The position numbers were made by a program, and so were the translations under genes. 64,000 nt of DNA from Candidatus Enterousia intestinigallinarum (lineage in GTDB: Bacteria; Pseudomonadota; Alphaproteobacteria; Rs-D84), in NCBI GenBank assembly GCA_944407095.1, contig OX097180.1:372001-436000 (forward strand). The letters are read 5' to 3'. Positions 1 to 64,000 of the stretch are shown piece by piece (positions within the stretch are counted from its first letter, which is position 1; the number at the start of each line of letters is the position of its first letter). The notes beneath the pieces were generated by a model. It was not told where the DNA came from, made no database searches, and saw only the letters and a program-made list of their open reading frames with translations.

Positions 1-99
1 TGCTGCAGACGTGCTGCCCCGCGGATTACGTGCAGTTGCCGCATCTGCGTTATATACAAAACCCATCAATAATGCACAAAAAATTGCAATTTTTCTCAT
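1..99 (-). CDS. Secreted protein, N-terminal fragment
   Basis: The first 33 codons of a minus-strand gene that runs off the left edge. The residues seen begin MRKIAIFCALLMGFVYNADA and then continue Ala-Thr-Ala-Arg, which is a basic n-region, a hydrophobic core and an AxA-like signal peptidase site. An AGGAAGGG ribosome-binding site lies 6-9 bases before the ATG at 99. The mature part is missing from the window, so no function can be given. The gene is divergent from the DUF3419 gene. Confidence 0.6.
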   Translation of the reverse strand, partial: MRKIAIFCALLMGFVYNADAATARNPRGSTSAA

Positions 100-201
100 A
101 AAAAGGCCCTTCCTATTTATCAGATTTTATCACATTTAATGAATTTATTGAAAGCATTTTTTCTGTCGCAATTATATTTTTAACATAAAAAACGCTAGAT
201 A

Positions 202-231
202 TTGACAATCGGTTATTTTGTACTATATAAT
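202..231 (+). promoter_or_regulatory. Predicted sigma70 promoter of the DUF3419 gene
   Basis: TTGACA at 202-207 and TATAAT at 226-231 with an 18-base spacer, both consensus. The start codon follows 29 bases after the -10 box. Confidence 0.7.
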
Positions 232-260
232 ATTGAGTAAAGAATAACTGAGGGAGCGAA

Positions 261-1121
261 ATGAAATACGCAACACCAAGATTAAATATTGACAATGCCC
301 ACGCTGAATACATTATCGGTGGGAACGGCACAACATTTTATAATCAAATGTTGGGCTTTTCAAACTATTCCCCGTCGTACGTCCTGACAAATGAAGATAT
401 TCGTTGGGTTTCGGAACTGACAAAAAATGACGGTCCGCGCGTTTTGACTGTTGCGGCGTCTGGTGATCATCCTATGTTTTATGCTATGCGCGGCGCAACA
501 AAAATCGATACATTCGACCTGTCTTTCTGTGCCAAAGCGGCAATGGACATTAAAACCGCTGCGTTAAAGAAATTATCCCGTGCGGAATATATACAGCTGT
601 TGTCCGATATGCATACCGCGCAGCGCGCATTGGATATACGGCAAATCGGAACATTGATTGATGACATTCCGCAAAACAGCGCATATTTTATAAAGCAAAT
701 GGCGGCTTATCCTATATTCAGTAACGGATTAAACCCGTCGTACTATGCGAATATTGTACCAACAGACGACGAATATACCCAAATGCGTAACAAAATACAC
801 GAACCGTTCAAATTCATATGGTCGGATATAAAAACATTGCACACACATCTGACCGATGAATATGATACAATAAATCTGTCAAATATATTTGAATATATGA
901 CCCCGCAACAAATACACCAGACATTGGCGTCGTTGCGCAACCACGTCCGTCCGGGTGGCACGATAATAGCCCAAACCGGCAACTGGGGTATAGCGCACAA
1001 AATTACAGCATATCGTGATGCTGTAAAAAAATTCAAACGCTGGGCTCGCATTGGCTGCATACGCAAAGACAAAACAAATATCAATTCAGAAATGATTGTG
1101 ATATTACAACGTACCAGATAA
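261..1121 (+). CDS. DUF3419 family protein (BtaA-like, SAM-binding)
   Basis: A 286-residue protein. A Rossmann-type motif near residues 60-70 (VLTVAASGDHP) followed by an acidic strand end (IDTFDLS) is the pattern of DUF3419 proteins. That family includes BtaA, the S-adenosylmethionine:diacylglycerol 3-amino-3-carboxypropyl transferase of betaine-lipid synthesis. The C-terminal half holds a second methyltransferase-like segment (YDTINLSNIFEYM, then RPGGTIIAQTGNW). At 286 residues it is shorter than typical BtaA (about 400) and no BtaB partner is adjacent, so the substrate is uncertain. Single gene with its own promoter and terminator. Confidence 0.7.
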   Translation: MKYATPRLNIDNAHAEYIIGGNGTTFYNQMLGFSNYSPSYVLTNEDIRWVSELTKNDGPRVLTVAASGDHPMFYAMRGATKIDTFDLSFCAKAAMDIKTAALKKLSRAEYIQLLSDMHTAQRALDIRQIGTLIDDIPQNSAYFIKQMAAYPIFSNGLNPSYYANIVPTDDEYTQMRNKIHEPFKFIWSDIKTLHTHLTDEYDTINLSNIFEYMTPQQIHQTLASLRNHVRPGGTIIAQTGNWGIAHKITAYRDAVKKFKRWARIGCIRKDKTNINSEMIVILQRTR

Positions 1122-1145
1122 CAAAACGCCCATTTGGGCGTTTTG
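1122..1145. terminator. Bidirectional intrinsic terminator
   Basis: A perfect 10-bp stem (CAAAACGCCC / GGGCGTTTTG) with a 4-base loop and T-rich sequence on both strands, placed between two convergent genes. Confidence 0.85.
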
Positions 1146-1146
1146 C

Positions 1147-1428
1147 TTATTCCAACGGACAGGCGGATGTAAATTCATATGAACCGCTGTCGTCGGTATA
1201 AGTTACCCCGGTTGGCGCATACATAATACACGAACCGGCCGGTGACGACGCCAGGCAACTGTACGCCGTACCAGCAGATGTATATCCACTGGGACACGTG
1301 CTGTCCGCGATTTCCATATACGATTCCACAACCGCAACGTATCCAGCGGGACACGAAGTGGACGGCGCGGCGGCAAATACACTAATTGGCAAAACTAATA
1401 AAAATAAAATAAATATAAATTTGTTCAA
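1147..1428 (-). CDS. Small Cys-rich secreted protein
   Basis: A 93-residue protein with a clear signal peptide (MNKFIFILFLLVLPISVFA, cleavage after AxA). The roughly 70-residue mature part carries six cysteines and two CPxGY motifs (CPAGYVAV and CPSGYTSA), which suggest disulphide-bonded repeats. The start is TTG at 1426-1428, chosen because a GGGGG ribosome-binding site lies five bases upstream and no ATG fits the signal peptide. It sits 15 bases downstream of the next Cys-rich gene, so the two probably share the leader-controlled transcript. No known function. Confidence 0.7.
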   Translation of the reverse strand: MNKFIFILFLLVLPISVFAAAPSTSCPAGYVAVVESYMEIADSTCPSGYTSAGTAYSCLASSPAGSCIMYAPTGVTYTDDSGSYEFTSACPLE

Positions 1429-1443
1429 TTTTTCCCCCTTATG

Positions 1444-1848
1444 TCAATTTTCAAAACTGCCAAACATCCCCTGCTTGAAGTCAGCATTTGTAAAAGCCGT
1501 ACTACATTGTTTCGCACAGCCGTCAGAACACGTGCCATACGATGCCATTGTCCAATCAGATACAGCAGGCACCGTCATTTTACAAAAACAATACCTTCCA
1601 CTTTCAGAAATATTGACGGCTTCCTGTGTTTTTCCCGTTGTGGGTGGCATTGGTCCAGTACTTGAACATACAGCCACCCCAGATATTGGAACGCCACCAC
1701 ATCTGCCATTAAAATCTGTATTTGAACCCGAAGTCGCCGAAACTGTACAAGAAGAACTGGCAGTAAATGCTACACACTTTGTCACCGCATACGCTGGTGG
1801 GATTGATGCCGAACAGATTATGCCGGCGATGATTAAATGTTTTTTCAT
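1444..1848 (-). CDS. Cys-rich secreted protein behind leader RNA A
   Basis: A 134-residue protein from the ATG at 1848, chosen over an upstream ATG at 1887 because AGGAGG lies 6 bases before it and a signal peptide (MKKHLIIAGIICSASIPPAYA) follows directly. The mature part has ten cysteines. The C-terminal half contains YCFCKMTVPAVSDW and then a CSDGCAKQC cluster and a FGSFEN end. I recall this arrangement from secreted proteins of gut Alphaproteobacteria, but no function is known to me. An intrinsic terminator lies about 27 bases before the start codon, so expression probably depends on read-through of the leader RNA. Confidence 0.75.
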   Translation of the reverse strand: MKKHLIIAGIICSASIPPAYAVTKCVAFTASSSCTVSATSGSNTDFNGRCGGVPISGVAVCSSTGPMPPTTGKTQEAVNISESGRYCFCKMTVPAVSDWTMASYGTCSDGCAKQCSTAFTNADFKQGMFGSFEN

Positions 1849-1874
1849 TCTAATCCTCCTTTTCATTGCGAATG

Positions 1875-2051
1875 AAAAAACCACCAAAATATTTCAGGTG
1901 GTTGGAGGTTAGTAGCTATTGTAATAATAGTGTTGTTTATTCGTGATATTCACAACCCTCCAACCTAAATTGTGGAGGCGATATTTTATGTCATCTCTGA
2001 CAATTACAAAGGGCTACTACACCCCGTCAATGGAACACCCACTGACGTTTG
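1875..2051 (-). ncRNA. Structured leader RNA A (riboswitch/attenuator candidate)
   Basis: Read on the minus strand from a predicted start near 2051. First comes a hairpin CGTCA/TGACG (2043-2047 with 2025-2029), then a GGGGTGTAGTAGCCC element (2025 down to 2011), then a small hairpin TGTCA/TGACA (1989-2002). A three-way junction follows: P1 GGTTGGAGG (1957-1965) pairs perfectly with CCTCCAACC (1900-1908) and encloses P2 (GTTGT/ACAAC) and P3 (CTATT/AATAG). The terminator stem ACCACC/GGTGGT (1902-1897 with 1885-1880, then six U) overlaps the 3' strand of P1 by three bases, so the two compete. An upstream CCTCC strand (1972-1976) could instead pair with the GGAGG of P1. Leader B has the same layout with compensating base changes. 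Confidence 0.6.
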
Positions 2052-2057
2052 TATGTT

Positions 2058-2086
2058 ATCATACACAATGATTAAATCAACCACAA
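2058..2086 (-). promoter_or_regulatory. Predicted promoter of leader RNA A
   Basis: On the minus strand, TTGTGG (2081-2086), a 17-base spacer and TATGAT (2058-2063). The expected start falls just before the first leader hairpin. Confidence 0.5.
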
Positions 2087-2202
2087 AGTCGATTTTACTA
2101 TTTATAAGCTTGCAATTTCGCACCACGTGGCAATTCAACAAATAAAAAAGTACTGCGCCAAAATGGTCGCAGACAATATATAAACTCTGTTATCTATCCC
2201 AT

Positions 2203-2231
2203 AAAAAAACGGGGCATTGCCCCGTTTTTTT
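2203..2231 (-). terminator. Terminator of the ribosomal operon after rplQ
   Basis: Stem CGGGGC/GCCCCG with an ATT loop at 2210-2224. An A-run on the left gives an oligo-U tail for minus-strand transcripts. It begins at the rplQ stop codon. Confidence 0.85.
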
Positions 2232-2776
2232 TATTTTGCCGCGCTGCGACGTTTTGTCGCCGGCTTTTTTTCTTTTGCCGCATCAGCATCCTTGTCGGCC
2301 TTGGCCGCGGGTGCTTTAGTGGTCTTTTCTTGTTTCGGTGCCTTGTCCGCGGACTTTTCTGTCGCCTTGTCTTCCGTGGTGGCGGCTGGTTTTACAACCT
2401 TTTTCGCGTTCACATCACGGTCAACCAATTCAATAATAGCCATCGGCGCAGCGTCACCATAACGGAAACCGGCCTTTAATACGCGGGTGTATCCACCAGG
2501 ACGCTTGGCATAACGCGGCCCCAAAACAGTGAACAGTTTTTTAACCGTTGCGTCCGAACCATTGCCCAATTCACTGGCAACCAGACGACGATTTGCAACC
2601 GTGTCCACCTTGGCGCGGGTAATCAATTTTTCAACAACGCCGCGCAAATCTTTGGCCTTGGGCAAAGTAGTTTTTATCTGTTCTTTTTCAATCAAGTTTT
2701 TCGCCAGACCAACAAACAGGGCCTTGCGTGCGTTTGTGTCGCGATTAAATGTGCGACCTGCTTTCATATGTCTCAT
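2231..2776 (-). CDS. rplQ: Ribosomal protein L17 with a long Ala/Lys C-terminal tail
   Basis: Large-subunit protein L17. The N-terminus [20 protein letters not shown] and the following [16 protein letters not shown] region are diagnostic. The conserved core ends near residue 120. The last 60 residues are a low-complexity, charged Ala/Lys/Asp-rich tail ending KRRSAAK. The protein is 181 residues against roughly 120-140 in most bacteria. It is the last gene of the alpha operon, after rpoA. The tail is probably disordered and may contact rRNA or other factors. Confidence 0.95.
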
Positions 2777-2865
2777 CGATTACTCCTTTTATTGTTTCCG
2801 CCCCATTACGGGGATTGTTGAGACGCCGCGCCCTAAAATTACTTTCAGTAACGCGGGATTTTTAT

Positions 2866-3003
2866 TTACTTTGTCTTGGACGTACCAAACAGCACAATTC
2901 TGAACATTTGGGCAAAAACATTGTCACGCTGTAAAAACGGCACGCGCTTTTTACCCTGTTTATAAGAATCTGTTTTTTGCTTTTTTGATACCACCTGCGA
3001 CAT
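2866..3003 (-). CDS. Possible small basic protein between rpoA and rplQ
   Basis: An ATG-initiated frame of 45 residues beginning MSQVVSKKQKTDSYKQGKKR and ending FGTSKTK. It is strongly basic in the first half with a hydrophobic FAQMFRIVLF segment in the second. It fills most of an unusually long (345-base) rpoA-rplQ spacer and has the same orientation as both. The ribosome-binding site is poor (AACAGG directly before ATG), and no family is recognised. It could be a real microprotein or a chance frame. Confidence 0.35.
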   Translation of the reverse strand: MSQVVSKKQKTDSYKQGKKRVPFLQRDNVFAQMFRIVLFGTSKTK

Positions 3004-3046
3004 CCTGTTTTTTTCAAGAAATCAAATTTTATGGGGTGAATGCAGT

Positions 3047-3096
3047 CGTTCACAGTTCCGACGTGTATTTGGACATACACAAGGAATCTGTGAACG
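3047..3096 (-). other. Long stem-loop in the rpoA-rplQ spacer
   Basis: A 50-base imperfect inverted repeat. CGTTCACAG (3047-3055) pairs with CTGTGAACG (3088-3096), TTCC with GGAA, and GTGTAT with ATACAC. It lies 26 bases after the rpoA stop codon, and no U-run follows, so it is not a simple terminator. A processing or regulatory element within the alpha operon mRNA is plausible. Confidence 0.55.
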
Positions 3097-3121
3097 GCAG
3101 CAGATGCCCACAGAATTTAAT

Positions 3122-4150
3122 TTATTTATATGGGTCTTCGTATTTCTTGGCCAACTCTGCAATATTTTCTGGTGGCCATCCCGGTACTTCCATACCTAAG
3201 CTTAAACCCATTGCTTCCAGTTGAACTTTGATTTCGTTCAAAGATTTGCGACCAAAGTTTGGTGTTTTCAACATATCGGCTTCGGTCTTTTGAACCAATT
3301 CGCCCAACCAGTTGATTTTGTCGTTTTTCAGACAGTTGTTCGCACGGACGGACAATTCCAGTTCATCAACGTGCTTTAACAGTTTCGGATCGAACGGCAA
3401 TGCATCTTTGGCCTTTTCTTCTTCGGCCGGAGCATTGATTTGCGCCGGGTCTTCAAAGTTGATAAATACGATCAACTGATCTGTCAAGATACGTGCCGCC
3501 AGTGCAATCGCATCTTCGGGCGAAACGGAACCGTTTGTCTTTACGGTCATTTCCAGTTTGTCGTAATCAGTGCTTTGACCAACACGGGTTTCAGAAACCT
3601 CGGTCGCGACGTTCAAAATCGGTGAAAAGATTGAATCAACCGGAATCACACCCAACGGCAGACCGTCCGCGTGCGCCGATGCCGGAACATACCCACGGCC
3701 CGTGGACAGGGTTATTTCCATATCCAGATTTGCGCCATTATCCAATGTACAGATTTCGGCGTCTTTGTTCATAACCTCTACCCCGCCGGTTGTTTCAATC
3801 ATACCCGCGGTGACGACAGCCGGGCCCTTGACCTTTAATGTGGCCTTGTGCTGTCCTTCGGTCAATGCTTTGAAATAAACACCCTTCAGATTCAAAATAA
3901 TATCGGTAACATCTTCACGAACACCGGATATGCTGGAAAATTCGTGCTGAACACCGTCAATCTTGATATAAATCGGTGCGCAACCCTGCAACGATGACAA
4001 CAGAACGCGACGCAATGCAGTCCCCAGTGTCAAACCAAAACCCTTTTCCAACGGTTCGGCAATCAAAGTCGCCTGGTTTGGGTTATGTTCATCTGTTTTG
4101 ATGTTTAGTTTTTTGGGTTTAATCAAAGTGACCCAGTTTTTTTCAATCAT
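3122..4150 (-). CDS. rpoA: RNA polymerase alpha subunit
   Basis: A 342-residue alpha subunit that assembles RNA polymerase and contacts promoter UP elements and activators. The N-terminal dimerisation domain shows [18 protein letters not shown]. The C-terminal domain shows [15 protein letters not shown] and then [13 protein letters not shown]. The start at 4150 (MIEKNWVTL) is preferred because GGAGG lies 7 bases before it. An in-frame ATG four codons upstream overlaps that site. rpoA has its own predicted promoter because the preceding gene on this strand, rpsK, is separated from it by a gene on the opposite strand. Confidence 0.97.
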
Positions 4151-4223
4151 AAATTCCTCCATAGGCTTAGTTTATCATTTTCGCCAATAGTTTCACGCAA
4201 TGGATTATCCAACGCGCCCGCGA

Positions 4224-4252
4224 ATTTTATAACACAAATCCGCAAAAGTCAA
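4224..4252 (-). promoter_or_regulatory. Predicted rpoA promoter
   Basis: On the minus strand, TTGACT (4247-4252), a 17-base spacer and TAAAAT (4224-4229). The 14 bases TTTGACTTTTGCGG at the -35 region are identical to those at the rpsM promoter. Confidence 0.7.
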
Positions 4253-4308
4253 ACATTTCTTGAATAATATAGATAATTGTTGCGATAAATTTTATTTCGC
4301 CAAAAATA

Positions 4309-4337
4309 TTGACAACTAATAAATATTGTACTAATGT
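4309..4337 (+). promoter_or_regulatory. Predicted promoter of the secreted-protein gene at 4368
   Basis: TTGACA (4309-4314), a 17-base spacer and TAATGT (4332-4337). Confidence 0.6.
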
Positions 4338-4367
4338 GCAAATAAACCCAACAATAAGGAATATGGT

Positions 4368-4790
4368 ATGAAAAAAGCAATTTTCTTTGGTGTTTTTGCG
4401 GGTATTCTGGGGATTTGCGCCAATGCGTCCGCCGATGGATTTGCGTATACGGAAACGGAAACCGTGAACACATATGAAACGATACAAATAGACACGGTCA
4501 CATACGTTGACGCCGCATACGTTGCACCACGCGTCGCACGCGCCGCGGTTCGGGCGGAAAAACCGGCACCCTGCCGCGTGGCATCATCACTGGACGTTGC
4601 ACGCAAACCCTGTGGTTGCAACGCGCCGGCATCTAAAAAGATGCAGCCCGTCCGTGTAAAAACGTATACCGAGGTCATAGACCACTATCAAGTATATCAG
4701 CCCGTTGTAACGTACAAGCCGGCCGGTGAATATACAACCCGCCGCTATATCGACGCGCCGAATCCAAAGTTTGGCACGTGTGCCCGATAA
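4368..4790 (+). CDS. Secreted protein of unknown function inside the alpha operon
   Basis: A 140-residue protein with a signal peptide (MKKAIFFGVFAGILGICANASA). The mature part is rich in Thr, Tyr, Val and Ala, with motifs such as ETVNTYETIQIDTVTYVDAAYV and a YQPVVTYKPAGEYTTRRYID tail. It has four Cys around residues 70-90 and one near the C-terminus. It is transcribed against the ribosomal genes and sits between rpsK and rpoA, with its own promoter and terminator, so it looks like an insertion that split the operon. No family recognised. Confidence 0.7.
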   Translation: MKKAIFFGVFAGILGICANASADGFAYTETETVNTYETIQIDTVTYVDAAYVAPRVARAAVRAEKPAPCRVASSLDVARKPCGCNAPASKKMQPVRVKTYTEVIDHYQVYQPVVTYKPAGEYTTRRYIDAPNPKFGTCAR

Positions 4791-4803
4791 ACGGAATACA
4801 AAA

Positions 4804-4833
4804 AAACAAACGTCCAACCGGGCGTTTGTTTTT
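4804..4833 (+). terminator. Intrinsic terminator
   Basis: A 12-bp stem AAACAAACGTCC / GGGCGTTTGTTT (one G-U pair) with a 4-base loop and T-run, 14 bases after the stop of the gene at 4368-4790. Confidence 0.8.
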
Positions 4834-4850
4834 ATATAATTTAGCTTACA

Positions 4851-4876
4851 AAAAATCCCGCATTTTGCGGGATTTT
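4851..4876 (-). terminator. Intrinsic terminator after rpsK
   Basis: AAAATCCCGC / GCGGGATTTT stem just downstream of the rpsK stop. It ends the transcript before the opposing gene. Confidence 0.8.
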
Positions 4877-4881
4877 AAGAA

Positions 4882-5265
4882 TTAAACACGACGTACTTTT
4901 TTCGGACGGCATCCATTGTGCGGAATGCGTGTCGTATCAGTAATGGACTGAACAATCAGCCCGGCGTTTGCCAAACCGCGGACAGCAGATTCGCGACCCT
5001 GGCCAATACCGCGCATCAAAACGTCAACCGTTTTCATACCCATTTCTGCAACTTTTTTGCCAACCGCATCGGCGACAACCGTCGCGGCATACGGGGTGGA
5101 TTTTTTTGCACCCTTAAAGTTGTTTGCACCAGCGGTCGCCCACGTTAAAACAGCGCCCGACTGGTCCGTGATTGTAATGCGTGTATTGTTGTTTGTCGCG
5201 ACCACGTGGGCAATGCCGTGTGATACTTTCTTTACGACTTTCTTTTTAGCTTTTGTTACTGCCAT
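4882..5265 (-). CDS. rpsK: Ribosomal protein S11
   Basis: 127 residues, normal length. The central GIGQGRESAVRGLANAG segment and the C-terminal HNGCRPKKVRRV are the S11 signature. S11 lies on the 30S platform near the mRNA exit. It follows rpsM by about 65 bases. Unlike the usual rpsK-rpoA linkage, this gene ends in a terminator. Confidence 0.96.
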   Translation of the reverse strand: MAVTKAKKKVVKKVSHGIAHVVATNNNTRITITDQSGAVLTWATAGANNFKGAKKSTPYAATVVADAVGKKVAEMGMKTVDVLMRGIGQGRESAVRGLANAGLIVQSITDTTRIPHNGCRPKKVRRV

Positions 5266-5331
5266 TATTTTATACCTTTGTTAGATGTCTTCAATTAACT
5301 ATCGTGTTAATCTCTACCTAAAGACGTTAGA

Positions 5332-5709
5332 TTATTTACCCTTGACCGCGGAACCTGCGACAACGACGCGTTTGCCCTTGCGGGTACGTGCATTTGTCTG
5401 GGTACGCTGACCGCGAACCGGCAAACGGTTACGGTGGCGAATACCGCGATATGTTTTCAGATCCTGCAGACGTTTAATATTCATCGCAACTTCGCGACGA
5501 ACGTCACCTTCGACCTTGAAGTTTTGTTCAATGTAGTTAGAAATTTTAACAACATCCTCGTCAGTCAAGTCCTTGGCGCGCAACCCGTCTTTTAATTTCA
5601 AGGCCTTGCAAACCTGTGCCGCCTTGGCCGGGCCAATACCATGAATGTATTGCAACGCGATTTCAATGCGCTTTTCTGTCGGAATGTTCACACCTGCTAT
5701 ACGTGCCAT
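5332..5709 (-). CDS. rpsM: Ribosomal protein S13
   Basis: 125 residues. It starts [20 protein letters not shown] and carries [10 protein letters not shown] and the C-terminal [16 protein letters not shown] motif of S13, the 30S head protein that bridges to the 50S. It follows a 165-base spacer after secY that has a strong predicted promoter, so it heads a separate rpsM-rpsK transcript. Confidence 0.96.
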
Positions 5710-5816
5710 TTTTCATTTTCCTTTTTATTTACTGCGGTGCGCGCGTTACCACGCCCCGATACAAACGCCTGTAATTCAAATATTTGAACTACACACGTAT
5801 TTTATTTTGCCGCACT

Positions 5817-5844
5817 ATTTTATACAAAATGCCGCAAAAGTCAA
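5817..5844 (-). promoter_or_regulatory. Predicted rpsM promoter
   Basis: On the minus strand, TTGACT (5839-5844), a 16-base spacer and TAAAAT (5817-5822). It shares TTTGACTTTTGCGG with the rpoA promoter. Confidence 0.65.
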
Positions 5845-5874
5845 ATTTTGTTTTATTTCCGCCAAAATTATTGT

Positions 5875-7191
5875 TTAACGGAAACGTCCTTTTTTCTGCG
5901 CCTTTTTAATAACGCTTCTGTACTGCTTTGCAACCAGATATGATTGAACCTGGTTCACAGTATCCAGAACAACCCCGGCGACAATCAACACACTGGTTCC
6001 CCCGATGGTCAACGGCATACCTGCGTGCGAATTCAGTATTATCGGCACCACGCACACCACCACCAGATACAAAACACCGATTGCGGTTGTACGCGATACG
6101 ACGGAATCCAAATAGTGCATTGTCTGTTCACCTGGACGCACCCCCGGAATATATCCGCCCGCATTTTTCAGGTTGTTAGCGGTTTCTTCAGAATTAAATA
6201 TAACCGCCGTCTGGAAATACGCAAAGAACGCAATCAGTATCGTATATGTTATGATATATGACCACGTGCCGTACGTAAAGAATCCCATAATCGACTGGAC
6301 AATCGGATTTTCACTTTGCACAAAGCGCTGAATAAACGCCGGCAGCATCATAATACTGGCCGCAAACACCGGACCCATAACACCCGACATATTTACCTTT
6401 ATCGGCAAATAAGATGCGTTAGTATTCATAACACCGTTCGCCATAACCTGGCGCGGGTACAGAATCTGAATACGACGCTGCGCCTGTTCAAAGAACGCAA
6501 TCAGTGCAACTATACCAACAACGAACGCCACAATCAGCGCGATCATAGCCGGCGAAATCTGTCCCACCGACCCCAGCGAGAACAACTGAGCAACACCGCC
6601 TGGAACCTCTGCAATAATACCGGCGAAAATCAACAGGGATGCACCCTGGCCGATACCACGCGCGGTAATCTGTTCGGCCAACCACATAACAAACACGGTT
6701 CCGCCGACCAATGCAATAATCGCCGACAGTTCAAATGCAAATCCTGGATTTACAACCGCCGCAACACCGTTCACCGGTGCCATAGATTCCAATCCACGAA
6801 CCACGGCCCAGCCCTGAACAACTGCCAGGAATACCGCCAGATAACGAGTGTATTGGTTGATTTTGATACGTCCGGATTCACCCTCCTTGCGCAGTTCGTT
6901 TAACGATTTGCTGGTTGCGGTCAACAACTGCAAAACGATTGATGCCGAAATGTATGGGAAAATGTTCAACGCCAAAACCGACATACGCGACAGCGAACCG
7001 CCGGCAAACATATCGAACATTCCCATCATACCGCTGCCCTCGCCCGTGAACAGGTGCAGAACCGCGGACGCATTTACCCCCGGCAGCGGAATAAACGAAC
7101 CGATACGATATACAATCAGCGCACCTATTGTGAATAATATGCGCTTTTGTAAATCGGACATACTGCCAAAAAATTCTCTCAAAAATTTCAT
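5875..7191 (-). CDS. secY: Preprotein translocase subunit SecY
   Basis: A 438-residue, ten-helix channel subunit of the Sec translocon. Early motifs are RILFTIGALIVYRIGSFIPLPG and then a helix-rich plug region. Later landmarks include ITARGIGQGASLLIF and the cytosolic loop NLKNAGGYIPGVRPGEQT. It ends with basic KKGRFR. It is the last gene of the spc block. No adk, infA or rpmJ follows, which differs from many bacteria. It would serve the many signal-peptide proteins in this window. Confidence 0.96.
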   Translation of the reverse strand: MKFLREFFGSMSDLQKRILFTIGALIVYRIGSFIPLPGVNASAVLHLFTGEGSGMMGMFDMFAGGSLSRMSVLALNIFPYISASIVLQLLTATSKSLNELRKEGESGRIKINQYTRYLAVFLAVVQGWAVVRGLESMAPVNGVAAVVNPGFAFELSAIIALVGGTVFVMWLAEQITARGIGQGASLLIFAGIIAEVPGGVAQLFSLGSVGQISPAMIALIVAFVVGIVALIAFFEQAQRRIQILYPRQVMANGVMNTNASYLPIKVNMSGVMGPVFAASIMMLPAFIQRFVQSENPIVQSIMGFFTYGTWSYIITYTILIAFFAYFQTAVIFNSEETANNLKNAGGYIPGVRPGEQTMHYLDSVVSRTTAIGVLYLVVVCVVPIILNSHAGMPLTIGGTSVLIVAGVVLDTVNQVQSYLVAKQYRSVIKKAQKKGRFR

Positions 7192-7249
7192 ACGAACGAA
7201 CTTTTAATTGTTATTTGCATCCGGGTACCCCCAGATGCAAATGCCCAAA

Positions 7250-7708
7250 TTATTTGTTTTTGATTGTACCGCCGGCCTTGACAATCGCTTCTTCGGCTGC
7301 CTTGGACCATTTGTCGGCAACAATGTTTACAGACGATTTGATTTCGCCCTTGGCCAAAATCTTCAAACCATCCTTGGTACGATTGATGATTTTCGCCGCC
7401 ATCAGCGTATCAACAGTAATCGGCGCCGATGCATCAATTTTGCCAGATGCAATGAACTTTTCAATATCGCCCAGATTGATTGTAACATATTCCTTGGCAA
7501 ACGGATTGTTAAATCCAAATTTCGGGAAACGACGCAAAATCGGCATCTGACCACCCTGGAACGTCGCCTGCTTGCGCGAACCACTGCGTGCCTTTTGACC
7601 CTTGTTTCCGCGACCAGCAGTTTTGCCCATACCGGAACCGATACCACGACCAACGCGCTTGGCGTTGCTGCGTGCACCGAAATTATCCATCAAAGCATTC
7701 AGTTTCAT
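7250..7708 (-). CDS. rplO: Ribosomal protein L15
   Basis: 152 residues. The N-terminal glycine/arginine-rich RVGRGIGSGMGKTAGRGNKG extension that threads into 23S rRNA is typical of L15, and a GGQMPILRRFPKFGF motif follows. It lies between rpmD and secY, as in the standard spc operon. Confidence 0.96.
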   Translation of the reverse strand: MKLNALMDNFGARSNAKRVGRGIGSGMGKTAGRGNKGQKARSGSRKQATFQGGQMPILRRFPKFGFNNPFAKEYVTINLGDIEKFIASGKIDASAPITVDTLMAAKIINRTKDGLKILAKGEIKSSVNIVADKWSKAAEEAIVKAGGTIKNK

Positions 7709-7790
7709 TTTATTTTTTCCTTTTGTCCTGTGAACCGAATTACGGTTCTGTGTCGCACGCCGAAAACAGCGTACTCGGTTTAACTAATTT

Positions 7791-7970
7791 TTATTTTTCA
7801 ACAATTTCGACCAGGTGTGATACCTTGGCAACCATACCGCGAACGGCGGGTGTATCTTCAACCTCGCGCGATTTGCCGATACGTCCCAATCCCAACGCAG
7901 CAACAACCTTGCGCTGCGCAGTCGGACGGCCGATAATGCTTCTAACCTGTTTAACAACTATCTTTGCCAT
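7791..7970 (-). CDS. rpmD: Ribosomal protein L30
   Basis: A 59-residue protein translated directly from the spacer between rpsE and rplO. It starts [20 protein letters not shown], followed by [21 protein letters not shown], the conserved L30 core. Length and position between rpsE and rplO match the bacterial spc order. Confidence 0.95.
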
Positions 7971-7999
7971 AATACATTTCTCCGTTTTTAGCGAATAAA

Positions 8000-8557
8000 T
8001 TATTTGTCTTCGGCGGATTCGGTTTCAACCTTTTTACCGTCACGACCGGCAATGATTTCCGCAACTGTTTTTCCACGACGCGCCGCAACTGTTTTCGGCG
8101 AATTCATTTTTTCAAATGCCAGAAACGCCGCGCGAATCATATTGTTCGGATTGTTAGAACCCTGGGACTTTACAACAACGTCCTGAACCCCCAGACATTC
8201 AAACACCGCACGCAACGCACCACCAGCAATGATACCAGTACCAGGAACAGCACTGCGAACAACCAGTTTGCTGGCACCGTATTTAGCCGCGCTGTCGTGA
8301 TGCAGTGTGCGTCCTTCTTTCAGCGGAACACGGATCATTTTCGCCTTGGCCGCTTTGGTCGCCTTTTGCACTGCGCTTTGAACTTCCAGCGCCTTGCCCT
8401 TGCCAAAGCCGACACGACCGGCCTTGTCGCCAACCACCACCAGGGCCGAGAACGACATATTGCGTCCACCCTTTACCGTTTTAGAAACACGGTTGATAGA
8501 AACCAGTTTGTCTACCAAATTATCCGTTTGCAATTTTTTATCATCAAAACGTGCCAT
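8000..8557 (-). CDS. rpsE: Ribosomal protein S5
   Basis: 185 residues. The double-stranded-RNA-binding N-domain shows [21 protein letters not shown] and then [15 protein letters not shown]. The C-domain has [18 protein letters not shown]5 helps decoding accuracy on the 30S body. A short charged C-terminal tail is slightly longer than in E. coli. Confidence 0.96.
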
Positions 8558-8579
8558 AATAAACTCCGTATATTACCGA

Positions 8580-8936
8580 TTAAATTCTGACGCCACCCGC
8601 GCGGATAGCTTCACACAGTGCCTTGATACGGCCGTGATAGCGATATCCCCCACGATCAAAATAGCAGTTGTCGGCGATTTTTGCCTTGACCGCACGTTCG
8701 GCAAACGCTTTGCCAACCATTTCGGCACCGGCAATATTCCAGCCCTTGCCCTTGAAATCTTTTTCCTTGGACGATGCTGCACATACAGTGTGCCCCTTTA
8801 CATCATCGATGGCCTGGATTTCAATGTGACGACCCGAACGGAAAACCGACAGACGGATTTTGCCCGGGTTCTTTCTTTTCAACGCACTGCGATTTGCCAG
8901 TGTACGTCTTTCTTCTGTAGACAAATGTTTCAACAT
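8580..8936 (-). CDS. rplR: Ribosomal protein L18
   Basis: 118 residues, standard length. RLSVFRSGRHIEIQAIDDVKGHT and the C-terminal YFDRGGYRYHGRIKALCEAIRAGG are the L18 signature. L18 binds 5S rRNA with L5. It lies between rplF and rpsE. The spacer to rplF holds an 18-base hairpin sequence that also occurs before rplE. Confidence 0.96.
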   Translation of the reverse strand: MLKHLSTEERRTLANRSALKRKNPGKIRLSVFRSGRHIEIQAIDDVKGHTVCAASSKEKDFKGKGWNIAGAEMVGKAFAERAVKAKIADNCYFDRGGYRYHGRIKALCEAIRAGGVRI

Positions 8937-8984
8937 TTTGTTTCCTTTTTTCCAATCCCCGTAACAGCGGGAATTACCTATTTA

Positions 8985-9536
8985 TTATTTCTTTTTACCT
9001 TCTTTGCGGCGGATTCTTTCACCCTTATAGAAAATCCCCTTGCCCTTGTACGGGTCAACGCGACGAACCTTGTGAACTTTGTCCGCAAATTGACCGACCA
9101 GGCACTTATCAACACCGCGGATAGAAAATTCAGTCGGTGTTTCACCCATCTGAACGGTCAGCCCCGCCGGGATTTCCATAATAACATCGTGAGAATAACC
9201 CGCGACCAAAACCAACTTGTTACCACTGACAGACGCCTTGTAACCAACACCCTTCATATACATATCCTTGGCAAAGCCATCGGTGACGCCTTCGACAGCA
9301 GCACGAACATTGCGGGTCATAGTCCCCCACATTGCGCGCGATGTTTTATCTTCGGCATCCTTTGGTGTAACGGTAACTTGATCTGCTTCAACAACAATAT
9401 CAACCAGTCCGGCGTTTTTAGTTGTCAGCGGAATTTTGATTTCGCCCTTGGGGCCCTTGATAGTCAGAACGTCGTCCGCAATTACGGCCGATACGCCCTC
9501 TTTCAGTTTAACTGGATGTTTTCCTGCACGAGACAT
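8985..9536 (-). CDS. rplF: Ribosomal protein L6
   Basis: 183 residues. It starts MSRAGKHPVKLKEGVSAVI, has two tandem L6 folds, and a C-terminal segment VRRVDPYKGKGIFYKGERIRRKEGKKK that is typical of L6. L6 sits near the sarcin-ricin loop and the factor-binding site. Standard place between rpsH and rplR. Confidence 0.96.
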   Translation of the reverse strand: MSRAGKHPVKLKEGVSAVIADDVLTIKGPKGEIKIPLTTKNAGLVDIVVEADQVTVTPKDAEDKTSRAMWGTMTRNVRAAVEGVTDGFAKDMYMKGVGYKASVSGNKLVLVAGYSHDVIMEIPAGLTVQMGETPTEFSIRGVDKCLVGQFADKVHKVRRVDPYKGKGIFYKGERIRRKEGKKK

Positions 9537-9556
9537 AATTCAATCCTCACTATATA

Positions 9557-9955
9557 TTAGATAACCTTGCACAATACTTCACCGCCGACGTTCATCAGGC
9601 GCGCCTTGTGATCAGTCATAACCCCGTTTGGCGTAGAAACAATCGCGATACCCAAACCGTTCAAAACCTTTGGCATTTTTGCACTGCCGGAATAGACACG
9701 ACGTCCCGGCTTTGAAACGACTGTGATTTCTTGGATAGCACCATTTCCGCCGACATACTTCAATTCAATAACCAAATTGGCACGATGTTCGTCAATTTGT
9801 TCTTTGCGGAAATCAGTGATAAAACCTTCGTCCTTTAACACGGCCAGAACTGCTGCACGCAGTTTGCTGTTCGGGACAGTTACAAATTCTTTACCGGCAT
9901 TCTGACCATTGCGAATACGGGTCAGCATATCTCCGATTGGGTGTGATAATGACAT
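9557..9955 (-). CDS. rpsH: Ribosomal protein S8
   Basis: 132 residues. It starts MSLSHPIGDMLTRIRNGQNA, and the C-terminal STPNGVMTDHKARLMNVGGE is the S8 signature. In enterobacteria S8 represses the spc operon. Whether that holds here cannot be seen. The spacer to rpsN has a perfect GTGACAA/TTGTCAC hairpin (9975-9989). Confidence 0.96.
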   Translation of the reverse strand: MSLSHPIGDMLTRIRNGQNAGKEFVTVPNSKLRAAVLAVLKDEGFITDFRKEQIDEHRANLVIELKYVGGNGAIQEITVVSKPGRRVYSGSAKMPKVLNGLGIAIVSTPNGVMTDHKARLMNVGGEVLCKVI

Positions 9956-10032
9956 CTTTTGTACTCCTTGTTACGTGACAAATTGTCACAACCAGCTGCA
10001 TTGTCCACAACTGGGTTTTAATATTTGCAAAA

Positions 10033-10335
10033 TTACCAGCTGGACTTGCGTACACCCGGCAGTTTACCTTCGGACGCCATAGTACGAACCTGCTGACGGC
10101 ACAGACCGAACAGACGGAAATAACCGCGTGCACGTCCCGTCACCGCGCAACGATTATGCAAACGTGTCGGGTTCGCATTACGCGGCAATTTTGCCAATTT
10201 CTTCATCGCGTCCATACGTTCGTCGGGCGTCGCGTTCACAGACATTTTCGCCTTGATTGCTTCGCGTTTTTTAGCGTACTGGGCGACCATTTTTTCACGT
10301 TTTTTCTGTTTGTTTATCAACGCTAATTTAGCCAT
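10033..10335 (-). CDS. rpsN: Ribosomal protein S14 (zinc-independent type)
   Basis: 100 residues, the long form without the CxxC-CxxC zinc ribbon. The C-terminal half NRCAVTGRARGYFRLFGLCR and then GKLPGVRKSSW is diagnostic. Located between rplE and rpsH as expected. Confidence 0.95.
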   Translation of the reverse strand: MAKLALINKQKKREKMVAQYAKKREAIKAKMSVNATPDERMDAMKKLAKLPRNANPTRLHNRCAVTGRARGYFRLFGLCRQQVRTMASEGKLPGVRKSSW

Positions 10336-10351
10336 CTTTACTTACCTTTTA

Positions 10352-10897
10352 TTATTTCAGAACCAGCGGCAGGCCGATTTTGGTCAGCAGTGCACGCGCT
10401 TCGTCATCTGTTTTTGCCGTTGTTGCGATGACGATGTCCATTCCGCGAATCGCATCAATTTTATCAACGGAAATTTCCGGGAATATCAGGTGTTCCTTGA
10501 TACCGAACGCATAGTTGCCACGTCCGTCAAACTTTGATTTAGACAGACCACGGAAATCCTTTACACGCGGCAACGCAACAGTAATCAACTTATCCAGAAA
10601 ATCATACATTCTTTTACCGCGCAATGTAACCTTGGTACCGATGGGCTGACCTTCGCGCAGACGATACGTCGCGATGGATTTTTTCGCGCGTGTGATAACG
10701 GACTTCTGTGCGGCAATCGCTGTCAAGTCCGCGGCCGCGGAATCCAGTTTCTTTTTATCAGAAACCGCTTCACCGACACCCATATTCAATACAATTTTTG
10801 TCAGTTTCGGTACTTCGAACTGATTCTTGTATCCGAATTCTTTAACCAATTCGGGCACAATTTGCTTTTCATAAATTTCACGCAATCTGCTTTGCAT
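10352..10897 (-). CDS. rplE: Ribosomal protein L5
   Basis: 181 residues. Features include [15 protein letters not shown], the [20 protein letters not shown] loop and RDFRGLS-like [19 protein letters not shown]5 binds 5S rRNA and contacts P-site tRNA. Typical length and position. Confidence 0.96.
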
Positions 10898-10947
10898 TTT
10901 TTATTCCTTAACGTTTTGTCCCCGTAACAGCGGGAACCAGTTTTTCA

Positions 10948-11250
10948 TTATAATTCCGCACCGGATTTTTTTGCAATGCGAACCTTTTTATCGCCATCGA
11001 TTTTGTATCCGACGCGAGACGCCTTTTTGGTCTTTGGGTCGACCAAGGCAACGTTGGAAACGTGAATCGGGGCTTCGCGGTCAACGATATGACCGGGCTG
11101 TTCCTGGGTCGGCTTTATGTGCCATTTATGACGGTTGACACCTTCGACCACGACACGGGATTCAGACGGACGCGCCTGCAAAACCTTGCCCTTGACGCCC
11201 TTGAATTTTCCCGAAATAACTACGACTTCATCGCCTTTCTTGATTTTCAT
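10948..11250 (-). CDS. rplX: Ribosomal protein L24
   Basis: 100 residues from ATG 11250 ([18 protein letters not shown]). This start is preferred over an upstream ATG at 11274 because AAGGG lies 7 bases before it and the KOW motif is then at its normal place. Further on comes [14 protein letters not shown]24 is an assembly initiator of the 50S. Confidence 0.94.
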
Positions 11251-11287
11251 TTCATAACCCTTTGTCTGTTGCATTTGGCCCGTGTAA

Positions 11288-11662
11288 TTATATCACTTCT
11301 GGTGCCAAAGATACAATTTTCTGAACGTCGTATTTGCGGCGAACTTCACGCGCAATCGGTCCAAAGATACGTGTGCCAATCGGTTCAAAGTTGTTTTTGT
11401 TTATCAGCACAACCGCATTGTCGTCAAAGCGAATAATTGAACCGTCCGGACGTTTTACCGGGAACTTGGTACGAACGATAATTGCACGCTGAACCGTACC
11501 TTTTTGTACTTTGCCGCGTGGAATCGCTTCTTTGATTGCGACAACGATTTTGTCGCCAACCGTCGCATAGCGACGATGAGAACCACCCAAAACCTTGATG
11601 CACATCGCTTTGCGCGCACCAGAGTTATCGGCAACTGTCATAACTGTTTCATTTTGTATCAT
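11288..11662 (-). CDS. rplN: Ribosomal protein L14
   Basis: 124 residues. It starts [20 protein letters not shown], with CIKVLGGS and a C-terminal [10 protein letters not shown], the L14 fold that bridges to 16S rRNA. It is the first gene of the spc block after rpsQ. The spacer contains a GCGGGG/CCCCGC hairpin at 11687-11703. Confidence 0.96.
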
Positions 11663-11771
11663 AACACTTCACCTTTTATCCTGCGTGCGGGGCAATCCCC
11701 CGCCGCTTTGTTATAGGTTCCGACTGCGTATCACGCCTCAAAGAACCTGTTGTGACCATTGCTTTACAATG

Positions 11772-12041
11772 TTAGTCCGTGACCTCTACGGCCTCGTCCT
11801 TGGAAACACCGACACGACCCTTTACGACCCAAGATTTTGTCTTGGAAATCGGACGATGCTCTTCAATAGCGACGATATCACCAACCTTGTATTCGTTGTT
11901 TTCATCGTGCGCCTTGTATTTTTTATTCTGCTTTACGAACTTACCGTACAACGGATGACGGAAACGGCGTTCAACTTCTACAACGACAGTTTTATCATTT
12001 GCTGTACTTTTAACTGTTCCCTGCAGTATACGTCTTGGCAT
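11772..12041 (-). CDS. rpsQ: Ribosomal protein S17
   Basis: 89 residues. It starts [20 protein letters not shown], then [15 protein letters not shown] and ISKTKSWVV, the OB-fold S17 pattern. A primary 16S rRNA binder. Standard place after rpmC. Confidence 0.95.
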
Positions 12042-12179
12042 AACTTTTGTCCCTTATATCATTTGTTCCAATTTGCACGTATCAGTATAAAAATGACCGC
12101 ACAAATCAACCACCTTTTTTATCCGATTTCGCCATATGATAACTAAAAATTTAGAAATCTCAACAAAAATCGGCAATTT

Positions 12180-12374
12180 TTATTTTTTCGCAGCGTTTAT
12201 TTGAGTTTTCACGCGTGCGATTTCGCGACGGGTCTGACGCATAACGTGTGTTTTCGGCATCTGGCCCGCTGCGTGCTGAAAGCGCTGGTTCATCTGTTCT
12301 TTTTTCAGATTTTCCAGTTTGCTTTGCAATGCCTCTGCTGTCAAAGATTCTTTTTCAACTTTCTTTTCTGCCAT
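12180..12374 (-). CDS. rpmC: Ribosomal protein L29
   Basis: 64 residues, two-helix protein. LKKEQMNQRFQHAAGQ and THVMRQTRREIARVKTQI match L29, which helps form the trigger-factor docking site at the peptide exit. The 138-base spacer to rpsQ shows no further gene. Confidence 0.93.
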   Translation of the reverse strand: MAEKKVEKESLTAEALQSKLENLKKEQMNQRFQHAAGQMPKTHVMRQTRREIARVKTQINAAKK

Positions 12375-12423
12375 TTTTTAACCTTTTTGCCCTGCCCCGC
12401 GTGGCCGCGGTGTGGATTATGAA

Positions 12424-12837
12424 TTAGTTGACCTTGCGTTCAACAACCTTGGTTTTAACCGGCAATTTCGCCGCCGCCAAAGCGAACGCTTCGTATGCAA
12501 CCTCCGGTTTTACACCGTCCAGTTCGAACAAAATACGACCCGGCTTTACACGGCAAATCCAGTATTCAACCGCACCCTTACCTTTACCCATACGGACTTC
12601 TGCGGGCTTTTTAGTTACCGGAACATCCGGGAACACACGAATCCACAGCTTACCCATACGGCGCATATGACGCGTAATTGCGCGACGTGCGGCTTCTATC
12701 TGACGCGCGGTAACACGTTCCGGCGTCATCGCTTTTAAGCCAAAGGAACCGAACGCCAATTCGCTGCCGCCCTTGGCGACGCCGTGAATACGTCCTTTGT
12801 GCTGTTTGCGAAATTTTGTCTTATTTGGCATCAACAT
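12424..12837 (-). CDS. rplP: Ribosomal protein L16
   Basis: 137 residues. [20 protein letters not shown] at the start, then [32 protein letters not shown] and [17 protein letters not shown] as separate conserved blocks. L16 organises the A-site of the 50S. Between rpsC and rpmC as usual. Confidence 0.96.
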
Positions 12838-12906
12838 AATAACTACCTTTTAATTTCTTGGTTTAATTTTTGATTTTCCCGGCACCATATAGATGACCGT
12901 CAAAAA

Positions 12907-13608
12907 TTACTTGCTTTTTCTTTCGCTGCTGCCGGCATATTCGGCGGGACGCGCCATTTCAGATGCCAGCTTTTCTTTGTTCACTACGTCGCCGGTATAA
13001 ATCCAAACCTTTACACCGATAACGCCGTACGTTGTTTTTGCCTGAATTGACGCATAGTCAATATCAGCACGCAATGTATGCAGCGGAATACGACCTTCGC
13101 GGATTTGTTCACTACGGGCGATTTCCGCACCGTTCAGACGGCCCGAGCACATAACCTTGATACCCTGGGCGCCGGCCTTGGTGGCGTTCTGGACGGCCTT
13201 TTTCATTGCGCGTTTGAAGGAAACACGGCCTTCGATTTGTTGCGCGATGTTCTGCGCAACTAATTGCGCGTTCAAGTCCGGACGACGAACTTCATAAATA
13301 TTGACAACGACCTGGTCATTTTTCACCAACTTTTTAATATCGTTGCGCAACGCTTCGATATCGGCACCGTTTTTACCGATAATCATACCCGGACGAGATG
13401 TGTGGATTGTAACCACAACCTTTTTGGCAAAGCGTTCGATAACAACCTTGGCCAAACCGGCTTTTTTTAATTTCTTTTCAATAAACTTGCGGATTTTGAT
13501 ATCTTCGGCCAGCAAATTTGCATAGTCCTTTTTGCCCGCAATCCAGCGCGAATCTGTTACCTTGTTTATAAATTCACGCAACGAGATAGGTGATACTTTC
13601 TGTCCCAT
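12907..13608 (-). CDS. rpsC: Ribosomal protein S3
   Basis: 233 residues. The N-terminal [20 protein letters not shown] resembles the usual MGQKVNPI start. A KH domain carries [20 protein letters not shown]. The C-domain has [19 protein letters not shown] and [16 protein letters not shown]3 forms part of the mRNA entry channel. Confidence 0.96.
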
Positions 13609-13703
13609 TTTATTTTTTCCTTACTGTTTTCGGTCGGTGTTCTTGAAGATTTGGCAAGAATCTTTATTCAGGAACCATCGCCCCATACCACCGACCGTAT
13701 TTA

Positions 13704-14123
13704 TTATTTTGCCTTTTCTTTTTTTACTGTTTTTGCCTTTGGTGCCTTTTTGGTCGGCGCAACGCCCGATTCCAAAACAATCGTCAGATTTGAAAAAGGT
13801 TTCAAAATCGGACGAGCACTTCCGCGCGGTCCCGGGAAAATACGCTTCATTGTCAGTGCCTTGCCACACCAAATTTCTTTGATGTACAAACTTTCCACCG
13901 GCAGATTTTTATTGTGTTCTGCATTTGCGATGGCCGACAACAAAGTTTTCAGAACTTCGCCAGATACGCGCTTTTTAGAAAATTTCAAGACATCGATTGC
14001 ACGATCAACCGGCAGACCACGTACCATATCACAAACCAGATTCAATTTCTGGTGGCTGATACGTATCATTTTGTTGAACGCACGCACTTGATTATCTTTA
14101 ATTCCATATCTTGTCGTTGTCAT
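13704..14123 (-). CDS. rplV: Ribosomal protein L22
   Basis: 139 residues. RISHQKLNLVCDMVRGLPVD and LLSAIANAEHNKNLPVE, then MKRIFPGPRGSARPILK, which forms the hairpin lining the exit tunnel (macrolide site). A basic tail ends the protein. Between rpsS and rpsC. Confidence 0.95.
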   Translation of the reverse strand: MTTTRYGIKDNQVRAFNKMIRISHQKLNLVCDMVRGLPVDRAIDVLKFSKKRVSGEVLKTLLSAIANAEHNKNLPVESLYIKEIWCGKALTMKRIFPGPRGSARPILKPFSNLTIVLESGVAPTKKAPKAKTVKKEKAK

Positions 14124-14168
14124 AACTGTTACCCTATTATTTATGTTCCAGTTTGGGGCCGGAAATTA

Positions 14169-14453
14169 TTATTTTTTGGCGGCCGCCGCTTTTTTATTTG
14201 CCGCGTGACCCTTGAACGTACGTGTCGGCGCAAATTCACCCAATTTGTGGCCAATCATATCTTCGACGATGGACACCGGAATGAATTTATTTCCATTGTG
14301 AACTTCAAACGTCAAACCAACCATCGGCGGTACGATAGTGCTGCCGCGTGACCAGGTCTTTATCGGCTTATGATCATTTTTTTCATTTGCCGCCGCAACC
14401 TTTTTCAAGATGGACGGATGAACATAAGGACCTTTCCATACTGAACGAGACAT
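14169..14453 (-). CDS. rpsS: Ribosomal protein S19
   Basis: 94 residues from ATG 14453 ([19 protein letters not shown]). A TTG codon directly before it is not used in this call, because GGAG lies six bases ahead of the [23 protein letters not shown] and [15 protein letters not shown] are conserved S19 blocks. The C-terminal tail is Ala/Lys-rich. Confidence 0.95.
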
Positions 14454-14475
14454 CAATTACTCCGTTTTTTACTTA

Positions 14476-15309
14476 TTATTTTTTCTTTGCCAAATGTCTG
14501 CTGCGGATAATCATCTTTGCAGTACGTTTATTGCTACGGGTACGATATCCCTTGGCCGGAATACCTGTACGTGATACCGGTTCGTGGCCCTTGGAATGAC
14601 CATTACCACCACCCATCGGGTGATCAACCGGGTTCTGCGCCATACCGCGAACTGACGGACGAATGCCCAACCAGCGTGCACGACCGGCCTTGCCCAAGTT
14701 GACATTGCGTTGATCGGGGTTAGAAACACTGCCGACCGTCGCCATACAATCGGAATGAACCTTGCGCAGTTCACCGCTGTTCATTTTAATCTGGGCATAG
14801 ACACCGTCCTTACCCATCAACTGTGCATAGCAACCCGCACTGCGTGCCAACTGGCCACCAGCACCCGGCTTCAACTCAACATTATGCACAATTGTACCGA
14901 TTGGCATATTTTTCAATGGCATTGCATTACCCGGCTTGATATCTTCGCGTTCGCCGGAAATGACAACATCGCCCGCCTTCAAATCACGTGGCGCCAATAT
15001 ATATGAACGCGCACCGTCCGTGTATTCAATCAATGCGATAAACGCCGTGCGGTTCGGATCGTATTCCAAACGAACAACCGTCGCTGGAACACCCTTTTTC
15101 TTGCGCGCGAAATCAATCAGACGATATTTGCGCTTGTGTCCGCCACCCTGATGCATAACGGTAACGTGACCAAAATTATTACGTCCACCCTTGGACTTCA
15201 AACCAACCGTCAACGCCTTTTCCGGTGCGCCGCGATGCAGTTCACTGCGGTCAACCTGAGTCAAACCACGCGTACCCGGTGTTGTCGGCTTATAATGCTT
15301 TAATGCCAT
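14476..15309 (-). CDS. rplB: Ribosomal protein L2
   Basis: 277 residues. [20 protein letters not shown], and late in the protein [20 protein letters not shown] with the conserved histidine region near the peptidyl-transferase centre. Usual length and place between rplW and rpsS. Confidence 0.97.
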
Positions 15310-15389
15310 TTTTTCTTACCTTTGTTTCTGCCACGACACTAACATCCATTTTATTTACGGGTTCTCTGCCGTGGCGATTTCATTGTTAT

Positions 15390-15722
15390 TTATATGTTTG
15401 CGGACAAATCCAATTTCGCATCCGCCGGCAGGGACACATACGCCTTTTTAACAGTACGCTGTGTACCGGTACCACGGCCACGGAAAGATTTTTCTTTGCC
15501 CTTGACAACAACAATGTTCACCTTGATCGGTTTTACATTGTAAATTGCCTGGACGGCACGTGCAACATCCGCCTTGGTCGCGTTTGCCGCAACTTCGAAC
15601 GCAACGCCGTTGCTTTCGGACAGCTTTGCCGCCTTTTCCGAGATTATCGGGCGACGCAGTATATCATAAATACCAGCGGTGCGCACGACTTTTTTCTCTG
15701 ATGTAACTTTCTTTTCTGCCAT
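15390..15722 (-). CDS. rplW: Ribosomal protein L23
   Basis: 110 residues. A lysine-rich N-terminal extension of about 15 residues precedes the conserved ILRRPIISEKAAKLSESNGV and VAFEVAANATKADVARAVQAIYNV. L23 is at the exit tunnel and binds trigger factor and SRP. Between rplD and rplB. Confidence 0.94.
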   Translation of the reverse strand: MAEKKVTSEKKVVRTAGIYDILRRPIISEKAAKLSESNGVAFEVAANATKADVARAVQAIYNVKPIKVNIVVVKGKEKSFRGRGTGTQRTVKKAYVSLPADAKLDLSANI

Positions 15723-15763
15723 TTTGTTATACCTTTTCGTCTTGCGTTATCGACATAGTATAA

Positions 15764-16384
15764 TTATGCCAAACGCGCCTCCACCGCTTTGACTGCATCG
15801 GCCGTCAAAACCAGTTTGTCGTGATTCAGAATATCCAAAACATTCAAACCAATTGTCGGCAACGCGTCAATATTCGGAATATTCGCTGCGGATTTCTGGA
15901 AGTTTTCATCCAACTGAGCCCCGCCAACAAACAATGCTGACGTCAAGTTCAACTTTTTCAGTTGCTTTGCAAACGCCGCTGTCTTGGCCGCTGGCAATTT
16001 TTCGGAATCAATAATAATCAGATTTCCATCTTTTGCCTTGGACGACAACGCCATTTTCAGTCCCAACGCACGAATCTTTTTCGGCAGATCAATCGCGTGG
16101 TCACGAACAACAGGTCCGTGAACAACACCACCGCCGCGCATATGTACGTTGTATCTTTCACCCTGACGCGCATTACCGGTTTTTTTCTGCTTGAACGCTT
16201 TTTTACCGCTGCCCGCGACATCGGAAACGGTCTTTACCGCGTGCGTACCTGCACGTGATTTGGCACGCTGCCAGGTAACAACACGATGCAGAATATCTGC
16301 GCGCGCATCGATTCCAAAAATCTGGTCTGCCAGTTCAACCTTGCCGACCGACTTACCATCAAAATTTATAACGTCTATTTGCAT
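15764..16384 (-). CDS. rplD: Ribosomal protein L4
   Basis: 206 residues from ATG 16384 (MQIDVINFDGKSVGKVEL), where AAGGTGG lies 5-6 bases upstream. An earlier GTG codon is less likely. The tunnel loop contains KAGTHAVKTVSDVAGSGKK-like basic sequence and GNARQGERYNVHMRGGGVVHGP. In E. coli L4 controls the S10 operon. No equivalent leader could be assigned here. Confidence 0.95.
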   Translation of the reverse strand: MQIDVINFDGKSVGKVELADQIFGIDARADILHRVVTWQRAKSRAGTHAVKTVSDVAGSGKKAFKQKKTGNARQGERYNVHMRGGGVVHGPVVRDHAIDLPKKIRALGLKMALSSKAKDGNLIIIDSEKLPAAKTAAFAKQLKKLNLTSALFVGGAQLDENFQKSAANIPNIDALPTIGLNVLDILNHDKLVLTADAVKAVEARLA

Positions 16385-16418
16385 TTTTTCCACCTTACTC
16401 TATCTGCTGCCACCTGAA

Positions 16419-17147
16419 TTATTCCGCAACAGTTTCTGCTTCGGGTTCAGCCGCTGGTTGTTCCGCGGATTGTTCAACCTTCATTTTTGTCGGAACCGGC
16501 AAATCTTTCTGTTCTTTTTTCACCGCGTCGCTGACCAACACAAACGTGCCGTTTGCGCCCGGGACTGCACCTTCGACAAAGATAAGATTTTCCACTTCGT
16601 CAATGCCGAACACTTTCAAATTTTGCACAGTCACAGTTTCGTTACCCATCTGACCAGCCATTTTTTTACCTTTCAACACACGACCTGGCCATTCACGCAT
16701 ACCTGTACCACCGATGGAACGATGAGCTTTTAACACACCATGGGAAGCTTCTTTACCACCAAAGTTATGGCGTTTCATAGCCCCCTGGAATCCTTTACCT
16801 TTGCTGGTCGCCTGGACATCAACAAATTGTCCGGCAATAAAATGCGCTGCCGACAATTGTGTACCCATTGGGATCACGCAATCATCAGACACACGAAATT
16901 CAACAACCTTGCGATATGGCTTTACGCCTGCTTTTTCTGCTGCCACAGCCTGTGGTTTTGCGACGTGCTTAGCCTTGGCTTCGCGCATACCCAACACATT
17001 TGCGACATAACCATTTTTTTCCATTGTACGATTGCCAATAACCGTGCAATCACCGACGGACAAAACAGTCACTGGATGAGCCACGCCACCGTCGTCATAC
17101 AAACGAGTCATACCTATTTTTGTTGTTATTAAACCGCTACGTTTCAT
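16419..17147 (-). CDS. rplC: Ribosomal protein L3 with acidic C-terminal tail
   Basis: 242 residues. MKRSGLITTKIGMTRLYDDG at the start, VDVQATSKGKGFQGAMKRH and SIGGTGMREWPGRVLKGKKMAGQ in the core. The final 30 residues form a Glu/Ala/Pro-rich tail (QSAEQPAAEPEAETVAE) not present in most L3 proteins. L3 starts 50S assembly near the peptidyl-transferase centre. Confidence 0.95.
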   Translation of the reverse strand: MKRSGLITTKIGMTRLYDDGGVAHPVTVLSVGDCTVIGNRTMEKNGYVANVLGMREAKAKHVAKPQAVAAEKAGVKPYRKVVEFRVSDDCVIPMGTQLSAAHFIAGQFVDVQATSKGKGFQGAMKRHNFGGKEASHGVLKAHRSIGGTGMREWPGRVLKGKKMAGQMGNETVTVQNLKVFGIDEVENLIFVEGAVPGANGTFVLVSDAVKKEQKDLPVPTKMKVEQSAEQPAAEPEAETVAE

Positions 17148-17227
17148 TTTATTTGCCTTTATTTGTCAGTAGGTTGGACAGAAGTACACACCATTTTTAC
17201 GCCCATCCAACACAAACACTTACCTTT

Positions 17228-17539
17228 TTACAATTTAATTTTTACATCAACACCGGACGCCAAATCCAACTTCATCAATGCATCTACTGTCTGAGGGGTT
17301 GGATTCACGATATCAACAACCGCTTTGTGATTGCGAATTTCAAATTGTTCGCGCGATTTTTTATTGATGTGTGGCGAACGGTTCACAGTAAATTTCTTAA
17401 TCAATGTCGGCAAGCGAACGGGTCCAACTACCTCTGCGCCAGTGCGCTTTGCAGTTTTGACTATCTCGTCCACAGATTCCATTAACACCCTGTGATCAAA
17501 CGCTGTCAATTTGATGCGAATTTTAGATGCTGGTACCAT
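17228..17539 (-). CDS. rpsJ: Ribosomal protein S10
   Basis: 103 residues. [20 protein letters not shown] and [20 protein letters not shown] are typical of S10 (NusE), which acts in the 30S head and in antitermination. It follows tuf by about 80 bases, so the str and S10 blocks are joined. Confidence 0.96.
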
Positions 17540-17621
17540 TTGTTCGTTTTCCTTATCGTTATTCCGGGCCGGTAATCACTGGCGTTTCAACCAGTTACAC
17601 CGACCCGCGACATTTTGTTTA

Positions 17622-18809
17622 TTATTTGATGATCTTCGATACAACGCCTGCGCCAACTGTGCGTCCGCCTTCACGGATAGCAAAGCGACGACCTTCGTCC
17701 ATAGCAATCGGAGCAATCAGTTGCACCGTGATACGAACGTTGTCCCCCGGCAGAACCATTTCTTTGTCAGCCGGCAGCGTGATTGTACCTGTTACGTCTG
17801 TTGTGCTGAAGTAGAACTGCGGACGATAGTTGCTGAAGAACGCAGTATGACGTCCACCTTCTTCCTTGGTCAGAATATAAACTTCAGCTTCGAAATCTGT
17901 GTGCGGTGTGATGGAACCCGGCTTGCAGATAATCTGGCCACGTTCAACATCTTCCTTCTTGGTACCGCGCAGCAACAGACCAACGTTATCACCGGCTTCA
18001 CCCTGATCCAGCAATTTGCGGAACATTTCAACACCGGTAACAGTTGTTTTCTGTGTCGGACGCAGACCGACGATTTCGCATTCATCACCAACCTTGACCG
18101 TGCCGGCTTCGATACGACCGGTAACAACGGTACCACGACCAGTGATAGAGAATACGTCTTCAATCGGCATCAAGAACGGCTTGTCAACCGGACGTTCCGG
18201 CAGCGGGATGTATTCATCGCACGCCTTCAACAGCGCATCGATGGATTCTTTGCCCAAACCGTCGTTTTTGCCTTCCAATGCGGAAACTGCAGAACCACGA
18301 ATGATTGGCACATTTTCGCCATCGAAATCGTTCGCAGACAACAGTTCACGAATTTCCATTTCAACCAATTCCAACAGTTCCGGATCGTTGGCCAAATCGC
18401 ACTTGTTCAGATAAACAACGATTTTTGGAATACCAACCTGACGCGCCAACAGGATGTGTTCACGTGTCTGCGGCATCGGACCATCGGTCGCGGCAACAAC
18501 CAGAATAGCACCGTCCATCTGCGCGGCACCAGTAATCATATTTTTAACATAGTCCGCGTGTCCCGGGCAGTCAACGTGCGCATAATGACGATGTTCTGTT
18601 TCGTATTCAACGTGCGCGGTGTTGATTGTTATACCACGTGCGCGTTCTTCCGGCGCATTGTCGATTTGATCGACACCCTTGGCCTGGTCGGCACCAACGC
18701 CATAGTAGTGAACGATAGCGGCCGTCAAAGTCGTCTTACCGTGGTCAACGTGACCAATAGTACCGATATTGACGTGTGGCTTGGTTCTTACATACTTTTC
18801 TTTTGCCAT
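17622..18809 (-). CDS. tuf: Elongation factor Tu
   Basis: 395-residue GTPase that delivers aminoacyl-tRNA to the ribosome. G1 [14 protein letters not shown]3 [17 protein letters not shown]4 NKCD, and a complete domain 2/3 with [18 protein letters not shown] ribosome-binding site before ATG. Between fusA and rpsJ as in the classic str-S10 junction. Only one tuf copy is visible in this window. Confidence 0.98.
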
Positions 18810-18920
18810 AGTTTTCTCCTTAGGGCTTTGTTAAGTTTGATTTCTGAAATCTGATTTCCGATTCATTACATCAAATCATAAACCAGAAATCAAAAATCAC
18901 AATCTTTTTTTATTATTTTT

Positions 18921-21002
18921 TTATTTTGTCAGCTTCTTTATAACCTCGTCTGCGACATTTTTCGGCACTTCATCATAGTGCGACAGTTCCATATACGGAT
19001 TTGCACGCCCCTGTGACAAAGAACGCAATGTCTTGACGTATCCGAACAAGTTCGCCAGTGGCACGTATGCTGAAATCATCTGATTACCGAACTGTGTTTC
19101 GATACCGTTGATTTGTCCACGACGACTGTTCAGGTCCCCAATGATGTCACCGACATATTCTTCCGGCGTAGTAACCGAAAGTTTCATAATCGGTTCCAAC
19201 AATTTTGGCGCCGCTTTTTTCATTGCTTCGCGGAAGCACGCACGCGCCGCAATTTCAAAGCACAATACATTGGAATCGACTTCGTGATATTTACCGTCAA
19301 CCAATGTCGCCTTGAAATCCACTGTGGGATAGCCAATCAGAACACCTGTCTGCTGGGCTATCTTCAAACCCTTTTCAACGCCGGGGATATATTCCTTGGG
19401 AATTGCACCGCCGACAATCTTGTTTTCGAACTCATAACCCTTGCCCGGTTCCAATGGTTCAAATTCAATCTTCACCTGAGCATACTGACCGGAACCACCG
19501 GACTGTTTTTTATGGGTATATTCTTCGGTAACAGGTTTGCTGAATGTTTCGCGATATGCAATACGCGGTTCACCAACGTTCACATCAACCTTAAATTCAC
19601 GCAGCAAACGATCAACCAAAATTTCCAGATGCAGTTCACCAACACCCGCCAAAATCGTCTGACCTGATTCTTCGTCAACAGACACACGGAAAGACGGATC
19701 TTCCTTGGCCAACGCCTGCAGACCCAATGACATTTTTTCAATATCGGCCTTGGTCTTGGGTTCAACCGCAATGCTCATAACCGGATCTGGAACGTGGATG
19801 TTTTCCAGAATAATCGGATTTGATTCATCACACAGCGTATCACCGGTAATTGTTTCCTTCATACCAACCAGTGTGACAATGTCACCAGCGGACGCTTCTT
19901 TGATTTCTTCACGCTGATTTGCGTGCATCAACAACATACGTCCAACACGTTCACGCTTATCACGGTTGGAATTATAGATGTACGAACCGGACACCAGCTT
20001 ACCAGAATAAATACGGATAAACATCAGGTTTCCAACGAACGGATCATTTGCAACCTTGAACGCCAGTGCACTGAACGGTTCCTTGGGGTCCGCGTGACGC
20101 GCGATAACAGTTTCGCCATCCATCGCCGTACCCTTGATTGCCGGAATATCCAGCGGGCTGGGCAAATAATCAACAATCGCGTCCAACAACGGCTGAACAC
20201 CCTTGTTCTTAAATGCAGTACCACACAGAACCGGGTTAAAGTTTTGCGCAATCGTACCCTTGCGTATCAGTTTTTTAATGGTTGCGACATCGGGCTTGTT
20301 ACCTTCCATATACGCTTCCATAATATCGTCGTCCAGGGTTACGACTTCTTCAATCAATTTGTTGTGCAGTTCTTCGGCTTTTTCCTTCAAATCATCTGGG
20401 ATGTCAACGATGTGGGGATCCTTGCCCAAATCGTCTTCCCAAACAATACCACGCATTTCGACAACATCGACAACGCCACGGAAATCAGATTCCGCACCAA
20501 TCGGGAAATTTACGACCAACGGATTTGCACCCAAGCGTTCACGAATCATATCCACACAGCGGAAGAAATTACCACCAATACGATCCATTTTGTTCACGAA
20601 GCAAATACGCGGAACATTATAACGGTCTGCCTGACGCCATACAGTTTCTGTCTGGGGCTGAACGCCGGACACAGATTCAAAAACTGCGACCGCACCGTCC
20701 AAAACACGCAAAGAACGTTCCACTTCCATTGTAAAGTCCACGTGTCCCGGCGTATCAATCAGATTGATGCGGTGATCGCGCCAAAAGCAAGTTGTTGCCG
20801 CGGACGTAATGGTAATACCACGTTCCTGTTCCTGTTCCATCCAGTCCATAGTCGCACCGCCATCGTGCACTTCGCCGATTTTGTACGTTTTTCCTGTATA
20901 GAAAAGAATACGTTCTGATGTAGTTGTTTTACCGGCGTCAATATGGGCCATAATACCAATATTGCGATACATATTCAAAGGAGCGGTTTTTCCGACTGAC
21001 AT
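18921..21002 (-). CDS. fusA: Elongation factor G
   Basis: 693-residue translocase GTPase. [19 protein letters not shown] (G1), [20 protein letters not shown] (G3) and [10 protein letters not shown] (G4), followed by domains II-V to the end, with [20 protein letters not shown] near the C-terminus. Normal length and standard position between rpsG and tuf. Confidence 0.98.
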
Positions 21003-21075
21003 ATTATTCTTTCCCTTATTTTATTTTTAGTTGTTTGTGTTTGCCTGTTGTTAAATAACCATTGCGTAAATCAGA

Positions 21076-21549
21076 TTACCAACGGAAATGCGCAAAGGCC
21101 TTGTTCGCTTCAGCCATCTTGTGGGTATCAATTTTTTTCTTGAACGCACCACCCTGGCCATTTAACGCATCGCGCAATTCGCCGAACAATCTGTCTTCCA
21201 TAGAACGTTCACCACGTTTGCGCGCAAACATAATCAACCAACGCAAAGCCAATGTCTGCTGACGCGCAGGTCTGACTTCGACCGGCACCTGATAGGTTGC
21301 ACCGCCAACACGACGGCCCTTGACTTCAACTGATGGTTTCAAGGCATCAACCGCTTCCAAAAATGCGGCCAATTCATCACCGTCTTTTGCAATCTTTTTC
21401 AGTTTATCCAATGCACCATAAACGATATTTTCGGCAACTTCTTTTTTGCCGTCCCACATAACAACATTGATACATTTTGCAACGACCAGATTATTATACT
21501 TTGAATCTGGCAGAATTTCACGTTTAGTTGCACTTTTACGTCTTGACAT
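21076..21549 (-). CDS. rpsG: Ribosomal protein S7
   Basis: 157 residues. [20 protein letters not shown] at the start, [20 protein letters not shown] and [14 protein letters not shown] in the middle, ending [15 protein letters not shown]. Primary 30S head protein. The spacer to rpsL holds a CGGGA/TCCCG mini-hairpin (21575-21587). Confidence 0.97.
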
Positions 21550-21618
21550 TTACTTTTCCTTTTGTTTCTTCATCCGGGACAATCCCGAATTACTCACACG
21601 GCCGCGCCGCGTGTATTA

Positions 21619-21990
21619 TTATTTACCGGCCTTGGCACCGTACAGGGAACGTCCCTGCTTTCTGCTTTCGACACCCTTGGTATCCAGAACACCGCGGATA
21701 ATATGATATTTAACACCGGGCAAGTCCTTTACACGACCGCCACGAATCATAACAACACTATGTTCCTGCAAATTATGCCCTTCGCCCGGGATATAGGCCG
21801 TAACTTCACGACCATTAGCCAGTTTTACACGGGCGACCTTACGCTGGGCCGAATTAGGTTTTTTCGGCGTGGTTGTGTACACACGTGTGCAAACACCACG
21901 TTTCTGCGGAGCTTCCATCATATCCGGTGCCTTTGATTTAACAACAACCTTCTTACGTGGTTTCCGAATCAGTTGATTTACTGTTGGCAT
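21619..21990 (-). CDS. rpsL: Ribosomal protein S12
   Basis: 123 residues. [20 protein letters not shown] at the start, [18 protein letters not shown] and [17 protein letters not shown]. The two lysines that change in streptomycin-resistant mutants elsewhere (K43 and K88 by E. coli numbering) are both lysine here, so the protein has the sensitive-type sequence. First gene of the superoperon. Confidence 0.97.
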
Positions 21991-22137
21991 TCAAAATCTC
22001 TTTGTTTTGTGTACATTTTTATCTGCATAAGACAACCTTTCGGACTTATTTCAACGGCGTCGCCGCGATTATAAATCCGTCAGAATATGCAGATTTCTGT
22101 GTTTTTTTCTTTCCTTGTTTACACGGAAAGCGAACAT

Positions 22138-22166
22138 ACTATAACCACGAACCCGCGTATTGTCAA
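22138..22166 (-). promoter_or_regulatory. Strong predicted promoter of the str operon
   Basis: TTGACA (22161-22166), a 17-base spacer and TATAGT (22138-22143) on the minus strand. About 150 bases of leader follow before rpsL, which contain T-rich sequence but no gene. Confidence 0.8.
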
Positions 22167-22174
22167 GCAGAATC

Positions 22175-22211
22175 TGGGATTTTTTATCAAAAAAACCGCT
22201 GGAAAATCCCA
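22175..22211. other. Inverted repeat in the rpsL upstream spacer
   Basis: TGGGATTTT (22175-22183) and AAAATCCCA (22203-22211) form a 9-bp stem with a 19-base loop, just upstream of the str promoter. It could be the terminator of the upstream barrel gene or a protein-binding site. The remainder of 21991-22303 shows no gene. Confidence 0.4.
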
Positions 22212-22303
22212 AAAAACCGGGATGTTTATCATATCGTAACGTGACGATTTTTTTATTAGTGTAAATTTATTGAACATCAAACGATGTCAATAATAAACAG
22301 CAA

Positions 22304-23059
22304 TTAAAATTCAACCGAAAATTCCAGCCCTATTTTCCAAAAATCATCAGGCGCATCAACATCGTTATCCGCATTTGCAGTTTTGAAATGATATTTTATA
22401 TACGGATGCACGGATGCGGTATCCGACATATTATAGATAACCCCAAATTCAACCAACCGGTCATATTGTGTCACAGGCGCACTGATTTCATTAAAATCGT
22501 ATTCAAACTCAACCTTGGTCGCCATATCGGCACGGAAATAATACATCGCTTCGGCTGTCAGGTTTATATTCCAGAAATTTTGCGGGTCTGCAAAAACAAA
22601 CTGCCCCATAACCTTTAACGCCCATTGAAAATCGCGCCACGCAACGCCGTGAATACGCGCACCAAAATCAAAGTTATTGTTCCCCAGTCGCACATCGGTC
22701 TTTGCATTTTTGGTCCAGGCAATACCATAGTCCGCCATTAAATCCAACTTAAACGCCTGATTTGTTACCCATTTCCATTTGATACCGACCTGGGAATCGG
22801 CATAGTCGTTATCGGTACTGAACGACACGGTCCAATCGTCCAAAAACGTATAGTCCAAATCCAGCGACAATTCGTGCACCCGCCCAGACATAAAGTCCGT
22901 CTGGGCGGTGCCGTCACTGTTTGCACCAGTTTTGAACGCCGCGCCAAACGATGCGGAAAATTCCCCCGATTGCGTCAGCCGACTGACGTCCAGTCGCGCG
23001 GCGTTCGATACGCCACAGGTCAAAAATACCAACATCGCGGCAAATGCAATTTTGTTCAT
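22304..23059 (-). CDS. Outer-membrane beta-barrel protein
   Basis: 251 residues from ATG 23059, chosen because a signal peptide follows at once (MNKIAFAAMLVFLTCGVSNA). The mature part alternates short polar and aromatic strands (for example DWTVSFSTDN, FKLDLMADYGIAWT, KVEFEYDF) and ends in IGLEFSVEF. A terminal Phe is the BAM recognition signature of outer-membrane barrels. About ten to twelve strands seem likely. No specific family recognised. Upstream in-frame ATGs at 23107 and 23071 are possible but would precede the signal peptide. Confidence 0.7.
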   Translation of the reverse strand: MNKIAFAAMLVFLTCGVSNAARLDVSRLTQSGEFSASFGAAFKTGANSDGTAQTDFMSGRVHELSLDLDYTFLDDWTVSFSTDNDYADSQVGIKWKWVTNQAFKLDLMADYGIAWTKNAKTDVRLGNNNFDFGARIHGVAWRDFQWALKVMGQFVFADPQNFWNINLTAEAMYYFRADMATKVEFEYDFNEISAPVTQYDRLVEFGVIYNMSDTASVHPYIKYHFKTANADNDVDAPDDFWKIGLEFSVEF

Positions 23060-23127
23060 ATACGTAACCATATCCCAATAATTGCACCCCGCCCCGCATA
23101 CACGCAATCGGTATCAAATCATAAGGA

Positions 23128-23155
23128 TTGAAAAATATAATCATTATGATATAAT
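23128..23155 (+). promoter_or_regulatory. Predicted promoter of leader RNA C
   Basis: TTGAAA (23128-23133), a 16-base spacer and TATAAT (23150-23155). The predicted start falls at the base of the first leader hairpin. Confidence 0.65.
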
Positions 23156-23160
23156 TGATG

Positions 23161-23239
23161 CGCATTGGCCGATTACCAATGTGGGGTGTAAGAACCTCGA
23201 AAGACAACCTCTAACCGCCCTTCATCACGGCGGTGTTTT
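23161..23239 (+). ncRNA. Structured leader RNA C (short form)
   Basis: From the predicted start: hairpin CATTGG/CCAATG (23163-23181), then GGGGTGTAAGAACCTC (23183-23198), a linker with a second AACCTC, and an intrinsic terminator ACCGCC/GGCGGT (23214-23234) with a T-run. The start codon of the HTH gene follows 30 bases later behind AGGGGGG. The first two elements match leaders A and B. The three-way junction of those leaders is absent. Confidence 0.55.
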
Positions 23240-23269
23240 TATTGAATAATTGTTTTAGGGGGGATAAAA

Positions 23270-23548
23270 ATGTCCGATAACCACAGACAAAAATTTCGTC
23301 GTGAAATACTGCGCCAAAGTTTTGGTGCCCAACAAACCGCCGGTCAATTATTAAAACGAGCCCGTATGATTATGGGTGTGGGAATTGAATTTATGGCACG
23401 CCAGTTCGGTGTCAATCCGCAAATATGGCAACATTATGAAAACGACCGCGCGGTAATACCCGATGTTTTATTATTAAAGATATTTACGTTTGGCCTGGAT
23501 TTTTGGATTGAACGACAAATTATCCCCACCCCCAACCAAGAACAATAA
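23270..23548 (+). CDS. Small HTH (XRE/Cro-like) DNA-binding protein
   Basis: 92 residues. The segment QQTAGQLLKRARMIMGVGIEFMARQFGVNP followed by QIWQHYENDRAVIPDVLLLKI matches the five-helix Cro/C1 HTH fold: the L-LK-R start, the recognition-helix region around FGVNPQIWQHYE and the closing hydrophobic helix. It has a strong ribosome-binding site and lies just after leader RNA C. It could regulate the neighbouring barrel genes or its own leader, but the targets are unknown. Confidence 0.65.
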   Translation: MSDNHRQKFRREILRQSFGAQQTAGQLLKRARMIMGVGIEFMARQFGVNPQIWQHYENDRAVIPDVLLLKIFTFGLDFWIERQIIPTPNQEQ

Positions 23549-23559
23549 ATTGTACTCTT

Positions 23560-23628
23560 TTCTCTGTTATCTGTTCTCTGTTATCAGTTCTCTGTTATCT
23601 GTTCTCTGTTATCTGTTCTCTGTTCTCT
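23560..23628. repeat. 14-bp tandem repeat, about five copies
   Basis: TTCTCTGTTATCTG repeated from 23560. Copy 2 differs by two bases and copy 5 is truncated. Pyrimidine-rich, immediately after the HTH gene and before a terminator. Confidence 0.85.
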
Positions 23629-23630
23629 AA

Positions 23631-23659
23631 AAAAAATCCCGCCATTGGCGGGATTTTTT
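23631..23659. terminator. Bidirectional intrinsic terminator
   Basis: AAAAAATCCCGCC / GGCGGGATTTTTT with an ATT loop between the convergent HTH and barrel genes. Confidence 0.85.
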
Positions 23660-23677
23660 GGATACATAGCGTCTGGT

Positions 23678-24442
23678 TTAGAACTGTGCCCCAAACTTTA
23701 CGCCAAAACCGAATCCATCGGCAATTTCCCAATCGCCCGTGCTGTGATCCATTTCACCAGAGATGTATGCACCAACATACATATCATTGTCGATGTTATA
23801 GTTCACACCAACCTTTCCGGTCCAAACACCTGCGTTTTCGGCCCAATCATCCATAACACCGGTGTATTCCGCACCCAGCAACAATGCCCAGTCAGACGTT
23901 ATTGACATAAAACCATCCAATCCGGCGCGCAGCGTATGTATGCCATCATCACCCCAGTTGAACGATTCTGTATTGCCATAGTTGAATTCAACGTGACCAG
24001 CAACTGTCCACATATCTGTTACATAGCCAGCACGAACACCAACTGTCCACAAATAAGATGTATAATCTTCATCCAAGAACGGCTGATGATCACCCCAAAC
24101 CGGATTCAATGCATATGATGCATAGGCATCAATCTTCCAATTCATTTCGTCCAACAGACGGTAATCGGCACCGATTTCAAATGTGTTCCATCCCATACCA
24201 TCGAACCAATCCATTTCGCTGAAATCTGTACCAACATAGATTGCGGCACGATCAGTTATACCATAACCAAACTTTTCAGCCAACATCCACGAATCTGCAT
24301 TTTCAGAATGAGAATTCAATTCTGTAACACTATAAAATTTGCCGGCATCCGGACGGTACATCGGATTATCATTTATTGCCATAGCGTTCGCACCCGTCGC
24401 TGCAAAAACTGCCAACAAAGATGTTAAAACTAATTTTTTCAT
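23678..24442 (-). CDS. Outer-membrane beta-barrel protein
   Basis: 254 residues with a signal peptide (MKKLVLTSLLAVFAATGANA). The mature chain is rich in Trp, Tyr, Asp and Gly, with regularly spaced amphipathic strands (FEIGADYRLL, WTVGVRAGYVT, WTVAGHVEFNYG, WALLLGAEYTG) and a terminal GFGVKFGAQF. These are the marks of an 8-12-strand outer-membrane barrel. It resembles the proteins at 22304 and 45122 in style but not in obvious motif. Its mRNA leader shares a 14-base sequence with that of the surface-protein operon. Confidence 0.75.
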   Translation of the reverse strand: MKKLVLTSLLAVFAATGANAMAINDNPMYRPDAGKFYSVTELNSHSENADSWMLAEKFGYGITDRAAIYVGTDFSEMDWFDGMGWNTFEIGADYRLLDEMNWKIDAYASYALNPVWGDHQPFLDEDYTSYLWTVGVRAGYVTDMWTVAGHVEFNYGNTESFNWGDDGIHTLRAGLDGFMSITSDWALLLGAEYTGVMDDWAENAGVWTGKVGVNYNIDNDMYVGAYISGEMDHSTGDWEIADGFGFGVKFGAQF

Positions 24443-24497
24443 ACTATATCCTTATGGTTTAGTTAAAAAACTAGATTCTCTCTACCTAGCTAGGAAT

Positions 24498-24527
24498 ATT
24501 TTAACCCGCGATTCGGGGTGTTTTCAA
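24498..24527 (-). promoter_or_regulatory. Predicted promoter of the barrel gene at 23678
   Basis: TTGAAA (24522-24527), an 18-base spacer and TAAAAT (24498-24503) on the minus strand. Confidence 0.6.
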
Positions 24528-24610
24528 GGTAAAAGATTTTTGCATTTTATCCCTAAATATGCTATGATACGCCAGTGCGCGAATCGGATTTTATTCACAA
24601 AAAATTACCA

Positions 24611-24636
24611 AAACGCCCGGAAAACCGGGCGTTTTT
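24611..24636 (-). terminator. Intrinsic terminator after mltG
   Basis: AAACGCCCGG / CCGGGCGTTT stem with a 4-base AAAA loop. Oligo-U forms on the minus strand. Confidence 0.75.
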
Positions 24637-24699
24637 AATATCCTATTAAAAAATTATTCAAAAGCAAAATTATTAAAAGATTTAATGAATTACGCTTTT

Positions 24700-25716
24700 T
24701 CAGTTTTCATTTTGAAATTTTTTTATTACGCGCCAGTCAGCGTGATTTTTCATATGCTCTTGATACGTGCGTGCAAACTTATGTCCACCCCGCCCGTCTG
24801 CAACGAAAAACAGATAGTTCGTATCGGCGGGCGACAAAACCGCGTGTATCGCATCCAGCCCCACATTTGCAATCGGCCCCGGTGGCAACCCATAATTTGT
24901 ATAAGTATTGTATGGGCTTTCTATTTTCAGGTTTTCGCGCAACAGCGGCCGACCACGCATATCGCCCAACCCACCCGTCAGCGCATAAACCACCGTCGGA
25001 TCCGCCTGCAGGCGCATATTATCACGCAACCGATTCAAATATACACTGGCCACGATGGGCATTTCTGATTTCTTGGACGTTTCCTTTTGCACAATGGATG
25101 CCAATGTCACCACATCGTCCCAGGTCTTCAGCGGTCGTGGTGCAACCTTGCCCGCCTTATCCCAGTTTTGTTCCAATTCAACCATTTTCTTGCGCATCAA
25201 ATCCAACAGCGCCAGTCGTGATGTACCACGCGCAACACGGTATGTGTCCGGGAACAAGTCACCATCACGCAGATTGCATACCGGCAAATCGGTATCTGGG
25301 CCGCATTCCACCCCACCGGTCAGATTTTCATCCGCCAGCAACATTTCCTTGATTTGTTTTACAGTCAATCCTTCGGGTATGACAACGGTTGTGGCGGCGA
25401 CATCGCCGTGTGCAAACATATTTGCAATACGCCATACACTGGTGCCACGTGGAATATCATACTGGCCAGATTGAACGCGTCCGCCATTGCCGCGCACCGC
25501 AATTTTGAATAATACTGGCGAATCGATTATGTCGCGCGCGACCAACTGTTCCGCGACACTGGAAACACTGCCCCCGCGGGTTACGTTAAATACCACGTCG
25601 CGCGAAACAACGGAACGCACCCCAAATATGTACACCAGCGCAACAACAACCAGCACAACCACTGCACATATAATATTTACATACTTATTCGATGGGATTA
25701 TTTTTCTTTTTTTCAT
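24700..25716 (-). CDS. mltG: Endolytic murein transglycosylase MltG
   Basis: 338 residues from ATG 25716. Inner-membrane anchor near residues 13-32 (IICAVVVLVVVALVYIFGVR), then a LysM-like region with VVIPEGLTVKQI. The YceG/MltG catalytic domain has LASIVQKETSK, VYLNRLRDNMRLQADPTVVYAL and ESPYNTYTNYGLPPGPIANVG. It cuts nascent glycan strands and sets their length. In the usual IVEKE motif the first Glu is Gln here while the second is kept. I cannot say with certainty which is catalytic, so activity is likely but not proven. Confidence 0.92.
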   Translation of the reverse strand: MKKRKIIPSNKYVNIICAVVVLVVVALVYIFGVRSVVSRDVVFNVTRGGSVSSVAEQLVARDIIDSPVLFKIAVRGNGGRVQSGQYDIPRGTSVWRIANMFAHGDVAATTVVIPEGLTVKQIKEMLLADENLTGGVECGPDTDLPVCNLRDGDLFPDTYRVARGTSRLALLDLMRKKMVELEQNWDKAGKVAPRPLKTWDDVVTLASIVQKETSKKSEMPIVASVYLNRLRDNMRLQADPTVVYALTGGLGDMRGRPLLRENLKIESPYNTYTNYGLPPGPIANVGLDAIHAVLSPADTNYLFFVADGRGGHKFARTYQEHMKNHADWRVIKKFQNEN

Positions 25717-25773
25717 AGCAGAACAATTATACAATTAAAAAACAAAGTTGCAATCACGAAGATTGCAACTTTT

Positions 25774-27072
25774 TTAATCCCCCATTGCACGATTTAGCAT
25801 ATGTTTTGCCATTTCTGCATTTTTTGCGGCCATCAACCCACGCAGTCGCGTAACAAACTGATTATACCCCGGCATTGATTGCAGTTTATTACGCCACTGC
25901 ATATATTCATTGCTAAATTTATTTATCCAGTTATCAATTGTAACAGATACATTTTTGTTGTATTCGTCGATACTTTTCGCATCCAATTTATTATGCTGTG
26001 CCCAAAAATCAAAGTTTTCATTAAAATATTTATGAAAATCTAACGGCGCGACACCCGTTATATCTTTGACGAAATCGGTTGCCTGCACCGACGGTTTACG
26101 CTTATTTAATTCAGAACTGATATAGTTGTATAACTTGTCAAGATCGGACGATTGGTTAAACAAATTATCTTTGAAAAAAGATGTTATATCGGCATACGTC
26201 CATTCCAGTGCTGCCAGTACAGAATTAAAATGTCCCTTGTTACTTGCATTGCCGGACATTTTGTTTGCCAGTGCAGTTTTTGCGACCTGTTGCGCGACAT
26301 CCCCAGCATCACTTCTGGATGTTATTCTGCGATAGCCCATATCCCGTATTGTCTGGTCAACCGCCATATCACGTACGGTATTTGCCAATATCGCATTTTG
26401 TTCATCAATAAACATCCCGCGCAGAAACGCCGACTTGTCCCGTGCGCCGTCATACAGTTTCTGTGCTGTCGGCCCTGCAAACATCAGCGCCTGTTTAACT
26501 TCCCAATCTTTTATGTCACCGCGTTCCAATTTCATATATCTGTCACGAGCCATATACCCCATACGTGCAATAATTTGCTGTTTTTCAGAATCCGTAAAAC
26601 CGTCTATTTTATAAACGGTTTCATTTTTTTGAACATCAAACAATTTTCCATCTGGCACATCACCGGCACGCACAATATGCGCCGACGGCGGCAAAACCAA
26701 TCCTGTTTTTACATCCGGCGCGAAATAAGTATCCAGCAAACTAACCTCTATCGGATTTTCATTTTTGCCAACAACATCATTAAACGGCGCCAATATTACA
26801 ACAGACATATCGTTCCAATTACCACCGGAATTTGCATCTACAATATGATTCAACGTAGTATGCACCGTGGCGCGCGGAACATCGTAATTTGTCGCCATCG
26901 CAGTCGTTGGAATTGCCAAACTGCCGTCCGATAAGCGTCGTGGCATATACTTGGTTGCGTGCACCATAACCCAGTTATTCATATCAGACATATATTTTAC
27001 CTGGGCCTGAACGTTATCTTCAAAATCTTGTAATTTTTGAATACCGGACATAAAATCTTGTACTTCTGCCAT
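25774..27072 (-). CDS. Large conserved-looking protein of unknown function
   Basis: 432 residues, no signal peptide or membrane segment. The N-terminal third has a mixed fold with VHTTLNHIVDANSGGNWNDMSV-type sequence, then VVILAPFNDVV and VLPPSAHIVRAGDVP. The middle part (IARMGYMARDRYMKLERGDI, KSAFLRGMFIDEQNAILANTVRD) is helical, and the C-terminal 150 residues are helical and Trp/Asn-rich. I recall similar blocks from proteins of uncultured gut Alphaproteobacteria but know no function. It is monocistronic and lies beside the tRNA-Pro duplication. Confidence 0.65.
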   Translation of the reverse strand: MAEVQDFMSGIQKLQDFEDNVQAQVKYMSDMNNWVMVHATKYMPRRLSDGSLAIPTTAMATNYDVPRATVHTTLNHIVDANSGGNWNDMSVVILAPFNDVVGKNENPIEVSLLDTYFAPDVKTGLVLPPSAHIVRAGDVPDGKLFDVQKNETVYKIDGFTDSEKQQIIARMGYMARDRYMKLERGDIKDWEVKQALMFAGPTAQKLYDGARDKSAFLRGMFIDEQNAILANTVRDMAVDQTIRDMGYRRITSRSDAGDVAQQVAKTALANKMSGNASNKGHFNSVLAALEWTYADITSFFKDNLFNQSSDLDKLYNYISSELNKRKPSVQATDFVKDITGVAPLDFHKYFNENFDFWAQHNKLDAKSIDEYNKNVSVTIDNWINKFSNEYMQWRNKLQSMPGYNQFVTRLRGLMAAKNAEMAKHMLNRAMGD

Positions 27073-27120
27073 ATTTTTTCCCTCGCCAATACAAGAATTA
27101 TATCACAAAAACAAAAAAAT

Positions 27121-27158
27121 ACCACCAACGGTGGCAAATTCTGGTCGGAGTGACTGGG
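27121..27158. repeat. Duplicated 3' end of tRNA-Pro plus its terminator
   Basis: 38 bases, 37 of them identical to 27276-27313. It includes the CCA end, the acceptor 3' strand, part of the T-arm and the downstream terminator stem of tRNA-Pro. This is the footprint expected of integration or slippage at a tRNA 3' end. Confidence 0.8.
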
Positions 27159-27266
27159 CTGCTGCGCCACCTGGGCTCGTTCGCGCGTAACGCGCTTCAC
27201 CGGCGCCCTGCCGTTCGCCTCTCGCCTGCGGTTCGAACCGCTTACTTCGCTGGTTCGCCCCCAGTC
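27159..27266. repeat. GC-rich 108-bp insert between tRNA 3' end copies
   Basis: Much more GC-rich than its surroundings, with repeated CGTTCGC/GGTTCG words and inner palindromes (CGCGTTACGCG reverse strand, CGGTTCGAACCG). The block is bounded by GACTGGG (27152-27158) and CCCAGTC (about 27260-27266) in inverted orientation. No reading frame is supported. A small palindromic element or remnant. Confidence 0.55.
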
Positions 27267-27290
27267 AAAAAAAACACCACCAACGGTGGC
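27267..27290 (-). terminator. Terminator of tRNA-Pro
   Basis: CCACC/GGTGG stem with a 5-base loop followed on the minus strand by eight U, directly after the CCA end. Confidence 0.8.
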
Positions 27291-27296
27291 AATTTC

Positions 27297-27373
<77 letters not shown>

Positions 27374-27391
27374 TATTTCAAAAGTAACCCG

Positions 27392-27420
27392 ATTATGCAA
27401 CTGCGTACGGAAAAAATCAA
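27392..27420 (-). promoter_or_regulatory. Predicted tRNA-Pro promoter
   Basis: TTGATT (27415-27420), a 17-base spacer and CATAAT (27392-27397) on the minus strand. Confidence 0.55.
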
Positions 27421-27510
27421 CTATTTTTATTTGTTATTTTCCTTTTACTACAGGAATTTTTTTTGCAATACTTTTTGGGGTATCCAACAGGAATAAAGGA
27501 ATAGTAAAAG

Positions 27511-29199
27511 ATGTTTGGACTTAAATTCTTAAAGAAAACTAAATTTGATAATTATGATGATTATATTGAAAATGGTGCCCCTATTGTTCCAGAACACTTT
27601 AATTTTTCATACGATGTTATTGATGTATTAGCAAACGAAACACCTGATAATATCGCATTATTATGGGAAAACGATTCGGGCGAAAAAAAGAAATTTACAT
27701 TTCGTGACTTATCACGTATGTCAAATGCAGTTGCAAACTTTTTGTTATCGCGCGGCTTGACACGTGGTGACACGGTATTACTGTTTATGCGCCGTCGTTG
27801 GGAATATTGGATTTTAATGCTGGCAATGCACAAAATCGGCGTAATTCCGATTCCTTCAACAAATCAGTTAAAGGCCGAAGATATTGAATACCGTATTGAA
27901 CAAGCTGAATCCAAGGCAATAATAGTATTTGATGACGGCCATATTCTAAACGAAATAAAAACTGCGATTGGTAACAGAAATGTCCAGTTGATATCAAATG
28001 ACGAAGTGGCTAAATCAATTGATACTATGCCGGATACACTGGAACGCGTGCCAAACGAAAACAGCGACACAATGGTAATTTACTTTACCAGTGGAACAAC
28101 GGATATGCCCAAAATGGTCGCGCACAACTTCGCATATCCATTGGGACATATAAATACGGCTATGTTCTGGCAACGCCTGCACGACGGCGATATTCACTTT
28201 ACATTATCAGAATCAGGTTGGGCAAAATGTTCGTGGGGCAAAATGTACGGTCAATGGCTGGCTGGTGCAACAGTATTTGTATTTGATTTTTCGGGCATTG
28301 CAACTGCACACGATTTGTTATCAGCAATGGCGGAAAACCATATAACATCATTTTGTGCGCCCCCGACTGTATATAAAATGCTGATACACGCGGACTTCAG
28401 CAAATATGACTTATCTGCTTTAACCAAAGCGGACGTCGCTGGCGAAGCACTAAATCCAGAAGTTTTTGAACGTTTTCAAAAGGCCACGGGCATAAAATTA
28501 CACGAAGGATTTGGCCAAACAGAAACGTGTGTTATGATGTTTACGAACCAATGGATTGAACCCAAACCCGGCAGTATGGGAATGCCGGCCGCTGGTTGGG
28601 ACGTTCAATTATTGGACGAAGGTGGCCGCCCTGTTCCCAACGGCACAGTTGGTGAAATTTGCGTATCACTGAAAAATGGTCATCCAGTTGGCTTATTCCA
28701 GGGATATCATAAAAACGATAAATTGACGTCTAAGGTATTCCGCGATGGCTTTTATCATACCGGCGACGTTGCATATCGTGATAATGATGGATATTATTGG
28801 TTTGTTGGGCGTAACGACGATTTGATAAAAACATCTGGATATCGTGTCAGCCCGTTTGAGGTTGAAAGCGTCCTGTTGGAACACCCCGCCGTACGCGAAG
28901 TGGCCGTTACCGGAATCCCCGATCCATCGCGCGGAATGGCGGTCAAGGCAACAATCGTACTGAACAAGTATTTCCAGGGCACCGACGTTTTAATCCGTCA
29001 ATTACAAGATCACGTCCGCGCGCGTACTGCATCATATAAATATCCGCGCGTAATTGAATTCGTTGACAGTTTGCCTATGACAATATCTGGCAAAATTCGT
29101 CGTGCTTTAATTCGCACATTGGACAGCGCCAAGGATACAATCATAGAACCTGTAAAAAATGTAATTGGTTTGAGCAAGGACGACGAAAAACAAAAATAA
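27511..29199 (+). CDS. AMP-dependent acyl-CoA synthetase (MACS-like)
   Basis: 562-residue adenylate-forming ligase that activates a carboxylic acid via acyl-AMP and transfers it to CoA. P-loop YFTSGTTDMPKMVAHN, motif GFGQTETC, hinge YHTGDVAYRDNDGYYWFVGR and NDDLIKTSGYRVSPFEVE, and catalytic C-terminal lysine in SGKIRRALI. The size and motif spelling point to the medium-chain acyl-CoA synthetase group. The exact acid is unknown. The N-terminus has no signal. It is followed by a terminator and then fabF on the other strand, so the region handles acyl chains. Confidence 0.9.
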   Translation: MFGLKFLKKTKFDNYDDYIENGAPIVPEHFNFSYDVIDVLANETPDNIALLWENDSGEKKKFTFRDLSRMSNAVANFLLSRGLTRGDTVLLFMRRRWEYWILMLAMHKIGVIPIPSTNQLKAEDIEYRIEQAESKAIIVFDDGHILNEIKTAIGNRNVQLISNDEVAKSIDTMPDTLERVPNENSDTMVIYFTSGTTDMPKMVAHNFAYPLGHINTAMFWQRLHDGDIHFTLSESGWAKCSWGKMYGQWLAGATVFVFDFSGIATAHDLLSAMAENHITSFCAPPTVYKMLIHADFSKYDLSALTKADVAGEALNPEVFERFQKATGIKLHEGFGQTETCVMMFTNQWIEPKPGSMGMPAAGWDVQLLDEGGRPVPNGTVGEICVSLKNGHPVGLFQGYHKNDKLTSKVFRDGFYHTGDVAYRDNDGYYWFVGRNDDLIKTSGYRVSPFEVESVLLEHPAVREVAVTGIPDPSRGMAVKATIVLNKYFQGTDVLIRQLQDHVRARTASYKYPRVIEFVDSLPMTISGKIRRALIRTLDSAKDTIIEPVKNVIGLSKDDEKQK

Positions 29200-29202
29200 A
29201 AG

Positions 29203-29226
29203 CAGCGGGAACATCCCGCTGTTTTT
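29203..29226 (+). terminator. Intrinsic terminator after the acyl-CoA synthetase
   Basis: CAGCGGGA / TCCCGCTG with ACA loop and T-run, a few bases past the stop codon. Confidence 0.8.
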
Positions 29227-29269
29227 ATATCGATATATACTTACTTTTGTTCAATAAGTTTTATGTATA

Positions 29270-29298
29270 AAAAATCCCGCCAGTGGCGGGATTTTTTT
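29270..29298 (-). terminator. Intrinsic terminator after fabF
   Basis: AAAATCCCGCC / GGCGGGATTTT stem, directly at the fabF stop. Confidence 0.8.
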
Positions 29299-30551
29299 TA
29301 TTTTTCGAATCGTTTGATAACCAAACTGGCGTTTGTGCCACCAAACCCGAACGAGTTACTGACAGTAACATTTACCGGGCGTTGCTGGGCAACATTTGGA
29401 ACCAGGTTGAAATCGCCAACTTCGTCCACCGGATTTTCCAAATTGATTGTCGGCGGAACAATTCCGTCACGTATAGCCAGGACACAGAATATCGCCTCTA
29501 CCGCGCCAGCAGCACCCAGCAGATGTCCCGTCATAGATTTCGTGGAAGACATACACGCATTTGTGCCCGCGAACAAAGTTTTAACTGCGGCCAATTCACC
29601 CAAATCGCCCAATCCAGTTGATGTTCCGTGTGCATTGATGTAATCAACATCCGACGGGGTCAATCCAGCATCTTTCAATGCGGCCTGCATCGCACGTAAG
29701 CCGCCCTCGCCCTCTGGTGCGGGTGCAGTAATATGATATGCATCACCCGACAGGCCGTATCCGGCAACCTCGGCATAAATTTTTGCACCACGTGCAACAG
29801 CGTGTTCATATTCTTCCAGAACCAGAATACCGGCACCTTCACCCATAACAAATCCATCACGGTCTTTATCCCACGGGCGTGACGCCTTTTCCGGTTCATC
29901 ATTACGTGTTGACAATGCCTTCATCGCGCAGAAGCCAGCAACACCGATTTTACCAACCGCGCCTTCGGAACCACCGGCAATCATAACATCCGCATCACCG
30001 TGCTGAATCAGACGAACGGCTTCGCCGATTGAGTGGGCGGCCGACGCACACGCCGTAACAACGGATAAATTCGGTCCCTTTAATCCGTACTTGATTGATA
30101 CGTGACCCGCAGTCATATTGATAATAACTTTTGGAATAAAGAACGGACTGATATGACGCGGCCCATTTGCATACAATTCAACACAGTTGTCATATATGGT
30201 ATTTAATCCGCCAATACCCGCACCGATGGACACACCCATACGTGTTTTATCACCGTCATAATCAATCAGTCCAGCGTCACGTATCGCCTCATCCGCGGCA
30301 ACAACACCGTATATAATACACTTGTCCATTTTACGCTGTTCACGCGCATCAACAACCGCGTCCGGATTATACTGACCGGGTTCAGTTCCAATTACCGGCA
30401 ACCCCGCAATCTGTGACGTCAGGTCAGACGCATCGAACGTATCAATTTTGCGTACACCGGAAACACCGTTCACAATGTTTTTCCACGCGTATTCAATTCC
30501 CGTTCCAACCGGCGACACAATACCCATACCAGTAATAACAACTCTTTTCAT
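29298..30551 (-). CDS. fabF: 3-oxoacyl-ACP synthase II
   Basis: 417-residue condensing enzyme of fatty-acid elongation, using malonyl-ACP. Thiolase fold with nucleophile Cys in VVTACASAAHSIGEA, catalytic His in INAHGTSTGLGD, and His in KSMTGHLLGAAG. The C-terminal NSFGFGGTNASLV is also typical. It follows acpP on the same strand with a terminator between them, so the two are probably separate transcripts of one pathway. Confidence 0.96.
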   Translation of the reverse strand: MKRVVITGMGIVSPVGTGIEYAWKNIVNGVSGVRKIDTFDASDLTSQIAGLPVIGTEPGQYNPDAVVDAREQRKMDKCIIYGVVAADEAIRDAGLIDYDGDKTRMGVSIGAGIGGLNTIYDNCVELYANGPRHISPFFIPKVIINMTAGHVSIKYGLKGPNLSVVTACASAAHSIGEAVRLIQHGDADVMIAGGSEGAVGKIGVAGFCAMKALSTRNDEPEKASRPWDKDRDGFVMGEGAGILVLEEYEHAVARGAKIYAEVAGYGLSGDAYHITAPAPEGEGGLRAMQAALKDAGLTPSDVDYINAHGTSTGLGDLGELAAVKTLFAGTNACMSSTKSMTGHLLGAAGAVEAIFCVLAIRDGIVPPTINLENPVDEVGDFNLVPNVAQQRPVNVTVSNSFGFGGTNASLVIKRFEK

Positions 30552-30626
30552 ACTTTTTTATCCTTTATAAGTTTTACATAAAACACAACCATATAATAAA
30601 CTGTTTCTAAGCATACGTACAGAAAA

Positions 30627-30663
30627 AAATCCGTCAACGATAAACAAATACCGTGACGGATTT
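30627..30663 (-). terminator. Terminator between acpP and fabF
   Basis: AAATCCGTCA (30627-30636) pairs with TGACGGATTT (30654-30663), 10 bp with a 17-base loop and A/T tract. Confidence 0.6.
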
Positions 30664-30690
30664 ATATTTAATCTGGCATATCCCCCAGAA

Positions 30691-30924
30691 TTATTTTTTG
30701 TGCGCTTCGATATATTTAACAGCGTCGCCAACGGTTGTCAATTTCGCGGCTTCTTCATCTGGGATTGTAATGTCAAATTCCTTTTCAACTTCCATAACAA
30801 ATTCCACAACGTCCAAGGAATCAGCACCCAAATCGTTCACAAATGCGGATGTTTCTTCAATTTTCGCTTCCTGAACACCCAATTTGTCGGCTACGATTTT
30901 TCTTACTTTTTCAAAAGTTGTCAT
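30691..30924 (-). CDS. acpP: Acyl carrier protein
   Basis: 77 residues, acidic. The phosphopantetheine serine is in [15 protein letters not shown]. It starts [20 protein letters not shown]. It carries the growing chain for FabF and for acyltransferases such as the PlsC homologue at 48618. AAAGGA ribosome-binding site. Its promoter contains a palindrome. Confidence 0.97.
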
Positions 30925-30979
30925 TTTTTATCCTTTGTTTTTGTTAAATTTGTGGCCCACTTTCGGGCGTCATTACTTA

Positions 30980-31008
30980 AAACTATCATTTTATGACACA
31001 AGTGTCAA
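30980..31008 (-). promoter_or_regulatory. acpP promoter with palindromic operator candidate
   Basis: TTGACA (31003-31008), a 17-base spacer and TAGTTT (30980-30985) on the minus strand. TGACACAAGTGTCA (30994-31007) is a perfect 6-bp palindrome with a 2-base centre covering the -35 box, a likely repressor site. Confidence 0.6.
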
Positions 31009-31058
31009 GGAATTATAACAAACGATAACAAATGCTTGACAATTACACAAATATATGT

Positions 31059-32057
31059 TTACGCCATAACGTCTGATAATAACGCGTTCATATTCATCCG
31101 AAAATCTTCTTTATCAGACGCCCAAGCCAACTGACGCATCAGGAATTTATTGACATCGTCCATTGTCAAATTGGGTATCCCAGCCGCCTTCGCAACACGC
31201 CGCCACGCAACACGCGGGTCTGTTAAATGCCCACGACCACGTCCAGGAAAAACCCAGCGCCCGTCCTGGGGCAAATCTTGTAACAAAACAACCGCCCTGT
31301 CCGACAACGGTCGATCGCACCACGTATAATGGTTGAAATCCAGTTCAGACCACTGCATAGAAAACACCTGGGACTTTGGCGCAAACCCATAAATCAACAT
31401 TAAAAATGCCGCACGCAGGTTTTGGTCTGGCTCTTCATCTATCGCACGCAACAGCCGATGAAAACCAGATTTATTCAATGGTCGCACGCGACGATTCTGA
31501 ACTATTTTTGGCAGTTCAGCAGCAGGACTAACCTTTATATATCCCGAATCAATAGCGTATTTGAAAACACTTTGCAGAAATTCCTGCATACGCCCCGCAA
31601 TGGCACGACCATCTATACGGGCGATTGTATCGGCAATATCATCCGGCGTTATATCAGATATATATTTATCCCCCAGCGCACTTAAATGACGTTTAATTGC
31701 ACGTTCCAATTTATCACGCGACACACTGTTGCGACGAACACGTTTTTCCAAATATATATCCAGAAATTTTTTTAACGTTATTTTTTTACGGTGCACACGG
31801 GGACGTTCCATAGCAGTCGCTAAAATTTCTGGCACCGCGCCACGTGCGACTTCTATGTCAGTATCAGGATAATTGCCAATAATAATCCGCTTGTCACGAC
31901 CGTGAACACGCTTACGCACGAAAAATGTTTTAACGCCACGACTGGTCACATACATACGCAACCGCGGTTCGGACATATCCTGGACAACGTCAAACCCGGT
32001 CGCCGGCGCCGGCAAATTATCCAATATGAACGGATTAAAAAAGAACTGGTGCGCCAT
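31059..32057 (-). CDS. Degenerate tyrosine recombinase (integrase relic)
   Basis: 332 residues from ATG 32057, chosen for the strong AGGGGGG site about 9 bases upstream. The N-terminal part (LRMYVTSRGVKTFFVRKRVHGR and IIIGNYPDTDIEVARGAV) is the arm-binding domain of P4-type integrases, followed by a SAM-like core-binding domain. The catalytic domain has lost its active site. The first Arg position reads GFAPKSQVFSMQW where GARRxE is normal, the HxLR box reads NLTMDDVNKFLM, and no C-terminal Tyr motif is present. It is intact as a reading frame, so it may persist as a DNA-binding protein. Confidence 0.75.
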   Translation of the reverse strand: MAHQFFFNPFILDNLPAPATGFDVVQDMSEPRLRMYVTSRGVKTFFVRKRVHGRDKRIIIGNYPDTDIEVARGAVPEILATAMERPRVHRKKITLKKFLDIYLEKRVRRNSVSRDKLERAIKRHLSALGDKYISDITPDDIADTIARIDGRAIAGRMQEFLQSVFKYAIDSGYIKVSPAAELPKIVQNRRVRPLNKSGFHRLLRAIDEEPDQNLRAAFLMLIYGFAPKSQVFSMQWSELDFNHYTWCDRPLSDRAVVLLQDLPQDGRWVFPGRGRGHLTDPRVAWRRVAKAAGIPNLTMDDVNKFLMRQLAWASDKEDFRMNMNALLSDVMA

Positions 32058-32077
32058 ATCCCGCCCCCCTTTGTTTT

Positions 32078-32491
32078 TTATCTGACGAACAAAAATTTTT
32101 GCTTCCAAAAATTATTTTTAATATGGGTTAAATTTTCTAATTGCTTACGTGCATCAAAATGCGCCTGATTGCGTTTATAAAACAAACAATCGGTTTTATC
32201 ACAGGGACGCAAAAAATTGAAACTATCACAATTATGAGAATAAAAGTACGGCACATCCATATTGATTGCAGGATCGTACTTTGTGCAAATTGATTTCACC
32301 ATACATCCGGTATACAAACGCGCATAATTTTCATCAGCCCGTCCCATATCCTTTACCAAGCCCTGTGCTGCATTTTCAGCATTATCCTGTGCAATACGCA
32401 GCCGCCGTTTTACATCACCATATTCACGCACATCGGCCAAAATTGACAACGGCGACGTTTTCAGAACATAGCGAACAACATCTAAACGCAT
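32078..32491 (-). CDS. Small Cys protein, paralogue of the gene at 32508
   Basis: 137 residues from ATG 32491 (GGGGG seven bases upstream). It begins MRLDVVRYVLKTSPLSILAD. Five cysteines, with CDKTDCLFYKRNQAHF and a closing NNFWKQKFLF. The neighbouring gene has the same layout (RYVTSNSVAKIMSDI at the start, CLNENCPHF, and RRFWREKF at the end), so the two are diverged duplicates. The Cys pair could bind metal. No family recognised. It lies 20 bases before the integrase relic. Confidence 0.6.
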   Translation of the reverse strand: MRLDVVRYVLKTSPLSILADVREYGDVKRRLRIAQDNAENAAQGLVKDMGRADENYARLYTGCMVKSICTKYDPAINMDVPYFYSHNCDSFNFLRPCDKTDCLFYKRNQAHFDARKQLENLTHIKNNFWKQKFLFVR

Positions 32492-32507
32492 AATATACCC
32501 CCGTTTT

Positions 32508-32903
32508 TTATTTAACACGGTTAAACTTTTCACGCCAAAAACGTCTTTTCATATCACAGATATTTTTATAGTTTTGTAATGCGCAAATGTAATTTTTATT
32601 TTCATCAAAGTGCGGACAATTCTCATTAAGACACAGTTTTTCAGACAAATGTTCACACGGAACAAATCGCGCAACATTATACTCAACGACTTCAAACTGG
32701 CGCCAAGCATCTGACGTATCCAGCGTCAAACTTTGTGTTTCCAACTCTTTTTTTATACAACCATTTGCACGACGCATATTGCCGTATTTTTCATTACTGA
32801 TTTGTTTCAGATTTTTTACGCGGTGACACAGTTCTTTATATTGCTCTATATCACTCATTATTTTGGCGACCGAATTGGACGTCACATATCTTAAGAAACC
32901 CAT
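32508..32903 (-). CDS. Small Cys protein, paralogue of the gene at 32078
   Basis: 131 residues. MGFLRYVTSNSVAKIMSDIE at the start, a helical middle with many charged residues, then CEHLSEKLCLNENCPHFDEN and ICALQNYKNICDMKRRFWRE. Cysteine spacing CxxxxxxxCxxxxC suggests a small metal-binding or disulphide module. Cytoplasmic by sequence (no signal peptide). First gene of a three-gene cluster ending in the integrase relic, 39 bases downstream of lepA. Confidence 0.6.
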   Translation of the reverse strand: MGFLRYVTSNSVAKIMSDIEQYKELCHRVKNLKQISNEKYGNMRRANGCIKKELETQSLTLDTSDAWRQFEVVEYNVARFVPCEHLSEKLCLNENCPHFDENKNYICALQNYKNICDMKRRFWREKFNRVK

Positions 32904-32941
32904 TTTTTTCTCCTGTTATTTGCCGTCCAGTCGCGACCACG

Positions 32942-34741
32942 TCAGTCCCCAACCTTCAGGGCATTGATAAATGCCGATTGCGGAATCTCAACATTTCCAA
33001 ATGTCCGCATTCGTTTTTTGCCCTCCTTCTGCTTCTCCAACAATTTGCGTTTTCGCGTAATGTCCCCGCCATAACACTTGGCCGTTACATCCTTGCGATA
33101 TGCGGCGATTGTTTCACGCGCGATAATTTTACCCCCGATTGCGGCCTGTAACGGGATTTTGAATTGATGCCGTGGGATTAAATCCTTTAACCGTTCGACA
33201 ATCTGGCGACCGCGTTTTTCCGCAAAACTGCGATGACACATAAACGACAACGGTTCCACATTTTCATCGTTCACCAGTATGGAAACCTTTACCAAATCGG
33301 ATGGACGATATCCCTGCACCACATAGTCAAACGACGCATACCCCGACGACAGCGATTTTACACGGTCGTAAAAGTCAAACACTATTTCCGCCAGCGGTAA
33401 TTGATAGACCAGCACCGCACGATTTCCGACATATGAAATATTTTCCTGAACCCCGCGCCGTTCCGAACACAGCGACATAATGCCCCCCATATATTTATCA
33501 GGCATCATAATTGTCGCCCTAACCCAGGGTTCTTCAATCGATGCAATTCGTGTCGGGTCAGGCATATCGGCCGGATTTTCCAAATCAATCACAGAACCAT
33601 CACGCAAATATACCTTGTACAATACGCTGGGCACAGTATTTATCAGATTCAGATTAAATTCGCGACGCAACCGTTCGCTGATAATTTCCATATGCAGCAA
33701 TCCCAAAAATCCGCACCGCAATCCAAATCCCAACGCCGATGATTTTTCCACCGTAAAAACAAACGAAGCATCGTTTAGCGCCAACTTTTCCGCCCCGTCA
33801 CGCAGGTTCGGATAATCATCCGCCACCACTGGAAAGAACGATGAAAACACCACCGGCACCGACGGCTTAAAACCCGGCAACGGTTCACAGTTTGCACCAT
33901 TGCGCACATCAACAATGGTATCCCCAACCTTACAGTCGTGAATAGTTTTCATACCTGTGATAATAAATCCGATTTCACCAGTTTCCAGCGCATCGACATC
34001 AACCATTTTGGGTGTAAAATAGCCGATTTTTTCAACTGTATATTCGGCACCTGTTGCCATAAATCTGATTTTCTGGCCGCGCATCAGACGTCCATCAACA
34101 ACACGCACCAATATCACCACACCCAAATAAGAATCATACCAAGAATCCACCAACAACGCACGTGCTGGCGCATTTTCATTTCCCCGTGGCGCGGGCAGTT
34201 TATGAACAATTTCTTCCAATAATTCGGGAACACCGGCACCAGTTTTACCAGACACACACAACGCGTCCCCCGCATCCAACCCAATAACATCGGCAATTTG
34301 CGCACGCGTGCCGTCAACATCACTGGACGGCAAATCAATTTTGTTCAGCACAGGCAACATTTCCAAATCATTATCCAGTGCCAGATAGGCATTTGCCAGT
34401 GTCTGTGCCTGAACCCCCTGGGTCGCATCGACCAGAATCAGTGCGCCTTCGCACGCGGCCAGCGACCGCGATACTTCATATGAAAAGTCAACGTGTCCCG
34501 GCGTATCCATTAAATTTAACTGATAAACCTGGCCATCTTTTGCAGTATAGTTCAAACGAACGGTCTGCGCTTTTATCGTGATTCCACGTTCGCGTTCAAT
34601 ATCCATAGAATCCAGAACCTGTGCCTTCATTTCACGCGATTGCAAACCGCCAGTATATTCAATCAACCTGTCCGACAGGGTTGATTTTCCGTGGTCAATA
34701 TGTGCAACGATTGCAAAATTTCTGATATTCTGCTGCTTCAT
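32942..34741 (-). CDS. lepA: Elongation factor 4 (LepA)
   Basis: 599-residue translational GTPase. [20 protein letters not shown] (G1), [20 protein letters not shown] (G3) and [17 protein letters not shown] (G4). The C-terminal domain unique to LepA has [20 protein letters not shown] near the end. It assists ribosome biogenesis or back-translocation. Full length. It follows a 90-base spacer after the GNAT gene. Confidence 0.97.
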
Positions 34742-34830
34742 AAAAAAATCCTGGTGCTATAATGCCGCAATACCTGCGGCAATAATACACCAGTATAACA
34801 AAACTTGCAATATGTTTTTTTATAATTTTT

Positions 34831-35298
34831 TCAATGTGACGACATACCTAAAACCTTTGCCATCAACAAGTTTCCATTCATACGCACATATCCATTTTTT
34901 GCATAGAACCCGGTCGCTTGAACGGTCGGCGCACTGTATAAAATAATATTACCAACGCCATTATCACGACAATAGGATTCATATGCACGCAACAACAATG
35001 CCCCTATTCCGGCACGCTGATATTTTTTATCTACAAACAAATAATCTATTTTTGACTGTATTCCGACAACACCAACCGACTTAAAATCAGGAATGCGTAA
35101 TATTTGCCCCTTGATAAAACCCAAAGGAAACGCCGTACCATTAAAAACAAACATCACGTGTCCGCGCCTTTCCACGTCTTCACGCAGCGTATTATACAGA
35201 ACTGTCGCTTCACCTGGACGAGTTTGGTCAACGATATAATAGCAATCTTTGACCAATGCCGGCGTTACATTAAAAACCTGTTCCAATCCCACCGCCAT
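34831..35298 (-). CDS. GNAT-family N-acetyltransferase
   Basis: 155 residues from ATG 35298, which begins one base before the rbfA stop, so the two genes are coupled. The acetyl-CoA motif is in IDYLFVDKKYQRAGIGALLLRAYES (R-x-x-G-I-G-A pattern), followed by GVGNIILYSAPTVQATGFYAKNGY. The substrate cannot be told from sequence. Confidence 0.8.
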   Translation of the reverse strand: MAVGLEQVFNVTPALVKDCYYIVDQTRPGEATVLYNTLREDVERRGHVMFVFNGTAFPLGFIKGQILRIPDFKSVGVVGIQSKIDYLFVDKKYQRAGIGALLLRAYESYCRDNGVGNIILYSAPTVQATGFYAKNGYVRMNGNLLMAKVLGMSSH

Positions 35299-35299
35299 T

Positions 35300-35653
35300 T
35301 TATTCACCCAAGTTATCCAACAAGGCATCTATGCGTTCCGCCCTGTCCAAAGTATCATCATATTCGAATCGTATATCTGGGACATACTTTTGATTCATAC
35401 GCGCGGCCAATTCATATCGCACAGTACGCGTAATATCATCCAGCCGCCGCTGTACCGCATCTATATCAGTGTTGCGCGAATAGTAAAACAGTCGCACAAA
35501 CTGCAGCCCACCGTGCGCCACCGCCCCAACCAGGGACACGCCCGAAATAATCTTATCATCACCAAAATCATCGCGCAGAATTTCTGCGACCAAGGTTTGC
35601 ACCTTGCTGGCGACACGCTGTGCACGATTAGAATTATTATTTTGCCGCTTCAT
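35300..35653 (-). CDS. rbfA: Ribosome-binding factor A
   Basis: 117 residues from ATG 35653. RAQRVASKVQTLVAEILRDD, ISGVSLVGAVAHGGLQFVRL and VPDIRFEYDDTLDRAERIDAL are the KH-like RbfA fold. It matures the 5' end of 16S rRNA. Here it is not beside infB or truB. It starts a short operon with the GNAT gene and is divergent from the DedA-type gene. Confidence 0.9.
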   Translation of the reverse strand: MKRQNNNSNRAQRVASKVQTLVAEILRDDFGDDKIISGVSLVGAVAHGGLQFVRLFYYSRNTDIDAVQRRLDDITRTVRYELAARMNQKYVPDIRFEYDDTLDRAERIDALLDNLGE

Positions 35654-35745
35654 ATTTTCAATCCATTGTATATATATTGATTGTAAATTATAAAATATTA
35701 AATTACAATCAAGTAAATTTTGTACATCGGGAAAGGAATCATACA

Positions 35746-36321
35746 ATGAAATTCGCAGAATATATTTTAAGCAAATCGGAAAGTCGCGCCTATTCGTGGA
35801 TAGTATTTATTTTAACAGTATGCGAATCGATATTCCTTTTCATCCCGCCAGAGGTCTTTATGACCCCCCCAATTATTGCGAACAAAAAACGTGCTGTTCC
35901 GATTACAATCGCGGCATCATTGGGTTCGATTGTCGGCGGCATATTGGCATATATGATAGGTGCGTGGCTGTGGGATTCGTTGGGCCAGTGGATAATAAAC
36001 ACATTTACCAACCCCGAATTGATAGAAACGGCGATAAAGCCGATGTTCAGCAAATACGGAATTTTGATTATCGTACTGACGGCGGTAACACCGATACCGT
36101 ATAAATTACTGGCGATATGGTTGGGATTTATCGGATACCCACTGTGGATATTTGTTGCTGTATCGGCAATATTCCGCACGGGTCGCTTTGCAATCATCGC
36201 AACATTACTGTATTTTTTCCAGGAACGCGCAAACGCGATAGTAAAAAAATATTTTTGGCCATTGACAATTGGCGCAATAATTGCGGCGGGCCTGGGGGTC
36301 GGTTTAATATCACTGTTTTAA
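35746..36321 (+). CDS. DedA/VTT-family inner-membrane protein (YqaA-like)
   Basis: 191 residues from ATG 35746, after GGAAAGGAAT. Four to five membrane segments. Conserved VTT features: SIFLFIPPEVFMTPPIIANKK, GSIVGGILAYMIGAWLWDS and TPIPYKLLAIWLGFIGYP. Members flip or recycle lipids (undecaprenyl phosphate, phospholipid). The short form resembles YqaA. Substrate not assignable. Confidence 0.85.
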   Translation: MKFAEYILSKSESRAYSWIVFILTVCESIFLFIPPEVFMTPPIIANKKRAVPITIAASLGSIVGGILAYMIGAWLWDSLGQWIINTFTNPELIETAIKPMFSKYGILIIVLTAVTPIPYKLLAIWLGFIGYPLWIFVAVSAIFRTGRFAIIATLLYFFQERANAIVKKYFWPLTIGAIIAAGLGVGLISLF

Positions 36322-36387
36322 TAACTGGTTATTGTGACCAGTAATTTTTTGCCCCCTGCGTCATGTCCCCCCCACCCTTGTCATGCC

Positions 36388-36513
36388 GCGGCCACTCCAC
36401 TCTTGTCATTGCGAGCGCAGCGAAGCAATCCAGTAAATAATGCACGCACGCGACTGCGTGCGACTTTATTATGACTGGATCGCCACGCCATCTGCGATGG
36501 CTCGCGATGACAA
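36388..36513. repeat. 126-bp palindromic repeat, copy 1
   Basis: Near-identical (125 of 126 bases) to 37011-37136, same orientation. Inside, TTGTCATTGCGAGCGCAGCGAAG and GGCTCGCGATGACAA form the ends of a large imperfect hairpin with a CACGCACGC/GCGTGCG centre. This motif class (TTGCGAGC...GCAATC) is a widespread interspersed palindromic element. Confidence 0.9.
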
Positions 36514-36594
36514 AGAATGGGTGCCACGATCGCATTGCCCCCCGCAATGACAAAGGTATTCACTTTTATTATACTTATAATGTATAATTCCAAT

Positions 36595-36900
36595 ATGACA
36601 AATCCTGAATTTTACGTATACATAATGTTCAACCGCAAAAACGGTACATTATATACAGGTGTTACGAACGATATACGTCGCCGTGTATACGAACACAAAA
36701 ACAAAACATATAAAAATTCATTTACCGCAAAATACAATTGTAACAAGTTAGCATATTACGAAAATTTCAAATACGTAAATGACGCCTTGGAACGTGAAAA
36801 GAAACTAAAATCTGGTCCGCGCGCACAAAAAATTAAACTAATAGAATCAATAAACCCAAATTGGCTTGATTTATCCGAACAAGATATGTTTTGGTTTTAG
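36595..36900 (+). CDS. GIY-YIG nuclease-domain protein (UPF0213-like)
   Basis: 101 residues from ATG 36595. FYVYIMFNRKNGTLYTGVTN contains the two strands of the GIY-YIG core, followed by DIRRRVYEHKNKTYKNSFTA with the conserved Arg and His, and YENFKYVNDALEREKKLKSG with the catalytic Glu. The fold cuts DNA in repair, homing and restriction proteins. Stand-alone UPF0213 members are of unknown role. It lies between two copies of a 126-bp repeat. Confidence 0.9.
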   Translation: MTNPEFYVYIMFNRKNGTLYTGVTNDIRRRVYEHKNKTYKNSFTAKYNCNKLAYYENFKYVNDALEREKKLKSGPRAQKIKLIESINPNWLDLSEQDMFWF

Positions 36901-37010
36901 CAAGCAATTATATAATATCTCTTGTTATAAACACATCTTAAACAACTTGCCATTTCTACCTTGCAATACACGTCACCCACAACGCGCCCGCAACTCCACG
37001 CTTGTCATAC

Positions 37011-37136
37011 GCGGCCACTCCACCCTTGTCATTGCGAGCGCAGCGAAGCAATCCAGTAAATAATGCACGCACGCGACTGCGTGCGACTTTATTATGACTG
37101 GATCGCCACGCCATCTGCGATGGCTCGCGATGACAA
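37011..37136. repeat. 126-bp palindromic repeat, copy 2
   Basis: Direct copy of 36388-36513 with one base different (C for T at 37024). It lies 110 bases after the GIY-YIG stop codon. Confidence 0.9.
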
Positions 37137-37179
37137 GGCGAGTGTGTAAGTGTATTATTATCACGGGTATTTACATCTT

Positions 37180-37211
37180 TTGTCATTGCTTCGCTATGCT
37201 CGCAATGACAA
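37180..37211. repeat. Minimal palindromic copy of the same repeat family
   Basis: TTGTCATTGC / GCAATGACAA, a perfect 10-bp inverted repeat with a 12-base loop that carries the same end sequence as the 126-bp element. Confidence 0.75.
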
Positions 37212-37241
37212 GTGTTGGTCAAAAACGTAAAAACAAACAAA

Positions 37242-37264
37242 TAAAAATCCCGCCAATGGCGGGA
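37242..37264 (-). terminator. Terminator of the surface-protein operon
   Basis: TCCCGCC / GGCGGGA with an ATT loop and oligo-U on the minus strand, directly after the last surface gene. Confidence 0.75.
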
Positions 37265-37268
37265 AATA

Positions 37269-38894
37269 TTATTCAACCCAAATGGTCGCATATGTTGTTG
37301 CGGTTGCACTGCCCACAGGGATTTGAACATTGCCCTTGGTAACAGTAACCTTTCCATCTGTTTGTGAAACATCTGTCACAACCGCACCAGAACCAGATGT
37401 TGAACTATCTAATGCAGTCAACTGTGCCTTGGTTGCATATGTGGTTGTAATCACATTACCGGACGCATCCTGGGTCGCCTTGGTTGCGTTGGTCGCGGTC
37501 GTGGCAGTTGTTGCACTGTCTGCACGGGTTGCACTGTTCACAGTAACCGCCCCATCAGTACCAACAGTAATATCACCACCAGATTTAACACCACCCAGTG
37601 TATCTGCAGTTGCCGCTTTTAATACATACGCCGACGGTATTGACGGTTTATCGGCCAAATCGTTATACGAACCAGATGTCGCAACAGTTGACAATCCAGA
37701 AACCTTGGACGCCGCAATCGCCGCATTGGCCGCAATATCAGCATTGGTTATTGTACCGTCGGTAATTTCAGCACTGGTAACCGCGCTTTTGGTCGCCAAC
37801 GTCCCCAACCCTGAAACCTTGGTCGACGGAATTGTTGGTATATCTGACGCCGTCAGTGACGCGCCACCCGTAACCAATCCCTTGGCATCGTACGTAATCT
37901 TGGTTGCGGTTCCGGCGGTTATGGCCGCATTTGCGGTAACCTTGCCATTGGCGGCCGTCTGTGCCGCCGCTGCAGCATCCGCCGCGTCATCTGCCGCGGT
38001 TTGCGCCGCCGTTATCTTTGCATTATATCCGTCGTATGTCGTAACTTTGGCCGATGTTATGCCAGAATTCACCGCATTTAATTGTGCGGCCGACAACGTC
38101 GCCTGCTTTCCGGCTAACCCACTGGTCAATTCGTCCTTGGTTGCATATGTTTCAGTTATTTCGTTTCCGTCCGCATCATTTGTTGCATTTGTGGCATTGG
38201 TTGCGTTGGTCGCGGTCGTCGCGTTTGTCGCACGCGCCGCCTGATTTACTGTAACCGCACCATCAGACCCAACGGTTATGTTACCACCAGATTTAACACC
38301 ACCCAAAGTGTCTGCTGTCGCCACCGGCAAAGTATATCCATCGGGCAATTCTTCGGCGGTAATAAACCCGCTGTCGTTTGTTAAATCACTGGTTTTTGTC
38401 GGAACATCAGCAGTATTTGCCTTGCCCGCCAACGCAGTTGTCAAACCAGAAATTTTTGATTGGGCAATCGCCGCACTGGCCGAAATATCAGCGTTGGTTA
38501 TCGTGCCATCTGTAATCATTGCGGACGAAATCGTACCCGTTGTGATATTACCGGACGCATTTGTAATTACGGCCTTATTAGCAGCAGAACTACCCTGTGC
38601 GGTTGAAACCTTGGCATTGGCGGTTTGCTGTGCAGTGGCAGCAGCACTGGCGGCGGCATCGGCCGCATCCGCCGCGTCATCTGCCGCGGTTTGTGCCGCA
38701 GCGGCTGCGGATTGGGCATTTGTTGCGGTTGTACGAACAGTCCCCAATGCGGCGTTCGTCGCATAATCACCGGCAACCTGTCTGGTATCAATCTGCTGAT
38801 CGACATAGCCCTGTGACGCAATATTTGCATATGCGCCCCCTGCCACCATCATAGCTATAAATGAAACTGCGAAAATGCCTTTTGACTTTATCAT
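37269..38894 (-). CDS. Exported repetitive coiled-coil / tail-fibre-like protein 4
   Basis: 541 residues with a signal peptide (MIKSKGIFAVSFIAMMVAGGAYA) followed by the shared IASQGYVDQQ motif. The body is low-complexity, rich in Ala, Thr, Asn and Asp. Heptad-like AAxAAxTA blocks alternate with repeats of TADTLGGVKSGGxITVGxDGAVTV and ITDGTITNADI...AAIAxSK. Repeats of this kind are usual in phage tail fibres. No membrane anchor or YadA barrel is present. It lies 113 bases after the 39008 gene and is probably co-transcribed with the other three. Confidence 0.75.
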   Translation of the reverse strand: MIKSKGIFAVSFIAMMVAGGAYANIASQGYVDQQIDTRQVAGDYATNAALGTVRTTATNAQSAAAAAQTAADDAADAADAAASAAATAQQTANAKVSTAQGSSAANKAVITNASGNITTGTISSAMITDGTITNADISASAAIAQSKISGLTTALAGKANTADVPTKTSDLTNDSGFITAEELPDGYTLPVATADTLGGVKSGGNITVGSDGAVTVNQAARATNATTATNATNATNATNDADGNEITETYATKDELTSGLAGKQATLSAAQLNAVNSGITSAKVTTYDGYNAKITAAQTAADDAADAAAAAQTAANGKVTANAAITAGTATKITYDAKGLVTGGASLTASDIPTIPSTKVSGLGTLATKSAVTSAEITDGTITNADIAANAAIAASKVSGLSTVATSGSYNDLADKPSIPSAYVLKAATADTLGGVKSGGDITVGTDGAVTVNSATRADSATTATTATNATKATQDASGNVITTTYATKAQLTALDSSTSGSGAVVTDVSQTDGKVTVTKGNVQIPVGSATATTYATIWVE

Positions 38895-39007
38895 ATCCGT
38901 ATTCTACCCAAAGTATCTGTTTCGTTCCACTGTTCGTTTATCGCAATCTGTTTTTTTACCTGTGTGCGGTGTTAAATGTGCACCGCACACATATTGTTTC
39001 GCCGTTA

Positions 39008-40441
39008 TTATTCGGCACTGCCACGGGCAATAACTTCCCAAGAATAGTTACCCGCACCGGCAGATACCAGAACACACTTGTTGTCTGGATCCGCACACGC
39101 GGCGGTCGGTGCCGGGATTGCTGCACTGGCGGTTGCCTGCGCTGCTTCAGCAGCTTCCTGGGCGGCATCTGCTGCATCTTGCGCTGCACCAGCCGCTGTA
39201 TTGGCGGTGTTCGCAGTGCCACGTACTTCATTAATAGCGCCGACAACTGTCTTGTTTGTTGTTGCCAAAGAGTTATCTGTTTTATCCTGTTTCAGTGCCA
39301 GATTTTCATCAGTCGCCAAATCTGCAATTTCTGCCTTGGTCGCGTATGTTTTAGTTATTTCGTTTCCGGACGCATCGGCCGTTGCACGTGCGGCTGTACC
39401 GGTTTTATCCAATTTACCGGATTCCAACGCATCAATTGCGGTATGCGCGGCGGCCAAACCGGTTGTTTCATTGTTCACAACCGCTTCTAATGCGTCAACT
39501 TCGCCCTGGGCGGCTGTGGCGGCAGTTTGCGCCTGGCCGGCCTTGGTATCTGCTGCGGACGCTGCACTGGCGGCGGCGGCGGCTTCGGTCGCTACTTCAT
39601 TGATTGCAGCGACAGTATTCGTCTTGGCTTCTGTTGTCAGGTTTGTCAATGTACCAATGTTTGTCAATGCAGTTTGTGCATTTGTGCTGGCGGTGCTTGC
39701 AGTAGTTTCAGTTGCAATATCAGCATACGCCGCGTCAGCCGCTTCTTTGGTCACATAATCTGCCAAATCTGCCGCTTGTAACGCTGTATCAGCTTTGTCC
39801 AAAGATGCGTTGACTGTATCAGACAGTTTTGCTTCTGTAACCGCCTTGTCCGCGATATCCCCCGTTGCAACTGCGCCGTCTGTAATCTGAGCACTGCCAA
39901 CAGCATCCAATGTTGCCAAATCCCCCAGGTCGGCTGTATTGGCCTTGCCCGCCATCTGTGTTTGTAATGTGTCAATTTCACCTTCGGCGGTGGTAACACG
40001 TGTACCTAATGCTTGCAAATCACCACTGCTGGCGATACCTTCGGTTTCGGCCTGGATTGTATCATAAACGGCCTTGGCTGATGGATATTGTGCGTCTGTT
40101 GATTCTGCACTCAATGTTGTTGTCTTGTTTGTTGTTCTTTCAACGTTCGCTATTGCAGCCGGCTGAACAGCAGTATCTGCTTTTGTCCCCTGGGCAGATG
40201 TTGCAAATTCAGACGCATCGTGTGTCACGATATCACCATAACCACCGATTGTATCATTTATTGTGCCAATTTGTGATGTATGACCAGAAACAGTCCCCTG
40301 TAATGATGATACAGTTGCTGCATCTGCCTTGGTTCCAACCTGTTGGTCAACATAGCCCTTGGACGCGATTTCAGCGTGTGCGGCACCGACCGAAACAACG
40401 GCCAATAATGTTGCAAAAATACCTGCTGTCAGTTTTTTCAT
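39008..40441 (-). CDS. Exported coiled-coil surface protein 3
   Basis: 477 residues. Signal peptide MKKLTAGIFATLLAVVSVGA + AHA, then EIASKGYVDQQ, matching genes 2 and 4 of the cluster. Long helical, Ala/Thr/Asp-rich body without aromatic residues. It includes TNKTVVGAINEV and AAAASAASAADTKAGQAQTA, typical of trimeric coiled coils. The C-terminal 35 residues hold a Cys pair (ACADPDNKCVL) and end SWEVIARGSAE, which matches the tail of gene 2. Probably a secreted fibre that is anchored by its ends. Confidence 0.75.
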   Translation of the reverse strand: MKKLTAGIFATLLAVVSVGAAHAEIASKGYVDQQVGTKADAATVSSLQGTVSGHTSQIGTINDTIGGYGDIVTHDASEFATSAQGTKADTAVQPAAIANVERTTNKTTTLSAESTDAQYPSAKAVYDTIQAETEGIASSGDLQALGTRVTTAEGEIDTLQTQMAGKANTADLGDLATLDAVGSAQITDGAVATGDIADKAVTEAKLSDTVNASLDKADTALQAADLADYVTKEAADAAYADIATETTASTASTNAQTALTNIGTLTNLTTEAKTNTVAAINEVATEAAAAASAASAADTKAGQAQTAATAAQGEVDALEAVVNNETTGLAAAHTAIDALESGKLDKTGTAARATADASGNEITKTYATKAEIADLATDENLALKQDKTDNSLATTNKTVVGAINEVRGTANTANTAAGAAQDAADAAQEAAEAAQATASAAIPAPTAACADPDNKCVLVSAGAGNYSWEVIARGSAE

Positions 40442-40497
40442 CTTTTTCTTTCCTTTCTTTCTTTTTTTATTTGTTCTTTTTTAATCCTTTGTTTCGG

Positions 40498-42291
40498 TTA
40501 TTCCGCCGGTTGTGTTACCGCAACCCACGCCAAATCACCACTGGGCGTTACTGTCAATACGCACAGATTTGAATCCGCAACACAGTCCGCATCCGGCGCC
40601 GGTAACTTTGCATCAATAGATGCAACGACATCATTGCTCAGCTTGTCTTCTGTCACGGAATCGTCCGCCAATTTTTCTGTTGTAACAGCACCATTGGCAA
40701 TTTTATCGGTTGTAATTGCATTTGAACCAATGTTATCTGGATTAACGGGAATACCCTCGGTCGATAACTGTTGAATCTGTTGATCCGTCCACGTGGTGAT
40801 TGCGCCAATTGTCGGGAACAGTGTTTCAGACGATTTATTGCCATCATTGATTATTTTGGTCTTATTAGATGTATCTTCTTTGCCCGCCAATCCAGACGTC
40901 AACGCACCCGTTGTTGCATACCCGGCCAAAGCACTTTCATCGGCCTTGGCATCCAACAGACCATCTGTTTCGGTCTTGGTATACGCATCGGTTATGCCAT
41001 AACCAGCCAATGTGGTTGCCTTGTCCGCTTTGCCGTCAACGGTTGTTTCCAACGCATCGACCGCATCCTGGGCGGCACCGGCCGCATCGGCCGCTGCATC
41101 AGCCGCATTTTTGGCATCGGTAACATCTTTGACCAAACCAGATTCAGCATTACCAATTTGCTGGGTAATATTTGTAATCTGTTGGGTTAAACCGCTTTCT
41201 TCGTTATTGATTGTGTCGCCCAAATTCGTCACTGTTTCGTTGATTGTTTCATATTGTTCCGTAACATTGGTGACATTTTGTTCAATTTCTTCCAACGCGG
41301 ACGCATCGGCCTTGCCCGCCAAAGCCGTGGTCAAACCAGTAACCTTATCCTGGCCGATTGTCGCGGCGGATGTAATATTACCGGACGCATCAGTTGTCAC
41401 GATATGATTTTCGTGACCGACACCCATTGCAATGTCCTGCTTGCCAGAAATATCGGCAATTTGTCCCGCCAATGTTCCATCCAATTTATCGGATGTCACG
41501 GCACCATCGGCAATATCATCAGTACCAACCGCACCGTCTGCAATCTGGCCCGACCCAACGGCATCATCTGCAATTTTGTCAGATGTCACCGCATCATCGG
41601 CGATTTTATCGGTGGACACTGCGCCATTTTCCAATTTACTGCCAGAAATAGTTCCATCTTCGATATTACCGGGGTTGACGGGCAATCCAGTATCTGACAA
41701 GTCCGCAATCTTTTTATTAGTCCATTGAACGATTGCGCCCACTGACGGATATGCTGTTGGCGATGTTTGATTACCTTCGTTGATTGCAGCCGCCTTGTTT
41801 GATGAAACTTCATATGTTGTTGCAGCGGTTGCAGAATCCAATTTAGAATCCATTTCTGTATCCAACTGACCAACAGTTGTTTGCAATCCACCGACCGATG
41901 TTTCCAAATCATTTACATCTTTGACCAAACCAGATTCAGCATTACCAACGGTTGCCCCCAATGCCTCTACCGCGCTTTGTGCACCGGTTGCAGTTGATTT
42001 GGCGGTATCAGCCGTTTGTTTCGCTTCGGCCGCGGCAGCGACAGCATCGTCAACCTTGGCCGCCAGACCAGTATCTTCGTTATTGATTGTATCACCCAAC
42101 TGGGTAACCTGTTCAGTCAGGTTTGTAACATTTTCCTTGGTTTCATATGTATTGCTGACCGTTTGCAAGATTGACGTTTCACGATTATCAACGTACTGCT
42201 TGCTAGCAATTTGGGTTGCAGCGTTGGCCGCACCGGCACTGAACAGTATCGCCGCCATAAATCCAGAAAATACAATATTTTGTTTTTTCAT
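40498..42291 (-). CDS. Exported coiled-coil surface protein 2
   Basis: 597 residues. Signal peptide MKKQNIVFSGFMAAILFSAG + AANA, then IASKQYVDNR. The body has repeated TNLGDTINNEESGL and NAESGLVKDV segments and a run of DKIADDAVTSDKIADDAVGS-type ten-residue repeats. The C-terminus has DADCVADSNLCVL and ends LAWVAVTQPAE, the same tail module as gene 3. Located 14 bases after gene 1, so co-transcribed. Confidence 0.75.
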   Translation of the reverse strand: MKKQNIVFSGFMAAILFSAGAANAATQIASKQYVDNRETSILQTVSNTYETKENVTNLTEQVTQLGDTINNEDTGLAAKVDDAVAAAAEAKQTADTAKSTATGAQSAVEALGATVGNAESGLVKDVNDLETSVGGLQTTVGQLDTEMDSKLDSATAATTYEVSSNKAAAINEGNQTSPTAYPSVGAIVQWTNKKIADLSDTGLPVNPGNIEDGTISGSKLENGAVSTDKIADDAVTSDKIADDAVGSGQIADGAVGTDDIADGAVTSDKLDGTLAGQIADISGKQDIAMGVGHENHIVTTDASGNITSAATIGQDKVTGLTTALAGKADASALEEIEQNVTNVTEQYETINETVTNLGDTINNEESGLTQQITNITQQIGNAESGLVKDVTDAKNAADAAADAAGAAQDAVDALETTVDGKADKATTLAGYGITDAYTKTETDGLLDAKADESALAGYATTGALTSGLAGKEDTSNKTKIINDGNKSSETLFPTIGAITTWTDQQIQQLSTEGIPVNPDNIGSNAITTDKIANGAVTTEKLADDSVTEDKLSNDVVASIDAKLPAPDADCVADSNLCVLTVTPSGDLAWVAVTQPAE

Positions 42292-42305
42292 TTTTCAAAA
42301 TCCCC

Positions 42306-45059
42306 TTACATTGCTATTTCATACCAGACCGGATTACCTTCGTCGTCGGTACCCAGTACGCTGTTTTCAGACGCACCCGCCATACTTACAGCATCAGCAG
42401 CCTTGTCCAAAGCCGCCTGAACATCCGATGCCAGCTTTGATTTCGCGATTGCCGCGTCATCCGCAACATCCGCATTTGTAATCTGATCCTTGGTCGCCAA
42501 CGCCCCCAAATCGGCCGTATTTACCTTGCCATCAATTTCAGCATTTAACTCGTCACTCAATTTATCTTCTGTAACGGCATTATCTGCTATTTTTTCTGTG
42601 GTAATCGCACCCGCACCAATATTATCCGGATTCACGGGCAGACCTTCGGTCGATAATTCATTTATGCGGTCATTCGTCCATTGGGTAACAGCACCAACTG
42701 TTGGATACGCCGTCGCAGACGATTGATTTTCCGCCGTAATAGACGCGGCCTTGTTGGACTTGTCTTCCTTGGCATCCAGACCGGCCTTTGCCTCGTTAGC
42801 AGTTGTTTGCGCCGCATCAGCGGTGTTTTTAGCCTCTGTTGCGGTTTGTTGTGCCGCATCAGCCGCCGCCGCCGCATCGGCAACATCCTTGACCAGGCCA
42901 GATTCCGCATCGCCAATTACATTTGTGATATTTGTAACCTGTGATGCCAATCCAGTATCCGGATTAGTGATTTCATCAACCTTTTGCGTGACGTTGGTCA
43001 CATTTTGTTCAATCTGGTTCACAGTTTCAGTTGTCGCATAGTTCGCCAAATCGGAAACATTTGCCTTGGTTTCCAATTCGCCATAAACCGCCGCAGATGA
43101 TGGATATTTTGATTCATCATCAACAACAGTTGAACTCTTGTTCGCAACATTTTCCGGGGTGAATCCCAATGCATCTTGCTTGCCCGCAACCGCAGAAGTC
43201 GCGGCATCAGCTGCTTCTTTGGCTTCAGTTGCAGCGGCAACAGCATCATCAACCTTGGCCGCCAGACCAGTTTCTGCATTATTGATTGTATCGCCCAACT
43301 GCGTTACCGTTTGCGTAACATTGGTGACATATTCTGTTATCTGGTTCACGGTTTCAGTTGTCGCATAATTCGCCAAATCGGACGCATTTGCCTTGGTTTC
43401 CAATTCGCCATAAACCGCCGCAGACGACGGATATTTTGTTTCATCGTCGGTCACGGTCTGGGCCATATTGGCAACATCCTGCTTGCCGTCCAGTTTGCCT
43501 TCCATTTCGGTAATTTTTTCATTCATTTCTTCAAAATTACCGTCGGTCGCCATACCGTCCGTTTTGGATTTCAATTCATTGATTGCGCCCAAAACGGTTT
43601 TATCAGTCGTGGTCAATTCCCCCGACCCCATCGTGGTATTTAATTCAGATATACCCGCCTCGTTCGCGGAAACACGTCCAGTCAAATTATCCAACGCGCT
43701 TTGATCCGCCTTGCCAGCCAATTCATCTGACGTGACGTAATTTTCTAATTCAGACTTGTCGGCCTTGCCCGCCAACGCAGATGTAACCGCCGCACCAGAC
43801 GGATACTGTGTTGCACTGTTTGTCAGCGTTTGTGTCTTATTTGATGTATCTTCCTTGCCAGTCAGGCCACTCAACGCCTGTGCGGCACCTAATGCCGCCT
43901 CGGTCGCAGTGGCGTTCACTTCGTCCATTTCGGAATCCAACGCAGTAACAGATTCCGTGGTGGCATAATTTGCCAATTCTGTTTTATCGGCCTTGGTCGC
44001 CAGTTGTGTATCTACATACGTTTTATCGGCTTTATTGGCCAACGCCTCGTCCATATCACCGGCAACAATATCAGCAACCTTGTCATCAACTTCGGTCTTG
44101 TTATAAACCTCTGCCTTGGTGTAAACATCTGCTGCATTTGCCTTGGCCGCCAAACCACGTTCCAATGCATCAGTCTTGGCATACTCGGCCAATTCTGCCT
44201 TGGTCGCATAAACATCCGCCAGCGCGGCAATCGCATTACCAATCGCCTGATTCATTTGTTCAGTTGTTGAATAAGCGTCCAGATTGGCCGCGTCACCCGG
44301 ATCACCCTTTTCACCTTTTTCACCCTGGGGACCGGTAATATCCGCCTTGGCAATCAGTTCACGCCAGTCACCATTTCCTTCACCAACATAGCGCCACAAC
44401 AAATGTGTATCATTGGAACCCAATTCAACTTCACGCCCATCTTTGCCCGCGACAGTTTCCAACGCACCCTGCAACGCATCAACATCAACAAAGATCTCGT
44501 TCGTCGCATCATCTATAATGATATAACCATCATCGCCAGGAATTAAAGCATCCTGTTTATCCAACAACTGGTCATTTATATTATCGTCAGCATTACGCAA
44601 ATCTTCGACATCACGCTGCAACTGATCAACCTGTTGACGCAGCCCCGCCGCAACATCCGGATCCAATCCACCATCACCACCGGACGAAGAACCACCAGAC
44701 GAAGATCCCGGCGTTTGCGGACGCAGTGAACTGCCACCACTAATAGATGTAGCACCACCTAAATAATGTCCGATTGATAAACGCGGTGTTGTCGCAACAC
44801 GGCCATTTGTTGTTGTACCGGCTTCAATAGTCGTGCTTGAACCCGAAACGCCAGATCCCGGATTTACACGCACAGACCCACCACGAACAGAAGTTGCAGA
44901 AGTTGCCGAACTGGTATTGGCCGCCGCCGCGTCAGATGCACTGGCATACGTTCCACTGCCACCAAACGAACGAACCGACGATGCACCGTATGCACCAGAT
45001 ACCGCCGTACACAAGACGCAAATAATTGTCAGTGTTGAAATTTTCAGATCGTTTTTCAT
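42306..45059 (-). CDS. Exported coiled-coil surface protein 1, with collagen-like segment
   Basis: 917 residues from ATG 45059 (a TTG codon lies directly before it). Signal peptide ends near GAYGA. A Ser/Gly/Thr-rich head follows, then a short collagen-like run GPQGEKGEKGDPGDA near residue 245. About 600 residues of repeated coiled-coil blocks come next, among them ADKSELENYVTSDEL-like and TVTDDETKYPSSAAVYGELE repeats. It ends GNPVWYEIAM. It is the first gene of the four-gene cluster. A long external fibre is likely. Confidence 0.75.
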   Translation of the reverse strand: MKNDLKISTLTIICVLCTAVSGAYGASSVRSFGGSGTYASASDAAAANTSSATSATSVRGGSVRVNPGSGVSGSSTTIEAGTTTNGRVATTPRLSIGHYLGGATSISGGSSLRPQTPGSSSGGSSSGGDGGLDPDVAAGLRQQVDQLQRDVEDLRNADDNINDQLLDKQDALIPGDDGYIIIDDATNEIFVDVDALQGALETVAGKDGREVELGSNDTHLLWRYVGEGNGDWRELIAKADITGPQGEKGEKGDPGDAANLDAYSTTEQMNQAIGNAIAALADVYATKAELAEYAKTDALERGLAAKANAADVYTKAEVYNKTEVDDKVADIVAGDMDEALANKADKTYVDTQLATKADKTELANYATTESVTALDSEMDEVNATATEAALGAAQALSGLTGKEDTSNKTQTLTNSATQYPSGAAVTSALAGKADKSELENYVTSDELAGKADQSALDNLTGRVSANEAGISELNTTMGSGELTTTDKTVLGAINELKSKTDGMATDGNFEEMNEKITEMEGKLDGKQDVANMAQTVTDDETKYPSSAAVYGELETKANASDLANYATTETVNQITEYVTNVTQTVTQLGDTINNAETGLAAKVDDAVAAATEAKEAADAATSAVAGKQDALGFTPENVANKSSTVVDDESKYPSSAAVYGELETKANVSDLANYATTETVNQIEQNVTNVTQKVDEITNPDTGLASQVTNITNVIGDAESGLVKDVADAAAAADAAQQTATEAKNTADAAQTTANEAKAGLDAKEDKSNKAASITAENQSSATAYPTVGAVTQWTNDRINELSTEGLPVNPDNIGAGAITTEKIADNAVTEDKLSDELNAEIDGKVNTADLGALATKDQITNADVADDAAIAKSKLASDVQAALDKAADAVSMAGASENSVLGTDDEGNPVWYEIAM

Positions 45060-45079
45060 CAATTCTCTCTACCTAAACA

Positions 45080-45109
45080 ATAATACCATAATTTAGCGAA
45101 TCGGGTCAA
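45080..45109 (-). promoter_or_regulatory. Predicted promoter of the surface-protein operon
   Basis: TTGACC (45104-45109), an 18-base spacer and TATTAT (45080-45085) on the minus strand. The transcript begins near TAGGTAGAGAGAAT, which is also found in the leader of the barrel gene at 23678. Confidence 0.65.
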
Positions 45110-45121
45110 CAGTATTTTGTG

Positions 45122-45838
45122 TTAAAATTCATATCTGATACCAATCGAAATTGAGTTATCCAATATGAAATCTATATCATTTTGGAACCAATGAGGCACA
45201 TCATTATTATCAGCAAAATCTATACGCTGATCCACACCTGTCATACCGGCCAAACGATATCGAATATCCAGCACCAGATTATAGTCCAGTTCATACGAAT
45301 ACCCCAGCATTACACCAGCCATCGGCGCAACACCGTATTCAGTACGATCAGAACCATCGGCCCAAACCATATCTATTGTCGTTATTGGCATCGCAACACC
45401 AACACCAGCCCCCAGATACAAACCGTTTGTAAAATCATAATATCCGTTCAGCATTACATACGGAATCTGCATAGTAAATTCTGCGGCCGCGTCTTTATCT
45501 TCGAAATAGCCCAGATATCCGGCCTCCAGTTCTGCGCGCCAGAAATACGCAAAACGCTTTCCACCAAATATACTGCCACCAAATGCGGGCTCAAACGAAT
45601 ACTTATCACTATTAAACGCCTCGTTCGCAGCCAAATCACTGTCCACACTGTACTTGTTTTCCCAGTTCCAGAATCCCAATTCGGCACGTCCACCAATATA
45701 CCAACCGGTTTTCGCCTTGTCCGTGTAATCATATGTGACGACATAGCCACCATTTGAATCACGTGTCAGATAGCTGGGTGCCGCCAATGCCGGCCCAGTC
45801 AATCCAATTAAAACAGCCAAAGAAACTAATCTTTTCAT
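45122..45838 (-). CDS. OmpA/Omp31-like outer-membrane beta-barrel protein
   Basis: 238 residues with a signal peptide (MKRLVSLAVLIGLTGPALA). Eight-strand pattern typical of opacity-type proteins: GWYIGGRAELGFWNWENKY, FGGSIFGGKRFAYFWRAELE, YVMLNGYYDF, LYLGAGVGVAMP, YGVAPMAGVMLGYSYEL, LVLDIRYRLAGM. It ends in SISIGIRYEF with a terminal Phe. Large acidic loops. It lies just upstream of the fibre operon on the same strand and is divergent from pal. Confidence 0.85.
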   Translation of the reverse strand: MKRLVSLAVLIGLTGPALAAPSYLTRDSNGGYVVTYDYTDKAKTGWYIGGRAELGFWNWENKYSVDSDLAANEAFNSDKYSFEPAFGGSIFGGKRFAYFWRAELEAGYLGYFEDKDAAAEFTMQIPYVMLNGYYDFTNGLYLGAGVGVAMPITTIDMVWADGSDRTEYGVAPMAGVMLGYSYELDYNLVLDIRYRLAGMTGVDQRIDFADNNDVPHWFQNDIDFILDNSISIGIRYEF

Positions 45839-45911
45839 ATTTTCCTTCCTTTTATTTCATTGACAAGTATATCACAAATCACCCCCGTTCTAAAAGCATA
45901 AAAAACACATA

Positions 45912-45941
45912 TTGACAACTTTTTATAAAATCTGCTAAATT
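45912..45941 (+). promoter_or_regulatory. Predicted pal promoter
   Basis: TTGACA (45912-45917), an 18-base spacer and TAAATT (45936-45941). Confidence 0.6.
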
Positions 45942-45974
45942 TAATGTGTAAAAAATTAAATATAGGGGAAAGGT

Positions 45975-46376
45975 ATGAAAAAAATTCTGTTATGTATGAT
46001 GGTTATTGGTTTGGCTGCGTGTGGTGGCCCCAGCAACATCAACGATGACAAGGTTTTCTTTGCTTTTGATTCCGCGGAAATTTCCGATGAATCACGTGCC
46101 AATCTGGAAGAACAATCATTATATATGAAGCAAAATCCAGATATCTCCGTTGTGTTAGAGGGTCATTGTGACGAACGCGGTTCCACGGAATACAACCTGG
46201 CATTGGGCGCGTTACGTGCCGGCAACGCCGCACACGTTATGATTGCGGACGGCATTGAACCAGAAAGAATCAAAACCATTTCTTATGGCAAGGAACGCCC
46301 ACAATACTATGGCACCGGCGAAGAAGTGTGGGCTTTGAACCGTAACTCTACAACCAAGATTGTTGAAGCCGAATAA
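45975..46376 (+). CDS. pal: Peptidoglycan-associated lipoprotein Pal
   Basis: 133 residues. Lipobox IGLAAC gives an N-acylated Cys near residue 16. The OmpA-like domain has VFFAFDSAEISDESRANLEE, LEGHCDERGSTEYNLALGALRA and EEVWALNRNSTTKI. It binds peptidoglycan in the Tol-Pal envelope system. The partner tolB is in this window (50537) but on the other strand and not adjacent, unlike the usual tolB-pal operon. Short linker between lipid Cys and domain. Confidence 0.93.
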   Translation: MKKILLCMMVIGLAACGGPSNINDDKVFFAFDSAEISDESRANLEEQSLYMKQNPDISVVLEGHCDERGSTEYNLALGALRAGNAAHVMIADGIEPERIKTISYGKERPQYYGTGEEVWALNRNSTTKIVEAE

Positions 46377-46383
46377 TACAAAT

Positions 46384-46408
46384 AAATGCGCCGTTGGCGC
46401 ATTTTTAT
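46384..46408 (+). terminator. Intrinsic terminator after pal
   Basis: AAATGCGCC / GGCGCATTT stem with GTT loop and T-run. Confidence 0.8.
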
Positions 46409-46455
46409 TTTATGCGTACTTGACCATATAATCTTTTTTTACTACTATTTTTTGT

Positions 46456-47253
46456 ATGGAAGATAATACCGCAATATCTTTTGCAAACGTTGGCGCGCGA
46501 TATGATAACGCACGCGAAGTCCTGTCAGACGTGTCGTTTAATATCAGTGCTGGGGCGTTTTATTTCCTGTCCGGCGCATCGGGTGCGGGTAAAACAACTT
46601 TGCTTCGACTGATATATCAACTGCATAAGCCGTGTCGTGGCCAAATAAAACTGTTTGGCCGTGTTACAAATGATATGACACGCGACGAAATCGCACAACT
46701 GCGCCATAAAATGGCCATTGTATTTCAGGAATATTCACTGTTATCGCATATGTCGGTTTTTGACAACGTGGCGTTGCCGTTACGCGTACGTGGCCTGGCC
46801 GAAGCGAAAATAAAAAAACTGGTGTTAAAGGTTCTGGAATGGGTTGGTCTGGCAAAATATGCGGACGCAAATCCAAAAACATTATCTGGCGGCCAGCAAC
46901 AGCGTGTATCTGTCGCACGTGCAATTATTATACAGCCGGCAATTTTACTGGCCGACGAACCGACGGGTAATCTGGATGATGAAAACGCGTCGCGTCTGAT
47001 GGAACTGTTCGTCCAGATGAACAAAACGTTCGGCACAACGATAATTCTGGCAACGCACAGTACCAAACTGATGGAAACATATAAATTTCCGGTAATACAC
47101 GTTGAAAATCATCGTGTGAACTTTGTCACATCACCGGGTGATAACAAAACGACGACACCCCACCCCACTACGCAAAAGGTATGGCGCGGTCCCAAACCAC
47201 AAAACTATTTTACTGAACTGTCAAAACAATTTGATGATATCGGAAATGCATAA
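46456..47253 (+). CDS. ftsE: Cell-division ATPase FtsE
   Basis: 265-residue ABC ATPase. Walker A GASGAGKTTLLRL, Q-loop VFQEYSLL, signature LSGGQQQRVSVARA, Walker B ILLADEPTGNLDD and switch His in ILATHS. With FtsX it activates septal peptidoglycan hydrolases. A C-terminal extension of about 40 residues after the domain is longer than in E. coli FtsE (222 residues). It abuts ftsX with no gap. Confidence 0.93.
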   Translation: MEDNTAISFANVGARYDNAREVLSDVSFNISAGAFYFLSGASGAGKTTLLRLIYQLHKPCRGQIKLFGRVTNDMTRDEIAQLRHKMAIVFQEYSLLSHMSVFDNVALPLRVRGLAEAKIKKLVLKVLEWVGLAKYADANPKTLSGGQQQRVSVARAIIIQPAILLADEPTGNLDDENASRLMELFVQMNKTFGTTIILATHSTKLMETYKFPVIHVENHRVNFVTSPGDNKTTTPHPTTQKVWRGPKPQNYFTELSKQFDDIGNA

Positions 47254-48096
47254 ATGACAAAAAAACCGATTGTTTTTTCATTAGTACGCGACCAGTCAAT
47301 ATTTATGACGGCGATTATGTCACTGCTGACATTTTTAGCAGTACTGGCGTTTGGTATCGCATTGGCAATCGGGACCGGCGTCATACGTTGGAATACCCAG
47401 TGGGATTTAACCGCGACAATCCAGGTTATGGATTCCAAAAATGCGGACGCGGTCAAAAAGATTCTGGACGATAACGCTGACAAAACCGCCACGGTTACGG
47501 AAATAACAACCGACCAGATGCGTGATTTGTTACGCCCGTGGATGTCGGGCGGCGGTGGCGCATTGGAAAACTATCTGCCAAAAATGTACGAGGTTCGGTT
47601 CAACACCGCGTCTGATTTAGATACCGTTGCCGGGCAAATCGGCAATCGTGCACGTTTTCTGACACACGCCCAGGCGTTGGAAAATTCCGCATCTGCGGGG
47701 TGGAAAATGATTTTAATTTCATCGTTTGTATTATTGCTGACTCTGGGTGCGATTGGTGTGTGTATATCATATATCGCACGTAATACGGCAATGCTGCATC
47801 GTCGTGAATTGGAAATATTAAATCAAATCGGTGCCACGGACGCATATGTTGTGCGCCAGATGCAGATTATTATCACAAAAATTTGCGTAACGGCGGGTGC
47901 AGCCGGATTTATCGTTGCGGTTCCTGTTTTGTTACTGATTCTGGGCGCGGCGCACAGTGCGCGTGTCGGTCTGATGGCGATGCTGAATATATCTGGTGGT
48001 GGCTGGTTTGCACTGTTCTTGTTACCGGTAGCGATAATTATATTTGCTATATGGATTACACGACGCACGACAATAAGTATTTTGAAGAATAATTGA
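47254..48096 (+). CDS. ftsX: Cell-division permease-like FtsX
   Basis: 280 residues, starting directly after the ftsE stop. Topology is FtsX-like: one N-terminal helix (TAIMSLLTFLAVLAFGIALA), an external domain with an MYEVRFNTASDLDTVAGQI segment, then three C-terminal helices (ILISSFVLLLTLGAIGVCIS, AAGFIVAVPVLLLIL, GWFALFLLPVAIIIFAIWI). It ends in the stop that overlaps the next start. Confidence 0.9.
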   Translation: MTKKPIVFSLVRDQSIFMTAIMSLLTFLAVLAFGIALAIGTGVIRWNTQWDLTATIQVMDSKNADAVKKILDDNADKTATVTEITTDQMRDLLRPWMSGGGGALENYLPKMYEVRFNTASDLDTVAGQIGNRARFLTHAQALENSASAGWKMILISSFVLLLTLGAIGVCISYIARNTAMLHRRELEILNQIGATDAYVVRQMQIIITKICVTAGAAGFIVAVPVLLLILGAAHSARVGLMAMLNISGGGWFALFLLPVAIIIFAIWITRRTTISILKNN

Positions 48097-48605
48097 TGAA
48101 ACTTTTAACCCCCTCTTTATTGATAATAACATTTTTTGTTGTCGGCGGAATGGTTTTCAAATCAACAGCGCCACGTACGTGTGCGACCATACTGCCCAAC
48201 GATACAATATTTGTTCTGACCGGCGATATGCGCCGCATACCGTTTGCTATGCGCCAACTGCGCAAATACCCAGACGCGGATTTATACATAATCGGTGCCG
48301 GGGCAAATGGATCGTTTGAAATGGCGCGCCGCGTTACAATAGAATCAGATTCAAAATCGACGTATCAAAATGCACTGGCAATACGCGATATTGCATTGCG
48401 TACTGGCCTGGACAGAATTGTTATCATCACGACCGAAGACCATATGAACCGTGCAAAATACCTGATATCGCACGAATTGCCGGATGCAGAAATAGTTATG
48501 TGCCCAGTTCCATTGACAGATATGCCCGTTACAAAAAGACTTGAACGATGGGCCATTGAGTATATAAAATACATCGCAACTCTATTTGGTATCAAAGAAG
48601 GTTAA
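48096..48605 (+). CDS. DUF218 (YdcF/ElyC-like) protein
   Basis: 169 residues from ATG 48096, which overlaps the ftsX stop (TGATG). One N-terminal membrane segment, then NDTIFVLTGDMRRIPFAMRQL, ADLYIIGAGANG, SKSTYQNALAIRD and IIITTEDHMNRAKYLISHE, the DUF218 pattern with conserved Asn, Glu and His. Family members act in envelope assembly (ElyC) or are uncharacterised. Confidence 0.85.
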   Translation: MKLLTPSLLIITFFVVGGMVFKSTAPRTCATILPNDTIFVLTGDMRRIPFAMRQLRKYPDADLYIIGAGANGSFEMARRVTIESDSKSTYQNALAIRDIALRTGLDRIVIITTEDHMNRAKYLISHELPDAEIVMCPVPLTDMPVTKRLERWAIEYIKYIATLFGIKEG

Positions 48606-48617
48606 AGGGGAAACAAT

Positions 48618-49325
48618 ATGTTTAGAACTGTAATATTCAAAATTTTATTGGGTTTATATTTTGTGCTGTGGTCACCGATATTGCTGATCGGTCTGATATC
48701 AAAGCCGTTAAATAGATTTTTCGTTCTGACGTGCGCATCAGGCGTACTGGTATTGGCACGACTGGTTGCGGGAATAAAATACGTGATACACTATCCCCCG
48801 GTCGAAGAAAACGGCGTCCCCGTCGCGCCGAACGGCAATATCCGACTAGACGGCAAATCAATCATTGCCGCCAAGCATATGTCGATTTTAGAAATAGCCG
48901 TTTTATCAACCCACGTACCAAATTCATTTTTTATCATAAAGCGCGAGCTGCTGTGGATTCCGATTTACGGATGGGCATTTTGGCGTATGGGGCTGCAGCC
49001 GGTGAACCGTGCACGCGGTGCAACAAATATGAAAAAATTGACACACGCGGTCGCAAAAAAGATTATGGACGGCCAAAACCTGATAATATTCCCCGAAGGC
49101 ACACGTGCCAAACCGGGTCAACATATACCACTGCGCCGCGGATTGCTGTTTTTAGCACACGAATTAAAATTGCCGATATTACCGGTCGGCACAGATGCGG
49201 GCGTATATTGGCCAAAGCACGGAAAAATGCGCAGCGGCACCGCCCACATATGGTTTGAACCGATGCTGCCGTGCAATGCGTCACTGGACGAAATCAGCGA
49301 AGCAATCAACCGCCACAGTGCATAA
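48618..49325 (+). CDS. plsC: 1-acyl-sn-glycerol-3-phosphate acyltransferase (PlsC-like)
   Basis: 235 residues with an N-terminal membrane anchor. Acyltransferase motif I is KHMSILE (HX4E in place of the usual HX4D), motif II GWAFWRMGLQPVNRARG, motif III FPEGTRAKPGQ and motif IV LPILPVGTDAG. It makes phosphatidic acid from lysophosphatidic acid. The Asp-to-Glu change in the catalytic dyad is conservative but unusual. Last gene of ftsE-ftsX-DUF218-plsC. Confidence 0.88.
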   Translation: MFRTVIFKILLGLYFVLWSPILLIGLISKPLNRFFVLTCASGVLVLARLVAGIKYVIHYPPVEENGVPVAPNGNIRLDGKSIIAAKHMSILEIAVLSTHVPNSFFIIKRELLWIPIYGWAFWRMGLQPVNRARGATNMKKLTHAVAKKIMDGQNLIIFPEGTRAKPGQHIPLRRGLLFLAHELKLPILPVGTDAGVYWPKHGKMRSGTAHIWFEPMLPCNASLDEISEAINRHSA

Positions 49326-49326
49326 T

Positions 49327-49350
49327 AAAATCCCGCACCCGCGGGATTTT
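49327..49350. terminator. Bidirectional terminator
   Basis: AAAATCCCGC / GCGGGATTTT with a 4-base loop between plsC and a convergent small gene. Confidence 0.85.
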
Positions 49351-49464
49351 TTATTCATAATAACACAAGTACAGACATTGGGACAAATCACTACATATCT
49401 CTGCATACGATATATACGGCCACCCAGAAACCAAGCCCAACAAAAATAAAAACCTTATTTTCAT
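49351..49464 (-). CDS. 37-residue secreted Cys peptide
   Basis: Read directly from the gap between plsC and the Cys-rich gene. Signal peptide MKIRFLFLLGLVSGWPYISYA, then a 16-residue mature peptide with three cysteines that ends LCYYE. AGGGG lies eight bases before the ATG, and a terminator follows the stop at once. The CYY ending matches the ends of the secreted proteins at 49694 (NCYYS) and 56839 (RCYYSE). A very small member or relic of the same secreted family. Confidence 0.6.
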   Translation of the reverse strand: MKIRFLFLLGLVSGWPYISYAEICSDLSQCLYLCYYE

Positions 49465-49525
49465 AATTTTTACCCCTATTTCTATGCCGAATGCAATCGT
49501 TCGATAAAAAACGCAACAAATAGTG

Positions 49526-49555
49526 TTGACGCAGTGGCGAATTTTGGGGTAAAAT
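49526..49555 (+). promoter_or_regulatory. Predicted promoter before the Cys-rich gene at 49694
   Basis: TTGACG (49526-49531), an 18-base spacer and TAAAAT (49550-49555). Confidence 0.55.
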
Positions 49556-49582
49556 AAAATTAAATAAATGCCGAAAACAAAC

Positions 49583-49610
49583 CACCGATTACAATCGGTG
49601 TTTTTATTTT
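49583..49610 (+). terminator. Terminator inside the leader of the Cys-rich gene
   Basis: CACCGAT / ATCGGTG (49583-49600) with T-run, about 25 bases after the predicted transcript start and 84 bases before the ATG. It is placed like the terminators of leaders A-C but lacks their GGGG...CCYC element. Confidence 0.6.
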
Positions 49611-49693
49611 TGAAAGAATCCCTGATTTCTGCATATTTTTATCCCCCATTTTTGCCGAAATAAAACGGTGGATTTCTAACACTTCTGACACCA

Positions 49694-50101
49694 ATGGCAA
49701 ATGCGGCGGATATCCTCTGTTATATGTGCCAAAAACCAGTCGGCGCAAACTGGACAGTTGACGCATCTTGTACTGGAACTTCGTGCAGGAATTGCAAAAC
49801 CACCACAAGCACCAGGAACGGTGTTATAACCACAACAACCGCCACAATGCGTTCAAATTGTCCAACAGGTTTAACTGGTACAATCACGTGTAGTTGTAGC
49901 CGCACATATTCATATAAATGCGCGGCCGGGTATTATGGACAGCCCAAATCTGCTTTTGTGGGTCAATGCACAGAATGCCCAGGAAATGGAACATCAGCCG
50001 TTGGCAGTACCAGCATAACATCCTGCTATTTACCCAGTGGCACCAGTTGTTCAGACACATCTGGTACTTGCACATATACAAGTAATTGTTATTACAGTTA
50101 A
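49694..50101 (+). pseudogene. Cys-rich secreted protein with damaged signal peptide
   Basis: The frame from the first ATG gives 135 residues. It starts MANAADILCYMCQK, with the ANA-A of a signal-peptidase site but no hydrophobic core. The ten codons before the ATG read GFLTLLTP-like hydrophobic residues, yet a TAA at 49661 and no start codon precede them, so the 5' end looks broken. The mature part has about 19 Cys and ends with CTECPGNGTSAVGSTSITSC and TSNCYYS, paralogous to the end of the protein at 56839. It may be silent, or start non-canonically. Confidence 0.55.
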
Positions 50102-50111
50102 AGCATTAAAC

Positions 50112-50534
50112 TTATTGGTCTTGGTCACACCAACTATCGCGGCGGCCACCATCATACGGCCGCCCAAATTTTTCATTTATTAAAATTCTGGACACGTCGC
50201 GCCCGTCGGACGTAAAAACACGCGCATCTATGCGCCCCAGATATTTGTCATCGGCAATATCACGCAAATCCACCGTTGTACCAACTGGCAGCAGTTCAGC
50301 CAACCTGTCGCGTGCACGCAACGCCATTTCTATTTCGCGTTCACATTTTCCATTGATTTCCGGTGTATCAACATCCGCCAATCGTACACGTACGGTTATT
50401 GTTATATCTTCATCCAATAAAACACGTGCGGCAAACGTATCACCGTCAAGAACATAATCAACCGTCGCAGGCACCGCAGCGGCCGAAAACATCAAAAAAC
50501 ACGAAAAACAAATTCCCGCAACAATGCGCATCAT
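50112..50534 (-). CDS. Secreted nuclease of the thermonuclease (SNase) family
   Basis: 140 residues with a signal peptide (MMRIVAGICFSCFLMFSAAAVPA). The OB-fold active site is complete: VLDGDTFAARV, VRLADVDTPEING with the Ca-binding Asp and catalytic Arg/Glu, and DDKYLGRIDARV with the second catalytic Arg. It cleaves DNA or RNA in the periplasm or outside the cell. The start codon lies two bases before the tolB stop, so translation is coupled. An ATG three bases further on is equally possible. Confidence 0.88.
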   Translation of the reverse strand: MMRIVAGICFSCFLMFSAAAVPATVDYVLDGDTFAARVLLDEDITITVRVRLADVDTPEINGKCEREIEMALRARDRLAELLPVGTTVDLRDIADDKYLGRIDARVFTSDGRDVSRILINEKFGRPYDGGRRDSWCDQDQ

Positions 50535-50536
50535 TA

Positions 50537-51856
50537 TTATGGCAACCGCGGCGACCAGGTCGGTTCAACACCGTTCACCCCGTCCGGCAGTTCTATTTCA
50601 TATATATTGCGGCCGGTGATATCAACACTGCGAATATGACTGATGCGTTCAATACCGTCCAAGGCCTTTTCTGTTTCATAATAGACAACACGACGCGAAC
50701 CGGGTGCCCAGGACGGTGCCTCCATATACCAGCCACCGGCCAATATTTTTTCATTTCGCCCGCGCGGGTCCATAATACCGATATAAAATGTATCATCTGC
50801 AATTTTGGTAAATGCGATAAATTTGCCGTCCGGCGACCAGGCCGGTGTTGCATACCGCCCCGCCCCGTATGTTATACGCTCAACCCCGCCGCTTTCCAAA
50901 TCCAGAACATAGATTTGCTGATTACCGCTGCGATCGGAATTAAATGCCATTTTTTTGCCGTCAGGTGAATAAGACGGACTGGTATTCAACGAATGTCCAA
51001 ACGTCAACTGACGCAAGGATTTTGATTCTATATCGTACTCATATATATGGGTTATGCCATTTTTAACCAAAGACAATGCAATTTTTGTCCCGTCTGGCGA
51101 AAACCGTGGCGCAAAATTCATTCCACCAAACTGTCCCAAACGACGCTGTTCCCCCGTTTCCAAGTCCAATGTCCAAACCATCGGATCGTCGTCACGGAAA
51201 GACAAGAACACAATCGTCTGCATATTCGGCGAAAAATGCGGCGACATAACAAAAGTATCCGCATCAGACAAATAGCGCAACCCATAGCCGTCCTGATCCA
51301 TAATTGCCATACGCTTTACCCGATTATTTACCGGGCCACTTTCGGCAATAAATACAATTTGAGTATCAAAATATCCCACTTCGCCCGTCAAGCGCTCATA
51401 AATTGCATCCGCCATAATATGCGCCAGACGTCGTGCAGATTTCTTTGACGCAACCAAACTTTGTGCTTCGATTTGTTCCCGGCCATTTACGTCCCAGACA
51501 TAAAATTCCAAATTATACCGCCCGCCGGATTCGGCTGATAATTTCGCCTGAACCAGAACCTGGGCCTTTACCGCGCGCCATAATGTAAAGTCCGGCATTT
51601 TGCCCATTTCAACAAATTCCGGCAATGCATCACGCGCCACTATGCGGAAAAGTCCCGTTGATTTCAAATCAGCATCAACAACATCACGTATCATTTCTGC
51701 ATCACGTGCAGAAACATTTCCAACAGTTTCTATTTTTTGAACAGCCACAGCAATCGGTTCAACACCACCGGCAATAATATCAACCTTCAGTTCCGCACGC
51801 GCCACACCAATAAAGGCAAAACACATAACAACCAGTGTCAAAAACTTTTTAATCAT
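50537..51856 (-). CDS. tolB: Tol-Pal system protein TolB
   Basis: 439 residues from ATG 51856, chosen because a signal peptide follows (MIKKFLTLVVMCFAFIGVARA) and AAAGGA is placed 9-12 bases before it. An N-terminal domain precedes a six-bladed propeller with repeated FSPDGTKIA, YSPDGKKMAF and WSPDGKFIAF blades. It binds Pal and supports outer-membrane invagination. Pal is at 45975 on the other strand; tolA, tolQ and tolR are not in the window. Confidence 0.95.
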   Translation of the reverse strand: MIKKFLTLVVMCFAFIGVARAELKVDIIAGGVEPIAVAVQKIETVGNVSARDAEMIRDVVDADLKSTGLFRIVARDALPEFVEMGKMPDFTLWRAVKAQVLVQAKLSAESGGRYNLEFYVWDVNGREQIEAQSLVASKKSARRLAHIMADAIYERLTGEVGYFDTQIVFIAESGPVNNRVKRMAIMDQDGYGLRYLSDADTFVMSPHFSPNMQTIVFLSFRDDDPMVWTLDLETGEQRRLGQFGGMNFAPRFSPDGTKIALSLVKNGITHIYEYDIESKSLRQLTFGHSLNTSPSYSPDGKKMAFNSDRSGNQQIYVLDLESGGVERITYGAGRYATPAWSPDGKFIAFTKIADDTFYIGIMDPRGRNEKILAGGWYMEAPSWAPGSRRVVYYETEKALDGIERISHIRSVDITGRNIYEIELPDGVNGVEPTWSPRLP

Positions 51857-52003
51857 AATTGTAAATCCTTTCCACAATATAATTTGTATGTAATTTTATA
51901 TGTATCTTATTCAAATTGCAAGAAATCGCGCCGATTATTCCACCCCCACAACATAAAATATAGACCCGCCCCACCCCGCAATACACCCGACCACACACCC
52001 GCC

Positions 52004-52123
52004 ATCACAACCGTGATTACAACCGTATTTACGGCCGCAATTACAAATGTATTGACAAATGTCAATACGATGATATAGTCAGTTGTAAGTACGGCGGTAT
52101 TGCCGACTGTATAGGAGACAGTG
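52004..52123. repeat. 12-bp degenerate iterons over the RHH-gene promoter
   Basis: About ten consecutive 12-base units with the pattern aTtACaaccGTa, for example ATTACAACCGTA (52016), ATTACAAATGTA (52040), TTGACAAATGTC (52052) and AGTACGGCGGTA (52088). The phase is kept for the whole length, from 121 bases upstream to the start codon. Units 4-6 contain the palindrome GTATTGAC-AAAT-GTCAATAC (52049-52068). Likely tandem operators. Confidence 0.65.
52052..52079 (+). promoter_or_regulatory. Predicted promoter of the RHH operon
   Basis: TTGACA (52052-52057), a 16-base spacer and TATAGT (52074-52079). The -35 box lies within a perfect 8-bp inverted repeat. Confidence 0.65.
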
Positions 52124-52124
52124 T

Positions 52125-52352
52125 ATGCCAAACGTAATGCAACAATTGTTCATAATGAACATCGAAGCACTGCTGAAAGAATACGCGGCCTATCGCGCAT
52201 TCAATAAATCGGACAGCGTTATAAATATGCGTATCCCACACCAGATATTGGAACGCATAAAAAAACTGGCCGAGGCACAACACGTCCCATACCAACTGTT
52301 GATATCATCGGTTTTATACTCGCTGGTAAGTGCCGACGAATCCCAACAGTAA
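52125..52352 (+). CDS. Ribbon-helix-helix regulator (CopG/antitoxin-like)
   Basis: 75 residues. The segment INMRIPHQILERIKKLAEAQHVPYQLLISSVLYSLV matches the RHH pattern: a beta strand (VINMRIP), helix A (ILERIKKLAEA), a turn with VPYQ, and helix B (LLISSVLYSLV). This is the form seen in BrnA-like antitoxins and small repressors. It binds DNA as a dimer in tandem, which fits the iterons at its promoter. It is 19 bases before the next gene, so the two form an operon. Confidence 0.75.
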   Translation: MPNVMQQLFIMNIEALLKEYAAYRAFNKSDSVINMRIPHQILERIKKLAEAQHVPYQLLISSVLYSLVSADESQQ

Positions 52353-52371
52353 CTAAGTCCAGGAGGCAAAT

Positions 52372-53322
52372 ATGGCGGCGCATAATAAATCAAAAAACAC
52401 ATTTGATTTTCTGCAAAAAAACACCCATCGTGTCAACGAAGCATATGCGTATCAACTGCCCCTGACCCCGAACCCACATCCCTATAAAAATGATTCCCAA
52501 TATTGGCTGTTTTCAGATTTATATAATTTGTTTGGCGGTCAATATGTGGGACGCCATAAAGACATAGATAACACGATGCAAACGGCGATTACGTTTTCAG
52601 ATTTTGAAAAATTGCCGCGCACAAATGCAGATAAGATTTCACGTCCAAACAGTTTTATCGATTTTTATTCCGGACACGTTGTAACCATCGCAAACGATTA
52701 CAATATACACGAAGCATCAGGTACAACAATCACACGAAAAAACGGCCCCGACGCCAAACTTAGCCGGTATGCCTGTTGGGCGATGATGAAACGCTGGCCA
52801 TCACGCATTTTTGCCCAGCTGTACTTTATAATGCCCGATACAACATTTGAAGCCCTGTATAACGCGGCATATAAATTTTCCAGAATATACCAGCGCGCCG
52901 AACTGTCACGCGCCGAAAAAATAATCAACGGCATCGCATACAGACACAATGCGAATATGCGTCAAGTTCACGCAAAAATGGATCGGGCATTCTTTTATAT
53001 ATCCGACACAGATACTATACGCGACGCATATGAAATATCTGGTTCATTACTGGACTATATGGGCGCCCGTTCATTAATGGCGCGCCGTATTGCGCTGGAC
53101 AACGCAATACAAAAGTTTGATTCCGCCCACCGTGTGACATTTGACACTTTTATGGACATTCTGTACGAAGAATTAATTCGGGCCCGCATCAATATGTCAC
53201 GCCAAACCGACCGCACGCCAGAGACGGACATATCACGCACGCCCATATCACGCGTCGCCAGCGATTTGAAAAAACTGGAACGACAATTTATAAATAAATA
53301 CGCATTTCAAAATTTAAGATAA
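52372..53322 (+). CDS. DinD/BRO-like protein in operon with the RHH regulator
   Basis: 316 residues, cytoplasmic. YWLFSDLYNLFGGQYVGRHK with the following DNTMQTAITFSDF region resembles the N-terminal part of DinD/BRO proteins. GPDAKLSRYACWAMMKRWPS, then RIFAQLYFIMP, is close to the DinD motif KLSRYACYLIAxNxxP..AQxYF. The C-terminal 130 residues are helical and basic. DinD modulates RecA in E. coli, and BRO proteins are viral or phage regulators. Strong AGGAGG site. The role with an RHH repressor could be toxin-like or SOS-linked, but this is inference. Confidence 0.55.
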   Translation: MAAHNKSKNTFDFLQKNTHRVNEAYAYQLPLTPNPHPYKNDSQYWLFSDLYNLFGGQYVGRHKDIDNTMQTAITFSDFEKLPRTNADKISRPNSFIDFYSGHVVTIANDYNIHEASGTTITRKNGPDAKLSRYACWAMMKRWPSRIFAQLYFIMPDTTFEALYNAAYKFSRIYQRAELSRAEKIINGIAYRHNANMRQVHAKMDRAFFYISDTDTIRDAYEISGSLLDYMGARSLMARRIALDNAIQKFDSAHRVTFDTFMDILYEELIRARINMSRQTDRTPETDISRTPISRVASDLKKLERQFINKYAFQNLR

Positions 53323-53339
53323 AAAATCAAACAAATAAA

Positions 53340-53368
53340 TGGGGCGACCAAACGGCCGCCCCATTTTT
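53340..53368 (+). terminator. Intrinsic terminator
   Basis: TGGGGCG / CGCCCCA stem with 10-base loop and T-run after the DinD-like gene. Confidence 0.8.
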
Positions 53369-53378
53369 ACATATCTTA

Positions 53379-53756
53379 TTATCTGCCCCAGTTCAAAATC
53401 ACATCCTGGCAGCCAATCAATCCCAAACCGGCCGATGACAGGAAGAACTGTAACACTATACCAATACCAAACAACAAAACGAATCCAACCAGCATTCCGG
53501 TTCCTTTCTTTTGCAGGTCATCCATTTTAACTTCGCCCTTGGATATATAACCCCACGCCCATCCAGCGATAATGAACGCCGCACCAACAAACGCCAGGGT
53601 ACGCAAAATCTGAAATACCCCGTACATTTGACCAATCAGATCACACAGCCCGGAATTATTTACCCCACCAACGCCGGCCGCCGCCGCCATTGCCGCAGAC
53701 ACACCCGTTAAAACAACGATTCCGGCAAATCCCAGTTTTTTTAACAAATTCTTCAT
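53379..53756 (-). CDS. VirB2/TrbC-like pilin-type membrane protein
   Basis: 125 residues from ATG 53756. Signal peptide (KKLGFAGIVVLTGVSAAMA) followed by two hydrophobic helices: GVFQILRTLAFVGAAFIIAG and GMLVGFVLLFGIGIVLQFFL, separated by the polar loop KGEVKMDDLQKKG. This is the layout of VirB2 major pilins of type IV secretion. No other VirB gene is present in the window, so it may belong to a scattered T4SS or be an orphan. Two Cys flank the helices. Confidence 0.6.
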   Translation of the reverse strand: MKNLLKKLGFAGIVVLTGVSAAMAAAAGVGGVNNSGLCDLIGQMYGVFQILRTLAFVGAAFIIAGWAWGYISKGEVKMDDLQKKGTGMLVGFVLLFGIGIVLQFFLSSAGLGLIGCQDVILNWGR

Positions 53757-53872
53757 ATAAATCCCCTTTTCTTTTTCTATAATTTTATCATAATTTTGAC
53801 GCCTGTGCAACGACATAAACAAATAAAAAGGCGGTGCCAGATTGACACCGCCGTATATTTGCCAATGTAAAA

Positions 53873-54262
53873 TTACATAGCAGGAACGATAATATATCTG
53901 CGTTTCAGAACCGGCTGTGCCGCATTACAAGAACTGCAGGAAACCTGTTCCACCTTGGCATCACAAGAATTGCACGGAACTTCTTGGGCGGCCGGAACCA
54001 GAATCTGGCGATCGTGACGCGGCGCCTGGCCAAAGTTATCAATGGCATACAAATCTTCGCAACGGGTATTGCGGTACACAATCTTTTTACCGTTATCAAT
54101 ACCGCTTACATAGCGCGAGAAATTACGACCATATTCACCAGCATAATAGATGCAATCCTGACCATCTTGAGTGTATCTGACGCCACCCTTGTAATAATCA
54201 TAATATGCGCCACAACCCGCCAGGGACGTCAGCGCGATTACAGAAACCAGAACTTTTTTCAT
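53873..54262 (-). CDS. Lipoprotein of unknown function
   Basis: 129 residues. Lipobox TSLAGC puts the acylated Cys near residue 17. The mature part is Tyr-rich at first (GAYYDYYKGGVRYTQDGQDC) and has four CxxC-like Cys near the end (CNSCDAKVEQVSCSSCNAAQ). The close CxxC pairs suggest metal binding or redox activity at the envelope. No family recognised. TTGACA about 70 bases upstream indicates its own promoter. Confidence 0.65.
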   Translation of the reverse strand: MKKVLVSVIALTSLAGCGAYYDYYKGGVRYTQDGQDCIYYAGEYGRNFSRYVSGIDNGKKIVYRNTRCEDLYAIDNFGQAPRHDRQILVPAAQEVPCNSCDAKVEQVSCSSCNAAQPVLKRRYIIVPAM

Positions 54263-54500
54263 AAAACAAACCCTTTGGCTTTAACTCTGTTATCCTCTGA
54301 CCCGCTCCCCGATTCGTACTTTAATTGTTGCACAAAAATCCCCGTTGTCAAGTTTTATTGATTTATATTCATATCAAAACGCCCAACAGTATTTCATATG
54401 GTCCGGCAAAGATTCCCATAAATTATTTGGGCGCACCGCCACCGATTGTGTTATAATTGACACTGACGACAAACTATAAATTTTTAAGGACGGAAAAACT

Positions 54501-55448
54501 ATGGACTATAAAGATTTTGGACTGGTGAACACAAAAAATATGTTTTCAGATGCACTGGCGCGTCACTATGCTGTGCCGGCATTTAATTTTTACAATATGG
54601 AAACTTTGTCTGCAATTATTGACGCCGCACGCGACACGCACAGCCCCGTTATTCTGGCAGTATCTGAATCGGCATTAAAATATATGGGCGATAACTTATT
54701 GCGCGGTATGATTTGGGGTCTGAACCTGCACGATGACGATGCCGTTGCCCTGCATCTGGATCACGGGTCGTCATTTGACACGTGTGTGCACGCAATAGAA
54801 ATCGGTTTTTCATCTGTTATGATTGACGGTTCAAAACTGCCGTTTGATGCAAATGTCGATTTGGCACGCACAGTCGCGGAATATGCTCACAAATACGACG
54901 TCACGGTGGAAGCAGAACTGGGCGTTCTGTCCGGAATCGAAGACGAAAATACACACAGCACAACATCCAGTTACACAAACCCCAACGACGTGGTCAACTT
55001 TGTAAATGCAACGAACATCGATTCATTGGCGATTGCAATCGGTACCAGCCACGGCGCATACAAACGTAAATCAGACGATGAAGAATTACGCTTTGACATA
55101 TTGGACGCGGTGGCGCGACAACTGCCTGATTTTCCGCTGGTTTTACACGGCGCGTCCAGTATTCCGACACACTTTGTTAAAACAATAAACGAATTTGGTG
55201 GCAAAATGTCAAACGCCCGCGGAATTGCCCCGGCGCAACTGCGCCGTGCGGTGAAAAAAAACATCTGCAAAATAAATGTGGACAGCGATTCCCGCTTAGC
55301 ATTCACCGCTGGTGTTCGCGAAGTATTGGCAACAAAACCAGAAAACTTTAACCCACGTGACTATCTGGGTGCAGGACGCAAAAATATCTATGATAATTGC
55401 GTTGATGAAATCAAAAATATTATGGGCTCAAACGAAAAAACGAAATAG
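54501..55448 (+). CDS. fba: Class II fructose-bisphosphate aldolase
   Basis: 315 residues, zinc-dependent. The N-terminus MFSDALARHYAVPAFNFYNM, zinc ligands in LHLDHGSSFDTC and, later, GTSHGAY and LVLHGASSIP (His), and the conserved VEAELG segment. It cleaves fructose 1,6-bisphosphate into dihydroxyacetone phosphate and glyceraldehyde 3-phosphate. Class II enzymes include tagatose-bisphosphate aldolases, so substrate choice is likely but not certain. Single gene. Confidence 0.9.
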   Translation: MDYKDFGLVNTKNMFSDALARHYAVPAFNFYNMETLSAIIDAARDTHSPVILAVSESALKYMGDNLLRGMIWGLNLHDDDAVALHLDHGSSFDTCVHAIEIGFSSVMIDGSKLPFDANVDLARTVAEYAHKYDVTVEAELGVLSGIEDENTHSTTSSYTNPNDVVNFVNATNIDSLAIAIGTSHGAYKRKSDDEELRFDILDAVARQLPDFPLVLHGASSIPTHFVKTINEFGGKMSNARGIAPAQLRRAVKKNICKINVDSDSRLAFTAGVREVLATKPENFNPRDYLGAGRKNIYDNCVDEIKNIMGSNEKTK

Positions 55449-55495
55449 TAATTAGTTACTAGTTACCCATAAAAAATAAATTAGAACGCCATAGA

Positions 55496-55556
55496 TACGT
55501 GCAGTGACAACCACGAAGTGTACAAATGTTACACGAGCTGGTTGTCACCGCGCGTA
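55496..55556. other. Multi-segment stem-loop between fba and efp
   Basis: GTGACAACCA (55504-55513) pairs perfectly with TGGTTGTCAC (55539-55548). Inside, GTGTA pairs with TACAC, and outside TACG pairs with CGTA. There is no T-run, so it is not a standard terminator. It lies between two convergent genes. Confidence 0.55.
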
Positions 55557-55572
55557 GATGTGGTGTTATAAT

Positions 55573-56142
55573 TTATTTTGCGCGTTCAACGTATTCCAAC
55601 GTTTCAGTATTTACCACTATTTTTTCGCCCTGTTCGATGAACAAAGGAACCTGAACACGTACACCGTTATCCAAGATTGCAGGTTTGCCACCACTGTTGG
55701 AAACAGTTTGCCCCTTTAATGCTGGTTCAGTTTCTTCAACAGTTGCAATAACTGTTTTCGGCAAAGATACGGATACGGGCTGACCTTCGACAAAGTTCAC
55801 CTTTACCATCATTTCCGGTGCCAAGAACTTCATCTGCTCACCCAATGATTCAACAGAAACCGTGAACTGTTCATATGTGGTCAGGTTCATAAAGTACGCA
55901 TCTGTACCGTCAGAATACAAATATTGGCAATCAATATCTTCGACCATCAGTTTTTCAACCTTGTCTTCTGCACGCCAACGGTCGTTACCCTTGTTGCCGG
56001 AATCAATATCGCGCAGGTCGGCCTGAACGAACGCGCCACCCTTGCCCGGTTTAACCTTGGTAATAGACATAACGGAATAGCGCTTGCCATTGTGAGAAAT
56101 AACCCAACCCACACGCATATCGTTTGCAATATATGATGCCAT
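55573..56142 (-). CDS. efp: Elongation factor P
   Basis: 189 residues. The modified lysine loop is PGKGGAFVQADLRD in the first domain. The second domain reads MKFLAPEMMVKVNFVEGQPV and the third carries PALKGQTVSNSGGKPAILDNG. It relieves ribosome stalling at proline runs. The modification enzymes (epmA/epmB or earP) are not in this window. Confidence 0.96.
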   Translation of the reverse strand: MASYIANDMRVGWVISHNGKRYSVMSITKVKPGKGGAFVQADLRDIDSGNKGNDRWRAEDKVEKLMVEDIDCQYLYSDGTDAYFMNLTTYEQFTVSVESLGEQMKFLAPEMMVKVNFVEGQPVSVSLPKTVIATVEETEPALKGQTVSNSGGKPAILDNGVRVQVPLFIEQGEKIVVNTETLEYVERAK

Positions 56143-56214
56143 AATAATACCTCTTTGTTTTTTCGGAACTTTATTATAAAAATCGCGTACGTTTCGCGCA
56201 AGCGTTTATTACGC

Positions 56215-56757
56215 CTATTGCGCGGCACGCTTATGCGCCCAATAGCGGTCGATACTTTCCAGAATCAGTTTATCCGCCGTCGCACGATCGGCCCAGCCCT
56301 TTACCCGCGACCAAGAATTTGGTTGCAAATCTTTGTAATGCTGGAAAAAGTATTCGATTTTAGAACGCAAAATAGCGGGCAACTGTTCAACATATTCGGT
56401 GGTTGTATAAAACGGGTCGATGTTGTCACGCGGCACGCAGATAATTTTTTCATCGCCGCCGGCCTGATCTTCCATCAACAGTGCGCCAATGGGGCGAACC
56501 TCAATCAACACACCGGGGCGCAGTGGTGAATTACACACAACAACGCAATCCAGCGGATCGCCGTCGTCGCCCAATGTACCCGGAAAATACCCATAGTTTG
56601 CGGGATACGCCATTGGCGTATGCAAAATTCTGTCCACACGTGGCAATCCGGTTGCCTTGTCAATTTCGTATTTAACGTGTCCGTTTTCAGGCACTTCTAT
56701 AATAGCATTCATTTTTTTTGGCGGTTCTTTGCCCGGCGCAATTTCTTCAATACTCAT
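56215..56757 (-). CDS. ppa: Inorganic pyrophosphatase
   Basis: 180 residues, family I soluble enzyme. NAIIEVPENGHVKYEIDKAT, YPANYGYFPGTLGDDGDPLD with the metal-binding Asp residues, and QAGGDEKIICVP. It hydrolyses pyrophosphate and so drives biosynthesis, including DNA and acyl-CoA synthesis. About 70 bases downstream of efp on the same strand. Confidence 0.96.
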   Translation of the reverse strand: MSIEEIAPGKEPPKKMNAIIEVPENGHVKYEIDKATGLPRVDRILHTPMAYPANYGYFPGTLGDDGDPLDCVVVCNSPLRPGVLIEVRPIGALLMEDQAGGDEKIICVPRDNIDPFYTTTEYVEQLPAILRSKIEYFFQHYKDLQPNSWSRVKGWADRATADKLILESIDRYWAHKRAAQ

Positions 56758-56838
56758 AATAATAAATCCTTTATTTGCGGGGCAATATTATCATAAAAAA
56801 ACAGATTTGCAATTTCGAATCGGAAAACGGGTAAAATA

Positions 56839-57402
56839 TCATTCTGAATAATAACACCGTCCAGACAGAATCCCGGAACCGGCCGTATCGGAAAATTCCC
56901 CCGCCTGCAAAAAGCACTGTGTTATGGAAACACTGTCCTGATCTGACCAGCCGCCGTCGGGGCAATCTTTGCAATAAATGCTATGGCCGGCCGAACCATA
57001 CGTTCCGGGCCAGCATACACAAAAAGAATATTGTTTGCACACACCGTCAAAATCGCCACTGCTTAAATCCGCATCCAGATTCAGCGCGTCTTCTGCAATA
57101 ATATCCATTATCATCCCCATATCACCACCGTCAAATCCCGTTTCACGGCATAACTGAATGGCGCGACTGACGCCGATCCCACTGGACAAATAGTCGCTTA
57201 TACATCCCATTATACTGACACACATATCACACGCCATAGATGAAGAAGATAAAAAACCACTTTTATATAATTGGCACGCAACACTATCAGCGTATCCACC
57301 GCTTCTACATATATGCTCTGTATTTGCGGAAATTGCAACGGCGCTTTGACATATAAAAAATACAAAATATCCAACAAAGCAAACCGATAAAATTTTTCCC
57401 AT
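56839..57402 (-). CDS. Cys-rich secreted protein behind leader RNA B
   Basis: 187 residues from ATG 57402. A GTG two codons upstream overlaps the GGGGGG site and is rejected. Signal peptide (MGKILSVCFVGYFVFFICQS + AVA). The mature part has about 15 Cys in a helical domain (ACDMCVSIMGCISDYLSSG) and then CVCWPGTYGSAG, CKDCPDG and SVSITQCFLQAG, ending GRCYYSE. The last 60 residues match the protein at 49694. Expression probably depends on read-through of the leader terminator, 20 bases upstream of the start. Confidence 0.75.
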   Translation of the reverse strand: MGKILSVCFVGYFVFFICQSAVAISANTEHICRSGGYADSVACQLYKSGFLSSSSMACDMCVSIMGCISDYLSSGIGVSRAIQLCRETGFDGGDMGMIMDIIAEDALNLDADLSSGDFDGVCKQYSFCVCWPGTYGSAGHSIYCKDCPDGGWSDQDSVSITQCFLQAGEFSDTAGSGILSGRCYYSE

Positions 57403-57422
57403 TTTCACCCCCCGACAACATT

Positions 57423-57629
57423 AAAAACCACCCAAAAAAATTCAGGTGGCCAGGAGGTTGATAACAATCTTACGAATTGCGTGGTGTATTTGGTATTTCA
57501 CCACCCTCCTGACCAAATTCAGCCAGGAGATTATTTATCGTCGTAATAAAAATGGCGCAACGCGCCCCGCTTTTCTATTCCGACGCGTAAGAGAGGTTAT
57601 CAAGCCCCATCACGACAACCCGTCGTGAC
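57423..57629 (-). ncRNA. Structured leader RNA B (riboswitch/attenuator candidate)
   Basis: From the predicted start near 57629: hairpin CACGAC/GTCGTG (57611-57627), then GGGGCTTGATAACCTC (57608 down to 57593), then a GGCGC/GCGCC hairpin with U-rich tail (57554-57566). Next is a local hairpin CTCCTG/CAGGAG, and a three-way junction closed by CAGGAGG (57505-57511) and CCTCCTG (57451-57457). It encloses GTGGTG/CACCAC and CAAT/ATTG hairpins. The terminator CCACC/GGTGG (57429-57449) follows at once with a U-run. Every stem is also present in leader A with different but complementary bases. Confidence 0.6.
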
Positions 57630-57635
57630 ATCAGT

Positions 57636-57664
57636 ATTGTAAACAAATCGTAATATAATGTAAA
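57636..57664 (-). promoter_or_regulatory. Predicted promoter of leader RNA B
   Basis: TTTACA (57659-57664), a 17-base spacer and TACAAT (57636-57641) on the minus strand. Confidence 0.6.
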
Positions 57665-57669
57665 GCGAT

Positions 57670-57695
57670 AAAAAATCCCGCAGATGCGGGATTTT
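57670..57695 (-). terminator. Intrinsic terminator after dnaN
   Basis: AAAATCCCGC / GCGGGATTTT with a 4-base loop downstream of the dnaN stop. Confidence 0.8.
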
Positions 57696-57718
57696 CCTTA
57701 TTTTATTATCAAATGTAA

Positions 57719-58837
57719 TTACATACGCATCGGCATCAATACGAACAATGCGTCTGTGTTTTTATCCGTTGACTTGATAATTGTCGGCGATAACGGATCC
57801 TGCATTTCCATTTGGAATTTTTCACCTTCTACCTGTCCAGCAACATCCATCAAGAATTTTACATTAAACACAACCGTAAATGAACTGTCACCATTGTATT
57901 CAATATCCAGTTCCTGGGTCGCAGTTCCGGCATCCGGGCTGGACGCATTTACAACCAACTTGTTCATAGAAAATGTCAACTGTACGGACTTGGTCTTGTC
58001 CACACTGGCAACCGACACCAAGTCAACCGCATTCAAGAATTGTTTTCTGTCCAGGATTGCAATCTTGTCATTACCCTTTGGAATAACAACCCGATAGTTC
58101 GGATACTGTGCATCAACCAGTTTGCTGGTCAATGTTGCGGGGCCAACCGTAAAACGGGCCTTGGTATCCGACAGTTCAACAGTAACATCGTCAACAGTCG
58201 CATCTTCCAACAGTTTGGACAGTTCACCAATAACGCGACGTGGCAAAATAACCGCTGGCATTTCCGCACTGCCCGCCGGTGCCGGCATCGCGCACAACGC
58301 CATACGCTGAGCATCGGTTGCAACCGCAGTCAGCATTTTTTCTTTGCCCTCGTCAGAAATATGGAAATAAATCCCGCCCAAATGATAACGGACATCATCG
58401 GTCGGTATTGCAAACTTTGTCTGATTTATCAGGTGCGCCAAGTCACCAGTTGTCATTTGGAATTTTGTGGTCAGATTGCTGCCCGCCATTGCCGGGAAAT
58501 TTTCCGCCGGCAGTGTCGGCAAATGGAACACCGCACGACCACTGGACACAACCAGTTGATCACCAGATTGTTTGAACGAAATTTCCGCATCGTCCGGCAA
58601 TTTACGCACAATGTCGTACAACATTTGTACCGGGACAGTTGTTTTCCCACCCAAAGTTATATCTGCGGCAACGTGTTCAACCAATTCCAAATCAACGTTT
58701 GTTGCCGACAGAATCAAATCGTCTGCAACCTCTATCTTTACATTTACCAATATCGGCAGCGTTGCGCGCTTTTCCACAATCGACTGCATATGCCCCAGCG
58801 CACGAATTAAAACCTGACGAAATACTGAAAATTCCAT
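57719..58837 (-). CDS. dnaN: DNA polymerase III sliding clamp
   Basis: 372 residues, three-domain beta clamp. MEFSVFRQVLIRALGHMQSI at the start, ATNVDLELVEHVAADITLGG, YHLGGIYFHISDEGKEKMLT (domain 2) and the C-terminal DPLSPTIIKSTDKNTDALFV with the MPMRM end. It tethers the replicase. It is not next to dnaA or recF here, so it is not a marker of the origin in this genome. Confidence 0.96.
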   Translation of the reverse strand: MEFSVFRQVLIRALGHMQSIVEKRATLPILVNVKIEVADDLILSATNVDLELVEHVAADITLGGKTTVPVQMLYDIVRKLPDDAEISFKQSGDQLVVSSGRAVFHLPTLPAENFPAMAGSNLTTKFQMTTGDLAHLINQTKFAIPTDDVRYHLGGIYFHISDEGKEKMLTAVATDAQRMALCAMPAPAGSAEMPAVILPRRVIGELSKLLEDATVDDVTVELSDTKARFTVGPATLTSKLVDAQYPNYRVVIPKGNDKIAILDRKQFLNAVDLVSVASVDKTKSVQLTFSMNKLVVNASSPDAGTATQELDIEYNGDSSFTVVFNVKFLMDVAGQVEGEKFQMEMQDPLSPTIIKSTDKNTDALFVLMPMRM

Positions 58838-58965
58838 AATGTGCTCCTGTTAAATATATTTTCGTCCTACATTCTTTCGATTCAGTTTATCAAAAAATGC
58901 CGATTCGGTGCAAGGGTTATTGACGTGTAAAACACCTGGACAAATCGTGATTTCAGTCCACTAAA

Positions 58966-58992
58966 AAAGTGCCGCTATATTGCGGCACTTTA
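58966..58992 (-). terminator. Intrinsic terminator after cdaA
   Basis: AAAGTGCCGC / GCGGCACTTT stem with a 6-base loop. Confidence 0.75.
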
Positions 58993-59007
58993 TTAGACGC
59001 AAAAAAA

Positions 59008-59766
59008 CTATTTTCCCAAAACGCGTTCCAATTTGGCACGCAGTTTTTTCATATCGTCATATTTTGTAAATTTTCCCTTTTCGGCAATAGATATTTCACC
59101 ACTTTCTTCGGATACAACCAGCACGGTTGCACCGGATACTTCACTCATCCCCAAGGCCGCCCGATGACGCGTTCCATATTTCCAATTTAGATTATTTTTA
59201 GACAGCGGCAATATCGCCCCAGCATACGCAATGCGTCCACGTTCTATTATAACCGCACCATCGTGCAGTGGTGTTTTATTAAAGAATATAGTCAACAACA
59301 GTTCACTGGAAATCGTGGCATCAACTGCAACACCCGGTTTATCAATCGCGCTTTCATCCAAAGAACCAGTAAACACAATCAGCGCCCCTGTATGCTTGGC
59401 CGACATATATTCAACCGCAGACACTATTTCATCCAACGATTTTGTATCACGTGGACGCTGCACCCCTGCACGAAAAATGCGTCGCCATTCATCTATATTA
59501 CCCATCAGTGCCATAAATTTGCGCAATTCCGGTTGAAACACAACAACCAAACTGATAGACAAAAACAGCGCCGTCCAATGCAAAAATGTCCCCAATAAAT
59601 CCAAATGCGCCCAAGACAGCACGAAACTAAGCCCCCATAAAAGCGCCAATCCCAGCAACCCGCGCACTAATCTTTCCGATGAAGTGTTTTGTATAAAGCC
59701 ACGATAAAACACCCACAGTAAAACAACAATTATCAGAATCTGAATCAATCCAAGCCAACTAAACAC
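59008..59766 (-). CDS. cdaA: Membrane diadenylate cyclase (CdaA-type)
   Basis: 252 residues. Three N-terminal membrane helices (first near residues 6-20, LIQILIIVVLLWVF), then a DisA_N/DAC domain with LHDGAVIIERGRIAYAGAILPL and GTRHRAALGMSE, the DGA and RHR motifs needed to make c-di-AMP from two ATP. Length and topology match CdaA (DacA) of Firmicutes. The usual partner CdaR (YbbR) and GlmM are absent; an AsmA-like gene precedes it by six bases. c-di-AMP is uncommon in Alphaproteobacteria. Confidence 0.9.
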   Translation of the reverse strand: MFSWLGLIQILIIVVLLWVFYRGFIQNTSSERLVRGLLGLALLWGLSFVLSWAHLDLLGTFLHWTALFLSISLVVVFQPELRKFMALMGNIDEWRRIFRAGVQRPRDTKSLDEIVSAVEYMSAKHTGALIVFTGSLDESAIDKPGVAVDATISSELLLTIFFNKTPLHDGAVIIERGRIAYAGAILPLSKNNLNWKYGTRHRAALGMSEVSGATVLVVSEESGEISIAEKGKFTKYDDMKKLRAKLERVLGK

Positions 59767-59772
59767 GATAAA

Positions 59773-61872
59773 CTATCCCCCTATACTGTTATTGTTTAAT
59801 ATATTGTTCACTAATTCGGCCACCGGCGTATCCATCCATTGCGGGTCATCACGCCGACGCGGCGCCCCACGTTCCAGTGCTGTTTCGCACGGATTATCAT
59901 CGGCCAGCCAATTTTCCAACAAGTCACCCGCCAACAATCCAACGCCGGCACCGGCAACCAGTCCTATGCCACCAGTAAACGGCGCCAACAACAATCCTAT
60001 TCCAGTGGCGGATGCAACTTTACCCGCAACGGCGGCACCACTTATTTGAATTGTTGGTTCTGCCAGATTACCAGTTATTTCTATTGAATTTACCACATTA
60101 CCCGTCAGCGACAATTTCAACCCACGCACCGGAACCGTGGTCAAGGCCAGTTGAATATCTTCATCACCCAAATCTAAACTGCCCGCCAGACGAACATTTA
60201 TTGCGTTTGTTTCCGCGGCAACGCCGTTTTGTGTTTCTATCAACCCATCACGCAACTTGGTGTTCACAGACACACAGGATATTTTTATCTGGTTATACTT
60301 TTTTTCTGAACGGAACAAATCCTGAATACTATGCCGCAATGTTGTCAGGAAATCGGTTCCATACATATTGGCAACCAAAGCCGAATGCGCATATCCAGGT
60401 GCAGACGAATATACACGTACCGGTCCGGTCACTGTCTGCATCAGTTCGGACAAGTTTGTTCCATTAGCTTCGACATACGTTTCAAAATCGACTGGTAAAT
60501 CGGAAATAAAATTATCAATATGAATCTGGTTTAACAGTGTCCCGATAACTATACCGCGTCCCTGCCCGCCCATTTGCACATACATACGCCCGTCTGCATC
60601 AATATTGACATTTGCCGCTGCACTAACGGGACCGTCCGCAATTTTTACCGCCGCATCAACACGTCCGTGTCCATTATTCACTGTCACTGTTGCATCAACA
60701 TCGCGCAGGTTCAAATCACGATACACGATGAAATTATCCAACAAAACGTGCAAATCCAGATTGAACTTCAAAAATTCGGCCCCGAACAAAGGTATATCGT
60801 GAAACACATTTAGTTCCCTGTCTGGACGTACCCAGGGTCGGCCGTATAAATCCGGAAAAAGTTCCAACAGATTTATAGATTTTGATTCCAGTGTCGCCGT
60901 AATATTCGGCATTTTTCCAGACCAGTCAAGCACCCCCGAAAACGTCAACGTATTTCCACGAACTTTTATCGACGAATTGCGCAGTGATAATTTTTGCCAA
61001 TCATAGCCGCCAGAAATATTCACCTTGACGGCCGGCATCTGGGTCAGGTTCAAGTTAAAAATATTCCCCAGCGCAGTCGTATCCGGAATATCGCCCTTTA
61101 TTATAAAATCAATTGGTGCCTTGCTGGTGCCTTCCAGCGCGACGTTTGCAATCAACGCATCCCCACCGGTTGCAAACGCGATACGAACCGGATATACGCG
61201 CCGTTCAGCATTATATTTTGAAAAAGACAATATAAACGGAAAAACATCAGCATTTGATTTAATCCAACCGCTGTATTCGCGCGTATCGGTACGTGGCATA
61301 TATCTGATTTGAAATCCGTCCAACGAATATTCAGCCCCCAATATATCAATATCCAGATTTTGAACCTCTAACCCGCCAAGTCCCGGATCAACAAACGGAA
61401 AATCCGTCGGACCGACAGCATCCGGTGTTGCGGCGGCTTCTGATGAAGCGTCTTTTATTTTTGGCGCAATGGAAAATTCGCCCTTGTCATTTTGTTCTAT
61501 ACATATAGACGCGTCATAAATTTTGATATTTTGAATTGTGGGTCTGTCTTGAAACAGCGATATCAAATCCAAACGTACGTCTATTTTTTCCGCACTAAAG
61601 GCATCTTTGTGCTTTGCCCAGGCAGCATTTGGAATCCGAACCTGGTTTAATTCGATCTGGGGACGCAGTGACAGTTTCCACGAAACCGCGCCATCAATTT
61701 CCACGGGCAGACCGGTGGCGTCCTGCAGTACAGACAGAACATCTCCACGCAACGCTTCTAAATTTATCTGTGACAAAGCAATTATAACGGCCACCACCAA
61801 CCCCATTACGAACAGGGTCAGCACCCGCATAATTTTGAAAAAGGTTCCTTCTTTTTTCTTTTTTTTGGCCAT
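59773..61872 (-). CDS. AsmA-family protein
   Basis: 699 residues. Basic cytoplasmic start, one membrane helix (VLTLFVMGLVVAVIIALSQI), then the AsmA N-domain: INLEALRGDVLSVLQDATGL, VSWKLSLRPQIELNQVRIPN. The long periplasmic part is beta-rich. The C-terminal portion has SIEITGNLAEPTIQISGAAV and a glycine-rich segment. Such proteins bridge the periplasm in lipid transport to the outer membrane. Located between rluC and cdaA in a tight operon. Confidence 0.88.
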   Translation of the reverse strand: MAKKKKKEGTFFKIMRVLTLFVMGLVVAVIIALSQINLEALRGDVLSVLQDATGLPVEIDGAVSWKLSLRPQIELNQVRIPNAAWAKHKDAFSAEKIDVRLDLISLFQDRPTIQNIKIYDASICIEQNDKGEFSIAPKIKDASSEAAATPDAVGPTDFPFVDPGLGGLEVQNLDIDILGAEYSLDGFQIRYMPRTDTREYSGWIKSNADVFPFILSFSKYNAERRVYPVRIAFATGGDALIANVALEGTSKAPIDFIIKGDIPDTTALGNIFNLNLTQMPAVKVNISGGYDWQKLSLRNSSIKVRGNTLTFSGVLDWSGKMPNITATLESKSINLLELFPDLYGRPWVRPDRELNVFHDIPLFGAEFLKFNLDLHVLLDNFIVYRDLNLRDVDATVTVNNGHGRVDAAVKIADGPVSAAANVNIDADGRMYVQMGGQGRGIVIGTLLNQIHIDNFISDLPVDFETYVEANGTNLSELMQTVTGPVRVYSSAPGYAHSALVANMYGTDFLTTLRHSIQDLFRSEKKYNQIKISCVSVNTKLRDGLIETQNGVAAETNAINVRLAGSLDLGDEDIQLALTTVPVRGLKLSLTGNVVNSIEITGNLAEPTIQISGAAVAGKVASATGIGLLLAPFTGGIGLVAGAGVGLLAGDLLENWLADDNPCETALERGAPRRRDDPQWMDTPVAELVNNILNNNSIGG

Positions 61873-61887
61873 TTTTAACAGCGTTTG

Positions 61888-62859
61888 TTACGGTAACTTA
61901 AATTCCAAGAACTTTATCACCGGTTGCATAAAATCCGGTATTGGCGCGCGCAAAGTCATTGTCCGGCCACTAGACGGATGCCGAAATGTTAGCTTATATG
62001 CTAACAAAAACAAGTTATTTGTTTCCAACATAGAACGCAGTGCCCCGTCCAATTTCTTGTCCGCCCCATACAACATATCCCCCACAATCGGCGCGTGCAG
62101 TGTCAATGCGCTGTGCACACGCAACTGATGCGTACGGCCGGTTTTTGGCGAAAACAGCACCCAGGATAGATGCCCACCCGCACTGGATAATACCTGATAT
62201 TCCGTTATTGCACGTTGTGGTCGTTGGCCAGTGCCGTTGTTCAGACGCGCTGGGCTGTCAAAGACCTGACCCTTGACCATATAGTTATCGATTACACCGC
62301 GCTTTGGGCGCACATCGCCATTTAACAAGGCCAGATATTCCTTATGCGCGGTTTTATTTTGAAACTGTGCGGCCAAATCCTGGGCAGCACGTTGATTTTT
62401 TGCAACGATTAAAATACCACTGGTTTCCCTGTCCAATCGATGAACCAGTGAAATCTTGTCATATGGGAATAATGCGGCCGCCATTTTATCGACTGATTTG
62501 CGAATACCGGTTCCGCCCTGTACCGCCAAACCAGCCGGCTTGTTAAACACAACAATGTCTTCATCGTTATGAATTATACACTGGCGCAAATCTTCCAAAT
62601 CCGCCAAAGAAAATCGTGCACCACTTTCGGTCTTTTTCCCAGGCACGGCCGCGTAACTGGTCAACGTCGGCGGAACACGCACAACATCACCGGCGCGCAA
62701 AATTTCCTGTCCGCGGGCACGCGACGAATTTACACGTATCTGACCACCGCGACACAATTTATAAAACTCACGCTGGGGCATAGACGGAAAACGGCGCAAA
62801 AACCAGCGCAGCAATCGTGTTCCATCTTCGGTTTGGGACACCTGAATCAATTCAGCCAT
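61888..62859 (-). CDS. rluC: 23S rRNA pseudouridine synthase, RluC/RluD type
   Basis: 323 residues. S4-like RNA-binding start (FYKLCRGGQIRVNSSRARGQ), catalytic HRLDRETSGILIVAKNQ with the active Asp, and a C-terminal LSWVLFSPKTGRTHQLRVHS. It modifies uridines in 23S rRNA. RluC and RluD cannot be separated by eye. It follows the pilin gene by 21 bases. Confidence 0.9.
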   Translation of the reverse strand: MAELIQVSQTEDGTRLLRWFLRRFPSMPQREFYKLCRGGQIRVNSSRARGQEILRAGDVVRVPPTLTSYAAVPGKKTESGARFSLADLEDLRQCIIHNDEDIVVFNKPAGLAVQGGTGIRKSVDKMAAALFPYDKISLVHRLDRETSGILIVAKNQRAAQDLAAQFQNKTAHKEYLALLNGDVRPKRGVIDNYMVKGQVFDSPARLNNGTGQRPQRAITEYQVLSSAGGHLSWVLFSPKTGRTHQLRVHSALTLHAPIVGDMLYGADKKLDGALRSMLETNNLFLLAYKLTFRHPSSGRTMTLRAPIPDFMQPVIKFLEFKLP

Positions 62860-62880
62860 AGTACCGGCCCCCGTCCAGAA

Positions 62881-63345
62881 TTATTCGCCGTACGTAATTT
62901 GAACGACGTTTTCACCATTGGCATTACTGCACGACCCAGACGCGCCACTTTGCGTGTGACCGGACATTTCATATCCAACCGAATCAGTCCAGGCCTTGGC
63001 CACAATGGCTTGACAATCAGATTGACTCAACCCAGTTATTGATACTATAAACTGACGACTGTTTGACGGGTTTACAGAAACTTCATACGTACCACCATAC
63101 GGATTTTGGTTCGACATACCAATAGCACCAAATACAGTCGCGCTGTTTATGCTGGAATAATCATCGTACTGATTATAAATACTGCGCACCTGGGTTACAA
63201 TCTGCAAAACTTCGTCATTGACACTGTTGCGCTTTTGCAAATTCATCGCACTGGAAATAGCGGCAATCGCCCCAACAGTAATCACACCCATAATTGCCAA
63301 CACACCCATCATTTCAATCATAGAACGTCCGGATTCTTGTTTCAT
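62881..63345 (-). CDS. Type IV prepilin-like protein (PilS/TcpA style)
   Basis: 154 residues. A short leader ending in Gly, then RSMIEMMGVLAIMGVITVGA with Glu at +5 after the cleavage point: the prepilin peptidase site and N-terminal assembly helix. The C-domain has one Cys in SDCQAIVAKAW and another in GASGSCSNANGE that would close a D-region loop, as in type IVb pilins. It probably forms or primes a surface pilus. No pilus assembly genes are adjacent; rluC, asmA and cdaA follow in the same direction. Confidence 0.8.
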   Translation of the reverse strand: MKQESGRSMIEMMGVLAIMGVITVGAIAAISSAMNLQKRNSVNDEVLQIVTQVRSIYNQYDDYSSINSATVFGAIGMSNQNPYGGTYEVSVNPSNSRQFIVSITGLSQSDCQAIVAKAWTDSVGYEMSGHTQSGASGSCSNANGENVVQITYGE

Positions 63346-63396
63346 AATTTCAACCTCTGTTTGCTATTTATTTTTTTATATTCTATCATAAATACT

Positions 63397-64000
63397 ATGA
63401 ATATTCAATTTTCTGATTTGATTGAAAACAGTCCCAACGCCCCGGGCGTCTATAAAATGTACGACGCGGACGGCGCCCTGCTTTACGTGGGCAAGGCCAA
63501 AAATCTGTCCAACAGATTACGGCAATATCTGGACATATCAAAACTGGAACCACATAAACAGGTTATGCGCACACTGGTTGCACGTGTTGACTGGGAAATT
63601 GTGCCAACGGAATCAGACGCATTGATTCTGGAACAGCATTTAATCAAAACACTAAAGCCCAAATACAACATAATGCTGACCGACGGAAAAATGTACCCGA
63701 TGATTGCCCTGACAAAATCGGAATACCCCCGCCTGATGAAATTTCGCGGCAAAATATCCCAGCGTCGTGACGTGTACGGCCCCTATCCGTCGGTCAGCGC
63801 ACTGAACGAAACAATCAAGACGATTCAAAAGGTATGCAAAATACGAACGTGCACGGACACGTTTATGCGCAACCGCACGCGTCCGTGCCTGTTGTACCAA
63901 ATCGGTCGATGCAGCGCACCGTGCACAATTACGCAAACGGACTATGCCGAAAATGTGGCGTTGGCGCGTCGGATTCTGACCGGGGACAGTGAACCGATTA
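63397..64000 (+). CDS. uvrC: Excinuclease ABC subunit C, N-terminal part
   Basis: The first 201 codons, continuing past the right edge. GIY-YIG nuclease domain: APGVYKMYDADGALLYVGKA with KNLSNRLRQYL, and the catalytic Glu in TESDALILEQHLIK. Then YPMIALTKSEYPRLMKFRGK and a Cys cluster CKIRTCTDTF with CLLYQIGRCSAPC, a 4Fe-4S-type set in UvrC. It makes both cuts in nucleotide excision repair. Confidence 0.95.
   Translation, partial: MNIQFSDLIENSPNAPGVYKMYDADGALLYVGKAKNLSNRLRQYLDISKLEPHKQVMRTLVARVDWEIVPTESDALILEQHLIKTLKPKYNIMLTDGKMYPMIALTKSEYPRLMKFRGKISQRRDVYGPYPSVSALNETIKTIQKVCKIRTCTDTFMRNRTRPCLLYQIGRCSAPCTITQTDYAENVALARRILTGDSEPI

Follow-up and report, generated by a model that had tools for sequence, protein, structure and literature searches.

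We analysed a stretch of 64,000 nucleotides from Candidatus Enterousia intestinigallinarum, which we call the window. On its minus strand, between dnaN and a gene for a Cys-rich secreted protein, lies a structured RNA that we refer to as leader B (57423..57633). It scores 181 bits (E 1.7e-48) with R1, a covariance model that we built from ten hand-collected copies, all of them from the Enterousia genome of the window; the E-values of our home-built covariance models are rough. The sequence upstream contains a -35 box TTTACA (57659..57664) and, after a spacer of 17 nt, a -10 box TACAAT (57636..57641) immediately before the 5' end of the RNA, and GATAACATA or TATAAT-like -10 boxes occupy the equivalent position in other copies. 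Downstream, a Shine-Dalgarno sequence GGGGGG (57408..57413) leads to the gene for a 187-aa protein with 15 Cys and an N-terminal signal sequence (56839..57402), whose ATG at 57402 is about 20 nt past the 3' end of the leader and for which there was no Pfam match. With RNAfold the leader B region folds at -93.6 kcal/mol, compared with -67.3 +/- 4.5 in shuffles (z -5.8). A second copy, leader A, lies at 1875..2048 on the same strand (R1: 159.5 bits, E 2.4e-42) and stands before a gene for a 134-aa secreted protein with 10 Cys (1444..1848). Adjoining dnaN at 59008-59766, also on the minus strand, is a gene for a c-di-AMP cyclase (DAC domain, CdaA-like), here in an alphaproteobacterium with a 1-Mb genome.

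All parts of leader B are on the minus strand and are given here from the 5' end. The RNA begins with a hairpin, H1 (57609..57631; 95.8% of cells paired, double changes in 7/8 pairs). It is followed by P0, a GGGG/CCTC hairpin (57593..57608) whose loop is the site of the P1 5' strand TTGATAAC (57596..57603), and by the P2 5' strand CTTACG (57586..57591). The P3 arm (CGTCGGAATA with TATTACGACG, 57539..57585) is optional and has a variable inner stem, and where present it is 95.1% paired. Next come strand a, CTCCTGGC (57522..57529), and strand b, GGTCAGGAGG (57505..57514). Two hairpins follow. P5 (57481..57505) pairs GTGGTG with CACCAC around an A-rich loop AAATACCAAATA, with 99.1% of cells paired and double changes in 5/5 pairs. 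P6 (57465..57479) pairs CAAT with ATTG, and one of its positions is UA 57 times and AU 54 times. The loop of P6 holds the P2 3' strand CGTAAG (57474-57469), and the P1 3' strand GTTATCAA (57458..57465) lies just beyond it. Strand c, CCTCCTGGCC (57448..57457), then runs into an intrinsic terminator hairpin, CCACC..GGGTGG, with a U tract (57423..57449), which is also predicted by folding. We found no conserved ORF, by eye, that could be a leader peptide.

Covariation was measured in A3, a covariance-model alignment of 116 copies, and it is very strong. In A3 92.5% of cells are paired, as opposed to 66.4% with partners shuffled, and there are double-sided changes in 42/46 pairs. The covariation score is 0.679 vs 0.197 in the shuffles (0/500), and the signal is lost when partners are slid by 1-3 columns. 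As A3 was itself fitted to the structure, we added tests that are not favoured by it. Both b:c and P6 are absent from the covariance model behind the alignment. In the 116 copies b:c has 96.6% of cells paired, 117 double changes and a covariation of 0.309 vs 0.106 shuffled (0/500), and P6 has 97% of cells paired (0/500 shuffles). We also compared the strands of each copy with strands swapped between copies, and a copy's own strands paired better for P1 (z 34.5), P2 (42.8), b:c (9.9), a:b (8.2) and the two arms of the terminator (7.3), while a control pairing of a with c had no copy-specificity (z -0.4). The same test gave no long-range partners for the H1 loop or the P5 loop (z 0.9 and -0.5). 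Compensated variants of P0, the hairpin that encloses the P1 5' strand, include GUAAGAU/AUCUUAU and UGGU/ACCA, and P0 is copy-specific in 40 distant loci (own vs swapped strands, 0/200 permutations). We also considered a T-box-like specifier logic and rejected it because the loops are constant.

The preliminary description of the window had proposed a closing stem and two hairpins for both leaders, and the pairs that it listed are all there. In leader B the closing stem CAGGAGG/CCTCCTG is b:c and the hairpins are P5 and P6; in leader A the pairs are TTGGAGG/CCTCCAA, GTTGT/ACAAC and CTATT/AATAG. It missed the 5' half, that is H1, P0, P1, P2, P3 and strand a. YTAYYAA, which it had taken for a conserved loop word, belongs to no loop: it is the 3' strand of P1, a variable long-range helix. 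Its inference of a selected RNA structure is strongly supported, as pairing was kept while sequence changed in about 30 copies of the same genome and in hundreds from relatives, and we saw no copies with conserved sequence and broken pairing, which it had named as the observation that would refute it.

The long-range helices P1 and P2 join the 5' half of the RNA to the 3' half. The P1 5' strand lies in the P0 loop and the P2 3' strand in the P6 loop, and these sequences are compatible with a reciprocal loop-tail pseudoknot made of P0, P1, P2 and P6. Whether the helices coexist or alternate is not decided by sequence. Pairings of 6-7 bp within a loop of 7-8 nt are compatible with a kissing-type geometry.

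The window genome (1,001,484 bp) has about 30 copies of the leader RNA. With blastn we find 9 of them within the genome, and R1 finds 24 at E < 1e-17 and six weaker ones that make up a second subfamily. One further copy with the same pseudoknot (343001-343092) is found by the model of Rfam family RF02221 (sRNA-Xcc1), to which the second subfamily is closer (49.2 bits, E 3.6e-8). The RNAs of the second subfamily are longer and lie at 790660, 217082, 840012, 448376, 5948, 124720 and 343001 of the genome's contig (L042-L047 and L241). All 34 of the 34 other genomes of the genus that we searched have matches, up to a maximum of about 40 per 0.8-1.0 Mb. In GTDB the matches are in Candidatus Enterousia and in gut Alphaproteobacteria of ruminants, deer, horses and chickens. 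Enterousia belongs to the order Rs-D84 and has reduced genomes (PMC12306168). Since the copies are related, their counts are not counts of independent events. There are also tandem arrays of two to three copies (L097 5565-6153, L137 4323-5371, L103 2940-3756 and L153 4314-4881), and in L097 and L153 each copy apparently has its own -10 box. Copies without a downstream gene are one in the window genome (489648-489824) and tandem copies in L097, L137 and L153.

Beyond the genus, R1 found the RNA in 18/289 genomes sampled evenly across the class; these are from 14 genera, of which 13 lie outside the genus of the window. After six distant sequences were added to the model (R2), there were matches in 28/385 alphaproteobacterial genomes from 23 genera, all of them at most 2.4 Mb in size. 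The full architecture, the A-rich internal loop of P5, the terminator and the downstream gene are conserved in loci from about ten families, where the genes are prepilin-like, lipoprotein, outer-membrane, membrane or HTH genes.

Rfam scans of the window and of the copies in its own genome found nothing, and the window copies do not match RF02221 even at E up to 5 (gathering score 53 bits). The link to sRNA-Xcc1 emerged only on scanning distant relatives, where RF02221 matches exactly over b:c, P5 and P6. One such locus (L186, G250 311259-311450) scores 56.2 bits, which is above the gathering score, and the other distant loci score 28-52 bits. R1 also matches L186 (E 1.8e-11), and thus the chain of homology between the RNA of the window and RF02221 has two significant links. 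Both share a three-way junction of a closing stem and two hairpins; b:c, P5 and P6 covary, and the alignment to the Rfam model puts its helices there. They also have a CCACC-type tail in common and, in most members, an A-rich internal loop in P5. The agreement in this loop is partial: the AAUA...AAUA of the RF02221 P5 internal loop (AAUACAAuA / GGGGAAuaau) is retained in most relatives, and in the window copy the loop is GAAATACCAAATA, without an inner CCC/GGG stem. The differences are that Rfam models only 87 nt, labelled as an sRNA gene, and that the window copies are far below its threshold.

To look for the 5' half in RF02221 members we used a descriptor. Our first version was too loose (shuffle background of about 1 per 5 kb), and we used instead a scored version made of the P6 hairpin with an upstream-pairing loop, the flanking P1 and b:c. 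Among loci found by the Rfam core alone, 17/19 have the upstream P1 and P2 strands, with descriptor scores of 72-95, and 0/570 shuffles reach 72. In Xanthomonas, sRNA-Xcc1 was described as an 88-nt sRNA mapped by RACE (PMC2996969); it has also been described as integron-encoded and upstream of symE (PMC12444791) and as tandemly repeated in Xylella (PMC12189769). Our limited literature search found no description of a 5' half, of a switch made of a, b, c and the terminator, or of a leader role for this family.

The P1/P2 architecture is also present in 7/7 phage and plasmid loci from Gammaproteobacteria and Desulfovibrio (descriptor scores 67-77.5; 1/420 shuffles reaches 68). H1 is missing from the phage members. 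These full-length relatives in temperate phages (L234-L238) are mostly directly before antirepressor or KilA-N genes: such a gene follows 4/5 phage copies examined, and the Moraxella gene is annotated as hypothetical. It is possible that the phage copies control prophage induction through RNA. The C4 antisense RNA of phages P1 and P7 is a known case of RNA control of phage antirepressor genes, and it constitutes an antisense RNA family of its own. Our Rfam scans, which covered loci other than those of the phages, reported no C4 match. A near relative of the Rac-phage copy is present in 158/5,426 E. coli genomes. Pattern scans of IMG/VR gave 0 matches.

Another family with a similar arrangement is that of the Bartonella Brt RNAs (Brt1-9), which are about 200 nt long, multicopy and located before small XRE HTH genes, resemble a terminator at the 3' end and are reported as genus-specific; a riboswitch-like nature has been hypothesised for them (PMC5387305). 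We found an RNA of this type before an HTH gene on five Bartonella plasmids. That it is Brt is inferred from position alone. The plasmid RNA has the P0/P1/P2/P6/b:c architecture and a:b, with compensatory changes in P1 and P2 across the five plasmids. Different plasmids have P2 as AAUUCUAG/CUAGAAUU, GUUCGAG/CUCGAAC, AAUUAUAG/CUAUAAUU or GUUUGG/CCAAAC, always with the 3' strand in the loop of a CUGA/UCAG hairpin, and b:c is UUCCGGGAG/CUCCCGGAA. On the 28-kb plasmid pBGR3, the best descriptor matches, one per strand, are the HTH-linked RNA and a second one, which lies ahead of a beta-solenoid protein. Descriptor scores of 67.5-73.5 are modest alone, as 3 matches in 1.13 Mb of shuffles reach 70, and the argument is carried by the compensatory changes and the position, not by these scores. 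P5 differs in that it lacks the AAUA motif, and there is no match at the sequence level: R2 did not match pBGR3, and blastn with the Bartonella RNA matched Bartonella plasmids only. The second RNA, of the same architecture, occurs on several Bartonella plasmids (L178 ~25890-26063 (-), L179, L180 and L182) upstream of the beta-solenoid (YdcK-like) protein, and scores 47-49 bits with RF02221, just under the threshold.

Returning to the 3' part of the leader, strand b has two alternative partners, a upstream and c downstream, and both pairings are copy-specific. The b:c helix is mostly 9-11 bp and overlaps the terminator 5' arm by a median of 4 nt, with an overlap of at least 3 nt in 106/113 copies. 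Because the rival pairings are copy-specific and b:c overlaps the terminator arm, we read b:c as an antiterminator and a:b as an anti-antiterminator. We also looked elsewhere in the RNA for an antiterminator that pairs directly with the arms of the terminator, and there was no copy-specific signal (z -1.9 and -1.7). The CUCC core of strand c is complementary to the Shine-Dalgarno sequence. A CAGGAG Shine-Dalgarno is present in 9/28 copies where c is CUCCUG and in 1/62 others (Fisher p 8e-5, not corrected for relatedness). The complementarity is only weakly copy-specific overall (6.39 vs 6.10 bp), and for this reason masking of the Shine-Dalgarno by c is only a possibility.

We consider it likely that leader B is a cis-acting, riboswitch-like attenuator RNA, and a full-length, divergent member of a superfamily whose 3' half is known as sRNA-Xcc1. 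In the mechanism that we propose, each element has its own promoter and intrinsic terminator, and its two halves would be locked by reciprocal loop-tail pairing, the P0 loop with the strand 3' of P6 (P1) and the P6 loop with the strand just 3' of P0 (P2). When b pairs with a (P4, presumed OFF), c would be free, the terminator would form, a short RNA would be released and the gene would be off; if polymerase read through in this state, c might mask the Shine-Dalgarno as well. When b pairs with c (presumed ON), the foot of the terminator would be occupied and the gene would be on. The choice between the two states would be made by a ligand or protein recognising the conserved A-rich P5 loop together with the P1/P2/P6 core. 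The structure, the two rival partners of b, the terminator, the position of the genes and the homology to RF02221 are shown by our data, while regulation itself, which way the switch works, whether there is a ligand and what the function is are inferred without expression, probing or ligand data. The short terminated transcript expected in the preliminary description is supported by the anatomy alone: the promoter is sigma-70-like, and the terminator hairpin covaries and is followed by a U tract.

The genes behind the RNA bear on this reading. Leaving out copies at contig ends, a start codon and a Shine-Dalgarno follow 94/109 copies, and the gap from RNA to start codon has a median of 27 nt (IQR 24-30). 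The earlier observation of a Cys-rich secreted gene downstream is right for both window leaders and only partly general across the family, as the genes that follow many copies encode small HTH regulators, outer-membrane proteins or something else. In the window genome the genes are those for Cys-rich secreted proteins, small HTH proteins (Pfam HTH_3/HTH_31) and an outer-membrane-like protein; XRE/HTH genes are directly downstream of copies L032, L033, L035, L039 and L040, and the gene after the second-subfamily copy L044 encodes a protein with matches to type IIG restriction-modification models.

One alternative is a dual-function RNA, as in the Brt1/Trp1 model, which would be an abundant trans-acting sRNA if terminated and a gene leader if read through. 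The arrangement matches that of Brt (PMC5387305), and both lone and gene-linked copies exist, but there is no direct target evidence here. This remains possible, although we are inclined to doubt it.

A second alternative is that the copies are only trans-acting sRNAs, the view put forward for sRNA-Xcc1 and Brt1. The short terminated RNA would then act on distant mRNAs, while the gene downstream would be incidental or simply co-transcribed. Every copy is flanked by a promoter and a terminator. There are lone copies and copies in tandem, several of which have a -10 box of their own, and the lack of a downstream gene in some cases leaves room for a trans role. Both RNAs have also been published as trans-acting (sRNA-Xcc1 as cited in PMC12444791, Brt1 in PMC5387305). 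However, the spacing of 24-30 nt to the start codon is tight in most copies, the downstream genes are diverse and unrelated, a, b, c and the terminator have the anatomy of competing strands, and the phage copies are 44-57 nt before antirepressor and other genes. We believe that this explanation is unlikely.

It has also to be considered that the leader is autoregulatory and binds a protein, with the downstream XRE/HTH product or another host protein setting the switch. Small HTH proteins are indeed behind many copies, but in the same genome the same RNA also precedes unrelated proteins, and therefore a single HTH product could serve all copies only by acting in trans; we regard this explanation as improbable. 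A DNA-level repeat (operator, recombination site or MITE) with inverted repeats that mimic RNA structure would account for a dispersed, multicopy sequence and for sRNA-Xcc1 being described as integron-encoded (PMC12444791), but it can practically be discarded, as it is contradicted by substitutions that come in pairs in the long-range, pseudoknotted helices of a single strand, by an orientation that is fixed relative to promoter, terminator and gene, and by ends that are not conserved.

The attenuator reading is our preferred one. As in known attenuation riboswitches, an aptamer-like conserved core is followed by anti-antiterminator, antiterminator and terminator strands. It differs from them in that the ligand is unknown, the double loop-tail pseudoknot is unusual, and no known riboswitch class (Rfam 15) was matched at the gathering score by the window, the copies in its genome or the distant loci. 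We tentatively suggest, while leaning slightly against it, that sRNA-Xcc1, Brt and the Enterousia leader belong to a single riboswitch-like class, so far unrecognised and built on a reciprocal loop-tail double pseudoknot, which would switch accessory genes (antirepressors, XRE regulators, surface proteins) of Proteobacteria and their phages on one common signal, the 88-nt 'sRNA' being a stable 3' fragment.

What has been catalogued as a family of small trans-acting RNAs appears to make up one half of a far longer leader RNA, whose switch anatomy stands before phage antirepressors, regulators and surface proteins across Proteobacteria, at a density of up to about 40 per megabase in one group of gut bacteria with reduced genomes. 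If ligand sensing is true, one signal would control prophage induction decisions, regulators of mobile genes and surface coats. From the full-length model one can derive exact mutations for testing, and it offers Rfam an improved search model. As a minor observation on the downstream genes, the window-genome copy at about 231337 (L031) precedes a 387-aa protein with a weak match to the PADLOC candidate defence family PDC-S11.
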